Positions 1 through 64,000 of a DNA stretch of 64,000 nucleotides are shown here, piece by piece. How positions within the stretch are numbered: the first letter of the stretch is position 1; the number at the start of each line of letters is the position of its first letter. The translations under genes and the position numbers were made by a program. The stretch is from Bryoerythrophyllum caledonicum (Eukaryota > Streptophyta > Bryopsida > Pottiales > Pottiaceae), in assembly GCA_963971425.1 (NCBI GenBank), contig OZ020517.1, forward strand, positions 870,501 to 934,500. Direction: 5' to 3'. The notes under the pieces are model-generated. The model made no database searches. It was not told the origin of the DNA and was given only the letters and a program-made list of their open reading frames with translations.

Positions 1-1386
1 AGTTCACAGCATGTTTCCAAGAGTAACACTCAACGGCAAAGTCACTCCTTCACGGACAGAATCAGACGATTCAAAACTTGCATGCCAATCACTACTGTAC
101 TGATATGGGCCCATTGTAGAACTGCACTAATAAAGATTCTTCCCATATGGCCTCTTCTCTAAATATAGACTAGTACAGGTCTGAAGCAATTCAGTTATGT
201 ACAAGAGTTTGTGTACTGTAGGGTATGTGGTATAAGCTCCTGTTATTGGTGGGTACAACAAGTAATACATGTGGACAAATTCCAAATAACCAGAATTTGG
301 TCCAGCAATGTGGGATGGTAACACCTTTAGCGATGAATAATACCCTGTGACTACAAATTCAGAATCACAAGTGATCATGATGAATAGAATAGTAGGAGTG
401 GTAGGTGCTGCAAAAGTTGTCCTCATTCAACACTTTTCCAGCAAATGTCTACCCTCGAGAGGGGGAGTAGTTCTATACTACTAAACCTATGTCTGGTGGA
501 CATGGATTTAGTGGTGGAACAAACACATACTTTATTCACTTCGCCCGCCCCCTCTTTTGGGACCGGAGTTCTTCTTCTTCTTTTACAGCAACCATTTTGG
601 CAAAAAATATTTAGAAATAACTTGAACAGTGACATTCTGGTACCAATTCTCCATGTTTAAAAAGAAAAAACCAAAACAAATTCAAAAATCTATATATGCA
701 TAAAGAGAGGAAAATTAAGTAAAAACAATTTTTTTATTTTTGGAATGATCATAGTTTGAACTTTAAAAAAATAAAATGTTCAACATTATTGTTCTTTGAA
801 TTGACCCCATTGATTAGAAGATTATAGCGTTTGAAGCAAAATAAAACCTTTTTTTTCCCCATGATAAAGAAGATCAATAGTTTTAACTCCCTATGGTATT
901 TTATTTTATACTCCAAAAAGGTCTAGGTCTAGATCTGTTAACCCATACGATTTATGTAATGTTGTTAGGTACAAAAGAATTACCCAATTCAAATTTAGTG
1001 AGCTTCCTCTACAACAACCATGTTTTTTCATACTTGTTGTAAAGAGAGGTTGTTATAATGAAGGGAGTTTGGTTTAGAAATGTGCAAAGGTACTTGGCAA
1101 GCTAGCTGTTATATATGAGAATGACGGTTGTAGTAAATGCTATCATGGAGAGAGCTGACTGTAGCACCAAATTTTTGTTCTAAGGAAGATCGATGAACAC
1201 AACAAATCGGAAGTTACAACCAATATCAAATAAGCGAAAAATATACACAAACACAACTATGCCTAGCACACCTTCAAGGAAAAAAGAGTAAATCACACTA
1301 AAGTCAAGCGTTTTGCACTTCACAAGGGGAGAATCAACGAGTGCAAATGTAGCATAGGAAGTATGTCAATATCTTTAGGAACATAG
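1..1386. other. AT-rich intergenic, no gene recognised
   Basis: Only short ORFs without family features are present on either strand. The one structured piece is the terminal-repeat copy at 445-584, listed separately. The rest is low-complexity AT-rich DNA with A/T runs. Confidence 0.6.
445..584 (+). repeat. Solo copy of the Tc1-like element's long terminal repeat
   Basis: About 140 bp, from a tgtctaccctcgagaggggg start to a gagttcttcttcttctttt end. It matches, in the same orientation, the repeat at 1387-1514, and in inverted orientation the repeat at 3691-3835. All three share the block order CTCGAGAGGGGGAGTAGTTC, then a TCCGGTGGACATG-like block, then TTTATTCAC, a GACCGG block and a CTT run. 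No transposase lies between it and the next copy, so it is a solo end or the remnant of a deleted neighbour. Confidence 0.7.
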
Positions 1387-3835
1387 TGTCTATCCTCGAG
1401 AGGGGGGAGTAGTTCCATACTACTAAATCATGTCCGGTGGACATGGACTTAGTGGTGGAACGAACAGACACTTTATTCACGCCGACCCTTCAGGACTGGA
1501 GTTCTTCTTCTTCTCAATATCTTTACTAATGAAACAACATCACTTACAAACACAGACTATTACTACCACTCTCTAAACTCACTCACAAAGCTTGACTTGA
1601 CAAAGATGTCAAGTCAAGGACGTGCACGCCGCTATACGCACACGCATAGAATCTTAACAGATTAAATCCATCTGTTGGATGAATATGGTGCATCGGCCGC
1701 ACTTCTAACACACACATATAGATTAGTTACAACTAATCTATGCAAAGAAACCACAAAAAGTGGTGACGCCCCCGATGCCACATCGTATGACAAAATGTGG
1801 ATAGCACCAAATTCAAAAGTTAGCGTCTCTTGTATATCATATAACACGATAATTGAAATTTAATATATATATCGTCTCTTGTATATCATATAACAAAATA
1901 TTAAAAATTGGAATTATAAATAAAATTGTGTAGGTATATAATACATGACCATTATATCAACATTAAATATTTTTCTTTTTATTTATTTATTAAAAACCAA
2001 ATAAATATTTAACTTCAAAGAACAATAGATTCTCTAAGAAATATGAATTGTGATTATATTACATATACTTTCTCTATTTATAGATGCTTATACAGAATAA
2101 TATCTCAAAAGAATCAAACTACAAGTATTGTAGATACAATATTTTATTTTATTTTTCCATTGATATGAATGAAACAAACAAACAAAAATTTACTATTTCT
2201 GTTGAAATTAACTGAAAATTATTTATGTGACTATAAATTTGTTATTATGTTTCAAAGATAAGGTAATGCACTTATATTCATGTATTTTATCCTCTAAAGA
2301 ACCAAAATAACGAGGTGGGCTTTTGCAAATCTCCCAACACATTGTCACGGTTGCAATTTTAATTTCTAGTTCTTGAAATATTCTATGAAAAGCATGAAGG
2401 TTGGTAAGAGCTACAGTGACAAACAAAATCGAGTACAAAATTTGAAGTGCCAACTTTCAAGATCATTACAAAGATTTCAATGATTGCTTTATAAATTTGA
2501 AAGTTGCATGGAACAATACACATAGTCTTGTACACATGTGCAAAGTTGCACATCAAATTGATAACTAAACATCCTTCTACAAAGTCAAATCAACAACTAT
2601 ATTTTGTATTCAGTATTGTTCAAAGAAAATCTACAAACTTCAATATTTAGTCCAGTAACCTATATTTGCTTCCAAAACAGCTAAAATCCTTTTTGGCATA
2701 CTTTTGTATAGTTTTTAACAATCTTCTACATCAAAACTAGGGTAAATACAACAAACATTCTCCCACAATTCTTGAACACCTCTTGGCCTTGGAGTGACTT
2801 GGCTTAAACGCTACTTGAGAAGGGCCCTAAAATGTTCAATTGGATTCAAATTTGGGGATCGAGCTGGCCATTGAAGGAGCTGAAATGGCTTTGAAGAGAG
2901 CCAAAATTGAACACTTTTTGCCGTATGTTTGGGATCATTATCATGTTGAGAAACCACCTTAGTAGGATCTAAGTTGTAATTCTGTATGGTACCTTGCAAG
3001 TAGGTTTCTAAATTTTTTTGTACAAGTGTTGCTCCATCCTACCTTCAATTTGATACCAAGCACGCGACCTAAAAGCAGTCATACAACCCCAAATCATGAT
3101 TGAACCACCACCATGTTTGACAATTTGACTAACAAGTTTAGGTCCAGGTCGTTCTCCTTCTCTCAACCAACACCAAGATCTACCATCTGAGTTTATTAGG
3201 TTAATCTTTGTCCCATCACTGAAAATAACCGTCTCCAATCATCAACGGTCCAATTTTTGTATTTATGAGCAAAACTCAACCTTGCAAGAACATGTCTTTT
3301 GGCAAGTAGAGGCTTCTTTTGTTGCACACAAGCACCCAAACCAGCTTCTCTCAAAGCACGCCTCAAGGTGATGTCTGAGAAGTATTTACCTGTTTTTTCT
3401 CGAAGTTGTTTTGCAGCTGCACTTGCTGTTTTGAGACCACCAGCAGTGACAAGGTGCACCCCAAGTCGCTTCTCTTGCTCTCCTAAAACCTTTAGACGTC
3501 CTCCTCTTCGCTTTTCTATTTCACCACTAATCTCCCTCCTCATATGAGCTACTGAAGACTGACTCATTCCGAGCGAGTCTGCAACTTTTCTTGTAGAAAC
3601 ACCACTTCTAAGTTGCACCAATGCTTGGTGCTTCAATGATTCACACAACCGAGGCATAGAGATACAATTGACAAATCAACTCTCATTATAGTAGAAGAAG
3701 AAGAAGAAGAAGAACGCCGGTTCCATAAAGGGGACCGGCGTGAATAAAGTGTCTATTCATTCCACTACTAAGACCATGCCCACCGGACAAGGAATTAGTA
3801 AGTTGGAACTACTTCCCCCTTTCACTTTAGATAGT
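1387..3835 (-). mobile_element. Tc1/mariner (DD34E) transposon with ~130-145 bp inverted terminal repeats
   Basis: Two inverted copies of a 130-145 bp repeat (1387-1514 forward, 3691-3835 reversed) flank a Tc1-like transposase on the minus strand (3657 to about 2645). Both ends lie beside a TA dinucleotide, the target used by this superfamily. Total length is about 2.45 kb, longer than a minimal 1.6 kb Tc1. The extra 1.1 kb between the left repeat and the transposase end is AT-rich and holds a fragment (about 2288-2410) resembling the start of the TTAA elements at 29.2 and 45.8 kb, so something probably inserted there. The outer ends of the two repeats differ at many positions, which suggests an old copy. 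Confidence 0.7.
2645..3657 (-). pseudogene. Tc1-like DD34E transposase, frameshifted
   Basis: Starts at an ATG (3657) with MPRLCESLKHQALVQL, followed by a helix-turn-helix (STRKVADSLGMSQSSVAHMR) and a second recognition-helix region, as in Tc1 and pogo relatives. The catalytic core lies in three pieces in different frames (3657-3196, 3238-3008, 2999-2811 and downstream), so at least two frameshifts are present. The first Asp is in IFSDGTKINL, the second in VSQHDNDPKHTA, and the Glu in NLNPIEH; 34 residues separate the second Asp from the Glu, the DD34E spacing. The usual tail (LYKSMPKRI, then TKY) is readable to about 2645. Total length would be about 335 residues, normal for Tc1. It cannot make a full protein as it stands. 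Confidence 0.85.
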
Positions 3836-4794
3836 ACACAACAAGAGCAACACAATAAACAAAAAAATCGCCCTCAAATCTTGCAACAAAGAGTGCACAA
3901 TGAAATTTCGAAATTCAGCAAGAAGAAGCAACTAAAACTGAGTACGCACGTCTGTGTGCTTCTACAACACTTTTCTCAGAAACCCTACCTCAAATGATAA
4001 TGAGATTTTTCATTCATGTAGAGGACTAGATGAATACACACAATGAAAAAGTAATTCTATCAATCGACTTATGTGTCAGTTGGAAGGATCAATGAACTAC
4101 GAGTGTTCATATTTTGTTCTCGGTTTTGTTTGTCACTGTATGTGGAGATATAACTTTTATGCTCATGACCTACAGAAAAAATGAAGGCCATCTTTCAAAA
4201 CATTTATCAAGGGTGGACATGCTAGGCAACTTAATTTTTTTTGCTAAAACCCTCAATATATTACAAGAAAGTATATATTTGAGGTTTTCAAAAAATTAAA
4301 AAAAGTTTTATAATGTAAAATATTTGCTACAAAGACGAGTAAAAGTTCTTACATTTTTTGGGCGAGGTGCAAGAAGTAATCTCATTTCCCTACAAAAACT
4401 AGAGATCTTCATTTGATTTGTCATCTGATTATATACTCTTCAAGAAGAAGCATCAACCTTTCATTTAACCATTGGATATTTCAACTTATACAAAATTGGA
4501 TTTTGACACCCATTCCAGGAACTTCAAATCTTTCCAATTTCAACTTACAATACACATTCTGAGATTTTTATTTTTTATTTTGATGATTTGGAAACCTTAT
4601 TTATGCTTTATAGACTGAAAAACATTAGATAATTCAGCTTACAAATGAAAATAGTGAACAAAGTGGATGATAATGATTGAGAGTTGGTGGCTCAAGGTAG
4701 ACCAAAGCATCTAAGCCAAGAGCAGCACCACTAGTTCGCAAACCTGGTGAACGTTGAATAGGCGATTTTTTTACTATTTGTAGAGTTTGCCCGG
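3836..4794. other. AT-rich intergenic, nothing recognised
   Basis: No ORF with family features and no clear repeat boundary on either strand. Confidence 0.5.
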
Positions 4795-5065
4795 ACCTTT
4801 CTCCACCGGCGCCGAGTCACGACCTCAACAACTTGAAGTAACTTTGACATTGGAGCAACTTCGGGTAAGAATAAACCAAACTTTGTAGCAACTTCGATCA
4901 ATTGCAAGCAACCGGTGAGCGGGTTCCGGGCCGCTGCACTCACAGTAGCGGACCGATCGGAGGCTTGCCTGCCGGGATTGCACCCCGGTGGAGCGCTTGC
5001 CGAGGCACCACCCCTCTTTGTCCGCCAGCCTTGCGGATGGGTGGGGATGGTCCAAGGACTAGTCA
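4795..5065 (-). other. GC-rich island in AT-rich DNA; possible SINE-like repeat
   Basis: A sharply GC-richer stretch. On the minus strand a block reading GGGTGCAATCCCGG resembles a degenerate Pol III B box (GGTTCRANNCC) and lies about 35 bp after a TGGTGCCTCGGCAAG block vaguely like an A box. The ORFs across it show no known domain. A tRNA-derived SINE is one reading; a scrap of captured gene is another. I could not find a second copy in this window. Confidence 0.25.
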
Positions 5066-5477
5066 CTGATTTAAAGTAGAACAACCCAAATCTAACCTCT
5101 GACCCAATACCACCTATTTTTATACCCTTATCAAAGTTCAAAGAGGAAATACACGTTATGGTTGAATGACGTATGCATTGACCAATGAATTCCAATAATG
5201 TTATGACAATCTACATTTTTGTTCCTACAATATAGGATCACAAGTCGTTTTTGGAATATCCCACCTTAGAAGAAGGAGAACAATGGAAGTTTAGTGGATT
5301 TAGGCCTAACACAAATGGCCTTACTTTTATCTACTAAGATGCCAAAAGATAAATAAATTCCATTAATTAAGCATGTATGTCACAAATTTCATCCAATTAA
5401 AATGATCTTCATCCATACACGTCCATCATACTACTAAAATCACAATCCGCTCAGTGAATCACGCAACGATTAATTGT

Positions 5478-5582
5478 GCAGTCAACCGTGCAGTGAACTA
5501 TAGGAACGGTGCAGTCAACCGCGCAGTTAATTGCGCAGCCAACCGCGTAGTTAATTGCGCAGCCAACCGCGTAGTGAATCAT
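5478..5582 (+). repeat. 12 bp minisatellite inside the Helitron
   Basis: Alternating 12-mers of the types GCGCAGTTAATT and GCGCAGCCAACC, with variants (GTGCAGTCAACC, GCGTAGTTAATT). About eight units, with one short interruption near 5505-5515, directly after the 5' end of the Helitron. Confidence 0.8.
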
Positions 5583-5899
5583 GTTAGTTTTTTTTTAATA
5601 TAGTTTGTAATATTAAAACTACATTGGACTAATGTGTTGCAAAGCATTAGCTTGAGTTTTTGGGTGTGACAAATTTGCATTTGTGTATTGCAATTTGTGC
5701 TCTTGATTACAAATTTGATGTTCAAAATATTTTTTGAGTTAAGCACTAAAAGATTGAACTGTAAATTATGAGCTGTAAACTTGGAGTGAAAAAGTTGTGA
5801 GGTTGGAGTTGTGGTCTTGGAGGTTGGCATACAAAGTTGGAGTTGCAAAATTGCATATTCGAGTTGTGGAGATTGGAATTACAAGTTTTGAGGTGAGAT

Positions 5900-6075
5900 T
5901 GCAAGTTTTGAGATTGTGATTGCAAATTGAGTTTGTCGGTGTGTGAATTTGAGATTGTAATTGCAAATTGAGTTTGTGGATGTGTGAATTTGAGATTGTA
6001 ATTGCAAGTTGAGTTTGTGGGTGTGTGAAATTGAGATTGTAATTGTAAATTGAGTTTGTGGGTGTGTGAAATTTG
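5900..6075 (-). repeat. 41 bp minisatellite inside the Helitron
   Basis: Units start with GTGTGAATTTGAGATTG at 5941, 5982, 6023 and 6064, an exact 41 bp spacing. The unit continues with TAATTGCAAATTGAGTTTGTGG. The frames stay open because the unit has few stop triplets on the minus strand, giving Asn/Gln/Thr-rich peptides that I do not regard as genes. The flanking sequence (GCAATTTGTG, then CTTGATTACAAATTTGA) also occurs on both sides of the array (about 5687-5722 and 6087-6140). Confidence 0.85.
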
Positions 6076-6431
6076 CATTTGTTTGTTGCAATTTGTGTTT
6101 ATCCAAAATAAATTTGGAACTCTTGATTACAAATTTGACGTTCATAACATTTTTAAAATTCCATGTTAAAATGCAAAAAATCTAAAACCTAATTTTTTTT
6201 CTATTCTATTCTATTACATTATTAAAATTCATGAATAGGTTTCAAAGACATATTTCTATTTTATGTAGATTGTTGTTACCTTTCTTTTTTTATATCTTGT
6301 GATATAAAAACTACATTAAAATGGTTGAACTAATGCGTTGCAAAGCAAGCGTCAACTGCTAGTTTAAAAACTAAAATTTAACCAAAAAAGACATTTCAAA
6401 GTTAAATCTAAAAAGAAAAAGAAAATATCCG

Positions 6432-7383
6432 TTAACCCCTAAATTTCCAAAGGTCCCTTGAGGGAGGATTCACTGTTTGGGTAGGTTCATACGGTGTCAA
6501 TTTATTAAAAAAATTCTTTGAATTTTTTTACCATAAATGGAAATTACTAAAAGCTTTGTGTGAGTCCAACATTTTCCTCAATCTGACATTTAATGAAAAA
6601 GTTACAGGGTTTTGAAATTCAAATAAGAGAGCAAGCACGTTGGGCAGCTCAAAACTTTTGCTAGGACACTTAATTGAATGTGAGATTTTTCATACCAACA
6701 TATATTATTATTTCCTTTCATATTGTCAAAAAAAATTCTTGTCTTTAGTGATTAATAGCATACTAATCCAAGTCAAACATTTTTACACATTGTTGCACAT
6801 TGTTGGGCAAGGTACCAAAAAAGTTTCTTCCTTTCCATATAAAACTTAGAGATCTTCATATCTTTCTACTTTTATTTTTCCCACAACATTATGTGGTGTA
6901 AGCGTTCTTACTGGCCACTCAGATTCTCATTCTAAAACATATTAAGTTCACCAAAAAATATTACTTGAATTGACAAATTTTAAACCTCCACTCCTTGCAC
7001 AATTTTTTTTTAATATGCTACATCCTTCCTTTACATCTAAAAATTGATGTGCAAGGAACTAATATCACGCTTAACATGATGGTATTGGATTTAGACCTTG
7101 TGTAGTGCAAAAATTGCACACCAAGTGAAGTCAAAGTTTGTTGATCCACAAAACGTTGGGAAGAAAATGAACCGTTTTCTATACTTCAAACACTATAATC
7201 TTTCAATGAGTGCAGTCATAATTTATGAAGTTATGTGAGTATGTTACTTGATAAGTCTTTATTGAGATCCTATGGTTAAAACTACAAATACAAGTATTTT
7301 GTTTCTTCCTTACTCATTGCACTAAAACGAGCAATTTTAAAGTGTTATTTTTGGTGAAATTGTCAAAGAAATATAGGGGTTAA
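6432..7383 (+). mobile_element. TTAA-flanked MITE-like element, copy A (family 1)
   Basis: Begins TTAACCCCTAAA and ends TATAGGGGTTAA, with TTAA on both sides. The interior matches the copies at 8201-9164, 28094-28785, 29202-30053, 31324-32252, 37062-38014 and 45783-46719: shared blocks include ATCTTCATATTTTTCACTTTTTATTTT-like, CCTCCACTCCTTGCAC and AACACTATAATCTTTCAATCCGTG. No transposase gene is present. Confidence 0.8.
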
Positions 7384-7489
7384 GATTAAAAATAAACAAA
7401 TTCAATGAAGAAAAAGACCTAAAATTTTAAAGATGGAGAAAATCGGCATTTGACTCCATACACGCAAATATAGAGATCACTAAAGGGTA

Positions 7490-8013
7490 TTAAACCTTAA
7501 ACGTTGGAGCAGCCAATAAGTGGGTGCCTGGATGACATTTTGAGAATGATTATCCTTGAAAACGATTGTTTTTCATTCAATTCTTTTTGTGGAGAGTTCA
7601 ATACTTGAATGAGTAAGTATTAGATAAATATTAAAATCGGATAAGTTATTGCAATTCAAACTTTGGGCCTGTAACCAATTCTCTAATTTAGATACACACG
7701 GAAGTTTAATTTATGCCACAAGTTTTGTCACTACAATGTACACCTTTGATGAAATTTTCAAATTTTTTTTAACATACTTTGAATTTGATATGAACTTTCT
7801 TCACTTTTTCTTCAAAAAATCACAATAAATTCACATTTTCCGAATTTTTTGGTGATTTTTGTGACATGAACAAATGTGATCTCATCTCTAAGAATGAAAT
7901 AAAAAAAATTCCACTTATATTTGATGAAAAATCAGAGCACAAAGTAGAATGGAAATTGGGGTTGATTCCACGGTCATAAGGCTCCGTCCTCTAAGGGATA
8001 AATCCAGAGGTGT
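7490..8013 (+). mobile_element. TTAA-flanked element, family 2, copy R1
   Basis: Starts TTAAACCTTAAACGTTGGAG and ends CCGTCCTCTAAGGGATAA. It aligns along most of its length with 11600-12325 and 13370-13890: shared blocks are AATTGCAATTTA, ATAACC, ACAAGTTTTGGCACT, ATGTACACCTTTGATG, TCACTTTTTCTTC and TGTGATCTGATC. The left half is shorter than in R2. No coding capacity. Confidence 0.6.
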
Positions 8014-8200
8014 CGGTGCCTTTTGATGGGCACCAGTCCAACTCAACACTGTCCTTTTGACGCCAGAATACGTAAAGAACACAATGAATGGCCATTCTCT
8101 GATACGACAAATATCCATATCGTACATTTTACGGTACAGCCAGGATGGGTTTTGTTTACCGTATTTGACCTCATTTTCTCTACTCTACCAAAGGACCATA

Positions 8201-9164
8201 TTAACCCCTACGGTACCGTCACAGTTTTACACCAAAATCACTCCAAAATTGTTGGATTCTAGTGCAATGAACAAAGAAGGAAACAAAAAAAATTATTTCT
8301 AATTTTGACCATAGGATCTCTATAAAAACTTATTAAGTAACATGTTAAGAAAATTTCATAAACTTTGACCGCACGGATTGAAAGATTATAGTGTTTGAAG
8401 TCAAGCAAATGGTTCATTTTCTTCCCTGCGTTCAATGGATCAGTAAAGGATCAGCAGACTTTGACTTCACTTGGTGTCAAATTTTTGCACTACACAAGGT
8501 CTAAATCCATTACCATCTTGTTAAGAATGATGTTAGCTCCTTGTACACCAATTTTTAGAGGTAGAGGACGGGTGTAGCATAATCAAACAATTGTGCAAGG
8601 AGTGGAGGTTCAAAATTTGCCAATTCACACTTTAATATTTTCTGAACTTAATATGTTTTAGATTGATAATCTGAATGGTCAATAAGAATGTTTACACCAC
8701 ATATTGTTGTAGAAAAAATAAAAAGTGAAAAATATAAAGATATATAGGTTTTATGTGGAAAAGAAGAAGTTTTTTTGGTACCTTGTCTAACAATGAGTGA
8801 CAATGTGTGAAAATGTTTGACTTTGGTTGGTGTGCTATTTTTCACTAAAGACTAGAACTTGTTTTTGACAAAATGAAGGAAAACAATATTACTTGCAAGT
8901 ATTGAAAATCTCACATTCAATAGAGTGTCCTAGCAAAAGTTTTTGGAGGTGCCCGAGGTGCTCGCTCTCTCCATTTGAAATTCAAAACCCTATAACTTTT
9001 TCATCAAATGTGCACTTTAGGAAAAAAAATGTTTTCCCACTAACTTCTTGGTAATGCCTTTTTGAAGTAAAAAATTCAAAAAAGAATGTTGGAAATTGAC
9101 ATGATAGGAACCTAACCAAACTTCCAAAAAGCCCATTTTTGACACTTGATCTTTTAGGGGTTAA
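8201..9164 (-). mobile_element. TTAA-flanked MITE-like element, copy B (family 1)
   Basis: Inverted relative to copy A. TTAA (8201-8204) is followed by CCCCTACGGTACC; the other end is GATCTTTTAGGGG followed by TTAA (9161-9164). It contains the family blocks in reverse order, including GTGCAAGGAGTGGAGG and ACTTTGACCGCACGGATTG. Confidence 0.8.
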
Positions 9165-9673
9165 TTGGCTGGACAACATGGAACGTTTTTGGCCCAGGCA
9201 GAGAAACTTGGGTAGGGCAAAGCTGGGCGGGTTGCCCGAAATGTTAGTTGCCGGGCTCGGGTTAGAGCAACCCGAGTAGTTTGGTCGTTGTCGCCCCTGA
9301 ACGGGGCTTTCTGTGCATAAAATTAGTAAATCGGAATGTGTTGAGGGACAACGCCCCTACAGCTCACGACCATGCCATGCCCTCCAAACCCAACTTGATT
9401 TTTTCATCTTTATACATGACCACACTCCCTAACGTGTACATCACATGATGATGTGGACCACTCTTGTGGCACCATGATGAATGAACAACAACACAATGAA
9501 CAATTTAGAGCAAGAAGGAGCGTAGTGAAAAATGCTCTATCTATCCAGGGAGATACTGAAATTTTTTAGAGTGTCAAAGAGAGTTATTCCTGCAAAAACC
9601 TTGTTCAGTGTTGCAAGCAATTTTTTTCAAGGTCAATTTATTAGCTTATCTCGAGGTCAGTTTCCGATGCAAA
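9165..9673. other. Intergenic between elements
   Basis: No gene seen. A short GC-rich hairpin (CTCGGGTT, AGAGC, AACCCGAG) lies near 9256-9277. A GAGGTCAGTTTCCGATGC block at 9653-9670 recurs as AAGGTCAGTTTCCGACG at 10257-10273, on the other side of the MITE. Confidence 0.5.
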
Positions 9674-9676
9674 TAA

Positions 9677-10220
9677 GGGCCGCTTCACACTATGCCCAAG
9701 TCGAGTGACCGTCCGTCAAAATGAGTAGCCAAACTTATGGCGAGAGGCCAATTTTTTCTGCCAAAAAAATACATTAAATAATACAGATTGAAGGTTTGGC
9801 CGGTCGTGGTCTGAAGCTCCAAAGGCCAAGTCCAAAGTCCAAACCCCATATCATTACGCCAAAAAAAATTCAGCCCATAAAAATCATCCAATAAGAATCA
9901 GCCAAAAAAAAATCAACCAAAAAAATGAGCCAAAAAAATTAGCCCAGAAATTAACGGTCTAGATCTTGTCAGTTTTTTATTATTTTTTTCAAAAATTCGA
10001 CAGACTCTCGATTGTCGACTAAAATGGGCGACCCCAAGTTTTGCTCGAGAGGCCGTTGCTTTGGCGCCAAAACAACCCAAAAGTGTTGCCATGTAGGACA
10101 ACGGCCTTTGGAGTTTGGGCACAAGTGTGAAGGCCCAAAGGCCGGACTTTGGCCATTCAAGCAATCTCATTGGTGGAAATCGACGACCACTCGACTTGGC
10201 CACCAAGTGTGAAGCGGCCC
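9677..10220 (-). mobile_element. PIF/Harbinger-type MITE, copy M2, with TAA target duplication
   Basis: Terminal inverted repeats GGGCCGCTTCACACT at the left and AGTGTGAAGCGGCCC at the right, flanked by TAA on both sides (9674-9676 and 10221-10223). TWA duplications and GGGCC-type termini are the hallmarks of PIF/Harbinger MITEs. The 544 bp interior matches M1 (13998-14562) in inverse orientation and includes runs of TTTTTTGGCTAA-like units. The long ORFs here and in M1 encode the same peptide only because both are copies of one MITE. Confidence 0.9.
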
Positions 10221-10223
10221 TAA

Positions 10224-10813
10224 GCAATTGTTCTTCAAGGTCATTTTTGCTCATTTGAAGGTCAGTTTCCGACGATTGCTAGCGATGCTTTTAGCGCCGA
10301 CATGAGACGGACTTTTTCCAGGGGTGGGCAGGGCAGCTGCAGCCGTCTGTCTCCTAGGCTACTTTGGCCGCTCCCTAAATGAATCCCAAATTTGCTCTCT
10401 ATCAGGGTTGTTGTTTAAATTAATCCCAAATTTGCTCTCTATCAGGGTTGTTGTTTAGATCGTCCCATGCTAAATGAGGCTCTTGGTGCGTCGAGGGTTT
10501 CTCAATCGAGTAAAGTAAATCTCTCGCCCTGCAATGAAAGTGAGAAAGGGGCAGAGCGACAACACATGAAATGAGTGCATCCAGGAAAGGAGGAACAGGA
10601 AGGAGCTGATGAAGTTGCCCCGTTCAGGAATAAAGTTCTCGTTTCATGGAAAAGTTCTCGTTTATTTTGATGGAAGGTCAATGTACAAGTTTATTTTTAT
10701 TTTTATCAAGTTTGTCATTAATGAATTGATCAACATTGGAGATTAAGGTTACGGCCACCAAAGCAATGTGGACGTCAAAGCTTTGATGTCCACGTCCTTT
10801 GATGTCCACTTGC
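10224..10813. other. Intergenic with a 40 bp tandem duplication
   Basis: AATCCCAAATTTGCTCTCTA with its following sequence is repeated exactly at 10382 and 10422 (40 bp period). No gene recognised. Confidence 0.6.
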
Positions 10814-11603
10814 TTAACCCTTTAGCGCCCAGGAAGCCCGAAATGGGACTCTGGAGGTGCTAAAACTCAAATTGCATGAAATCCATGAGGAACTAGGCTT
10901 CGATATACCGGGTTCAGATTTGCGCACTCGTAACACCAACACTCTCCAACAATCAGATCATGATTTGGATTTGTAGAACTCTTGGAAAAGCTAGGAATAC
11001 AACACAAAATGCACTAAAATACAGTGGATACTATGGCACATCCTATGTTCTATTTCACACATATGCACATCGATTTTGGTCTTAAATTTTGATTGAACTT
11101 TTTCTTTCAGACATTCTTCATTGTTTTGTGATTGTTGATCTCTCTCCTCACATACAAAACTTCGGTTTTGATTTGTATAAGGTTGGAACATTTTTGTATA
11201 CAATCAAGTAGAAAAAAGCAAAAAAATCACCAATAATTGTGTATAAATATTTTCTTCACATATGATATGTCAATGCAAAGCTATCAACCTAGTGCACATG
11301 TGAACTGCTCTAATTCAAAGTTTAAAAAATCTTGCAAGAATCTACTGATGGTTTAAGTAGTACACCCTCCAAATTCTACAGTTTTCACTACAAATATACG
11401 ATAACATTAAACACTATAATCTATTCCATCAACTATTCGATGCTGTGCAAAATTTCTCCAAAGTTGAGGTCATGGGTTAAGTTCAATTTTGCAAGGTTAG
11501 ATATTAATAGTAGGCATTGTATTTCCATCAAATCCGGTTCAAAGAAAAAAATCAGCAGAAATCTTGGTTTTTCAAGAAACATTCCTAGGCGGAAAAGGGT
11601 TAA
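10814..11603 (+). mobile_element. TTAA-flanked element, family 3, copy J1
   Basis: TTAA (10814-10817), then CCCTTTAGCGCCCAGG; the right end is CCTAGGCGGAAAAGGG, then TTAA (11600-11603). The imperfect inverted ends are about 20 bp. The 782 bp interior matches 24520-25290 in reverse orientation: shared blocks are TATGATATGTCAATGCAAAG and ATTTTTGTATACAATCAAGT. It directly abuts R2, sharing the right-hand TTAA. No coding capacity recognised. Confidence 0.7.
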
Positions 11604-12325
11604 TCCTCAATTGTCCGAGGAGCCAAAATGTGGCTTTTGGATGACTTTGAATGCATGATATTAGATGAACATTGAAGAATTATAGTTTTTCATTCAAATC
11701 TTTTTAGGAGAGTTCATTGATTGTGTCAGCATTAGATGATGATGAAACTTGCCTTACTGAGGTATTCATATTTTTCTAGAAAAGGCAATGTATTGTGATA
11801 CGGATCTCAATATTACAGTAGTGAACTTTAGAAATTCCTAGCTTTCGCTCTAAAACTAAATTTAAGTCATTAAAATGTTCTTTTTTGAATTTGAGTCCAA
11901 TTGATGAAAGGAAGCAAAAGAAGTCTAGTTTCCACTCCATTTTGGAATTTTAAAGAGTCCATATAATTGAATAAGTAATTGCAATTTATACATTGGGCCT
12001 ATAAACATGGTTGACTAATTTTCTACCTTTAGCCAAACACAAAAGTTTCACTTTATACCACTAATTTTGGCACTATAATGTACACCTTTGGTGCAATGTT
12101 TAGAATTTTTAAGCATAGTTGTATCTAATAAGGATTTTCTTCACTTTTTCTTCGGATCTTCAAAATAATTTCAAATTTTCAAATCTTTGTGACATATACA
12201 AGATATGTGATTTGATCTTAGAATAACAAAAATTCCACTCGTATTTAATGAAATATTAGAGCACACAGTTGAATGGAAGCTGGGAATGATGCCACGCTCA
12301 ATGGCTCAAACATTCCAGAGATAAA
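11600..12325 (+). mobile_element. TTAA-flanked element, family 2, copy R2
   Basis: Starts at the TTAA shared with J1 (TTAATCCTCAATTGTCCG) and runs through the same blocks as R1 and R3. The right end grades into the 25 bp tandem array at 12316-12440, whose unit (GATAAAAAGGCTTTAACGTT) resembles the element terminus itself. Confidence 0.55.
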
Positions 12326-12440
12326 AAGGCTCTAACGTTCTAGGATAAAAAGGCTTTAACGTTCGAGGGATAAAAAGACTTTATCGTTCCACGGATAAAA
12401 AGGCTATAATGTTTCAAGGATAAAAAGATTCATTTGAGGT
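12316..12440 (+). repeat. 25 bp tandem array
   Basis: About five units of the type GATAAAAAGGCTTTAACGTT plus 4-5 bases (CTAG, CGAGG, CCACG, CAAG), period 24-25 bp, diverged at a few positions each. Confidence 0.8.
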
Positions 12441-13369
12441 TAATGGAGGTTAAATAGAGTCTTCTCATGGGGAGCAATGGATAAATGGATGCAAAGCTAA
12501 TATTGTTGAATAAAAAGGTTGTCTACAAAATCTCCTTAGTATTGCATCAAAACATAAAACTGAAATAAGAGCAAACTATCAAGATGAAGTTATGAGTAAT
12601 CCAACGAATATGCTACAATTTACATCCAAGCTAGCTACTACTTGGTATACTCGTTGGTTGTTTGCCAATTGTAGTGAAGAAAAAACCAAAGAAATATGAA
12701 ATTTGATGAGGGTTGTATGATTTTCCTTCTTTTGGAACTCACAATGTCCCAAAGAGTTGTTGAGGTCCATATGAAGAGAGTCAATTATAAAGTTAATTAT
12801 AAAGTGAGGGATTTGAGATGATCCCTACATGTATATTTTTTAAAATCACAAATTGTCATGTAACACATGATGTGGTCCTATGAGCCCTTGGCATTTAATA
12901 AGTGTAGGTATGGAGGACGGTGGTTTTGGTTTGAAGGAGCTCTCTTATCCTATAAAGGACCAAGACCATGTTTCACCAATTCCACCCTAAAACTGCCTCT
13001 CCAAGATGAGACGTCGCAAGACTAATTTAAACATTGTTTTACTATTTTCAACCGTAGGATCTTCGAGTTCACTACTACAAGGACACTTGCAAAACATTTT
13101 GTAAACTTTAATTGCCCGGATTGCAAGATACACTCATTTATAGAGTGCAATTTTGTTTTATTCTTCCCTTTGCAAATAAGATCAACATACTGTGACTTAA
13201 GATAATGACATATTTTTACACTACACATTGCATAAATTTTATAGATCCGTGTTCTACCTTGTGTTAGGTCCTAGTACGCCAAAAATCTTAAGGAATGGAG
13301 TTGTTTACAATAAGAAAAGTAAACTTGCAATGACTAGGGGTATATAAAGTGGCTCTTTACTTGTGGTAA
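12441..13369. other. AT-rich; fragment of TTAA family 1 near the right
   Basis: No gene. About 13040-13290 resembles the inverted family 1 order (CCGTAGGATCT, AAACTTTAATTGCCCGGATTG, TTTTTACACTACACA), so it is a decayed fragment of that family. The remainder shows nothing I can name. Confidence 0.5.
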
Positions 13370-14660
13370 TGAGGTTTTATCACTTGCCTCATTGAGATAA
13401 TCATGTTTGATCTAAAAAAGATTTTTAAAAACTCTAATCTCACTATAATAGTGAATTTTAGAAACATTTAAATTTTGCTCTAAATATGAATTGAGCCATA
13501 AATTTAATATTTCTTTGAATTTGAGTCCACGAATGAAATGAAGCTTATGAAGTCATGTTTCCATTCCACTTTGAAATTTTGGAAAATACATAAATTTGAA
13601 TAAGTAATTGCAAATTTAACTTTTGGCCTATAACCAACGTTGAGTAAAATTCCAATTTAAGCTAAACATATACGTTTCATTTACACCACAAGTTTTGGCA
13701 CTTTAATGTACATCTTTGATGAAATTTTCAATAATGTTAGCAAACTCTGTATTTGCATTCACTTGTTCTTCCAAAAAAAAAACCCACAATAATTTCTAAT
13801 TTTCACAAGAAAATCTATGATTTTGTAAACATAAACAAGACATGTGATGCAATAGTCATAGGCTCCTTCTTTTAGGGGTTCACCGATAAACGTTAGAAGG
13901 TGCCACTAGTGGTCCACAATATGCTTCATGAATGGTGTCGTATTTGAATATGTTAAGCTTGAGATTGATTGAAATGACCTCCAAACGAAAGATGTTAGGG
14001 CCGCTTCACACTTGATGGCCAAGTCGAGTGGCCGTCAATTTCCACCGATGAGAATACTAGAATGGCCAAAGTCCAGACTTTGGGCCTTCACACTAGTGCC
14101 CAAACTCCAAAGGCCATCGTCCTACATGGCAACACTTTCGGGTTGATTTGGCGCCAAAGCGACAGCCTCTCGAGCAAAACTTGGGTCGCCCATTACAGCG
14201 GACCCAAACTACAATCGAGAGTCCGTCGAATTTTTTAATAAAATAATAAAAAACTGACAAGATCTGGACCGTTAAATGAAATAGGCCGAATTTTTTGGCT
14301 AATTTCTTTGGCTAATATTTTTTGGCTAATTTTTTGGCTGATTTTTTTTGGTTGATTACTTCGAGCTGATTTTTTTTTGGCGTAATGATATGGGGTTTGA
14401 ACTTTGGACTTGGCCTTTGGGGCATCACACTACGACCGGCCAAACCTTCAATCTGTATTATTTAATGTATTTTTTTGGCAAAAAAAATTTGGCCTCTTGC
14501 CATAGTTTGACCACTCATTTGGACGGACGGTCACTAGACTTGGGCATAGTGTGAAGCTGCCCTTAGTTGAAGAATCTTCAATCCAAAGGTGCACGTCTGG
14601 GTAAACTTGAATACATTTGCTGTATTCTACGGAGTAAAATACGTGTCCGTACGTACGGAT
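13370..14660 (+). mobile_element. TTAA family 2 copy R3 with adjoining repeat L, split by MITE M1
   Basis: 13370-13885 matches R1 and R2 and ends CCTTCTTTTAGGGGTTCA, a degraded TTAA terminus. The following stretch (13895-13997, continuing at 14563-14660) matches repeat L at 46974-47175: GGTGCCACTAGTGGTCCACAA beside GGTGCTGTTGGTGGCCACAA, and TGAAATGACCTCCAA in both. M1 sits inside this repeat. Confidence 0.65.
13998..14562 (+). mobile_element. PIF/Harbinger-type MITE, copy M1, with TTA target duplication
   Basis: Left end GGGCCGCTTCACACTTGATG; right end ATAGTGTGAAGCTGCCC. TTA lies on both sides (13995-13997 and 14563-14565). The undisturbed version of the target survives at about 47075 (AAAATGTTAGTTGAAGAAT), where one TTA stands in place of TTA-element-TTA. 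The interior is homologous to M2. Confidence 0.92.
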
Positions 14661-15526
14661 CCGGAGAGAAGTGGAAGGGTTAAGCTGGTGATATTCGCGG
14701 GGCCAGTGCATGCGTAAGCGAAGGTAACACATTGGCGTCTCCGCAATGCATGTGGAGCAGCGGAGGAGCGTCGTGGGCGGCGAATCTGGAGCCTGGCAAC
14801 TCATCGCCATGCCAGGGTCCGGGGGTGTCAACGCCACTGTTGCCCCGGAACAAGCCGCGAGGACCGCACCTGATTAGTCGTACTACAGCACTGGAGCCGC
14901 GGTCTACTTACCGCGCAGGTGCCACGGCAATGCTGATTCTTGCATGCCACGCAAGAGCGGAATCTGTCCAGTTTCGGGGTTAAATATCAGGTTCCAACTT
15001 CTGTCTGATACTCCTCGTCCATGACAATGTCTTAAAGGCGACAGTGGACAGACTGGATGCTAGTGAATCCGAGGGCGTGGGAGGCGTTCGAGGGCTGCAG
15101 TAACTTTACTCATGGGGAATATCATCCTTAAGTTACTACATTCTCCACGAAACAGACAGCGAGCTAACGTTGAAATTCCTGCGTAATTATTCGCCCTCAA
15201 TTTGTGTGCCCACTGCCCACTGCACTGACATCCCCACTCCCCAAATTCTGTCGCGCCTGCGCTGGACTCGTTCAACGGCTCCACCTACCCGGCCGTATCA
15301 CTTGTCGGTGTGTTGTTACCGGCATGTGTCCCGCCCGCAGGTCGGTGCCGAGTCCGGGAAAGCTGGAGTGCCACTTACGCTTGTTGATTAGGACATCAAC
15401 GCAAGCTTTTGGAAATCTACAGGCTTTACAGTTCCAGGTTGACAATCTGTGGCATTGATTTACGTGGCCAGGCTGCCGCCCAGAACGTCCTCACATTGAT
15501 GGGGTTGTGTCCCTTCCACACCGGCT

Positions 15527-15667
15527 ATGAAGAAGCTCGCAGCTTTCCGCAAGCCTGTGCTGCAGGTCCATCAGTTGCTCCATTCCTTTGAAGAGCACAA
15601 GACCCTGCTGCCTGCGTTATCCACAGGAAAGAGCTACTGTAGTGGAGACGCAAATCTCAAACCCTAA
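15527..15667 (+). CDS. Short ORF, 46 residues, unidentified
   Basis: Starts MKKLAAFRKPVLQVHQLLHS, basic then amphipathic, ending ...NLKP at a stop inside a telo-box-like sequence. The residue composition is protein-like, but the ORF is short and no family is recognised. It could be an exon; a CAG lies at 15620-15622 within the frame (ATCCACAG). Confidence 0.2.
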   Translation: MKKLAAFRKPVLQVHQLLHSFEEHKTLLPALSTGKSYCSGDANLKP

Positions 15668-15743
15668 ACCCTGTCAATCTGCTTATCCAGTTGATTGCGA
15701 GATGTAGGACCCTTCAATATAAAATGTCAATCTGCCAATTCCA

Positions 15744-16016
15744 TGGCGGCCGAGGGACAAAGAACCTGCGAATTGGAAGTGAGCTTGGAAGAGCTTCAGC
15801 AAGCAACAGAACAAAATATGCGCAACTATATTGCTTGGTGCTGTCGCTGGGTCCACCATCCTAAAACCAGCGGAGGCTGTCGGCGAGGGGGGATATGGCG
15901 TCGTCCCCACCAGTTGCAGAAAAACAGAATCCGTGTCCTTTATCAGCTTCGTTGGAAAAGGCCTACCGAGGGTTCGTGAAACAGAGGACAGATCCTCACT
16001 TCCCAAATATTTCTGA
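15744..16016 (+). pseudogene. Coding remnant with a lumen-targeting-like segment, unidentified
   Basis: One frame gives MAAEGQRTCELEVSLEELQQ, then changes to the next frame, which reads ILLGAVAGSTILKPAEAVGE and GYGVVP to a stop at 16016. The second piece looks like a hydrophobic core followed by an Ala-rich cleavage-like site, as in thylakoid-lumen transit peptides, but the evidence is weak. Either a small intron joins the frames or this is a frameshifted remnant. No family identified. Confidence 0.3.
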
Positions 16017-16321
16017 CTCGTTTTCAGCTGCCCTAACGCTACCACAGAGCCCATTCCGTCCGCTACATACTTGACATGGACACTGCCTTAACCCAAATCA
16101 TCTCACAACATGTATATTACAGAGGAATCGACATATGAGAGAATCTCAGAATTCACATACATATATAAAAATGTATAAAATAATAGTACGAAAAATCGTT
16201 GGCCTCTATGGTAGAATCGATCAGAGAGGCCTGAAAAATGGTAGCTTGCAACATAAAAAATAAAAAATGACTTGCTCCAAGCATAAGCATATCTGTTCTA
16301 CCAAGCCTGATGAAAGAAAAC

Positions 16322-16478
16322 AAAGATTATTGGCCCTTGAAGGTAATTCTCTCGGATGAGACATATTCAAATAATTAAAAATGTATAATAGAAAACGCCT
16401 CATACACTGTATTACACATTTTCGAGCATTTGAATATATCTCATCTGACAGAAATCACTCCCAAAGGGCCAATAATCT
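16322..16478 (+). ncRNA. Long foldback (MIRNA-like hairpin) or small foldback element
   Basis: The left arm 16322-16371 and right arm 16428-16478 are inverted copies. The outer 15 bp pair perfectly (AGATTATTGGCCCTT with AAGGGCCAATAATCT), the inner 18 pair at 17 positions (GATGAGACATATTCAAAT), and a mismatched bulge of about 16 nt lies between. The loop is about 56 nt. Weaker pairing extends outward for another 15-20 bases. The geometry fits a plant microRNA precursor, but a foldback transposon remnant would look the same. I do not recognise a known mature microRNA in either arm. Confidence 0.35.
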
Positions 16479-16770
16479 CTATTGGTCATACCCATCTTCA
16501 ACACGTTTTGGGTGAAAAACTGCAGTGTGGAAGGTACACATGAATGATACCGCCATATAGTTAATAAAAATAAAATATATAGGAACGCAAACTATATCCA
16601 TGCCTAGGTCGAAGTCAAATGGCTCGAAGGTGTGTAGGTCGATGTTGCCAATTATGTTCCTTCAAGTACTTGGGGGGCATGAGCTGATTTCTAGACTAGA
16701 AGAATTGAAACCTAAAAACAGCGTGGGATACAACGCACTGCAAGTTTGTGCCAAGGCACGACCGTGATAT

Positions 16771-17513
16771 TCACGACATAAGATTCGGCTGAGAGCGCGG
16801 AGCTGCGTAACGCCAAGCATCCTCCTCGATTTTTCGCTTCTCCTTCCGCAACGAGTTCAGCAAATCCTCCAACAAAGCTGTGTTTCCAACCCACACCTCG
16901 TCAGACCTTTCAACACAACCCGAAAACCTAACACAAACTACGCAAACTTCTATCTCTCTAAAATCCTGAGATTGAACAGACAAGAAGATTGATCACTTCG
17001 ACATGAACCCAAAACCCTAATCGACGAAACACTAAATGGCTACTAATTCTTCGACATCGCGAGATTGAACAAAAAATGACGGTTGATCACTTCAACAAGA
17101 TCCAAACCCTAATCAACGAAACCCTAAACAACTACCATCTCAAAGCTCAAAATCCAGAAACCGAGTTTCCCAATGAAACTGCATACCCACCTTGCTCAGT
17201 CTCGGCTTTGCGATCGAGAGTGAAAGTGAGGTCATCCGCCAACCGATCCAGCGTGCTCGCCATGCCATTGTTCGCTGCCGCGCCCGACGTCGACGACGTG
17301 GGCGTCACCATGCCCTGCATCGCACCTGCCCCTTGCATAGCGAAATCACTCAAACGCCCTGTCCCAGCATCCACAAGTTGCGTCTGCCGTTGCAAACTCG
17401 CCAAGGACTGAAGGTGGTTATACCAACGGTCACCGAGCCGCTACAATCTCGTCACCCTGGTTTCGTTCACCTTTTCCTATGACCTTGTCTTCACCATCAC
17501 TGTCAGCCGGCAT
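16771..17513 (-). CDS. Predicted small protein (137 residues), coiled-coil C-terminus, unknown function
   Basis: A three-exon minus-strand model with consistent phases: 17513-17484 (MPADSDGEDK, ATG in a good context), 17407-17191 (SLASLQRQTQLVDAGTGRLS and on), 16937-16771 (stop TGA). The 3' splice sites are CCTTCAG and GCGTAG and the donors GTCATA and GTGGGT; the third acceptor is the least certain (another AG lies nearby). The middle is Gly/Ala/Ser/Thr-rich; the last exon has a charged helix (ALLEDLLNSLRKEKRKIEED) and ends WRYAAPRSQPNLMS. No family recognised. Codons favour G/C at third positions, unlike the AT-rich surroundings. It is divergent from the gene at 17755 across about 240 bp. 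Confidence 0.6.
16971..17133 (+). repeat. 92 bp imperfect tandem duplication with telo-boxes
   Basis: GATTGAAC, GTTGATCACTTC (GATTGATCACTTC) and AAACCCTAATC are repeated at 16971 and 17063 with the same spacing. It lies mainly in the predicted second intron of the 16.77-17.51 kb gene. AAACCCTAA telo-boxes are common near plant transcription starts, so this may be an alternative promoter or leader. Confidence 0.55.
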
Positions 17514-17754
17514 CTCAGATTCCGTTTACACGTTGCTGGAAAACTCTTGTAAAGGCTAGGACCATGATGGTGGATCTCAAATCAACATTCTCGTTTTCCC
17601 TCGCGAAATATTAGATTGCAAAACCGGTGGTGAAATTGTGTGAGAATTGCAGCATTTCAGATTACACTGTCTGGAGGATCTTCGGAGGAAATGATAGTCC
17701 ATGTGAATGAGATTGCAATGAACCGTCTCGGAAGCGTGGTGACATTGGAATGAA
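17514..17754. promoter_or_regulatory. Putative bidirectional promoter between two divergent genes
   Basis: 241 bp separate the minus-strand ATG at 17513 from the plus-strand ATG at 17755. No clear TATA box was seen. Inference from layout only. Confidence 0.35.
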
Positions 17755-18221
17755 ATGGTGGCGCATTACCAGTACTACCCGCGGTCGGTGTCGTGGCAAG
17801 TGGCGAGCGTGCTAAACCCGTCACTGCAGAACTCGCTGCCGTCGAGTCAGCTGTCGAGCCACAGCCGGGAGAAGCGGGAGAGGGAGGGGGCGAAGGACGA
17901 CGCAGCGAAACCACAGCCGCCGCCGCCGCCGAGCACGGCGTTCCAGGCGTGGCAGCAGGAGGAGGCGGAGGAGAGCAGGCAGCGGTTGACGCTGCCGCCG
18001 CAGTACGTGAGCCCGGACGAGCTGTGCAAGGCGATGCCCAAGTACAGTCGGCTCAAGGCGATGCCCAAGTACAGTCGGCTAAAGGGGCGGCCCAAGACCA
18101 ACGGCGCGGGGCAGCCCGTGGCGCTCTCAATCGCCAGCGCCACCGACCCCGCGCTCATGAGCCCCCGCTACGACCTCGCCGCCGCCGCCAGCCCGCGCTC
18201 CCACGACTCCGCCTCCGCCAG
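17755..18221 (+). CDS. First exon of an unidentified protein with a 9-residue tandem duplication
   Basis: An open frame from MVAHYQYYPRSVSWQVASVL to a good donor (CCAG/GTCAGT at 18221/18222), about 155 residues with two bases carried over. The frame has strong G/C third positions, which supports coding. Features: a charged REKREREGAKDD stretch, a poly-Pro run (PQPPPPPST), and a perfect tandem duplication KAMPKYSRL at about residues 92-110 (the 27 bp unit at 18031-18057 and 18058-18084, one base different). The C-terminal part is Ala/Ser-rich. The next exon is not found; downstream DNA to 20 kb is repeats. Without splicing the frame would run to 18366. Not a family I recognise. Confidence 0.5.
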
Positions 18222-18374
18222 GTCAGTACAATCGCATGCCTCCAAACACATCTCATTCTTCCAACAAACCGTTTTTTCATGTGATCGGCGTGAATTTGTG
18301 CCTGTTTATCTCATTTCTGGAGACAACACTGATAGCCGCTCAGTCTTAGAAGAAGTATGGCTGTGAGCTCGATT

Positions 18375-18845
18375 AGAGCATCCCCACCTTCGCACTTGAA
18401 GCAAGAATGAAGCGCCAAAATTGGGTGTGGCCCTTTTCAAAAGTATGAAGGTCATGGAAGGGCATGCTCAAACTATACCGTACCCGAGGGTCGGATTCGG
18501 CTTTAAATATTTCTTAAAATACCTGTCAATTTTTTTGGGAAATATTCAATTTTTAACATGGTGGGAAAATGGATTTTAGAGAATGTTCTACTTTTAGAAC
18601 TTGGCAGAATTCCTATTTTTAGAAATAAATAATCATTCGGCACAAGAGTGCCGAATTCGACCCTCGGGTACCGTGTACGTGTGAGATTCTCTTGAAGCTA
18701 TGGTTCTTTTGGTTCTCTTTTGATTGGTTGTCATTTGATTCTGGTTTATGTTGGTGTATAAACCATGGGGTACTCCAAGTTTGAAGGGTTGTGTAAACAA
18801 TATTCAATTCTTGTTTGAAGTGCAACTATGAGGATGCCCTCAGGC
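18375..18845. mobile_element. Foldback/MITE-like element
   Basis: Inverted blocks: TACCGTACCCGAGGGTCGGATTCGGC at about 18477-18502 mirrors GCCGAATTCGACCCTCGGGTACCGTG at 18650-18675. Outer ends TAGAGCATCCCCACC and TGAGGATGCCCTCA are roughly inverted. No target duplication was identified and no ORF. It lies just downstream of the 17.76 kb exon, so possibly in its intron. Confidence 0.5.
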
Positions 18846-19251
18846 GGCAACGGTATGGTATAATGGTCTTCATGTGGTAAGATTTTATATAACATGCCGA
18901 GTACTGTCCAAGGGGGTGTCACATCTCTTGATCCTTATTCTCAGAATCTCAACCTTTTGAGAATAGTTAGTGTGGCACTTCCCCATAAAAATTAGGGGAT
19001 CCACTCTTTGAAATTTGAGAATGGGCATTCTTCACTTCATAAGATAAATAAATTCCTTAAACCCATTATTTTCACTTCTTTTCAACCAAAATACCTATTT
19101 CCAATCATTCTCAATCTTCATAGATGGTTTATATGGGATGTTATGTGGTAAAGTATAGAGAATGACTCCCATTGTATTCTATAAATCCTTTTGCCCATTC
19201 TCAATCTTCACATAATCTTCCTTTTGAAAACATTGGTGTGACACCTAACAA

Positions 19252-19475
19252 TTAACCCCTAAAGGACTAAATGTACCTACAGGGTACAAGTCTTTCTACT
19301 TTGACTGCAATTATCTTTCAATCCATATAGTCAAATTTCACAAAACTTTTGCCACATCATCTCATATAAGTTTAGAAGATGATCCTATGGTTTTATTCTC
19401 AAAAAGTTCTTCTTGGCAGTTTTTAATCAATGGAGTAGAAATTCCTCTAAAATACCTTGGTCTTTTAGGGGTTAA
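19252..19475. mobile_element. Small TTAA-flanked MITE (224 bp)
   Basis: TTAA, CCCCTAAAGGAC at the left; GGTCTTTTAGGGG, TTAA at the right. Same terminal repeat as the 950 bp family 1 elements but only 216 bp inside, so probably an internally deleted derivative. Both TTAA sites are intact. Confidence 0.8.
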
Positions 19476-20593
19476 GGTACTAGTAACATCTACAATAGCT
19501 TTGATAGTATGTGAATAGTAAACTTTTCCATGAACTTCATGTGCAATTCCTAGTTCAAGTTGTTTAACTCTTGAGCTTTAAAGACATACCTAATGGAAGA
19601 ATTAAGAAGAACTCTAATCATTTTTAGATATGGTTAAGACGGGTTTAAGTGTTTATTTTTTTAATCCAATATAATCTTGAGAGAAAAGGGGTGACTATAT
19701 GAAGCTTGCTTGATGATTATATGTTGGTGTATGTGTGGATATTTATTAGCGTATTTTTGTAAGTTAGTGGTAATTTTTACGGTTATGGTTAATATGCCTA
19801 CAAAAGTTGGCATATATGCTAGCATGTACGGGCCTCCAATGCCTCATGTTGAAGGCTTAAGGTATATATAACACCAATAAATGAAGCATGATGATTGCAA
19901 TCTAATAAAGTGATGGAAATTATTGATACACTTGATTCTTTAGAAAGATCTACAAAGGCTCTAAGTTTGATTGTGAGTTTGATTAGGCATTTATGGTGTA
20001 TGTTGGTTCTTATATGGTAAAATTTCACAATACTTGATTATTTTGGAGGTATTGTCAAATCTACAGTAGTTTTGATGGTCTCAATATAATTAAGATATAT
20101 TTGTATTTTTAACTTACAACCAAATTCCAATATTCTCCACCCCCTATTCTTCCAACCTTCTAGGATATATCTACTCATTATTGTTGTTTCTAGGGAGATT
20201 CAAGGTAGGTTCTTGACTTGTCAACAAAGGGTGCAACAAACAAAGTAAGTCCCACATCCCCTGCACAGTCACTTCTAATAACTAATTTTTTTGGTGAAAC
20301 TACGCCTCCAATAATTACACTGTCGAGCTGGTGCCAAATAGCAAATCCAAGCCTAAGATTTTTATGTTTTTGTTTTTTTCCCTTTTCTTTTCTTCAATGA
20401 AACTATATTTGAATGCAAGGAAAGATGGAACAAGAAGTTGAAGCCAAGAGAAAGAATTGAGGATGGTATGTACTATCTGAATCAACATATTTTTAATTCA
20501 TCATGCTTAACAATGCAAGTGTTACTTTGTTAGTCATGCCTTGAGTTATGAGTGGTATTAAGATGGTTTATCTTACAATTGTTGTTTGTTTAG
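19476..20593. other. AT-rich, no gene
   Basis: Contains diverged repeats of a motif of the type CACAATA-CTTGATTATT...ATCTACA-TAG-TTTGAT (about 20025-20080; related sequence near 19485-19510 and 21900-21950). Nothing else recognised. Confidence 0.45.
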
Positions 20594-20935
20594 AATCCGG
20601 TCAACGATTACTTCGTCTTTGCCACCGGTATCAACAAAGGGGTGTAAGGCGACGCCAATAAGTGCGACATTGTTGTCGTCAAAGCTAAGCACATTAGCAG
20701 AGTGCCTTGAGCAAGCGCCACAGGCAGTGGTTATGAAGTCTACAGCTCAAGGAAGTCCTTTGAGTCCTGCAAATAATATGTGGTTGCGATTCAGCTGCGT
20801 ACCAACACCACCCGTGGTATCGGAAGTACCAATTTTGACGACGGCCCTTTTGACATCGAAATCACATCCTAGATTGCAAAGACAACGGATACGTGGACCA
20901 CACCCACCTCAGCCCACTCTAGAGATGTATAAAAA
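20594..20935 (+). pseudogene. Decayed coding remnant, unidentified
   Basis: In the frame beginning AATCCGGTCAACGAT the translation looks like ancient coding sequence (NDYFVFATGINKGV, then GDANKCDIVVVKAKHISRVP, later LRTNTTRGIGSTNFDDGPFD) interrupted by several in-frame stops. The longer open frame in the neighbouring register has unnatural composition and is probably its shadow. No family recognised. Confidence 0.35.
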
Positions 20936-21041
20936 GGCATCACCAAACACGCATGCCACCAACACTGTGTGGAATGATCGCCGCGATACCTCTCGTGAGC
21001 AAACTAATCCATGCCAATCAATCCTCATTAAAAATGCATGA

Positions 21042-22044
21042 TTTTTTAATTCTTCTCCAATTGTAAAAATGTCCTAAAGTGAAATACATGATTATTTTCT
21101 TGTTGATATTTATAAATTAATCAAATATTACATAGCTTCTTTAATAATTCCAAAGGAAATAAACTACTTATGAAATAAATTCTTATAGATAATAGGGATG
21201 TAATATGATTTTTTAAGTATAGGATATTACATTGATTTTACAAACATGCTATTGATTTTTTTGTGTTCCTGAGGGTGGGAGTGTCTATTATCTAAATATG
21301 GTATGATTTATCAATCATTTGAGAGAAGGTATTGTACTATATACCAATAAAATAAAATAAAAACTTCTAGTATATGATAATTTGGATACACATAAGAAAT
21401 TTTCAAATTTATCCATAAAAGCTTGGGAAAATATTCCTATTTAAACTTAGTACATAGATGACTTAATGTATAAAACACTTAATGTATAAGAAAATCAAAC
21501 ACTTAAAAGTGAATCATAATTATTTAAGTTAGTAAAATGATTTGAATATCTCCAAGAATCTAGTAATTAAGGTATTTAATTCTAGATTGTTCATTTTAAA
21601 AAAACCAATAGAAGAATTCTCCATCTTACAATAGTGATAATATAGCAAGGTTTAGTAGTTACATATGGAACAACTCGAACTTTCCAATGGTGTACATCTA
21701 GTCATCTTATTTTTTCATCTTTAAAGGAGTTAGGATCATTATTAACCCCTAAATTTCTTTGACATCTTCACACCAAAAACACTTTAAAAGTGCAGATTTC
21801 AATGCAATATCATGAACAAAAATATCTGCAAAATAACTAATAGTTTGGTTCTAAGTTTAAGTCATATTTAATGGAGTTTGTTGGTCTTCACATGGTGAGA
21901 TTACACAATATTCTTAAGGAAATGCCAACATCTACAATAAGTTTGATGATTTTGAAGTGAAATCTTATGGTTCACGTATTTTTCAACTAAGGGTCAAACT
22001 CCACTCTCACGCCACCTAACTCCTGACCTTTAACGGTACCTCTT
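21042..22044. other. AT-rich with a truncated TTAA element
   Basis: TTAACCCCTAAATTTC at 21743, followed by TTCACACCAAAAACACTT, matches the start of inverted family 1 copies; similarity fades by about 21900. No gene. Confidence 0.5.
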
Positions 22045-22053
22045 GTAATACCT

Positions 22054-22400
22054 TCATGAATGCTTATAACACTGAATTTTCTTAATGATTTCTTCGGGGA
22101 TCTTAGGATCGTGTTCAGCAGACTTGTTGCCACTTGCATCTAAAAGCTCACCACCTACAATGTCTACTGAACTGGTTTGGTTCCCTGAAGCCGTTGGTTT
22201 CAGAATCTCCTCCGGTGTCTTCGTCTCTAATTCGACCACTTTGCACTAATTGGCGTTCATAGGCTAACCACTGGCCACGTCAATCGTGTCATGAGAGCCG
22301 TAGATTCTATCTTTTGACTTCATCACGCTCTTCGGTATCTTCACTACGCCCTACCCGTGAACAACAACTCTAGCAACAATATTTTGATCTACTTTTGTTG
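22054..22400 (-). pseudogene. Decayed small gene, unidentified
   Basis: Reading the minus strand from an ATG at about 22400 (MATKVDQNIVARVVVHG) a single frame continues with only three in-frame stops to 22054, ending in an acidic segment (ELETKTPEEILKPTASG, then SVDIVGGELLDASGNK, PKIPEEIIKKIQ). A single frame with a few stops and no introns suggests a processed or recently inactivated copy. Function unknown. Confidence 0.4.
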
Positions 22401-24519
22401 CCATGATGTTTAGTAATCAAGAGATTGGGCCTGGAAGCAAAGGAGTTTGGATCATAACGTCATCACAGACGTCGCAAGCAATTTGTATCATTTTTAAGTG
22501 TTATTTTGCCTCTATGGATCCAATAGTTTAAATTATTTCAAAGCCCTAAGCCAAAATCATGGAGGTATAATATTATCATCAGCTAAGAACCACCAAGGCG
22601 ATATAGTATCAAGGGAGATAATGGCTTCTAACTGTCTCCTCACAGTCATTCTTATCTCTAAAGTGCCGGACAAAATTTTGATGATAGTATGATAGTAATG
22701 ATAGTATGATAGTAGAAATAACCTCTCGTATGGTGTGACAAGGTTATGTTACATAGCCAAAGAGTTCCTTGCAAATAAACTAGTCCATCATGGTCAAGAC
22801 AACCCATAGAGACTCTAGAGACTTTGACATAAATTTTTTGGCCAATGTAGGGAACACAATGTGACTACCAAAGAAGACACATGCACTAATTAAGCCTTGG
22901 CTAGTTAATTGCAATTGCTAAACAGAGAAGTTCCAGGAGCCTGTAATTCAAACTCACACAATTGTAAACCATATTCTCCTCTAAGAATGAAATTTTGAAT
23001 CAAAGGCAACTCATACAAAAAAACTCAGCAAAGATACTGTACAGAGTAGTCGAATTACCTTAATTCCACACAAAACGCCAACAATAAATCCCACGTTGTC
23101 TTCAGTATGTCCAGACTCTAGCTAACTAATTTGTCTTTGAAAGCAGCCTTAATTCCAACCCACTAATACAACTACAATTTAGCACAAATTTGTGATTTGA
23201 ACCAACTTTAATCCTTCTCATTGCCGACCATAGTAAAGGCGTCAAAGGCATCCTCTAAGTTTCATATTCATTCCATGGTCTAAAACCACATTCCTTGACA
23301 AGAGTGGCGCACATGCCATTTGCCACACGTTACATGTCCTTTACTTTTTGATTAGCTTAAAATTTATGCAGACACCCATTTAGGCCTCAATTGAGCCATC
23401 TGCAAGTAATATATTAAATTACATGATTAATTAAATACATAGTATAAATTGTGTAGATAATTCAAAATTAGAGGTATACAAAGCCCGGTTCTGAATCAGT
23501 TACTGGTTTCCATCAAAGAGCCTTTGGCTTATTGCTACGGCATCCAACAACTCAGCTATCGATTAAGATCCAAACCTATTCCATCCACCAACTACCATAG
23601 CCTACCGTTAGGTTTGACACCTCCATGCCGTATACTTTATTAATTTGGAGACGGCCATTTGGCTTTCAAAAAAACATTGAAGTACTTTCCAGCAAGAATT
23701 CACAAATTACTAAATGTAGCCCATTTTGACGACCTTGGGGTGTTTGAACTCAAGACTATGGAGTTCCAAATTGAATACTACATGCACTCCCAATGACAAT
23801 GACTTTGATTTGCAAATTTACTTTATTAGTTAAATTTTTTTTTTTTGGCATTCCCACTTAATAATTTCTCAATTTATTTGGCTTGCCTTTTTGAATTGAT
23901 TAAAGCAAACATGATGGTAGGTTATAGTATATTAGTTTAAGAAAAGTTGTATTATAATTCTTCTAATATCTTTCTTAGTAAGCGACACCTAATTAATTTT
24001 GCTAAATCCCAAGTCATGCAACACTAACAATGATACTAGATGTGGCTTAACATTTATTGTTACTTACTTTAGTATTTGGCTCATGTTAAATGTAAATAAG
24101 TTAAAATCTTGACTGTGCTTTATCATGAGGTATTAGCAATAATTGTCAAGCCGAGCTAGGGGTTAGAAAAACCTTACATCCCATCTTGCCATTAGTTTTT
24201 TAGCTGTACAATAATTGCTCAAACTTTTTTTTTTTTAAAACACTAATTTATGTATACAATGGTAACTAATTTTTACTTCAAAAAGAATTTACTTAAGTTG
24301 ATAAAGAGTGTTAAATTTATATATTGTGTTGGCCACATTTGGGCCTCAATTGACTTTAGTGTTACCAACACTAAATAATACAATTTGACTATGAAATTTT
24401 GACCAATTTATAGCTCTGTATCTAAAGCTATGCCACAAAGTGAGAAGACTTTTCACGCCCTCTGACATCATGAATGAATATCTCCGTAATTTGCAAAATA
24501 GAGAATGCTCTATCCAAGT
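22401..24519. other. AT-rich intergenic, nothing recognised
   Basis: No ORF with family features and no clear repeat termini. A short microduplication (GATAGTATGATAGTA) lies near 22681-22712. Confidence 0.5.
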
Positions 24520-25290
24520 GAACCGTTTGGCGCCCAATTCATGTTTCTCCAAAACCAAGATATGTGTTGATTTTTTTCTTTGAACTAACTTTGATGGAGA
24601 TATGATGCCTAATTTTAGTATAAAACCTTACAAAATCAAACTCAAACCATGACCAAAACTTCGGAATTTTTTTGCACAACATTCAATTGTTGATGGAATA
24701 GTTTATAGTGTTTAAAGTTATTGTATAGTGGTAATGAAAATTGTGGACTTCGGAGGGTATACTACTTTATCCATCAATCGATTCTTCCAATCATTTTTAT
24801 GCGTTCAATAAAAAAAGGTTCAAATGTGCACTAGGTTGATAGCTTTGCATTGACATATCATATGTGAAGTAAACATTTATACATGATTATTGATGATTTT
24901 TTTACTTTTGTCTACTTGATTGTATACAAAAGTGTTCCAAACTTACACAAATAAAACCCAAAGTTGTGTATGCGATGAGAGGGGTCAACAATCACAAAAC
25001 AATGAAGAATCTCTAAAAGACAAATTTTAAGACCAAAATCATTTTGCATGTGTATGAAATACAACATAGTATGTGGCACGATATTCATTGTATTTTAGTA
25101 TATTTTGTGTTGTATTCCTAGTTTTTCCATGAGTTCTATAACTCCAAATCATGATATGATTTTTGCACTGTTCATGTAAATTGGTGTGCGCAAATCTCAA
25201 CTTGAAATTTCACAACCCAATTCCTCATGCAAATTGAGTTTTAACACCTCCAGAGTCCCATCTTGGGTCTCGTGGGCTCTAAAGGGTTAA
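24520..25290 (-). mobile_element. TTAA-flanked element, family 3, copy J2
   Basis: Reverse-orientation relative of J1. The right end is CGTGGGCTCTAAAGGG followed by TTAA (25287-25290); the left end is degraded (GAACCGTTTGGCGCCC). Homology to J1 extends end to end, e.g. GCTTTGCATTGACATATCAT. Confidence 0.65.
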
Positions 25291-25498
25291 CAGCTAAGTA
25301 ACTCAAGAGATTAACATTGGATTAAGACCAAAAGTCTACTTCATATTGAATCAAGAGTTTGGGGATTGAACTTCCCCTTCGACGGTACATGATTACTCTT
25401 ACTGTAATGGGTAAGAGATGCTCTTGCTATATGCTTAATAAATGATCAGCTAGCTTAGTATTGATTAATCAGTGAGCGTTAACCCACTAGATTGATAA

Positions 25499-26305
25499 CT
25501 AGCTTGCTCTAGAATCATACCGCCGAACAATTCTCAGCACATTCTCTCGGTCAAATCCATAGCCTGACACGCTGATGATGTCCGTTCTCCGGCTCTCCTC
25601 AATCGTGCTCACATCTGCAAGTCCGAAGATTGGTGTACATATCAGTCACAGCCTTTGTATCAATCAACTGAAAATACATAAGTTTTCATGGAGATCATGG
25701 AAACATAGCAGCAGCTCGTCTTACTGAATTTCTTCCGTAACTCGTTCTTGAGCTGATTCAGTTTCTTCTGCTTCTCCAGAAGCTCAGGGACGTTGATATC
25801 CACGCGTTTCTGTTCAAAGAGCAACGACATATTCAATAGATGTTTCATTACTGGTGTCGAGATTGGAAGAATTGAACACTTGTAGTTGAATTCCAGATTG
25901 AAGCTATAACCAGCTTGAGAGCTGGTCAAGCTGAACGACTCGAACACCTGCTATCTTTTGTGAATGTGAATCTTCTGCGGTCAGGATTTTTGTACACTTT
26001 ACTGCATGAAGTAGTGAGGGATAGGTTGCATTACGTGTTCATCTGTCGACTCGGGCTGCCTCACAAGAATTGCGGCGTCTGCAGCATCGGTATCTGAATC
26101 GTCTGATGCGTCCCAGTAAGAGCTGGCAGTCTGTGCGCATATTGGCCATAGACATAGTTTCGTTTAGAAACTGATAAAACAAGGTTAAAATGCTATCGTG
26201 CAATCCATGCCTGCCGCCAGTTTCCACATGTTTACCATTTTCAGCGTGTCTTCAAAACGGGAATGGCTGACCAAAGTGGCTGTCTTGCGAGCCTACCTGA
26301 GCCAT
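25499..26305 (-). CDS. Predicted small protein (101 residues), unknown function
   Basis: A four-exon minus-strand model with matching phases: 26305-26297 (ATG GCT CAG, Kozak-like ATCATGGCT), 26130-26035, 25809-25725 and 25614-25499 (stop TAG). Donors are GTAGGC, GTAATG and GTAAGA; acceptors end CACAG, GAACAG and TTGCAG. The protein begins MAQTASSYWDASDDSDTD (acidic), then a basic coiled-coil (INVPELLEKQKKLNQLKNEL), and ends ISVSGYGFDRENVLRIVRRY DSRAS. A first exon with only nine coding bases is typical when a 5' leader intron is present; upstream coding exons cannot be ruled out. I do not recognise the family. The clean splice pattern and the codon use make a real gene likely. Confidence 0.65.
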
Positions 26306-27740
26306 GATGGTCTGATCAAAAGCTAATGGATCGGAGCTTATATTTGTGGCGCAAAGTTCGATTCACCAATCTTACTCGTACTTCTATAACCTGGACCTAC
26401 AATTGAAACGTCAAAAACTCATCATTGATCTGGAATCCAGTACTATTGGTTGAACACTATATATGTCAGTGCAGAATCTGCGCAAGCAAAAAATACCAGC
26501 AACTAACTTACATCGACAGACTCTGAAACCATCAAGTCAGTTTCAAGCGCATATTATTTCCAGTCATAAAGTCTAGATGCATAGTGGTGATTGGAATCGT
26601 GTTCTTCGGGAGTCACTGAGGTTCCAGATGGATACACTTCGGGAAACAACGCAGTCCGGCATCAGTCTGAGAGAACCGATCTCTGTTTTCAGTTGACGAC
26701 AATTTGCCGAACCACGTTGATTTAGCCCAGTAACTTACCCAATGCTTGCAAAAATGACTCGAAGTAGGATAGGTGCAGCCCAGCCGCTGGTCTCTATATC
26801 AAGCTCGAATTTCCTGCAACTCTATGCAACAACAGCATGAATGCAATTGCAGTCGTGAATGGCAATGAATGATGGTTGAAGGCTCAGCTCCATCTTCACT
26901 TATACCCAAGCAAACCATCAGTCTTCGACTTTGAACACGTCCTAGTTAGTAGGGCTCAGTGCCGGTTCTCCTGTGACCTTGCGTCGCGTGGATAGTTTCG
27001 GCTTCTTTTTTAATTTCCCGAATCGGGTCATCCAACACTTCCTACTACCTAGTTATTGAGCCAAATTTTCCTTGTTGGTCAAATGCATGATTCAGGACTG
27101 TTCTGATTCTAGAGAGTGGCCCCTGCCTGTTGTGATCGTTGATATTATGGCGCTCAGAAATCATGTTCTTCGGAGTCAGTGTCGCGAACTCCCAATTACC
27201 ACCAGGCTCATGGAGTGAAATCAGTCAACTTCCTCCGCTCCCGATGATCAGTGGCTTGCCAAGACCACAGTTCTCGGACTCTCATTTAGTCTCGCCATAT
27301 CAACGAGGTGTAGTGAATTTGGTCCACGTCCATTCAACTCAAAGAGCGCGTGTTACGCTCACGCGGTAACGGTCATCGCATGAAGTACGGTCAGAGCGTC
27401 GGTAGCGTACATGTAGTACTTAACCCTCCGACGACCAGGCCTTGCACACCGCCCTGAAAATTAGTACCATTTAAAAGACTCTTCACGACAGAATCTACAC
27501 CGGGAGTACATTTTACTGTTCACCTCATTCAGAGAAATCTTTGTAGTTCGTTATTGCCTCAACCGATTGGAGATCAAGAAGATGGGTTAGATGGAGGAAA
27601 GCATAATGCACAACTGCTTTGACTAGTGCAATTCAATCCAACGGTTCAATCAATCGTGGCTCCCAAAAAACTACTCGCATTGACCACATTCTCGTTTCTT
27701 TGTTGTTAAAGGATTAAAATACTTGTATGACCCGTTTGGC
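26306..27740. other. Presumed 5' leader/promoter of the 25.5-26.3 kb gene
   Basis: Moderate GC, no confident coding exon. Two similar short blocks occur at about 26594-26625 (GTGTTCTTCGGGAGTCACTG) and 27162-27182 (ATGTTCTTCGGAGTCAGTG), perhaps a duplicated exon or leader. No family signal. Confidence 0.4.
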
Positions 27741-28092
27741 ACTCCCCACGCAGCCTCCAAAATTTCCCCGCCGAGGGCCATGGATTTCTATATATTGAGG
27801 CTACGAGCGTTTAAAGGAGGGGGCTCGGTAAAACCTCGCCTCTATTTTATTTTTGGATGGGGGACCTATGGAAAGCAAAAGGGGACCTAAAACAATAACT
27901 TAGAGTTGCAAGCCCTAAATTTTTCAATTTTTTTAAAAAGCCTCTGAACCCATAATATGAAAGGGCCAGAAAAATGAGGGCCACCTCACCAAAGACGCTT
28001 GTAGCCCCAAAATATAGAGATCCCCATGCCATTATGGATAGCGAACTCCCATATTTTTGCCTAATGAGCGTTTTTAGATAATGGCCCCTCAT
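27741..28092 (-). repeat. Dispersed GC-rich repeat S, copy 1
   Basis: Contains GCCTCTGAACCCATAATATG and GGGCCAGAAAAATGAG; its reverse complement matches 28795-28840 and 54599-54650 (GGGCTCATTTTTCTGGCCCT, then GGGGTTCAGAGGC). At 54.5 kb the block is the body of a Mutator-type MITE, so these are probably diverged relatives. Confidence 0.5.
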
Positions 28093-28093
28093 C

Positions 28094-28785
28094 TTAATCC
28101 TTAAAGGACAAAGTGTCAGAAAATGGCTTTTTGAAAGTTTGGTCAAGTTCCTATGGTGTCAATTTCTAACATTCCTCTTTGAAAATTTTATTGTAGAAGG
28201 GCATTAGTAAAACCTTGGTGGGAGAACAGTTTTTTTTCTAAATCCAACATTTGATGAAAAAGTTCTAGGGTTTTGAATTTCAAATGGAGAGAGTGGGCAC
28301 GTCGAGCACCTCCAAAAACATTTGCTAGAACACTCTATTGAATGTGAAATTTTCAATAAGGGCAAGCAATATTATTTCCTTTCATACTGTCAAAAAATCT
28401 TTTCTCAAGTGGAAAATAGCATATTAACCAAAGTCAAACATTTTCACACATTGTTACTCATTTTCGGGCAAGGTACCAAAGAAACTTCTTCCTTTCCACA
28501 CTAAACTTACAAAATTTTCATTTTATTTTTTATTTTTTTTCCACAACAATATGTGGTGTAAACCTTCTTATCAACCATTCAAACACTTCAAACACTATAA
28601 TCTTCCAATCCGTGTGGGCAAAATTTATAGAGATTTGTGAGTGTGTCTGTTAATAAATCTTATTTGAGATGCTACAATCAAAACTAGAAATAAATGTTTT
28701 TGTTTCCTTCTTTATTCATTGCACTAGAATCCAACAATTTTAAAGTGTTTTTGGTGGAAAATTGTCACGGTACCTTGGGGGTTAA
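28094..28785 (+). mobile_element. TTAA-flanked MITE-like element, copy C (family 1, internally deleted)
   Basis: TTAA (28094-28097), TCCTTAAAGGAC; right end GGTACCTTGGGGG, TTAA (28782-28785). The 684 bp interior lacks about 260 bp (from the GATTATCAATC block to the AACACTATAATCTT block) compared with copies A and G. Confidence 0.75.
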
Positions 28786-29170
28786 TGTTGGGGTTCTATG
28801 GGGCTCATTTTTCTAGCACTTATATTTTGGGAAGTTTGGAGATTATTCGTTGGCAAACAATATGCCAAGGTTGGGCCTACGGCCTTAAAGTAGTGTTGGG
28901 CGGTTCACCATGGCGCATATTTTTCCTTACTAGGAGCCCCATCGAATATTAAAATAGGGGGGGGGGGTGAATTGTCTACACAACCCTCCAAATGTCTGGA
29001 ACACATTGCGAGGCTGGGTGCAGGAGGAAAGGGAAGATTTTGAGGGATGCTCAAGGGGCGCAACAACCCCCAGAATCGCCTCATAAGATTACAATAACTG
29101 CAACCACTGGAAATTATCTGGTGTAAAAAATTATTATTTTTATATGTACGGTTCTCCTCCAATTAGGAGG
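28786..29170 (+). repeat. Dispersed repeat S, copy 2
   Basis: GGGGCTCATTTTTCTAGCAC and the following TATTTTGGGAAGTTTGGAG match 54599-54650. Contains a run of ten or more G at 28960. Confidence 0.45.
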
Positions 29171-29201
29171 TTTATAAATAGACGTTTACATAACGTCTAA
29201 T

Positions 29202-30053
29202 TTAACCCCTAAATGGAAAAAATCCCAAGGTGGGCATGTGCAAATCTCAAGCACATTCCCATGGTTGCAATTTATATTTGCAATTCTTGAAATTTTGCAC
29301 AAAGATGCAGGAAAGCAAGACGTAGTTGGGAGTATAATTTTTATTCTCATCGGACTTATTTAAAAAAAGTTATGCCATCTTAAAGAAAGAATTGTCGAGT
29401 GTGGGCACGTTGGGCAACTCCAAAAGCTTTTGCTAGGACACTCTAGTAAATTTGTGATTTTCAATGGCAGTAAGTAATATCACTTCCTTTCATATTGTCA
29501 AAAAACATTTCTTGTCTTTAGTGAAAAATTGCATTCTATCCCAAGTCAAGATTTTCACACATTTCCACACATTGTCGAGCAAGGAACCAAAAAAACTTCT
29601 TCTTTTCCACATAATACTTTGAGATCTTCATATTTTTCACTTTTTATTTTCCTACTATAAGATGTAGTGGACACCTTCGTATTCACCGTTCGGATTATCA
29701 ATCTAAAACATATTTGTTCCCAAAAACTTAAAATGGGAACCAACACTGTTTGAACCTCCACTCCTTGCACAATTTTTTTGAATATGCTACCCCCCTTCTC
29801 TACCTCTAAAAAATTGGTGTACAAGAAGCTAATATCATGATCACCATGATGATATAAAATTTAGACCTTGTGTAGTACAAAACTTTGACAGAAAGGGAAT
29901 TCAAAGTCTGCTAATCCACTCAACACAAGGATGAAAACGAACCATTTTTTCTACTTCAACCACTACAATCTTTCAGTTCGTGCAGTCAAAGTCGATGAAA
30001 TTTTGTAAGTATGTTATTAACTAAGTGTTGAATGAGATCCTACGGTTTATTCT
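29202..30053 (+). mobile_element. TTAA-flanked MITE-like element, copy D (family 1, right end missing)
   Basis: TTAACCCCTAAATGG start; shares the CAAGGTGGGC-TTTGCAAATCTC subfamily start with copy E (45.78 kb). Family similarity stops at GAGATCCTACGGTTTA (about 30053), where exon-like sequence begins; the last ~100 bp and right terminus are absent. Confidence 0.7.
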
Positions 30054-30055
30054 GG

Positions 30056-31224
30056 GCCAAGGAAACGAGGCGCATGGAAAACGCTCGCAGGTGTGGTGAG
30101 AAAGTTGGGCGTCCTGCAATTGTAGCAAGTGCCGTGAGAAACAGACGCCCAGGCGAGCCTCCTACTCATGTCGGTCAATTCGAATTCCAACAACTTCACA
30201 TGCGGTATCTCCAGGTCTAGTCGGTAATTTTCAGCGCAGAAATGAATATAAATGAAACATACAAGATCACGAAAGCACTTTCGCTACTTATCTTCTCACC
30301 AATCAAAACTCGACTTCCGTAGCCGCAATTTAGTTGCGTCAAATCTTCGCAGGCAACACAGCACGGTCCCCAGATGCAGACAGAACGAGGAAACCTCACT
30401 GAAACGTGCAGAAGATTAATGGTCCCACGAGTTCTACCAAAGTCGGTATCAGGATTGTGAACTTGCTTTGAATGAGGTTCTCCATTTGAAAGCTCCACTT
30501 GCTGTCATGTGTGAATTCCGGCGGCCTGAGAAAGATAATCTCAGCCACACTCCTGGGACTTAGGAGCCAAATTCAAGCACTGCATGCTGTGGAAAAACTG
30601 TCATGCAAGAGGCGGACGTAATTTCAACACCAGCTGCACAGGCCTCGGCCCACGTTTCGGAACAGTTTATCCGGATCCTGCTAACTTGGATCATACTTGC
30701 GATTGAGATGTCACTAATGCAGACTCAAAGTCCAAGTTGTGATGACGTCTGTTGGTGTCAATGTGCTCAGCAATGATGTAATGGACAACGTTTTTGGAGC
30801 GTGGGTGGAAGAATTCGAGGAATTTAAATCGATTCTCTTTAGTCGACCACCACGTGCTCTGAACTTTAGAACTCGGCCCGGTATTCAAAATAATCTGAAA
30901 TTCTCAACATTTCACTTAAGTGGGGCTGAGATTATCTTTGTGGCTCTGGAGCTGCTTTTGATTCTCGTGCTGTTTTCAGGATTGGTTCTTTCTAGAATCA
31001 TCTTCCCAGTGGAGACATGTGGCAATAGAGTCCCTGGATCCCAAGCCAGTGATTGAAAATAGAAGGTTTTGGTGGACATGACCCAAGTCCTTATTTTGAA
31101 ATTGAAATGCATGTGTTTCCTTTTGGTGTGGCCAATATTTGGTAGTTCGAATGTGAACAGGGCCAGTTTCGTTGTGTGCAGAAGTCGTTGCACGGAGTTC
31201 AGATTTCCTTGAACGAATGTGCAC
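30056..31224 (-). CDS. Exon-like segments of an unidentified gene, possibly partial
   Basis: Four minus-strand segments read like protein: 31224-30976 (MHIRSRKSELRATTSAHNET), 30888-30691 (NTGPSSKVQSTWWSTKEN), 30480-30266 (TDFGRTRGTINLLHVSVRF, then CCVACEDLTQLNCGYGSRV) and 30217-30056 (LEIPHVKLLEFELTDMSRRL, then SHGTCYNCRTPNF). The last two join in phase across an intron with a GATTG/GTGAG donor and a CGACTAG acceptor. Cys pairs (CCVAC, CYNC) could bind metal. The first two segments are not clearly joined to the others. The 3' end runs straight into the broken edge of element D, so the gene may be truncated. No family recognised. Confidence 0.35.
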
Positions 31225-31323
31225 CTGGGCACTTTCTTTTGCAGTTGGATGTCTGCTGCCGCTGCAACAGCTTCATTTATCTAAATGCCTGCTTACAAGT
31301 CAAGGTCCAAGAGTCGTGGAGGC

Positions 31324-32252
31324 GTAACCCCTAAAGGACCGTGACAATTTCACACCAAAAAACACTTCAAAACTGTTAATTTTAGTGCACTAGCAAGGAA
31401 GGAAACAAAACCTTATATTTATAGGTTTGATCGTAGGATCTCAATTAAGACTTACTAGGTCACATACTCAGGCAAATTCAAAATTTTTGACCGCACAGAT
31501 TGAAAGATTATAGTGTTTGAAGTCAACAAAATGGTTGATTTTCTTCCTTGCGTTGAGTGGTTTAGCAAACCTTGACTTCACTTGGTATCAAATGTTTGCA
31601 CTACACATGGTCTATATCTTTTATCATTGTGTTGAGCATGATGTTAGTTCCGTATACAACAATTTTAAGAGGCAGAGAAGGGGTGTAGCATATTCAAAAC
31701 AAGTGTGCAAGGAATGGAGGTTCAAAAATTGTTAATTCACGCTTTAATTTTTTGTGAACTTAATATATTTTAGAATGATAATCCAAACATTCAAGAAGAA
31801 GTCTCACCACATATTGTTGTTGAAAAAATAAAAAGTGAAAAATATGAAGATCTCCAGGTTCTATGTAGAAAGGATGAAGTTTTTTTCCCTGCTTGCCCAA
31901 AATGTGTGAAAATGTTTGACTTGAGTTTAAATGTTTTTTTACACCAAAGACAAAAAAATAAGTTTGACATCTTCAAAGAAGGTAGTATTCTCTACATATA
32001 CGAAAAATCTCAATGTCAATAAAGACTTCTAGGAAAATTTTGGAGTTGCCCGGAGTCCCCATTTCTAACTTTGAGTGGTACTAGCTTTCAAACCATGAAT
32101 CCAAAAATAATAATAAAAACCTCCACAAAGCTCTTATTAGGGAAAATCCAAAATACAAATTTCCAAAAAAAAAGGTTTTTTTGTTGAATTTTAGGAACTT
32201 GCCCAAAATCAAAATTGTCCCCACAAAGAACATTTGGTCCTTTAGGGGTTAA
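31324..32252 (-). mobile_element. TTAA-flanked MITE-like element, copy F (family 1)
   Basis: GTAACCCCTAAAGGACC at the left (TTAA changed to GTAA) and GGTCCTTTAGGGGTTAA at the right. Same interior as B in the same orientation. Confidence 0.8.
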
Positions 32253-32324
32253 TATGTGCAATTGTGCTTGCTGTCATAGAGGTCAGTACCCTACGTAGTG
32301 GTCAATTTTCAAGAGATTTGTCTA

Positions 32325-32415
32325 GGTGATACTCATGAAATGCCAAGGTGATACCCGTGATATACCAAGGCGATGCCCATGTAAAACCTAGGTGATATCC
32401 ATTGATACTTAATGT
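32325..32415 (+). repeat. 22 bp tandem array (4 units)
   Basis: Units CTAGGTGATACTCATGAAATGC, CAAGGTGATACCCGTGATATAC and so on, 22 bp period. An inverted copy of the same array (3 units) with shared flanks lies at 38450-38515. Confidence 0.75.
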
Positions 32416-32971
32416 ATCTGAATCAATATAATTTAGAAAAATAATTGATTTGGCAAGAAGTGTCCAAAAGTGACCACTTCGTACGATATGTTGTTTGCCC
32501 AACTTTGATTTAGACGAGCATTGCTGTTAAATCATGAACTAAATTTGTAGTCAACATATATCATGGAGGTGCACTACCAATCTAAGGGGGTCTAAATAAA
32601 AGTCTTCAAGCAACAATTTTTCCTCTGATTTTAAAGAAAGCCACAGAACTGAGGGCCTGTTTGCACCAAAAAGCTTGGACTCCAACCCATGAACACAAGT
32701 GGTACTTTGTTCGAGGGATGAGACCATTGTAATTAGGGTACCATGCTTGAAACAAGGGACTTATAAGTAGGTAGTGGCCCAAACATTTGGTGTAAACCGA
32801 AAGAGTTGAGTCATGGCCCATTGTGCGCTTGGGCTGAATTTTTGAAGTAGAGTTATCCATAGAAGATTTTTTTAGATTTACCCCATAGTCATAGAACCTT
32901 TTGTAGACAATGTTGCCCTACATCTTTTTGTGTTGTTTTATTTTATCTCTATCAAATGTTAGCCGTTTAAG

Positions 32972-34277
32972 ATGATTTTTGGCATCATGGAAAGAAGAGA
33001 ACGAGCTCTAATGGTACTAGCTATGTATTGGTGCTATTATATGCTGATCCAACATGTTTTGAGCATGCAAGCCCTCATTTTGGGCTTTGAATTGCAAAAT
33101 TCAACTTTGGTTGTCACTTTGTGTGGCTTGTGGAATAGAAAGGAGAGAGGTGTGTGGAGCATTGATAGGCAAGAGGGATTTTGAGACAGGCATTTAATGG
33201 GCTCTTACACGGAGCTAATGTTTCGGAAAAGAAATAGAGTTTCACATACTACTTTTCAATATCTTTGGGAAGAATTGGGTCCTTTCGTGAGGAAACAAGA
33301 TACAAATTATAGAAATTCTATTATAGTAGAGAGAAGAGTAGCAATGTCATTGATGAGGCTTGGAAGTGGAAATGGATTGCAAATTGTTGGTGATTTATTT
33401 GGAGTAGCAAAAAGCACGGTTTCAAAGATAATGAGGGACTTTTGTAGAATGGTGAGACTCACATCTTCAAAAGAAATTTGTGATGTTTGTGAGTGAATAT
33501 AAATTCCGGGAATTATCAAAGGACTTTGAAGCATTACATGGCATTCCATATGTAGTGGGAGATATAGATGGATCTCACATACCAATTATAGCACCGGTAA
33601 ATGGGAGAAAAGATTATTATTGTTGAAAATCTTTTCACTCTGCATTGTTGCAAGTCATAGTTGATAAAAATTGCATTTTTTGGGACTATGAGTTCCAGAT
33701 GGGCCGGGAGCATGCATCATTGTACAATTTTGAACTTACAAAAGTGGGCCGAAAATGCATAGAGGGAAAATTGCTACCTTACAAGCTTATTGGAGATGCC
33801 GCTTATCTTGTAAGGCCATGGATTTATTGTTCTTTCAAAGGAAGAGTGGATGTTTCTCTTCCGCCATATAAAACACATTGGAAATTCATTCAAAGTTCTA
33901 CTCATATGTGCGTGGAGTGAGCTTTTGGAATTTTGAAGTGTAGGTAGAGGATCATTCTGAAGCGTACGGAATGTCCATTGAAATTTGTGTTGAAGGTGGT
34001 TGCTAGTTGTATTATTTTACACAATATTTGCATTATTTTGGCAAATGTGTTTGATTGGGAATGGATCAAAGTTGTTGAAGAAGATTTGGAAAGAAGAGAA
34101 ATTCAGGGACAAGTAGTCATTGGACAAGAATTGAGAGGAGAGAGGATTGCAATTGCTGAAGTGAGAAGAAGGATAGGAACTAGAAGAGAAGAACCAATTA
34201 CAATTGCAGAAGAGGATTATGGAGAGGTTGAAAACCTTTTTTTGATCAAAGAAGATGAAGAAGACTTCAAGAAGTAA
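32972..34277 (+). pseudogene. Harbinger (HARBI1-like) DDE transposase, decayed
   Basis: The N-terminal part has the helix-turn-helix typical of the family (MSLMRLGSGNGLQIVGDLFG, then AKSTVSKIMRDFC). The catalytic domain follows in another frame: VVGDIDGSHIPIIAP holds the first Asp; the segment around FQMGREHASLYN is where HDS normally gives the second Asp, and here it reads HAS; the Glu is in CVE just before a stop where VERAFGILK is expected, and FGILK follows. The tail has CIILHNICIILANVFDWEW. At least three in-frame stops and one frame change are present (about 33496, 33624, 33920, 33943). With the second Asp replaced it would be inactive even if read through. Confidence 0.85.
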
Positions 34278-34334
34278 CTGATTCACATGTGTCCATAGCC
34301 AAAGCCCTATGAAAATATCACTTGCAAAAAAATT

Positions 34335-35820
34335 CTACAATTTCTTTTGATGATATGGATAGTGATATGAGTATTTGATGGTCTTAGTATTTCTTACCAA
34401 GGCTGCCATGTGAGCTTCCATCATACTAAACAATGTAGAAGTGGATTTGAAGCTCTCAATCAAGTCTGTGTTGTTTTTCACTACGAATTCTAGAAACCCT
34501 TCGAGTCTATCTGCCTTGTTTTTACCTATTTGAAAAGGCTTCTCACATGTAGGTGACTCTTGAACACTCTCTTGAGCACTTGTTGGAATTTTGTTATTTA
34601 CGCTTGCTCTTGTTCCATTCCACAAATCCATTTGTTTGAATCATTTAGAATGCTCATGGAGGTCAATGCCTGAAACCTCATTATGTCGCTTATCATTCCT
34701 GTATTGAGGGAGAATACCTCCGTATTTCTTCTTGCAAGCTACAGCACTTCAAAAACATCCTTGAATTGATGCTGCCATATGAGCTTCAACCTTCAACCAT
34801 GCATTTTGACCTTCAAAATTTACATTTACCACATTTTGAGAATGATTATTGAAGGACATGTATACTTCATGGACATTTGAAAGGTGAAAAAACATGAAAA
34901 GAACACTCTAAAGGCCTCTAAGTGGCGATGGAATTACCATTCTAGCATGTACAACCACACTAAAAAATCAAATAAGAATAGAATTGATGTGTTGAAGTTG
35001 CATGGGAATGTGGGAAGAGCATTGATGTAGGTGGATGAATTTAAGGTGCCTTCTTGTAGACAAGCGGTCTATGATTCAAGCCCAGACAGTGGCATGTTTT
35101 TGCCAAAGCCACGGCTAGTCTATAGATTTGATGGGAGGAAAGGAGAGGCCTCATATGGGGCCCAATTAAGATAGGGGGAGGAAATGGGGGGCCCCAATTG
35201 CAGCCGCATTAGGCAAAGGGGGTCCTCAATTGAGGTGGGCCTCAATTGATGGGGAGAAAGGGGAGGCCTCAATTGAGATAGGAGGGCCTCATAAGGCAAA
35301 GGCTCCAAAAGGCACCTCACTTTTGGACAAACATGTTGGGCTACGTAAAAAAATCATCGATATACCTAGATATTGAAGTTGTCATCTATAAATGACATGC
35401 ATTTCAGTACATACCTTGTTTTTTGGCTACTTTTGAAGTTTCTTTGGTTAATCCCCACGCACAACAATCAATGTTTATACTTCCTCATCTTTCCAATATA
35501 AATTCTCATCATTGTCATCTTTCTCACCTTCTTCAAAAGCATGCCTTCTTTTCAAATTTCTTGCTCTTCTTCACTCCCTTCTCCCCTCCTTTTAGCCTTT
35601 GTTGGACCTCTACCTCGCTTCTTAAGAACAACCTTTGGTTCTCCTTCTTTCTTCACTTCTAGCAGTACATTCTTCTCAACATCTTTGAAAACCTTAGGCT
35701 GTGAAAAAATTGCGGCTGCAAAAAACTGGAAGAATGTAACAATTGTTGATTTTGTGAAGAAATTTCAAGTGGAGGTTGATATCCACCTTCCTACACCTCA
35801 CTGTCACTATACGGCAATCT
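34335..35820 (-). pseudogene. Harbinger ORF1, Myb/SANT-like DNA-binding protein, decayed
   Basis: On the minus strand, 35.7-35.5 kb encodes a basic AT-hook-like segment (LKKRGRGPTKAKRRGEG). About 34860-34640 encodes a SANT/trihelix-like piece (CKKKYGGILPQYRNDKRHNE). 34631-34335 encodes the C-terminal region (MDLWNGTRASVNNK, then KADRLEGFLEFVVKNN and MMEAHMAALVRN). Stops separate the pieces. In PIF/Harbinger elements this protein carries the transposase to the nucleus and the ends. The unusually long gap between the first and second pieces suggests an intron. Confidence 0.65.
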
Positions 35821-36557
35821 AACATACGGAGATTGAGAGAAACTATTGCCAACTCTTTGAAATGCGATTGGTTTCAATGATGGACCATGGGTCTAAAATT
35901 GAGGGATAGAAGGGGAGCCCATCATCCAAGCTCAATTCTGGCCATAAATATGAGGCTCATTTGACTCAACTTCTTGAGAATACCCTCTTTCCATTGCACG
36001 ACAAATAAATTTTATTTGAGAATAACACAACAACCACGATACACATGCAATTCAAAGAGATGTTGAAATGAGCAAACGCCTTATCGTTTTCAATGAACAA
36101 TTACAAACTCCCAAAAAAAATTATATTTTAGGCTCCAGAAAAATGAGACGTTACACTTTCCAACAATGAACAGTAAACGGTAACTTCCACCTATGGATAA
36201 TAGTGCCAACAGAGGAAAATTCCTCAAAAAATTAATTAGGCCAAAAATAGCCCAAAAATAGGCAATAAACAAATATAAATGATTGGCTGAAAAAAATCTC
36301 TCTGAATTTCCTCTTGGACTTTGGGGTTGGGTACCTCCGAGACCTTCTCAAAAAATACTACCCTTAGGACCAGGAAGTCACTATCCACTTCAACCATGTA
36401 GGATTCCAGTAAGGATTTTCATCCACTGAAAACATTTGGGTTGCAACCCAAGTTTGATTTGGTGTAAACTCAAAAGCGAGGTACCATGGCTACCTTCCAA
36501 TCAAAGCCTTCCACCTCTTCAGGCTCCAACCCAAACTTCTTTGGTGTAAACAGGCCC

Positions 36558-37061
36558 TAATGTGGATTAATGTTTGAAACCATGGATAAAATGTTGAGAC
36601 TAGGACCCACATGAAATTCACTTTACTTTACATAATACATTTTACTGTAGACATCTTTATTCAATCACCAATTTCAAGACCACTAACACATCTATTATCT
36701 TGAAGACAAATATTTGTATTAGTTCAAAATTGGTCTTCTGTTGTAACATTTTAATGGAAACATGTGATTATGGACGCTAAACATGTGATGGTGTAGAGGT
36801 CTGAGTGTAGTAATTTCAATTGTTTCAGAGATTAAATATGCTCAAATGATGAGTATACTTTAAACCACTACACCGATCCTTTGACATTTGTGACTTTGGA
36901 ATGCAAATAGTAACATGTTGGTTCCCTTAACATGTTGGTTCCCTAGACATGTTGTAAGCAGAGCTACAGACAATGAATAATATATTTTTTTAAATAGCTA
37001 TAATTATATTATGCATGCCGTTTTCCACCGTATTGTTTACACACTCCAAAGAAAATGATGT
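36558..37061. other. AT-rich intergenic
   Basis: No gene. A small direct duplication (ACATGTTGGTTCCCT) occurs at 36913-36945. Confidence 0.5.
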
Positions 37062-38014
37062 TTAACCCCTAAAGGACCAAGTGTCCAAAACGGGCTTTTT
37101 GAAAATTCGGTCAGGTTCCTATGCTCTCAATTTCAAACATTCATCTTTGAAATTCTTACCATAGAAGGGCATTACCAAGACCTTAGTGGGAAAACAATTT
37201 TTTCCTAAATTGGACATTCGATGAAAAAGTTATAGGGTTTTTAATTTCAAATGGGGAGGGCGGGCACCTCGGGCACCTCCAAAAACTTTTGATAGGACAC
37301 TCTATTGAAAGTGAGATTTTCAGTACTTGCAAGTAATATTATTTCCCTTCATGTTGTCAAAAAAAAGTTCTTGTCTTTAGTGAAAAATAGCATACCAACC
37401 CAAGTCAAACATTTTCACACATTGTCACTCATTGTCGGGCAAGGTGCCAAAAAAACTTCCTCTTTTCCACATAAAACCTAGAGATCTTCATATTTTTCAC
37501 TTTTTATTTTTTCCACAACAATATGTAATGTAAACCTTCTTATTAACCATTCGGATTATCAATCAAAAACATATTAAGTTCAAAAAAAATTTAAGTGTGA
37601 ATTAACAAATTTCGAGCCTCCACTCCTTGCACACTTGCTTTGAATATGCTACACCTTGTCTCTACCTCTAAAAATTGGTGTGTAAGGAGCTAACATCATG
37701 CTTAACAAGATGGTAATAGATTTAGACCTTGTGTAGTGAAATTTTTTGACACCAACTGAAGTCAAAGTCTACTAATCCTCTAAACGCAGGAAAGAAAATG
37801 AACCATTTGCTTGACTTCAAACACTATAATCTTTCAATCCGTGCGGTCAAAGTTTATGAAATTTTGTACATGTATTACTTAATAAGCCTTTATTGAGATC
37901 CTACGGTCAGAACTAAAAATCAAAGTTTTTGTTACCTTCTTTATTCATTGCACTAGAATCCATTAATTTTGAAGTGTTTTTGGTGTAAAACTGCCTTGGT
38001 ACCTTAGGGGTTAA
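37062..38014 (+). mobile_element. TTAA-flanked MITE-like element, copy G (family 1, best preserved)
   Basis: TTAA, CCCCTAAAGGACC at the left; GGTACCTTAGGGG, TTAA at the right; 945 bp between. Inverted termini match at 11 of the first 13 bases. Interior is colinear with A, B, E and F. Confidence 0.85.
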
Positions 38015-39639
38015 TGCATCCACACTACGGTGTACAATAGTTTTTTTTGCTTTTCATGAAGATTTTTACCTAGAGCCCCTTTTATCTATACTATTCAAAG
38101 AGGCGGATCATTGTAGACATAGTTGGTAAAAATATTCATCAAGAGTAAAACCCTTAAACCTTCCAGCATTTATAAATTGATTAGTGTAGATACACTAATC
38201 ATCATTTTTAGAGTAAATTTAAATTTGAGTATTCTTGAAGTATGTGTATTCCTGGGTATATGGATAGCATCATTTGAACCAAAGAAAACTCGCAAAGCAC
38301 GTGTTTAATTTAATAATCCTTGGATGCCTGCATATTACTCATAGCTACTGTACAATGATAGCAAGTTCAACTACCATACAAAGTGGTTACTTTCCGACAC
38401 TGGTAAACTGCCAAATTCATTATTTTTCAAAATTGTATTGGTTTAGACACAATGGGTATCACCTAGGTATAATATGGGTATCACCTTAGCATTTCATGAA
38501 TATCACCTAAATAACTCTCTTGGATTTTCCAAAATTTTTGGACATTCTCCATTTTGAATTGATTCTGTAGAAAACAGATCATTGTATAGGGTATGTCCAA
38601 TTGAATATTATCATCAAATAGTTATTACTAGGGATAATTGAAGGGCCTTGTTGGTCTACAGAATCCAATGTCAACAACAGTAAACTGATTTTTTTATGAT
38701 TGCAATCAATCTTTGTGAAATAATTAAAATCTTTTGAACCTTTCATCAGTTGAGTTTTCCTTTCTTACAAATTTTAATATTAGAAAAAGAGAAAGAATAA
38801 TTATATTGGCTTGAAAATAACCTTCCGTTATTACATCAAACCAAGAGTTAATAGAAATCCGCCTCCGTTTGAAAACTTCTTAGAATTTCCAAGCTTTCAC
38901 CTTGTAATTGCTTCCTTCCAAAGCTTAAAATCTTGTCACCATTTTCATATTAATCCTTAGAGGACCATTTATCCCCAAGAGACTTTCTCCATTTAAAATG
39001 CATTTTTATGACTTTAGTTTTAATCATGAATTTCTAAAAAATTTAGAAAGATGTGGCATAGTATAAGCTTTGTGAGAAGATAATTCTCTTCCACACCACA
39101 CGACTATAAAAAATTTAACTTTTTATAAGTGCAATTCATTCAACTCCATGCTCCTCCAAATGTTTTGCTACTAGCTTCTGTAAAAATTAAATATTTTTTA
39201 TATACAAGTAAAATATAACATTTGAGATTGAAATGTAAAAAAAAAAATAGCTTTAATACTCCATTTTTACACATTGTTGAGCAAGGTACTGAAAAAAAAT
39301 CCTTTTTCACTTAAAAATGAGAAAATTGTATAGTTTAATATTCTTATCTTTCCTAGTAACTACAAGATATAATACGGACATTTTTTTTTAGTTTTTTGGA
39401 CTCTCATCATATAGTAACTGGCATTTATAATTTTTTAAAGCATGCCTCAAAAGATAATATCTTGTATTAAAAATTCAAGAAGCTATATTTCAAAACATTA
39501 GAAAATAAAATGAATATTATGCATAGTCAACATGTCATACCTGTTACATGCAGTTTAGGCTTTCAAAAACACCATATGACTATTAAACACTACTATCATT
39601 GATAGGAAATGAAAAGTGACATCAAGAGCTATTTAAGGA
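38015..39639. other. AT-rich intergenic with inverted 22 bp array
   Basis: 38395-38530 is an inverted copy of 32300-32490, including three 22 bp units of GGGTATCACCTAGGTATAAT type. Nothing else recognised. Confidence 0.55.
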
Positions 39640-40640
39640 GGTGTTTGAAGTGTTAAATTTGAAAGGCTGAATAGATTAATAACCCTAGAGTATTGCAACT
39701 TCTTGGAGTTCCAAATTCGAAATGGGAGTCTATCACCAAATAATTCATTGTGAATCTACCTAAAACTCAAACAAGGTATGATAAGTAGACCAATTGACAA
39801 AGTTTGATTGATAGTTTTTTCTAGTTACCACCAGTGTAGCTGTTTTAACATACAAAGTTGCTTCAAGTGTAATTGAATTCTTTAACATACATAATTAAAT
39901 TATAGACAACCTTTAGGGATTATAAACTTGTAAGTGGATTTTTGTAATTTCTTATTTTAGCTATGTACGGCAAAAACTAATCAAGTATGACTTATCATCT
40001 AGAGACTGACGATCAAATTAACACATTAATAGAATCCTTGAAGATATGCTTAGGATGTATGTTGGTAATAAAATAATAGTCTTGAGATAAATGGATACAC
40101 TTGGTGCAATTTGCTTATAACATTAAGACTGATAGTGAAATTGATGTCAATAATTCCTTCTTTGCTTAGTATGGTCAAGTATGTAAGATTCCAATTTCTT
40201 TGCCAAACCCTAACTTAAGATTGAAATGTCAATCAAATAATAAGAGATATTATTGAAGTCATTGAATTTATAAAATTGAGTATGTAATGTGCTTTAGATA
40301 GGGTTAAACATTATGCTAATAAGAAAATAAATCATTGTGAATTTGAGATAGGTGATAATGTATTTTTGAAGTTACTCCTCAACATTTGAAGCTACAAAAA
40401 TCAAGAGAGAAAATCAAGATTTGTAATAATTGAAGTAAATATTGTAATGATACAAAAGTAGAGCATGTGTATTTAATTAGTAATCTTGTGTTCATACAAA
40501 ACTTAAGCATAATGTAAATTTATGAAACTTCTATTTATAAGCATAAGCAATACTTACTTTTAAAATTATAGTCTAAATGGTAAATCATCAAGAAGGTCAC
40601 TTGGCACAGGATGATGATTTACCAATTAAACTATAATTTT
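39640..40640 (+). mobile_element. Ty3/gypsy LTR retrotransposon fossil (integrase region only)
   Basis: Scattered plus-strand segments match the integrase core and the C-terminal region of Ty3/gypsy pol, in the expected order. No LTRs, capsid or reverse transcriptase were found nearby. It is heavily decayed with many breaks and looks old. Confidence 0.65.
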
Positions 40641-40742
40641 AACATGGTTTCGATACAAATTTGGAAGTCAGCGAGTGGCCACCGCATAGCTTATGCTCAA
40701 AGTTGGTACACCCGTAATGCATCTTTGCAATTTGGACGCATT

Positions 40743-40896
40743 AAACAGACTATACAATGGCATTAAGCAGACTATACAATGGCATCAAGCAGACTATATA
40801 ATGGCATCAAGCAGACTATATAATGGCATCAAGCAGACTATACAATGGCATCAAGCAGACTATATAATGGCATCAAGCAGACTATACAATGGCACC
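40743..40896 (+). repeat. 22 bp tandem array (7 units)
   Basis: Seven near-perfect units of AAGCAGACTATAYAATGGCATC. Because 22 is not a multiple of 3 and the unit has no stop in any plus frame, an ORF (40693-41040) stays open across the array; its peptide repeat (QTIQWHQADYIMASS) is a by-product. Confidence 0.92.
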
Positions 40897-41399
40897 ACAT
40901 TTGTTGTACATGGCTACTTGTCCAGAGTGATTAAGGGAGAAGTCGTTACAAGTGATCGTGCGGAGTACGTTGCATTCATACCACAAATTCTTTTGATTAA
41001 TGAGAGCGTCGGACTCCCTTTTCCATTATGCCACAAATAGATTCCAATTTACATCGCTTATGCCATGACTATTAACATGTCACATAGACAACTGCATACT
41101 GAATTTGGCATATGTCTGACTAAGGACATTCTTTCGTATACCCAATTATATGTTGCATTTTTGCATGCAACAGCTCAAGACAAAGTTTTAGTGCTTTCAT
41201 AAAGAGAATAAGATGAAGATGACAAAGATGTGATGCACGATGTTCTTTACATTGAAGTGCCTCAATGATTCTAAGTAGTTTTTCATTTGACTCTTCAACA
41301 ATGATGTAACTTTGTGAAGTCATTTTATTTTTGCATTTACATACAATTACTTTATTGGAGGTTTTCCTTGCACCGTCAAGGAGGACGGAGACCTACACT

Positions 41400-41454
<55 letters not shown>

Positions 41455-42361
41455 CTTTTTAATTCTTTTTCATACAAATTTGAGTTTAATAAAAGTCTTA
41501 AAGAGGAAATGGTAGAGTTGCAAGAAAGTTTGCAAGAAAAATCCGTTCTTCCTTTTCTTTTTCTTCCCCTCATTCTCCTTCTATTTTGTTGATATCAAGG
41601 CTACCATCTTCTAGTAAAGGTTTTATTTTGAAAAGGATGGAAATATTACATTCACAGTTTATCTTCTTAAAATTAAATTAAATAATAGATTAAAAATATC
41701 AAAATGATGAGGATAATATATTAATAAATGATTACAATATAAAGTATTTTTTATTTATTTTTTTCAAAATTCAATCTAATTTGAATTTCCCCTCAAAACC
41801 AACACAATCTCCGTTCAATAGCTTTTCACAAACTTCACTTCCTTACTTGAGGCTTCTTCTAAGAAAATAATTTTCATCAAAAGGTGGATCATGAGATTTT
41901 ACCTCGATAAACTCACCTCCAGCAAGCTTTGCTTCTCATTTACTTGCTTGTATAATTTCACCATCAATTGAGTATTCTTTACAAGAATGTCATTTTCAAG
42001 GCCTCTTGTAAGTGACTATCACCTTTGGATAATGTGGTATGGTGTTCATATAGTTTTTTTCATTCAAGAATAGCATTAACATAGAAACTTATGCAAATCG
42101 TCTTTTGATATAGATCAAGTTTTTTTCCAACGTCTACTACTTTTTCTTCTATTACTTCCTTCATAAAATATAGAATTGTACGTACAACAATTCCAACAAA
42201 TTTTTCAAAATGATTCCCTTACATTTGGTGGAAGCTTTAAATTTTCCATATTTCTAGATAATTTGTGACTTCCATTTACTACAACAAAAGCACCTTTGTG
42301 TATCTTGTCTTGTAGATCAAATTTAAATATTGGAATTTCTAAAGGTGGTGGAGGTAAGACT
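40897..42361. other. AT-rich intergenic with a TA microsatellite
   Basis: (TA)n with one interruption at about 41401-41452. No gene. Confidence 0.6.
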
Positions 42362-43150
42362 TTAACTCCTAAAGGCCCAAGGCATTCTAGCACCCAAACA
42401 CACTGAATCTGCCAGTTTTAACGCATTAAACACAAAATGCAAATCAACACAATTTTTACATATCTAACCGAAGGATCTTGTACTAGGATTGTACAAGTTT
42501 ATGTGGAATAAATTTTGTTCAGTTTAACCGCACGGATTGAAAAATATCAGCCTTTGAAGTGAGATATTAACTCTACTTGAGGCTATACTAAACAACTTCA
42601 TCAAACTTCGACCACCTTCTATGGCAACTTTTTGCAATACAGTCCTTGATTTTCTAATTTTAAATTTAAAAGGATCATGTTAGGCACATGTGCACCAAAT
42701 TTTAGAAGAGAAGAGGGATAGAAGATGTCTTTAAAAATCCTGCAATGCAACTATGTGCTAAGAAGTAACAATACACTTCAAGTTTTGCATATATAATATC
42801 TTTCTCATAATTATGAAATTCAAAAATCCGTATGGTAGATGCAAAGATTTTCATTTCTTTATCAAGAGGATTTTTTCTTTTTTCAGATGGACAACAAATC
42901 AAATTTCTATTGAATTTAGAATAAATCAAATTTTTGCTACACTATTTGTTGTATGCACACTAAATTGTTGCCCTATTTGTATATGTGACTGAAAAAATTG
43001 TAACTTTTGAATTGTAAGTCAAATTTCTACAAAAATTATGTCTATGAGAAGCTAATAAAAGGTTGCCCATTCAATAAAAAATCTTAAAAAATTACAAAAA
43101 GCCAAAAATGATTAAGTTACAATTCTAATAGTAGCACTAGATTTTTAGAA
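42362..43150 (-). mobile_element. TTAA element, diverged family 1 copy K
   Basis: TTAACTCCTAAAGGCCCAAGG start, then CCGCACGGATTGAAAAATAT and TGCACCAAATTTTAGA blocks in the inverted family 1 order. The right terminus is not found; the end is approximate. Confidence 0.45.
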
Positions 43151-45782
43151 TGCCAAAGATTACACCATGCAAGTGAAGGTTCTTCTTTATATTCCACATT
43201 CACTACTTTCCTCTAATATTTATTTCATATCACCAATGCTCTTAATACATCCTAGAAGTTAATACAATTCTTATACATATTCTAGTTGGTTAAAAACTAA
43301 TAATTTATTAGGATACTACATGTATTCACATGAATTATATACACAACCTTGCAAAATATTTATATGTACTTTAATAATATTTTTATTCTTAAAAAAATTG
43401 TGATTCAAATATTTCATTTTCATGTTATAACAATATAATGAACATTTGTAGTGGTTAGAAGGTGATTAAAGTCTCACCAAATTTTTTAAAATGCATAAAT
43501 TGTTTGTCAAGTTATTCTTGTAGTGTCATTTCTTCCATGTTGTGTTCTAATAATTATTCAAAAGCATTACAATGTCTATTTGATATTTTTGAATATGCTC
43601 TAAGAAGCATTTGAGCATAAGTCAACCAACTTGCTTTATACCATACTAGAACATCAACTTGGCCTTCAATATCTTTATAAGGTTTACATGGCTTTCTTAA
43701 TTTCACTAATTACCTTTTAATGATTCTACAACTGTATCTTCTTTAGTCATTTCAAGAAACAAATCATCATGGTTTACATATTGATTAGTTGTAGCTTCAT
43801 AAATTGATAAATATATGTTCTTTGTTTGGCTTAGTTTGAAATCATAACTATGTAATCTTCTTGATTTATAAAATGGTCTACATTAGCTTCAAATATACTA
43901 AGTGTCGGATGTTCAAAGCAATTTTGACATTAATGGAGAGGTATTGTCTATTCTACCAAATCACATGAAAAATTACTTGAATGTATTTCTCTTGTTTCTT
44001 TATGTTTTTATTGAGCAATAATTTCATTGTTAAACTATCAAGAAAGACTAGACAATTAGTATAAAGTGTATCCTATACAACCTATCCAAGATCCATATTA
44101 GATGCTGATTAAATCTGCTATTTGATTAAAACATTTAATATAAAATAAAAATATAATAGAATTAATTATTTTCTAACCGTTATGCTTAGAAAAACTAAAA
44201 GCACAAACAATCAAATTATTTAAAATAGATATAGTAGTTTTCCCATTTCAATTGAACTTTATGATTGACAATCTAAACATACTTAAATAAATTTACTACC
44301 ATAAAATAAGCTTAAAAAGTTGGTTCAATATTTTTCAAACGCAACTAGTGACACACATTTGTGCATTCTTGGACCATGATATTATTTAATTTCAGATTTA
44401 CATCATAATTTTTTTTATGTGACCATGAAGATTCCATGTAATGTAAAAACATTTTGTAACTTAAATAAGATACTATGGTCTTTTCTGTTTTTAATTTATC
44501 ATTGTCAATTTCATAAATATCATTAAATTTCTCATATTGTTTTTAATTTATCATTGTCAATTTCATAAATATCATTAAATTTCTCATATTGTTTTTAATT
44601 TATCATTGTCAATTTCATAAATATCATTAAATTTCTCATATTGTTTTAGCAATTTCTTCTCCTTTTAAGACATTGTCCTTTGTTAAACAAGCATGTTCAC
44701 ACAATTAGATTAGTAAAAAATGATTATTATGATGACTCTTTTCTTGTATAATATATCACAAGGATTTCAACAATCCAAATGTACATATATATGATTCAAA
44801 TCAATGATTGATTGCACTACAATGCTCCAATATAAGAGTATGTACCACAACGTTCCGAAATGTTTTGAATATGATCATGTATTATTAAATGAAATTTATT
44901 GAAATTTAAGTACTTCTGCAAAGTATTTAAATGATTGGTTTTTCAAAATAAAATAAAATATTAATGTTGTATATGATGAGATTTCATATGTAAGATATAA
45001 ATTGTAAAAAAAAAAATCCTTCAAAATTTCATTTGAAACCCGCGTTATTCTTCTGCTGTTGATAATGAATCATTTAGATCAAAATTTTACATTTCATTCA
45101 CTGATGTTTTGTGCAACCCATGTGTGTGTTTATTATTATTTTTTAAAACCTAAAAAATCATATAAATAAATAAATAAAAATATATATATGTATATATATA
45201 GAGGCATTCATACATATACCTCAATTATATTTATTATTCTTTCAAATCAACTTGAATGCTCTTATAATAGGTTCATAACTAAAAACAAAGTAACTATAAA
45301 ATTTAAATTCTATGAGTTTTGATTAATGTTATGGTTACACAATGTGTAAGAAGTTCAAATTCTATAACCACCTATATTGATATCTCAAAAAAGGTTATTC
45401 CCACATATCTAACATCAACAAGATTATTCTACATTTTATTTCTTATTGAACTTAAATTTCTTGTACATATATTTTTAGAACAAAGAGAAAAGCATTAAAA
45501 TATTTGGCTACTAAACTAAATAGAGGTCCTTCAACGAAAATCAACATTTCTAAAAAATCAAAATTTACCTTTTATTCATATTACATGATTTATAAATAAT
45601 CCAAATGTTTCATTTTTTGGGAGGAAAATCTAAATATAAAAAACCAAATATATACTAAATTCAAACATATGATATATTAATATCCTCTTGAAAAGACTAT
45701 AATCTATCAAAGTATTTTAAAAAAACTACAAAATCTTGGTTGAAGGTATGAATTTAAAAGGAAGCATTTAAAAAGGAAGCAT
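43151..45782. other. Very AT-rich intergenic
   Basis: No gene seen on either strand. Contains the 52 bp array (44486-44641) and a short TA-rich run at 45177-45200. Confidence 0.6.
44486..44641 (+). repeat. 52 bp perfect tandem triplication
   Basis: Three identical 52 bp units starting TGTTTTTAATTTATCATTGT at 44486, 44538 and 44590. The absence of differences points to a very recent expansion (or an assembly artefact). Confidence 0.9.
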
Positions 45783-46719
45783 TTAATCCCTAAATGAAAA
45801 AAGTCCTGAGGTGGGCTTTTGCAAATCTTGGGCACGTTCCATGCTTGCAATTCATATTTGAAATTCTTGAAATTTTGTGCACAAATGCAAGAAGACAAGA
45901 GGTACAAGGGAGTATAGTTTATATTCTCATCGGACTTATCAAAAAAAAGTTATGCCATCTTAAAGAAAAATTTGTCGAGTGTGGGCACGTCGGGCAGCTA
46001 GGACACTCTAGTAGATTTTAGATTTCCAATACTAGCAAGTAACATTATTTCCTATCCAAATTGTCAAAAAAAAATTCTTGTCTTTAGTGCAAAAATGCAT
46101 TTTATCCCAAGTCAAAGATTTTTACACATTGCCACACATTGTCGGGCAAGTAACCCAAAAATTTAATCTTTTCCACATAAAACTTAGAGATCTTTATACT
46201 TTTCACTTTTTATTTTTTCTTTCACAAGATGTGGTGTAAATCTTCTCATTGACCATTCCGATTATCATTCTAAAACATATTTTGTTCCCAAAAAAATCAA
46301 ACGTGAATTGGCACTTTTTGACACCCACTCCTTGCACAAATATTTTTGAATATGCTACACACCTTCTCTACCTCTAAAAATTGGTGTACAAGGAGTTGAT
46401 ATCATGATCAACATGATGACATAAAATTCAGACCTTGTGTAGTGCAAAACTTTGACACCAAGTGAAGTCAAAGTCTGCTGATCCACTCAAGGTAGGGATG
46501 AAAATGAACCATTTCCTTTACTTCAAACACTATAATCTTTCATTCCGTGTGGTTAAAGTTGATGAAATTTTTTGAGTATGTTATTTATTATGTGTTAAAT
46601 GAGATCCTACTATAAAAATTAGAAATACAATTTTTTGTTTCCTTCATTACTCATTGGATTAGAATTAACAACTTTGAATTGTTTTTGGTGTGAAATTGTC
46701 AAGTAAATTTAGGGGATAA
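45783..46719 (+). mobile_element. TTAA-flanked MITE-like element, copy E (family 1)
   Basis: TTAATCCCTAAATG start; end AATTTAGGGGATAA (right TTAA changed). Shares the GAGGTGGGCTTTTGCAAATCT start with copy D and with the fragment at about 2310. Confidence 0.75.
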
Positions 46720-46973
46720 TTACTAACTCAATTGTTTATTCTTCTTCCAACTTTCTTTGGGCTACTTCCCGAATAGTTTTGGAGTTAAAAAGAAATCAAA
46801 TTTCAATTACTTCAAAGGATTGATACTATATTTCTTTGATGATCTCATCAAAGTGTCATATACCCAAACTTATACCAAAGGAAAAAAAATAGCCAATCAT
46901 AAACAATTCTTTTGCATATTATGCATGAGTTGGCCATACTCTTATTCATGAATGCAAGGTTAACCCTTAAATG

Positions 46974-47175
46974 TCACAAGGTGCTGTTGGTGGCCACAAT
47001 ATTCTACATGTATAATGTTGTATTTGAACATGGTAAGGTTGAGATATTGAAATGACCTCCAAGTGAAAAATGTTAGTTGAAGAATATTCAGTTTGAAGGT
47101 GTAAGTCTTGTTGAAGATTAGTACATTTTTTGTAATCTACAGTCATATACGTCCTTGTATATACGGCTCCCTTGT
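46974..47175 (+). repeat. Repeat L (intact target of MITE M1)
   Basis: Homologous to 13895-13997 plus 14563-14660, where M1 interrupts it. Preceded by a degraded terminus TTAACCCTTAAATG (46961). Confidence 0.7.
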
Positions 47176-47784
47176 ATATACTGACGTTCAAGGGCTACAT
47201 CCTAGACATTCGTACTGACAGTAGATATCTACAATTCAAAACTTAATATCAAATACTCAAAAAATACTAAAATGATCAAAATAACCTCCACAAGTAATTT
47301 GCACATCTAAGTTGCATTTGGATAAACGATTTACCAAAAATAGATGGACTAAAAATAATTTCCCTTAGCAAGAATCCATTAAGAGATTTTTAGTCCAATA
47401 TGTGGATGGTTAGAACGCTCCAAACAACGATATATACTTGGCACTTTACCTTATATCATGATCAATTTCAAATGAATGATATCTGCATCACAAGTTTGTT
47501 CCGTATACAAGAATGGATTCCACAGCAAGGAGGCCAACGAGATGTGTCTCCCACGATTCACCATGATTTGATTTCTGTTTGCTACAGTCTAACTTGCTCA
47601 GTATCTATCTAGCTGAGAAATAGAAAAAAAGAAAATAACTAGTACGTGCGCAGCAGATCAATAGATACAATAGCTCCAAACATCAGCCATCAGCTTCAGA
47701 TCAAAGTGAAACCGAAATGGCGAAAGCAGCGCAAAGATGCACAGAAGTGTGAAACATTAGAAAGCAACAAATCTAGCAGTAATG
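47176..47784. other. 3' flank of NIPA8
   Basis: No coding signal; about 47600-47784 is probably the 3' untranslated region. Confidence 0.45.
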
Positions 47785-50700
47785 TTACAAGCTGTCCAGC
47801 CGGATGTTGATCCCCTTGGGATTCTCGGCATCGCGAGGATCTGTGAGCTTGATCAGCCACTCGGAATTCAATGTGGGTGTCCGCCATGGTGTGCGTGCGG
47901 ACGCAATCATGGGCATAGAAAACACCGAAGACGAAAGAATGCGGTCCTGGCCTAGTCCCAGGGTCATCCTTGCAGCAGACTTCACATTCACACCACACGC
48001 ACCCAATCAGTGAAATCCAAACAAACATGAACAAGCACTAAAACATTTCGTGTCATAAACATGAAAGGCAAGAGAATGTGGCTACTTTAAACTGGCAGAC
48101 AGCGAACACGACTACCATTTGTGCTTTGATTTGATTATCTGGACCTCTTCCAACAAACGAAATAGAGCTATGTGCACCATTCTCCGGGTTTCCATTACGC
48201 TACAAGTGTTTTGAAAGATTCTGGAGTAGAACTGTTGTTCAGCAGCAGTGGATTCACTAGTAAGCAAACGGTTCAAGAAGGCGCAATCATACCTTGGCTC
48301 GACCTACGACTGCTGCTGCGTCTGTGTACACGTGTTGGGCCAAAGTTCTCCTGGGCTCCCGAAGATCTATAGGACTGCAGAAGAAACAGAAAACGTTGAA
48401 AGGATTAGCGTATGCGTTTTTTCTGAAGGAATACAAACCAAGCTCAAACTCTCGCACCCAATTTTGATTCCAGTTGACTATGAGCAGAACACTTACGCAT
48501 CAGAAATAAGTGGCGCAAACTCAGTTTCACTCTCGCTCTCCACTTCCGTGTCAGAACCTGAGGAATCCGCCAAAAAATGGTCAAATGCGAAGACAAATAG
48601 GAGTACGCAGGCACATTGTGAACAGCACATATATTGACTGGTATATTTAAATAAATACAGCATCAGCACTACTACCGGTGTCTACAGACGTTTCATACTT
48701 CCTCAAGGGAGTAACAGACGAGCACCACTACGGACATCATTACTTACGAAAACTGGAGGGAATCCAAAGCTAACATAGATAGGTTTCCTTGAAGATATCT
48801 AGGTTAGCTTTGAGATCCAGGAGGTAAAGGAAGAGCATTCATCATAACGTGGAATGCACTATCATCACTACTGCTGAGCAAAACTTTCGACCAACTGAGC
48901 CGCTAATGACGTTACTCAGCTGTCCTGCTCTCCAGCGTGCGAGTCCCTAGGTCAGTCCATAGAGGAAGAAGTGGATTGCGATCCAGGACATCTTCATTGA
49001 CATTGTCTAACAATTTTAGAACTCTAAGGCGCCAAACAGTAAGCCAGTGAGGCGGATTCATGCATTCTTCAACGTGCGTCCTTCTTTTCTTTCTTTTATG
49101 GCCATGGATGGGGGGCTGAAGGTCACCTTTAGAGCTCTGGGGAGCCTGAGGAGCGAGCAGCGACATGCCCACAAAGAGAGCCAAAACGCCAACGCCAAAC
49201 ATTGACGCTCGGAAGTTGTCAAATACCTGCTCACATGAAGCCCGACATTAGCCGCTCAGAAAATTCTAAGAATTTCACCTATTGAATTAAAACGAAATAA
49301 AATCCTCAAGAATTCAATTATGACACTGCACCTAGACCTAATGTTACAAATAGAATCTACATGTACAGTTTCTAAAAGGTCGAAGTCAAAAACTTGTTAG
49401 AGGCTAGCTATGTGCAGAAGGTAAGAACACGGAGAATAATGAATAGAGCAAAAGTAATGTATCAGATACCCGATATTCTTCGAAGTAGATGAATCCGGTA
49501 AATATTGAGAAGAAAGTCCATACAATTTGCAGCATGGGCACGATTAAAATAGCGTCAAACATCGCCAATCCATCATTAAGTCTGGCCATCTGCAAAAGGC
49601 AAAGACATGTAAGCCTTCAAAACCCAATTAAAAATGATGGGATGCCCATATATAATTTATTACCTTTAGAGAGAAAGACAAGGGCCTAAGTACATATTTG
49701 CAGTTCCATGGAGGTCTAAGTTTGCGTCTGATATTACGCTTGCCTCGTCATTCATTAGCTGATTCTGATTACATACTTCATTGCTGGAAGCACTTCAAAA
49801 TTGAAAGAGTCACCTTGACTTATTGTTACACTGAAGATTTGGATTATCAGACTACTTGAGATACGATAATGTACCGAAAGCTTGTATTGGTGCCTTCCTA
49901 AGCTATTGTTCAACCTTCCTAAGCTACTGGAGCCACTTACCCAGAACGACGCTGTCCCGGCGAATAAGAAAAAAACAAGGTATGTGAACCAACCATCCAG
50001 CTGGTTATCACCCTCCAACGTTGATCGGAGCAGAACAGACCTATGATAAGAGAACACAGATCATTACTCAGATTTTCGTAATAAGTACAGACAGCGACCA
50101 CCAGTAACAGGGCTCCCTTGACCAAAAACATTTCAAACTTTGTTAACACCCGTCACAGGATAGAAGTTACAGATGATGATGTCTATCATCAACAGCATTG
50201 CCCCAACGTTATTGCATGATATCTGAACTCAGAGAATCCGTGCTCAGGAAATTCCACAAAGAAGTATGCACTCAAAAGCACTTGGACGAAGGAGCATTTT
50301 AAAATTGCATTCCACTGAGCAGAGAATAAAAGCCTTACAAAGACTTCGCAAATAGGACAGAATGGGAGCCAATAGCGCCCGAGACAACAGCATATGTATA
50401 AGGCAGCAACATCCGCCATGCACCTACAGGATCCTCTCCCCGTGATGCAGCGACTTGCCTTCCTCGCCTGTCATGCGTCAGGCACGAAGATCAACACGAA
50501 TCCTAAAGCTTACAAGTTAATGGGTAAAATAAGTCAAACATCAACAAAACTCACTCAGTTTAGTTGCAGCAGTAACTCAAAATAAGTCGGACTACAAACC
50601 TGTATATTGTGTGATGCACAGCGACTATAAACAAAAGCAAGGCACAATAAATGAGATAAACATTCCCCTCGTAACTTGCCAAGAGCTCCTCATGTGTGTA

Positions 50701-52292
50701 AACTGCACAAAAACTCTACTTGGTTAATATACAGCAAGCTAACAGGACATGAGATAGCCCACACGTGTAGAATGCGGAAACACATAATTCATCAAAGGAG
50801 ACGATAAACTTACTGACGGACTGGTGATTGCCAAACGCAACAAGGAAGCCATTCCCCACCATGATAAATAATGTTGCCATAATGATTCTGCCATCCCAAC
50901 CAAAACTCATCACTATATAGAAAGAAGTCATGATGCATGAAACGGTTACTCAGACAGCGATCAGCATCGCACACTGCATCCACAGACTATTCAAAAAGCA
51001 CCAACTTCAGAAGAAGCTTCTGACACGAAATGAGGCGAGTGCCAAACTTGTTGGGATAAATCCAGAAGTTGCGTAAACAAGATCAGGAAAATATAAAATC
51101 TGGTGAGCAAACAGGCACAGCTCGCACCAACACTACTCTCTGTATCGAGTTGATAAAAGGACGTCCTAAACAAGTATACATGCAAGACATGTTTGTAAGG
51201 GGTTGCTTACCGTTTAGTAACAACCTCATTAAGCATCAGATAGGCGAAGAAAACATTGGAAACAAATTGAACTGAGCCCAAAGCTGCCAATAATGACTGC
51301 AAGCACCATAGAGAGAGACAGTGAGAATCATAATGAACATCATGACCACACTAGAAGGGAAATGACATTACGAAGAAGTGGACATAAACTCTCAAAAGAA
51401 TCAAAAGCACGTGGAGATCTGGAATCTGGAAACGATAATAATGCAGACGCAAATACATGATATTGAATACGTTCTTCATCTATCGTGACAACACTACTCG
51501 AACATAATCTAGTAAAGTATTTACAATGCACAAGAGTTACCTGGGCAGCATAGCCGAAGGAGATAAAGTTCAGAATATTTCCAAGGGAGAAAACAGCCAC
51601 ACCTGTAAAAGCAGTATAAGATGAACTGAGTATTCATACCTGACCTGACAACAATCTAACAAAGAGGCATCATTGACAGTATCAGATTAAATATATGATA
51701 ATCTACCGAGTCATTCACTGTACATGCTGCACAGCTATTTTATTACACGAGGACTTGGATATGCACCAAGAAACATACCTATACGCCATGATTGATATTG
51801 CGTTACAGGCTTCTTGGGCACAGTCTTATCATCAGGGTCGTCTAGATCCAAAAGTGCTTGCCGCTCTCTCTGTAACAATGTATTTAAGGAAACACCACTG
51901 TTTAGAATAATTAACATTCCCATTGTTAAGATCTTTTGGTCAAGATGGAAGTTGACTCTGTAATTTCGTTCCTTAACATTTTCATTTCCCTATAAACGAA
52001 GAGCCGCCTCACTATCCAAAGGCCTACATAGAAGAAAAATGACAGACTAAAAAGTATGATCTCAAGTTCAAGTTGAGCGAAGCCTCTAGGCTAAGAAACT
52101 CTCATACAAAGGTAAATGCTTGGCATGAAGCGCCTCATTATTTAACAAATACTTGAGTAGCACAGCTTTGCAGCAAGAGCAGAATTGAAATAATGTTACC
52201 TGATTGTGTCCAAGCTTCAGCAAGTTAGTCCCAAAATTGATGCTTATGCTGCCTACGACATTAATAGCAGCTCCAGTTATCCATTCACCCAT
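47785..52292 (-). CDS. NIPA8: Probable magnesium transporter NIPA8 (NIPA/DUF803 family)
   Basis: Membrane transporter of the NIPA family, implicated in Mg2+ transport. Fourteen coding exons fit in phase for 523 residues: 52292-52200, 51869-51779, 51602-51541, 51296-51211, 50887-50814, 50702-50600, 50467-50339, 50040-49941, 49589-49470, 49226-48916, 48873-48809, 48557-48497, 48374-48293, 47979-47785. The start MGEWITGAAINVVGSISINF, then GTNLLKLGHNQ, LNFISFGYAAQ, SVQFVSNVFFAYLMLNE, VAFGNHQS, IVAVHH, YAVVSGAIGSHSVLFAKS, FDAILIVPMLQIVWTFFSI and SLLAP correspond to Arabidopsis NIPA8 as I recall it. Hydrophobic helices fill the first ~310 residues; the tail is an acidic cytosolic region ending GLGQDRI...SMPM, also as in NIPA8. 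The exon 11 donor is GC rather than GT, so the variable region around exons 11-12 is the least certain part. Confidence 0.93.
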
Positions 52293-54240
52293 TTTCACAG
52301 ATGAGTTTACAAGCCAGGCTTTTGGCTTCCTCCCGCCAAGGTGAGAGGCACAATGTTCCCAGCAAACTACAATCGTTGCTCATGCCCTCAGATACCCAAT
52401 CAATCTACTGGACGTACTCTCCTTCTTTTTCTTGTTTAGCTGGCTGTCTGACCACTTCGATGTTATCATGTCCGAGAAATCTCAATCAGACTTCACGAGA
52501 ACATTACTCTATTGCTCGTTTGTTGCGAGATTCTCGTAGGATTGTGTAAACAACGACTTCCGACAAATATACGCTGGTACATGACACAGAGTTCGCGCTT
52601 CAACATGTGTGACGGTCCGTATAAAGTTGTCCGCAACCTGGACAAAAATGCGTGAACACAAGTGAGAATAGGTTTTCAGATAACCAGAAAATTAGTACTC
52701 AACGCTCTCAACAGAAACCTGGACATTTCAATATTTCAAGTGATTGCAGGACTTCCTTAAGAAAACGACACATATCTTCTGTATACAAGACAGACATGTA
52801 ACTTAATGACAAATTTTCAGATACCTTTCAAAAATATGCAATTCAAGTTGCATATTCTTCTTATAATTGCAGTTTGAGATAACCTTTTCAAAGCTATTCA
52901 ATGAAATCGGCAGCTTACAGCGGACACTCTAAAATATTAAGCGAGTAACAAAGCCACAGGTTGACATCATCGTAGCTTCCACTGACCATCGAGGCCAGGC
53001 CTCTTCTCAATTCAATTACTTCGTCCGGATTAAAATCGTAGAAATCGGTATAGGATGACGCGGCTGGGAAGATTTGATTCGAAAAGAAATGCCTCTACAG
53101 GTCTAGCATACGTAATATTCGCGAGCCTTGATGTGCAGCCTCTAGTATTGAGTGACTCCGCTCAAGCAGCAGCAGCAGCTACCTACGATCAAGACTACGA
53201 CTAATTCAGAGACTTCCCTCTCGTTCTTAAATGACATTTATACCATCAATTCAGAAACCCCTGAAGTTACTACACTTCGCTCACCTCTAAATCTCCGCGC
53301 CTAAAACTAAATCCACTTCCTTAGGCTACACGTTGCCAGCTTAAGCCCGGAAGCATCTTGAATCTCTCTTAACAAACCTGGCTACGACTAGACGAGATGC
53401 AACCGTGCGATTTTAAACTTTCAAGATCAGAGCATCGACCAGCATACAAGGAATAACTCCTTCCCTCAGTCTTTTCAAATCTACAACGCTCATTTCCCTG
53501 GCTACGAATGGTCTCCAAACTAAGCAAAACGGCCTCACCTTCCAAAATTCATTTCACCTCAACAAAATCCCAGATCAGACCACCTAGACTGCAGATCTCG
53601 GGATAAAACCAGCAAGGAAAGCTCCACACGAAAAAACGCCGCACCAGAATCACTCCACGCGAAGACAACTAAAAACACGAGCACCGCATTGCCACATTAC
53701 GCATCTAGTGCCGACTCACAGAGTCTCACACACAGACGCAAGCGCCACACGCACCTTCCAGCAGACCTCGAATCCGGGACGCGACAATCTCAAACCCTAA
53801 CGAAACCAAATCCTCTGCCGCGGCTCGAATTTCCTTACGCAGCTACCTCTCGCCGCCTCTTCCAACGCCATTCCCGCAACGAAACACGCCGGCCCGTGAG
53901 CACAATCACAGGCGCACAGCGCACGCCCACCTGCCCGTCGTGTATGCGCTCGTCCCCGCACGAGAGCGGGCGCGGAAGAACTGGATGGAAAGAGAACGAG
54001 GAGCTCTGTGCAAAAGCACACTGACCTCGTCGAATTGCAGAGCGTGTGCAATTGCAATGGAGATCCAAAAAACACCTCGAGACAACTTAGCAATCTCGAA
54101 CATCCATCGCGGCATCTGGCTTTCATTCGCGTTGCCAAAACATTCTCATGCTCATAGAGGGTCACAACAAAGTGTCTATCACCTCTCTAGATTTCAACAT
54201 CCAAACTCTATGAAAGTCGGATTTGGGATGAATTAACGGT
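52293..54240 (-). promoter_or_regulatory. NIPA8 5' leader and promoter region
   Basis: No coding exon found upstream of the NIPA8 ATG. GC rises from 53.65 kb to 54.1 kb and a telo-box-like AAACCCTAACG lies at 53790-53800, so transcription probably starts there with one or more leader introns. Overlapping ORFs in this GC-rich part show no domain. Confidence 0.4.
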
Positions 54241-54245
54241 TTTTG

Positions 54246-54473
54246 ATGCAAGGATTTCCTAGACTTCAGGTTCGGGGAAGATGGGATCTGGTAGATGGTG
54301 ACGGATTTGTGTACTGTGGTGGTGGACGACATTCGTGGGAGAACCTCCTCGTCGAGCGGACTTTATCATTCATCCCATCTGGAGTAGGTGCTTCGTGCTT
54401 AGCGCGGAGTACAACAGACTTGAACCGATGTTACTTTTTGACTGGTTGGGTTTTTCTTCGGAAGCTGGGTTGA
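54246..54473 (+). CDS. Short ORF, 75 residues, possible first exon
   Basis: MQGFPRLQVRGRWDLVDGDG FVY followed by a Gly/His stretch. The WDLVDGDGFVY segment is reminiscent of plant proteins that carry WELxNDDGFVY near the N-terminus, but the match is short and remembered, not searched. Divergent from NIPA8. Could equally be chance. Confidence 0.25.
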   Translation: MQGFPRLQVRGRWDLVDGDGFVYCGGGRHSWENLLVERTLSFIPSGVGASCLARSTTDLNRCYFLTGWVFLRKLG

Positions 54474-54538
54474 GGGAAGTTTCGCGTTGCGGTGCTGAAT
54501 ATCTGTGGCTAATTGTTATTTTTCGATCAAAGAAATGG

Positions 54539-54817
54539 GCGCGGACAGGAAACCCCCCAAGGTCGGGCTTACCCGAGGTGGGGCCCCGTCTTGATTGCAT
54601 GGGCTCATTTTTCTGGCCCTCCCATTTTGGGGGTTCAGAGGCTTTTTTTTTGGATTTTTTTTTACGAAATTAGGCCAACGGTCCCAATTTAATCTACAGG
54701 TCCTCCTTTGGCTAAATTTAGGACCCCATCCAAAAACAAAATAGGGGCCAGGTTTTGGCCCCACCACCTCCTCCCCCACCTAGTAAGTCTGAGCGTGGGG
54801 GGTTTCCTGTCAAATCG
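54539..54817. mobile_element. Mutator-type MITE with 10 bp target duplication
   Basis: AAAGAAATGG occurs on both sides (54529-54538 and 54818-54827). Inside are inverted repeats of about 29 bp with 24 or so matches; the core GACAGGAAACCCCCC (54544-54558) is mirrored perfectly at 54797-54811. A 9-11 bp target duplication is characteristic of Mutator-like elements. No ORF. Lies a few hundred bases upstream of the NIPA8 promoter region. Confidence 0.8.
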
Positions 54818-54827
54818 AAAGAAATGG

Positions 54828-55308
54828 TGGTGATGGTTATTACCTTTGTTACGAAGCTTTGTAATATTCCGCAGCTGAACTTACCTCCATCATTCTTGTG
54901 GAAGCGCATCTTGGATCAAAAAAGAACAACTCAATTAATTTTGATGAAGGGACCCAAACCACAAGATAATTAGCATATGATTTTGAAGATTCTATGCCAT
55001 GTTTCACAAGTCTTTGTTTACATCACCCATGAAATTGGAATTCAGTTCTTATTCTCCTGATTTGAGAGACCACCAGAAGAATCAATTTTATAGGAGAGGG
55101 CAGAAAACCAATGCAGCACATACTCCGATACTTCCAAAGAGACTAATGCAAGTACAGTACTCGTTTATTGAATGACATGTGACTTTAGGGTAAAGCAACG
55201 TGCCATTTGTGCATGGTCAAATTTAATAATAAAGCTATTCCAACCACCTCAACTCATATTAAACCCCAAAAATATCTGACTTTCGGTTTGGTCATGTCAT
55301 TTTGAAGG
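54828..55308. other. Intergenic, nothing recognised
   Basis: No ORF with family features and no repeat termini. Confidence 0.45.
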
Positions 55309-55440
55309 ATGGCAGAAGAGTCCTCTTCTTCTAGAACTCCAGATGGCGTGACAAAGCAAAGTCATGCATCATTGCAGTTGAAAGTAGTTGGCAACGGAAT
55401 ACATGAATTTCGTCACCCTATAGAACCTTCTGAACTTTGA
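55309..55440 (+). CDS. Micro-ORF, 43 residues, unidentified
   Basis: ATG to TGA without interruption: MAEESSSSRTPDGVTKQSHA, then LQLKVVGNGIHEFRHPIEPS and EL. Composition is protein-like, with the MAEESSS start common in plant proteins. No family recognised and no support beyond composition. Confidence 0.25.
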   Translation: MAEESSSSRTPDGVTKQSHASLQLKVVGNGIHEFRHPIEPSEL

Positions 55441-55516
55441 AGGGAAAACCACACGGACTTGGAAGTACAAAGGCTGGTAAAGAAGTACAGGTGGCCCGGA
55501 AAATAATGTGGCCAGA

Positions 55517-55714
55517 CTAGAATGAAGGAATTCTTCTCATTAAATAAGGACAGCGATGTGACATAATGTGTGAGCTAGTAAAAGGTTCACATACGTCACA
55601 ATGGTCTCGCATAATGCTCGCCACGAGGGTGACCAGAGCAAATAATGTAACAGCTGCAGCACAGGGAAACGAGAGAATGATGACTTCGAAGATGGCCTCC
55701 CAGAGAACCCTCTC
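55517..55714 (-). CDS. Possible terminal exon with one membrane helix
   Basis: A good acceptor (TTTTCTTTTACAG) is followed by an open frame ERVLWEAIFEVIILSFPCAA with about 25 hydrophobic residues, then a Cys/His-bearing tail (HCDVCEPFTSSHIMSHRC). No upstream exon found between it and the sideroflexin stop at 55953. It might be an alternative 3' exon or chance. Confidence 0.25.
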   Translation of the reverse strand, partial: ERVLWEAIFEVIILSFPCAAAVTLFALVTLVASIMRDHCDVCEPFTSSHIMSHRCPYLMRRIPSF

Positions 55715-55952
55715 CTGTAAAAGAAAATATATCAGTAGTGGGATACTTCTTACCTGACAATACTTCAAATTTGCAAAAGTTTTCGGCCATCACACCGTCG
55801 CAAAAGCATTGCAATCTTTCTAGGCGTCCGAACATTCTAACCTGCTCGTCTGATAACTTAGCATTTGAACAGGATATTTACAGCCCTCAGAAAGTCCCTG
55901 CTTTACATACTTACAGTGATTAAGTACCTGTACATACTTACAGTATAAGTGA

Positions 55953-57185
55953 TTAGACGCCCTTGTTGAAGAAGACCTGAGTCACAGGCTGACCGAATCG
56001 ATTAACCCGATTATGAAACGAGCCCTCGAGCTTAGCCACGCTGACGGACGCTTGCTGCTTAAATATGCCAAAGCTAAGCGGCACGCTAATCTGAATTGAC
56101 GCCCCCACCATGGCCATCAGCGTTGGTATTCGCAAGGCAGGGTGTCGTGTGTAGAAGGCCGTCCGCTCCAATCTGCCATATACACATCCTTGCGTCAGAA
56201 AGGCAAATATCAGCGTATGAGAAGAGGAATGTTGGAGTGGGTTGGGTTGTACCTGTGCATGACGAGTGGTGGAATGACCAGTATTGGAGCAGCTGCGAAA
56301 ATGCGTCCCGCAGTGCAAGCACTAACAGCACGGGCACCGGCGAGTCTGCTCTGCCCAACCTCATCTCCATTCTCATCAAACACCTTGATACCGTCCAGAA
56401 ACTCATCTCTGCGCGTGATGCCAAGATTCAACACGTCCGCTGCTGCAACCGCACAAAAGGGAACAAGCCTGCGAGCTATACCTGCCCTGCATCAAGAGTG
56501 TCGACTTAGACAGCATCAAGACAGCCTCGCTTACACTTGATTGCTTAAGTCTAGCTTATACAATGTAAGCAACAGCAGCATGACCTAGAAGAGATCGTTG
56601 AGCTCTAATAACACACTCAAACGAGGAGCCAGAATGTAAGTAACAAAGACAATAGCATGAATTGTTGAACTGTAATAACACACTAGAAACGAGAAGGCAG
56701 GGCACGTACCACCGTTTGCCAGGAGGAACTTTGTCGAGGAGCGCATGCAGCCCAACGGCAGCTCCCACCGAGCTCGCGGTCGCTCCAACATACGCTTCAA
56801 ATATCTTGCGCCCGCCTTCCTGGTTGGAGGCATTCCGGTTGGCGTAATAGTGCAAGCAGTTGTAGGTCTGGTTCAGCCACTGGGCAGCAACGTTCTGCCG
56901 GAGCCCCCTGGCCGAGATCATGAGGGTGTCAAGGACGAGGTTACACGGAATGATAAACGAGAGACGAAGTGGAAGAAAAATCTTCTCACCCGTGTCCGGA
57001 TGGACCACCGCATCCTTAATTTTGCGTGCCAATTCCAGCCGCTCGGGGCTTACCACATCCTTACCCTCGTGGTCTCTCAGAAGCTGCAAGGCTTCTTCTA
57101 CCTGCGCGTCGGTCACAAACGCTGTCCTGATATCCATCATGTTGAAAATCCGCTGCACCCTCGCCCAGTACGTTCCTTCGTCCAT
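55953..57185 (-). CDS. Sideroflexin (mitochondrial amino-acid carrier family, Mtc/PF03820)
   Basis: Inner-mitochondrial-membrane carrier family; animal SFXN1 moves serine into mitochondria for one-carbon metabolism. Three exons with exact phases (57185-56710, 56468-56253, 56172-55953) encode 303 residues, close to the usual 310-330. Donors GTACGT and GTACAA; acceptors CTCGCAG and TGGCAG. It opens MDEGTYWARVQRIFNMMDIR, then the signature HPDTGEK, LRLSFIIPCNLV, the NQTYN segment, VPFCAVAAADVLNL (second exon start), DEFLDGIKVFDENGDEVGQS and GRIFAAAPILVIPPLVMHR. The tail is longer and more polar than in animal SFXNs. The ATG follows shortly after an acceptor-like CGGCCAG, so a short extra upstream exon is possible. 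Confidence 0.92.
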
Positions 57186-57869
57186 TTCGAACTGGCCGTG
57201 ACAGAGCAAGCAGAAGATAAACTCGCTACCTCATATTCCTCGCAAATCTTCACAAATAAGTTGCTATGCCGCCTTCACCTCCGATGCACAAACCCTAAAT
57301 CGACCCACAGAGTTAGGGCTCCTCCTCAGATGCGCTCACACGCTCGCCAGACGATGTCCTTACACAATGTAGGCTACTTAGGCTTGACTACTTCAGCAGG
57401 AGCGCCTCAATTCTTCCAAATAAGCCTCGCAGCCAAAAAATTCTAAACACACTCTCCTGACTCGGTCTTCATTTCCATATCGGCATTTGCCAATTCTACT
57501 CCAACAAGTAGATCACAAGAACTCCTCAGATAAGGTTACATTTCAAAAGCACGTACACAGTTCCAACATGAGAATATCACCTGTTTTTCCGTTTGAAGAA
57601 AAATGCTGCTGAAACAGAGTTCCTAGTCTTCCTGCAGTGAACATATCTTCACACACTCCATCCTCGGCAAGAAAAAACTCGCAACTTACCAGATGCGTAA
57701 AAACTCTAACAGTGTTGTGAGTACCAACAACGAAGTCTTCTACCGTTGCTACACACGAAAATAACCAAACACACGCACGTCTTGCAGAATGACGTGAACA
57801 AAATATGTGTCCTTGATGAGCCTGCGAGGGGAGCTGAGGTATGGCGGGGGTGACAGACATCTAAGGCTT
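57186..57869 (-). promoter_or_regulatory. Sideroflexin upstream region
   Basis: A telo-box-like AAACCCTAAATCG lies at 57291-57303. Overlapping ORFs on both strands show no domain. Likely leader and promoter. Confidence 0.35.
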
Positions 57870-58180
57870 TTGTGAGTTGGAGCACGCACGAGGGACGATC
57901 CGTTTCGAGGTGCAGGGCTGGCAGGATACTTGCAACATGTGGTTGTGGCTTGGCAAGGTGATGCGGGAACGGTATATTCTACTTGGTAGTGTGCGAGACT
58001 CGATCGCAGATGCGGTGTGTGAGGTGGAGATGACTGGATCGGTCTGAACCGGTCTGCTAACAGTGGAATCCTGGTCTGCAAGACTGTTTCCATCACCCAC
58101 GGCTCGTGAGATGCTCATGCTGAGGGCCAAGCCCGTGGACTGGGTAGAGGAGATTCCGCCCAAGGTTTTTACCCTTTAAG
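57870..58180 (+). pseudogene. Unidentified coding remnant
   Basis: A plus-strand frame reads ARGTIRFEVQGWQDTCNMWL, then WLGKVMRERYILLGSVRDSI and ADAVCEVEMTGSV to a stop at about 58048; a second open piece (REMLMLRAKPVDWVEEIPPK) runs to 58179. Composition is strongly protein-like but no family is recognised. No start or upstream exon was found, so this may be the 3' end of a lost gene. Confidence 0.35.
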
Positions 58181-60616
58181 GCCGACCCATCACAAGAACC
58201 TTTGTAGCAAGCTCTACAGGCCACCTCAAAGGACAAATTAGATTATAACTTAGAGGTGGAGGAAGATGAGCATCCATTGAGACCATTGCCACAACAGTTG
58301 GTGCAAGCATCGGCAAGCTACAGTTATTTCCATGAAATGAGTTTGTAGTTTTTTGTGCTCAAAAGTACCCAGTGCGTAGAAGTCATTATGCATGATCTAG
58401 AACCCTGGTAGATTCTCATAGGCTAGAAAAGCTCATTGGCCTTAAAAGGTTAATTCTATGCTTGACAGCCTAAAAACTGTAGCAATGAAAATCTGGATTT
58501 CAACTGGTTTTTTGTTTTGTCTTTACTTTGAATGTTTTTTAAAATTGAGACTTTTCGAAAGAGTCTTTCTTGAAGAGGAAGGAGAAGTGAAAGCGAGGGC
58601 GAGATTTGAATTTAGGAATAGAATAGAGCATAAAATATGTTATCAAAGTGTGCACCAATGAAATGGAAGAGCAATATTGGCAATCAATATTCTTAAGTCA
58701 TAACCACTACAAACTAAAGCACTTCCATAATACCCCAAGTATTCTAAGAATCGACAAATAGTTTCACCATATTATTCTTAGGTCAAGCCACCCTCTCCAT
58801 GTACTAATGGTTATTAACATGAGATTGTACAGTAGGAGGTGGTAAAGGAGGTTGATCCCTCTCACCAGTAAGATAACTTGTGTGATTTGTTTATAAAAAT
58901 AAGGGGTCTACACTTAGAAAACACTAGAAGCAAGGTTGTTGCCCCTCATTTACAAATATAGGATAAAGATAATCCCTGGGGACAAGATTATGACTCACTC
59001 ATTTATTCCAACAAAACCATGGTCGATGAGTGCGTCGGGCCACTAGAAACAAAATGTGGGTTGTAGCGTAATGAATCTAGCCAAAGCCCAATCATTTTGC
59101 AATATGTGGAGATCTTGTAGTAGCCCAATCTTAAGCACTGTAAATGTCGTGATTTTAGGATCACCACATTGCTCCACCCCCATTCCCACAATCCGTTCTG
59201 GAGACAATCTCCACAAGTCCCTCCTCCACCCCAATACTTTTGCTCACCATAGGCACAAGTTGTATTGAGCAAGCATAGCAAGAACGCCTTCTTTTCCAAG
59301 AAGCGTGCTTAAAGAGAGAACTGCCATTAGTCTCCTACTACAACAAATCCGATTATTGGGGGGCTGAGGGCTATGATGCTTGTAGGCTACAACCCCTTCC
59401 ACCCAGCTCATGAAGTTTAGTTATTCTCGGAACCAATGAACGGGCCCCTTCTCTCTCCACAGCCTATTATCCGAAAGTCGTTTCCGCTGGAACGAATGAT
59501 CTCTCTTCAACTTTTCGGATAGAAGGGGGGTGGTAGAAACTTGTTGCCGATTAACTGTAAAAAATGAAACATCATGGCCACGTGTCTTGGATGAGGCTCT
59601 TCCCATCGTTGACATACTGTGATAGTCGAAATTGAGTTTTATCCTTTATCCTTTTACATTCACCAATTTTGCCAATTTGTGAGTAGTGACCTAGGTGCGA
59701 TACATGCAACTCTCTACTTCCTCAGAATTCATGGTCATCACAAAGCATGACGTAAACAATTGGTCCCCACACATGCACCGGGATTGCAGTTTTCAGAGAC
59801 CGGACCCCTGCTTTTCGGGGTACTTTATTGAAATTTGTCCCCTGACATGTTGGCCATACCGTTGTGTATGTTCGGGATGTTTTTGGTACGTTTGACAATA
59901 AATCTTCACAAAATTTTCCCATAGCCGTCCTTCGTGTGGGAAATTCTGAACCATGTGCGGGTTCGCCCAATTCTGAACCAAATTCTGAACCAAATTTGGT
60001 GGCATATTCTGAACCAAATTCTCAATCATGTGCGGGGACCAAATGACTTCAACCATTACCGCTTCATTGATGGGAAATCATCAACTTTCATGAACATCCG
60101 TTATGAACAACCACTAAGCAGACGCACATGACGATCATAAAGGGCTTCATCTTCTAGATATGGTCCCTAAAAGTCCGCGTTGGGCTCCTCATGCCCACAC
60201 CAGTTTCACGGTAAAATCCGATATGGTTCCTAACCAAACCATTTGGTTACCCTCTTCTGATTTACCTTTTAACCATATTATTACCACAACTTTCCCATTG
60301 CGTTCCCGATGAGTTCCCATGATGTTCCCCAAAGGTCCCCACCGTGTTTCCAAAGTGTTCCCCAACGTTCCTCCATTCCCAACGCGTTCCCCATGTTCCC
60401 AAAGAGTTCCCAATGCGTTTACATTGGAAACCAATTTATACTTTTAAACTTTTATCCAAATTTACCATAAGTTTAGTGGGGCCCACCACCAATCGTTGGC
60501 CCAACACAGGCTCATCCGCACACATGTGCGTGAGCTTACTACAGTACAGGGTTGAACATCCGTTACAATAATTGTGACGGTTGCGTTGGAATTGCTGACA
60601 TGGTGGCGGTGCGGGC
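58181..60616. other. Intergenic with degenerate short repeats
   Basis: No gene. 59936-60030 holds several ATTCTGAACCAAA-like units; 60290-60430 holds about a dozen degenerate 11-14 bp units built on GTTCCC. An ATTATCCGAAAG block at 59464 is roughly mirrored by CTTTTCGGATAG at 59511, a small foldback. Confidence 0.5.
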
Positions 60617-60979
60617 ATGACGCTGGCCGAGTTCACGCCCACGGTGAGGACGGTTCTGGAGCGCCCGACCCGGCGGGATTTCGAGGACATGGTGGAGTTT
60701 GCAGGGGAGAAGTGTCGCATGCGGCTGGGAGATCTCGCGATAGAGTGTGTCGTGTTTGGGAGATCATGGAACTTGTAGCTGACTGGTGGGTGCGGTTCGA
60801 GTGATTCGGATACGCAGTTACAATTTTTTGGGGAGAGAATGATGGAGTTGCTGCTAGCTAGAATTGATTGCGAGCGAGTTGTGGTGGATACCGAGGGAGA
60901 GCCAGCGCTGGAGTTGGTGTGTGGATGCGAGGGCAGGCCCGAGGAGAAGGCGGTGTGGTTTCAGCGGCATCTGGAGTGA
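60617..60979 (+). CDS. Two adjacent GC-rich ORFs, perhaps exons of one unidentified gene
   Basis: 60617-60778 encodes MTLAEFTPTVRTVLERPTRR and on (53 residues). 60839-60979 encodes MMELLLARIDCERVVVDTEG and on (46 residues). Both have high G/C at third positions and many charged residues. A GT-containing donor near 60775 could join them, but the model is not verified. No family recognised. Confidence 0.3.
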
Positions 60980-61879
60980 GTACGCAAGACGAGCTCCGAC
61001 GTGAAGGGCGACGCTTGAAGCAGAAAATTGGGCGTTCTGTTTCGCGGAGCTGCGGTTGCTTGGACGCGTCTGCACTTCAACCTAGAGAATGTGCCCACGT
61101 GCTCGGCGCTGCTGGTGATCACGGATTCAGAGAATTCGGAGTGAAGTTAAGGCGCAGCTGTGAGGTGCGAGTTGAGCGCGTGAGAGTAGGAGCTGCAGAG
61201 CGTGACGACCAAGTGCACACGGCTGCGCGCTTTGGGTTCTGTGTGAGTCAACGATCGGAGGATTCTTGGCGACAGGCGCGGCGCGCATGATTACGCTGCA
61301 AGAAGCGATACAAGGATGCACAGAAGCGCAGAAGAACATACAAGGCTGCTGTAAAGGGAGCTCACTGTAATGGCAAAGCAAGTCAAGTCATGGGCCAGCG
61401 AGTGCACTTGAAGCCACACTCTAGGCAACCAATGTATATCGGTTCACAACATGACAAGTGGAGATGCTCCAACCACTTGCACACACAATGCTTTCTATTC
61501 CAGGCACATTCCAAAATGTGACAACAAAGAGTGTGACTACAAAGAGTGCAAACCGTACCTTCCCTTGACTAGGAAAGTCCTTCCTGTGGTTGCTCTTCAC
61601 AACCTGGCCTGCTTTGCCATTACCACTATTTAGCCAGCTATGCGCACATGCATGGACAGCTTCAACGCTATGCCAGATACTCGAGCATAGAAGAGGGCAC
61701 GAAGTGCACAGAATGAGCTACACTCGCTACATGTCCTAGAACACAGCATGCGAAACACTATCTACTGTAGATTCAAACACAGTTCAGTTCTCATACTCGA
61801 TCAAAATATAGAAGTGGCCATGGGACTTGAAAACCTTACGGTACATCATCTTCTGCATTCCCCGTCATATGCTTCCACC
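60980..61879. other. Intergenic and CHAT gene 3' flank
   Basis: Plus-strand ORFs at 60868-61290 are GC-rich but have no recognisable feature. The last few hundred bases are probably the 3' untranslated region of the minus-strand CHAT gene. Confidence 0.4.
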
Positions 61880-64000
61880 CTAAACCTTCCCGTTGTCGCT
61901 GCTGTCATCGTCAACTGCTGGTTGCGGCGTTTCCTTCCGTTGCAATTCCTTTGGAATGCGAAGAGAAGGCACTCCCCACACGTTGAAGGGAGCCCAATAC
62001 TGCACCGCGTCGTGACCGCGCCTGTTCATGCATTGCAGCGTGGCGGATTGCAAGGCGGAGGCCACATCGTTCCCTTTCCAAAGCTCGTCGTAGAAATCCA
62101 CCATCAGAGCCAGCGTTTCTTCGTCGTCCACCTTCCACAGCGAAGCCACCACACACGGCACTCCCGCAGCCATGAATGCTCGTGCCAGGCTCAGTACGCC
62201 TTCGGCTGTCAACCGCCCAGCCGAGGTTTGACACGCGCTGAGAACCACCAGCTCCGCAGTCCAGCGAGTCTCTAGGTTGTTGATGACTTCCACCGTCAGG
62301 TCGTGTGAGGACTCGGAGGTGCCCGGGGCGAATCGTCTGATTGTCGCGCTTGAATTGCTGCTGCTTGCAATTGCTGAAGCTTCACTTGTTGCTAGGGAGT
62401 TCGTGTGCATGAACCCCGACTTCGCACCGGACCTGATCGTCATGACGCGATGCAAAATCGCCCTCGCGAAGTTCAGGGTTCCATCGTCGTTGACAAGGTC
62501 CCGAACCTCGGAGTCAGATTCATCACCGTCACCGCAATCGTCTTCAAGATGTTCATCATCTGCTTTGCCCCTCGCCAACGACATATCAAGCTTTTCCTTC
62601 GCTTGGTCTCCCGATGACGTTGAGGCAAGCGCATTGCTCGCTGACACTGGAGGATCGCACGCCAGTAGCAACTGGTTGTTCCTGTGGTCATCCTTGTCAA
62701 TGTGCCCATGTGCTCCAATGTGAACAATCGCTTGTCGAAATGATTCTTGAGATGGTTTCGCAGCCCACTCCAGGAGTTTCTTCGCAGTAGCGTCCCTCTC
62801 CGTGAGGGTCATCACCGCTGTATCGCCAAACAACTCCACGAGTTTCTGCACCTCCTTCCCAGTCGCTTCGAGGGGTTGACGCCAGTCGCATTTCTCACAC
62901 TCATTATATGTCGGATTCCCTAGGGCGACGATGGATCCGCAGCGGCCTGTGTAAGGGCGAGAGTCGTTTTGCAAGTCTTGAAGACGATCACTACACATCT
63001 GCAGGACTCTCAGCGAGGGAACAATAGTGAAGGCGAACCTTTCAATGAGACGTCTTTGGTCTTTGCCCGGCTTTCTAAGAGCGGCAAAAGGCACTCGGGT
63101 GAGCAACTGCATGCACACCACCAGTCACAATTTCAGATGTCAGAACGATCAAGCCATCGGTCTCTAACCATTTCATCTTAATATATTCAAGTAGTAATCT
63201 AAAGTCCATCCAAACCAGGAATGCTCCAAGGTTGCGGAATGTGCCACTATACCTCACTTGGAGCGACCACCAACTTGTCTCCAGGCTTCACCTTGTCCAG
63301 ATGATATTCAATGGGCGCTATTAATGCGCCATACAGGAACTCCAAATACTTGTTCATAGACTCATCATCAGTGATGATCGATTTTTTACGAAGGTGCCTA
63401 TTCTCTTTATCTAGGCAAATTTCTGTGTGTTCCGGGTGTCGTTGTTTGTATTCCAGATAAGCGTAAAGATCATCCAACCTTTTCTGTGGGGTGGGCGGCC
63501 GTTTCGATGGGGTACAGTTTAATATACCATCATCCTCGTTTAAGGGTATACTGGATTCCACGAATAGTTTGCAGCCATCCTGAACATTTCAAATTCAGCT
63601 CTTTCAAAAATAAAGGAATCAATCAACAAGCACGGTATTCACAGCTAACGATCATATTTTGGCGAAGTGACTGATCGTAAACTTGCGAGTAGTGCTATAC
63701 CTGATCAATCATAATAACATATATGAAAGAGAAATTGATAGCAGAACTGTACTGCACAAATACAGTAGATTCTTTCTCAAGCAAAGCCCGACAATTCTCT
63801 TTGATATATCTCAAGGCACCACGGTCATGGGCATCAAAACCCCATTTCCTGACTTCATGGGGCTTCAAGGACTTGGGCCTGTGCATTTCATACTGGTACA
63901 TCATAACCCGTGTCCGCTCTCCTTCAGCAAATAGAAATGCGTTCCACAAGGAGGCATCTATCTCTCTCTGTGTATAGAAAGGCTCAGAGGTTACATCAGC
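61880..64000 (-). CDS. CHAT-domain cysteine protease, 5' end outside the window
   Basis: CHAT domains are separase/caspase-clan peptidases; relatives include bacterial TPR-CHAT effectors. Three phase-0 exons are visible: beyond 64000 to 63701, 63579-63253, and 63106-61880 (stop included), 617 residues in all. Exon joins are GTATAG donors with TGTTCAG and GCATGCAG acceptors. Motifs in order: AEGERTRVMMYQYEM; EKESTVFVQYSS with FIYVIM (typical CHAT strands); FLYGALIAPIEYHL, GDKLVVAPSE, then LLTRVPFAAL, where bacterial proteins have PHGxLxxLPFxAL; the catalytic-His loop VHIGAHGH (His codon 62710-62708); the catalytic-Cys loop VVLSACQT, followed by GEGV-like AEGVLSLARAFMAAGVPCVV ASLW and the YWAPFNVWG end. 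Both active residues are present. Between them lie 158 residues, far more than usual, rich in Ser and acidic residues. An N-terminal TPR region would be expected beyond the edge. Confidence 0.92.

What the first reader, a model, noticed from the sequence alone, without database searches (positions are those of the whole stretch)
61880..64000. Plant CHAT protease with an intact His-Cys dyad and a ~100-residue acidic/Ser insertion between them
The fold markers and both catalytic residues are visible (VHIGAHGH and VVLSACQT), so the enzyme is probably active. The two are 159 residues apart; in bacterial CHAT proteins I recall roughly 50-70. The extra stretch is low-complexity (ASSSNSS, DDEHLEDDCGDGDESDSE) and could be a regulatory or self-cleaved loop, as caspases have between subunits. 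CHAT proteins act downstream of gasdermin- and CRISPR-linked immunity in bacteria, so an active plant version is a candidate for unexplored proteolytic signalling.
Basis: partly seen in the sequence, partly recalled or inferred. Interest (0 to 1): 0.72.

Follow-up and report, generated by a model that had tools for sequence, protein, structure and literature searches.

The report
Moss TPR-CHAT protease with disordered loop
This is the catalytic end of a long repeat-plus-protease gene, one of about fifteen CHAT genes in what looks like a moss genome, and it carries a floppy acidic loop of about 110 residues between its two catalytic residues; a fast-changing front part and a constrained protease make it a plausible, untested plant sensor-protease.

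Summary
A minus-strand exon (61880-63106) encodes a CHAT domain (Pfam PF12770, 2e-49) with His and Cys 159 residues apart. Prokaryote CHATs typically have 47-48, so about 110 residues are extra. They are unlikely to be an intron: the frame is open and the close copy on contig C14 keeps the length. AlphaFold2 gives a CHAT/separase-like core with the insertion at low confidence. Upstream, outside the window, lie further exons, the first TPR-like, so this is probably the C-terminus of a TPR-CHAT protein of about 1,740 residues.

The genome holds at least 15 CHAT loci; both catalytic residues are found in 14. Eight of the nine copies in its clade have a long loop by the best gene model, one is unresolved; five canonical copies have spacing 45-76. 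Loop sequence drifts while acidity persists in five close members. Exons upstream of CHAT have together diverged more than non-coding DNA; the Cys half of CHAT is constrained.

The caspase-linker analogy fails: that linker follows the Cys. Some cyanobacteria also have insertions at this site. Most likely: a TPR-gated CHAT protease family with a disordered loop next to the catalytic His. Activity, substrate and loop function are untested.

The parts
61880..63106 (-). last coding exon (E6): CHAT protease domain plus short acidic tail, stop TAG at 61880-61882
   Evidence: PF12770 2e-49; acceptor GCATGCAG|TTGCTC; AlphaFold2: 184 of 409 residues at pLDDT 90 or more; CHAT and separase structures at or near the top of the VIA-align list
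62708..62710 (-). catalytic His codon (HIGAHG)
   Evidence: invariant in alignment A2, but its prokaryote rows had been picked for having both motifs
62231..62233 (-). catalytic Cys codon (LSACQT)
   Evidence: invariant in A2, same caveat
62306..62653 (-). low-complexity insertion (116 codons) between the His strand and the Cys strand, predicted disordered
   Evidence: no indel against the C14 paralog
62507..62560 (-). acidic/Ser patch DDEHLEDDCGDGDESDSE
   Evidence: an acidic patch recurs in 5 of 5 group A paralogs
62348..62368 (-). Ser-rich stretch ASSSNSS
63253..63579 (-). exon E5: linker leading into CHAT (...KLVVAPSE), phase-0 junctions on both sides
   Evidence: splice contexts
63701..64000 (-). 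exon E4, in-window part (exon runs on to about window position 64679, i.e. L010:679)
   Evidence: splice contexts; open frames

Best explanation
The window holds the 3' end of a multi-exon gene for a long TPR-CHAT cysteine endopeptidase (about 1,740 residues by the sum of exon frames: four upstream exons, the first TPR-like, a linker exon, one CHAT exon), one of at least 15 CHAT loci in a moss-like genome. Shown: the predicted CHAT fold, the intact dyad, the TPR-like first exon, a long His-Cys loop in eight of the nine paralogs of its clade by the best gene model (the ninth unresolved), short spacing in five canonical paralogs, and faster overall change in the upstream exons than in non-coding DNA beside constraint on the Cys half of CHAT. 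Inferred: the upstream array is a sensor or docking surface that holds the protease inactive and releases it on ligand binding, as the TPR and linker part does in Craspase; the protease then cuts one or a few proteins. The insertion is a disordered loop leaving the segment after the catalytic His, near the element that rearranges on activation in Craspase. Its acidic/Ser make-up, kept while its sequence drifts, suits an electrostatic or phosphorylation-tuned gate over the active site. The loop's function is the least certain step (I give it about 0.35).
Against: No expression, activity or substrate data. E2-E4 give only weak or no repeat hits and were not modelled. E1-E2 and E2-E3 splice phases do not join with the sites found. 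Fast change is uneven: E3 carries most of the signal (0.223), E4 and E5 are p 0.02, E1 p 0.1, and E2 is below non-coding (0.091, p 0.4); E3 also has raised dS (0.33), so gene conversion may inflate it. dN/dS intervals include 1 in every segment, the CHAT C-part only just (0.10-1.02). The insertion's rate is not different from non-coding DNA (p 0.18). Lower-scoring splice models would give group B short spacing (down to 26, 52, 53). In the C7 protein a C-terminal stretch is as acidic as the loop (10 against 9). The model is also poor just after the Cys (residues 295-299 under 50). The C2 paralog has two in-frame stops in the insertion.
Confidence: 0.6

Rival explanations
1. The loop is a functionless expansion at a tolerant site: the protease works as an ordinary TPR-CHAT enzyme and the insertion is low-complexity baggage.
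For: Same-site insertions in cyanobacteria with unrelated sequence, one an Asn-rich repeat; nonsynonymous rate in the insertion not different from non-coding; length and sequence differ between paralogs; two stops in the C2 copy fall in the insertion.
Against: Eight of nine paralogs of one clade keep a long loop by the best model; an acidic patch recurs in 5 of 5 group A loops and exceeds the maximum of 74 prokaryote loops.
Confidence: 0.4
2. The insertion is an activation linker cut by the enzyme itself, as in caspases.
For: Low-confidence, probably exposed loop in the model; self-processing is known in caspases and type II metacaspases (PMC5756287 passages).
Against: Position is between His and Cys, whereas those linkers follow the Cys; no candidate site can be named, since the P1 preference is unknown and the separase P1-Arg Asp is Leu here (with PMC9729208 passage).
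Confidence: 0.08
3. The insertion is an unspliced intron, so the mature protein has short spacing.
For: In-frame GT-AG pairs can be found (109 here); three group B paralogs appear to carry introns inside this region.
Against: Open frame (16 of 2000 shuffles); no indel against C14; the five best-scoring in-frame excisions still leave 74-114 residues; best-scoring group B models keep 83 or 107, 129 and 132.
Confidence: 0.04
4. The gene is a decaying duplicate.
For: Whole-exon dN/dS 0.69 with interval 0.46-1.05; upstream exons near 0.9; N-terminal 60-nt gap against C14.
Against: 12 of 13 coding indels are in frame (the exception is at the stop codon), and the Cys half changes far more slowly than non-coding DNA.
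Confidence: 0.1

Closest known systems
TPR-CHAT proteases of bacteria (Csx29/Craspase; gasdermin-linked TPR-CHAT)
   Different: Csx29 spacing is 42 (H585-C627, PMC9729208 passages); no CRISPR partner known here; long loop; residue at the P1 site is Leu here and Lys670 in Csx29
Separase (peptidase C50)
   Different: PF03568 match not significant (0.052, below cut-off); this genome has its own separase on C3 (1.8e-51); the P1-Arg Asp is Leu
Eukaryotic TPR-CHAT families (coral expansions, human TTC28; fungal CHAT receptors)
   Same: Long TPR then one CHAT, multigene expansion (PMC12314368 passages); fungal CHATs control gasdermins (PMC10197012 passages)
   Different: Their His-Cys spacing was not compared here; plant members not mentioned in the passages I saw
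Caspases and metacaspases (C14)
   Same: Caspase fold, regulated cleavage

Membership tests
CHAT peptidase (PF12770) | sequence profile above the curated cut-off | tested here: met
   169 bits against 24
CHAT peptidase (PF12770) | HxxxHG and SAC catalytic dyad | tested here: met
CHAT peptidase (PF12770) | caspase/separase-like fold | tested here: met
   on a predicted model only
CHAT peptidase (PF12770) | proteolytic activity | not testable with these tools
   no assay
TPR-CHAT protein | TPR repeats N-terminal to CHAT in one polypeptide | tested here: inconclusive
   TPR-like exon E1 upstream on the same strand; E4-E5-E6 join in matching phases, E3-E4 too by my reading; E1-E2 and E2-E3 junctions unresolved
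Separase (C50) | PF03568 above cut-off | tested here: not met
   13.1 bits against 27.8
Separase (C50) | Asp at the P1-Arg recognition place (D2151) | tested here: not met
   Leu at W+8; register taken from Csx29 K670
Caspase-type self-activation | flexible linker after the catalytic Cys, cut by the enzyme | tested here: not met
   the insertion lies before the Cys; cleavage itself not testable
Gasdermin-linked cell-death protease | gasdermin partner in the genome | tested here: inconclusive
   no PF04598 match, but the control genomes were silent too

The most novel reading that the evidence does not exclude
Mosses keep an expanded family of TPR-CHAT receptor-proteases for which I found no description: a rapidly diversifying sensor part fused to a caspase-like protease with a lineage-specific acidic gate loop between the catalytic residues. 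It would be a plant immune or self/non-self protease class of the bacterial, fungal and coral kind, with paralog-specific cleavage preferences (the residue at the P1-determining place reads L, L, I, R, C, H, K, R, P, P, P, S in the twelve of thirteen family rows where it could be read).
Probability: 0.3. Interest if true: 0.8.

Novelty: new variant of a known kind. Interest (0 to 1): 0.5.

Why it matters
CHAT proteases cut gasdermins and other effectors in bacterial and fungal immunity, and corals have expanded them; a land-plant family with an intact dyad and an immune-receptor-like pattern of change would open a proteolytic signalling route separate from metacaspases. In the held open-licence library, 'CHAT domain' together with 'land plant' found 0 papers; 'CHAT protease' gave 11, none on plant CHAT proteins by title. 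Broader searches did not require the CHAT term and list only the first 8-20 of 211 to 9,946 papers; the rows shown had 0 occurrences of 'CHAT domain' or 'CHAT domain-containing'. This is no proof of absence.

Tried and rejected
Intron reading of the insertion: judged unlikely. Viral relatives: one viral-contig scan gave 49 pattern matches and no confirmed relative. Separase identity: rejected. Caspase-type linker: rejected on position. Gasdermin partner: no match, inconclusive because controls were silent. Arg specificity as in separase: not supported. Joining E1-E2 and E2-E3: donor phases do not fit the acceptors I found; a small missed exon is possible. C3b locus (L023 with L104): His-like motif RLGVHG, no Cys motif found in 16 kb, perhaps truncated. 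C7b splice within the loop: no convincing site; the five best relaxed models give 50 to 118.

Alignment A2 and the tree hold 48 of the 73 prokaryote stretches listed; I left out 25 by eye as near-copies. All of these had been picked for having both motifs, so the invariance of His and Cys among them is built in. One search measured 25 of 30 loci, themselves 30 of the matches of eight genomes, some of them the same genes as. The tree is a quick one with several long branches; group A by itself is not one clade on it, and the canonical group has support 26.

My notes say eight cyanobacterial loops at 97-99; one search gives seven at 97-99 and one at 160, and the report uses the output.

Full report
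What is there. On the minus strand an open frame of 414 codons (61880-63124) carries a CHAT domain (PF12770, 2e-49). Splice contexts place the exon at 63106-61880, joined in phase 0 to E5 (63579-63253), which joins in phase 0 to E4 (about 64679-63701). His is at 62708-62710, Cys at 62231-62233, spacing 159.

The genome. The window lies at C4:870501-934500 of a 437-Mb assembly. Land-plant origin is supported by seven LEAFY-domain matches with 0 of 14 controls ringing (that the family is plant-specific is recalled). Moss is inferred; no call names the species.

The whole gene. Beyond 64000 the same strand has three long frames and the rest of E4 (L010). E1 has sub-threshold Pfam TPR hits (1.1e-4, 2.8e-4), is conserved in three paralogs (30-73% identity), folds as an all-helical array (mean pLDDT 75) and its top Foldseek rows are TPR proteins such as kinesin light chain and LGN, at TM-scores under 0.45. 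E2 to E4 gave only weak or no repeat hits and were not modelled. E1-E2 and E2-E3 splice phases do not join with the sites found, so the N-terminal model is approximate; the exon frames sum to about 1,740 residues.

Is the insertion real? Very probably. Shuffles of its 348 nt stay open in 16 of 2000. Against the C14 paralog it has no indel and 84% identity over 116 codons. Across the coding exons 12 of 13 indels are multiples of three (the exception sits at the stop codon), against 7 of 15 in non-coding sequence (Fisher p 0.016). No transcript was available.

How unusual is it? The 160 case is an Asn-rich repeat; the other seven share a different insert. A second, partly overlapping sample of 30 loci from eight genomes gave 25 spacings, median 47, range 40-88. 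So the site tolerates insertions, but 159 is extreme.

The family. At least fifteen CHAT loci underlie the 24 matches (my grouping; the call's counts are lower bounds). Group A (C4, C14, C7, C8, C2) has spacing 159, 159, 176, 180 and 158 (C2 is read through two stops, which could also mark a small intron). Group B by the best-scoring single intron gives C6 83 or 107 (tied; the 83 model loses the Gly after the His), C6b 129 and C10 132; lower-scoring models go down to 26, 52 and 53. C7b is unresolved: relaxed models give 50 to 118. Canonical loci (C2b, C3, C8b and two C2c copies) give 76, 46, 51, 45, 45. Both catalytic residues were found in 14 of 15; C3b lacks a detectable Cys motif in the 16 kb searched. 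On a quick tree (61 rows: 13 of this genome, 48 prokaryote; 317 columns, SH-aLRT only) A and B together form one clade (99) and all plant rows one group (96), with several long branches; group A alone is not one clade. One origin of the long loop is the simplest reading.

Properties of the loop. The AlphaFold2 model has 184 of 409 residues at pLDDT 90 or more; blocks over residues 161-270 are at 35-59, and residues 295-299, just after the Cys, are also under 50. The most acidic 20 residues of the loop hold 9-11 D/E in the five group A members, 3-5 in canonical paralogs, and median 5, maximum 7 in 74 prokaryote loops; in C7 a C-terminal stretch is as acidic (10). Nonsynonymous change in the insertion between C4 and C14 is 0.076 per site, not different from non-coding 0.102 (p 0.18). 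Sequence drifts while composition is kept, as in many disordered regions; this does not prove function.

Constraint elsewhere. The Cys half of CHAT changes at 0.028 per nonsynonymous site (p 6e-5 below non-coding), the five upstream exons together at 0.146 (above non-coding, z 4.6; without E3 0.121, p 0.048). Exon by exon: E1 0.125 (p 0.1), E2 0.091 (p 0.4, below), E3 0.223 (p 9e-17), E4 0.133 (p 0.02), E5 0.151 (p 0.02). The non-coding class is introns plus flanks in the C4-C14 alignment. E3 also has high dS (0.33 against 0.10-0.15 in the other exons), which suggests a mosaic history, so diversifying selection is possible but not proven; dN/dS intervals include 1 in every segment.

Caspase and type II metacaspase linkers follow the Cys (PMC5756287, passages), so self-cleavage by analogy is not supported. 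CHAT acts upstream of gasdermin (PMC10197012 and PMC12881547, passages). No gasdermin family match was found here, with silent controls.

Literature. I saw search listings and passages of PMC9729208, PMC10197012, PMC12314368, PMC12881547, PMC4626109 and PMC5756287; no paper was read whole. 'CHAT domain' with 'land plant' returned no paper.

Noticed in passing
L012 (C2 paralog), 8477-8560: Two in-frame stops inside the acidic part of the insertion; either a small intron or a broken copy.
   Followed up: partly
C4 against C14, exon E3 (L010 about 1106-2024): Far more diverged than neighbouring exons and non-coding sequence (77% identity, dS 0.33), as if exchanged with another paralog.
   Followed up: partly
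L010:5973-8612 and the start of L015 read on its minus strand: A DDE_1 transposase frame lies 1-4 kb upstream of the C4 gene; a similar-looking protein stretch lies on the C7b locus (by eye).
   Followed up: no
C4, C14, C2b and C2c loci: Lie within 1 Mb of a contig end, perhaps subtelomeric; not tested against expectation.
   Followed up: no
Twelve CHAT rows, residue W+8: The place that reads P1 Arg in separase is highly variable between paralogs, hinting at different cleavage preferences.
   Followed up: partly
window 56556-57230 (-): Sideroflexin exon, 3.6e-40.
   Followed up: no
G000:C3:37874659-37876164: The genome's own separase gene, 1.8e-51.
   Followed up: no
window about 60280-60420: Degenerate GGGAAC-rich minisatellite-like stretch, seen by eye.
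   Followed up: no
PDB 7sqc chains R0/R1: A Chlamydomonas ciliary central-pair protein matches the CHAT model weakly (E 0.014-0.018), perhaps a degenerate CHAT-like domain.
   Followed up: no
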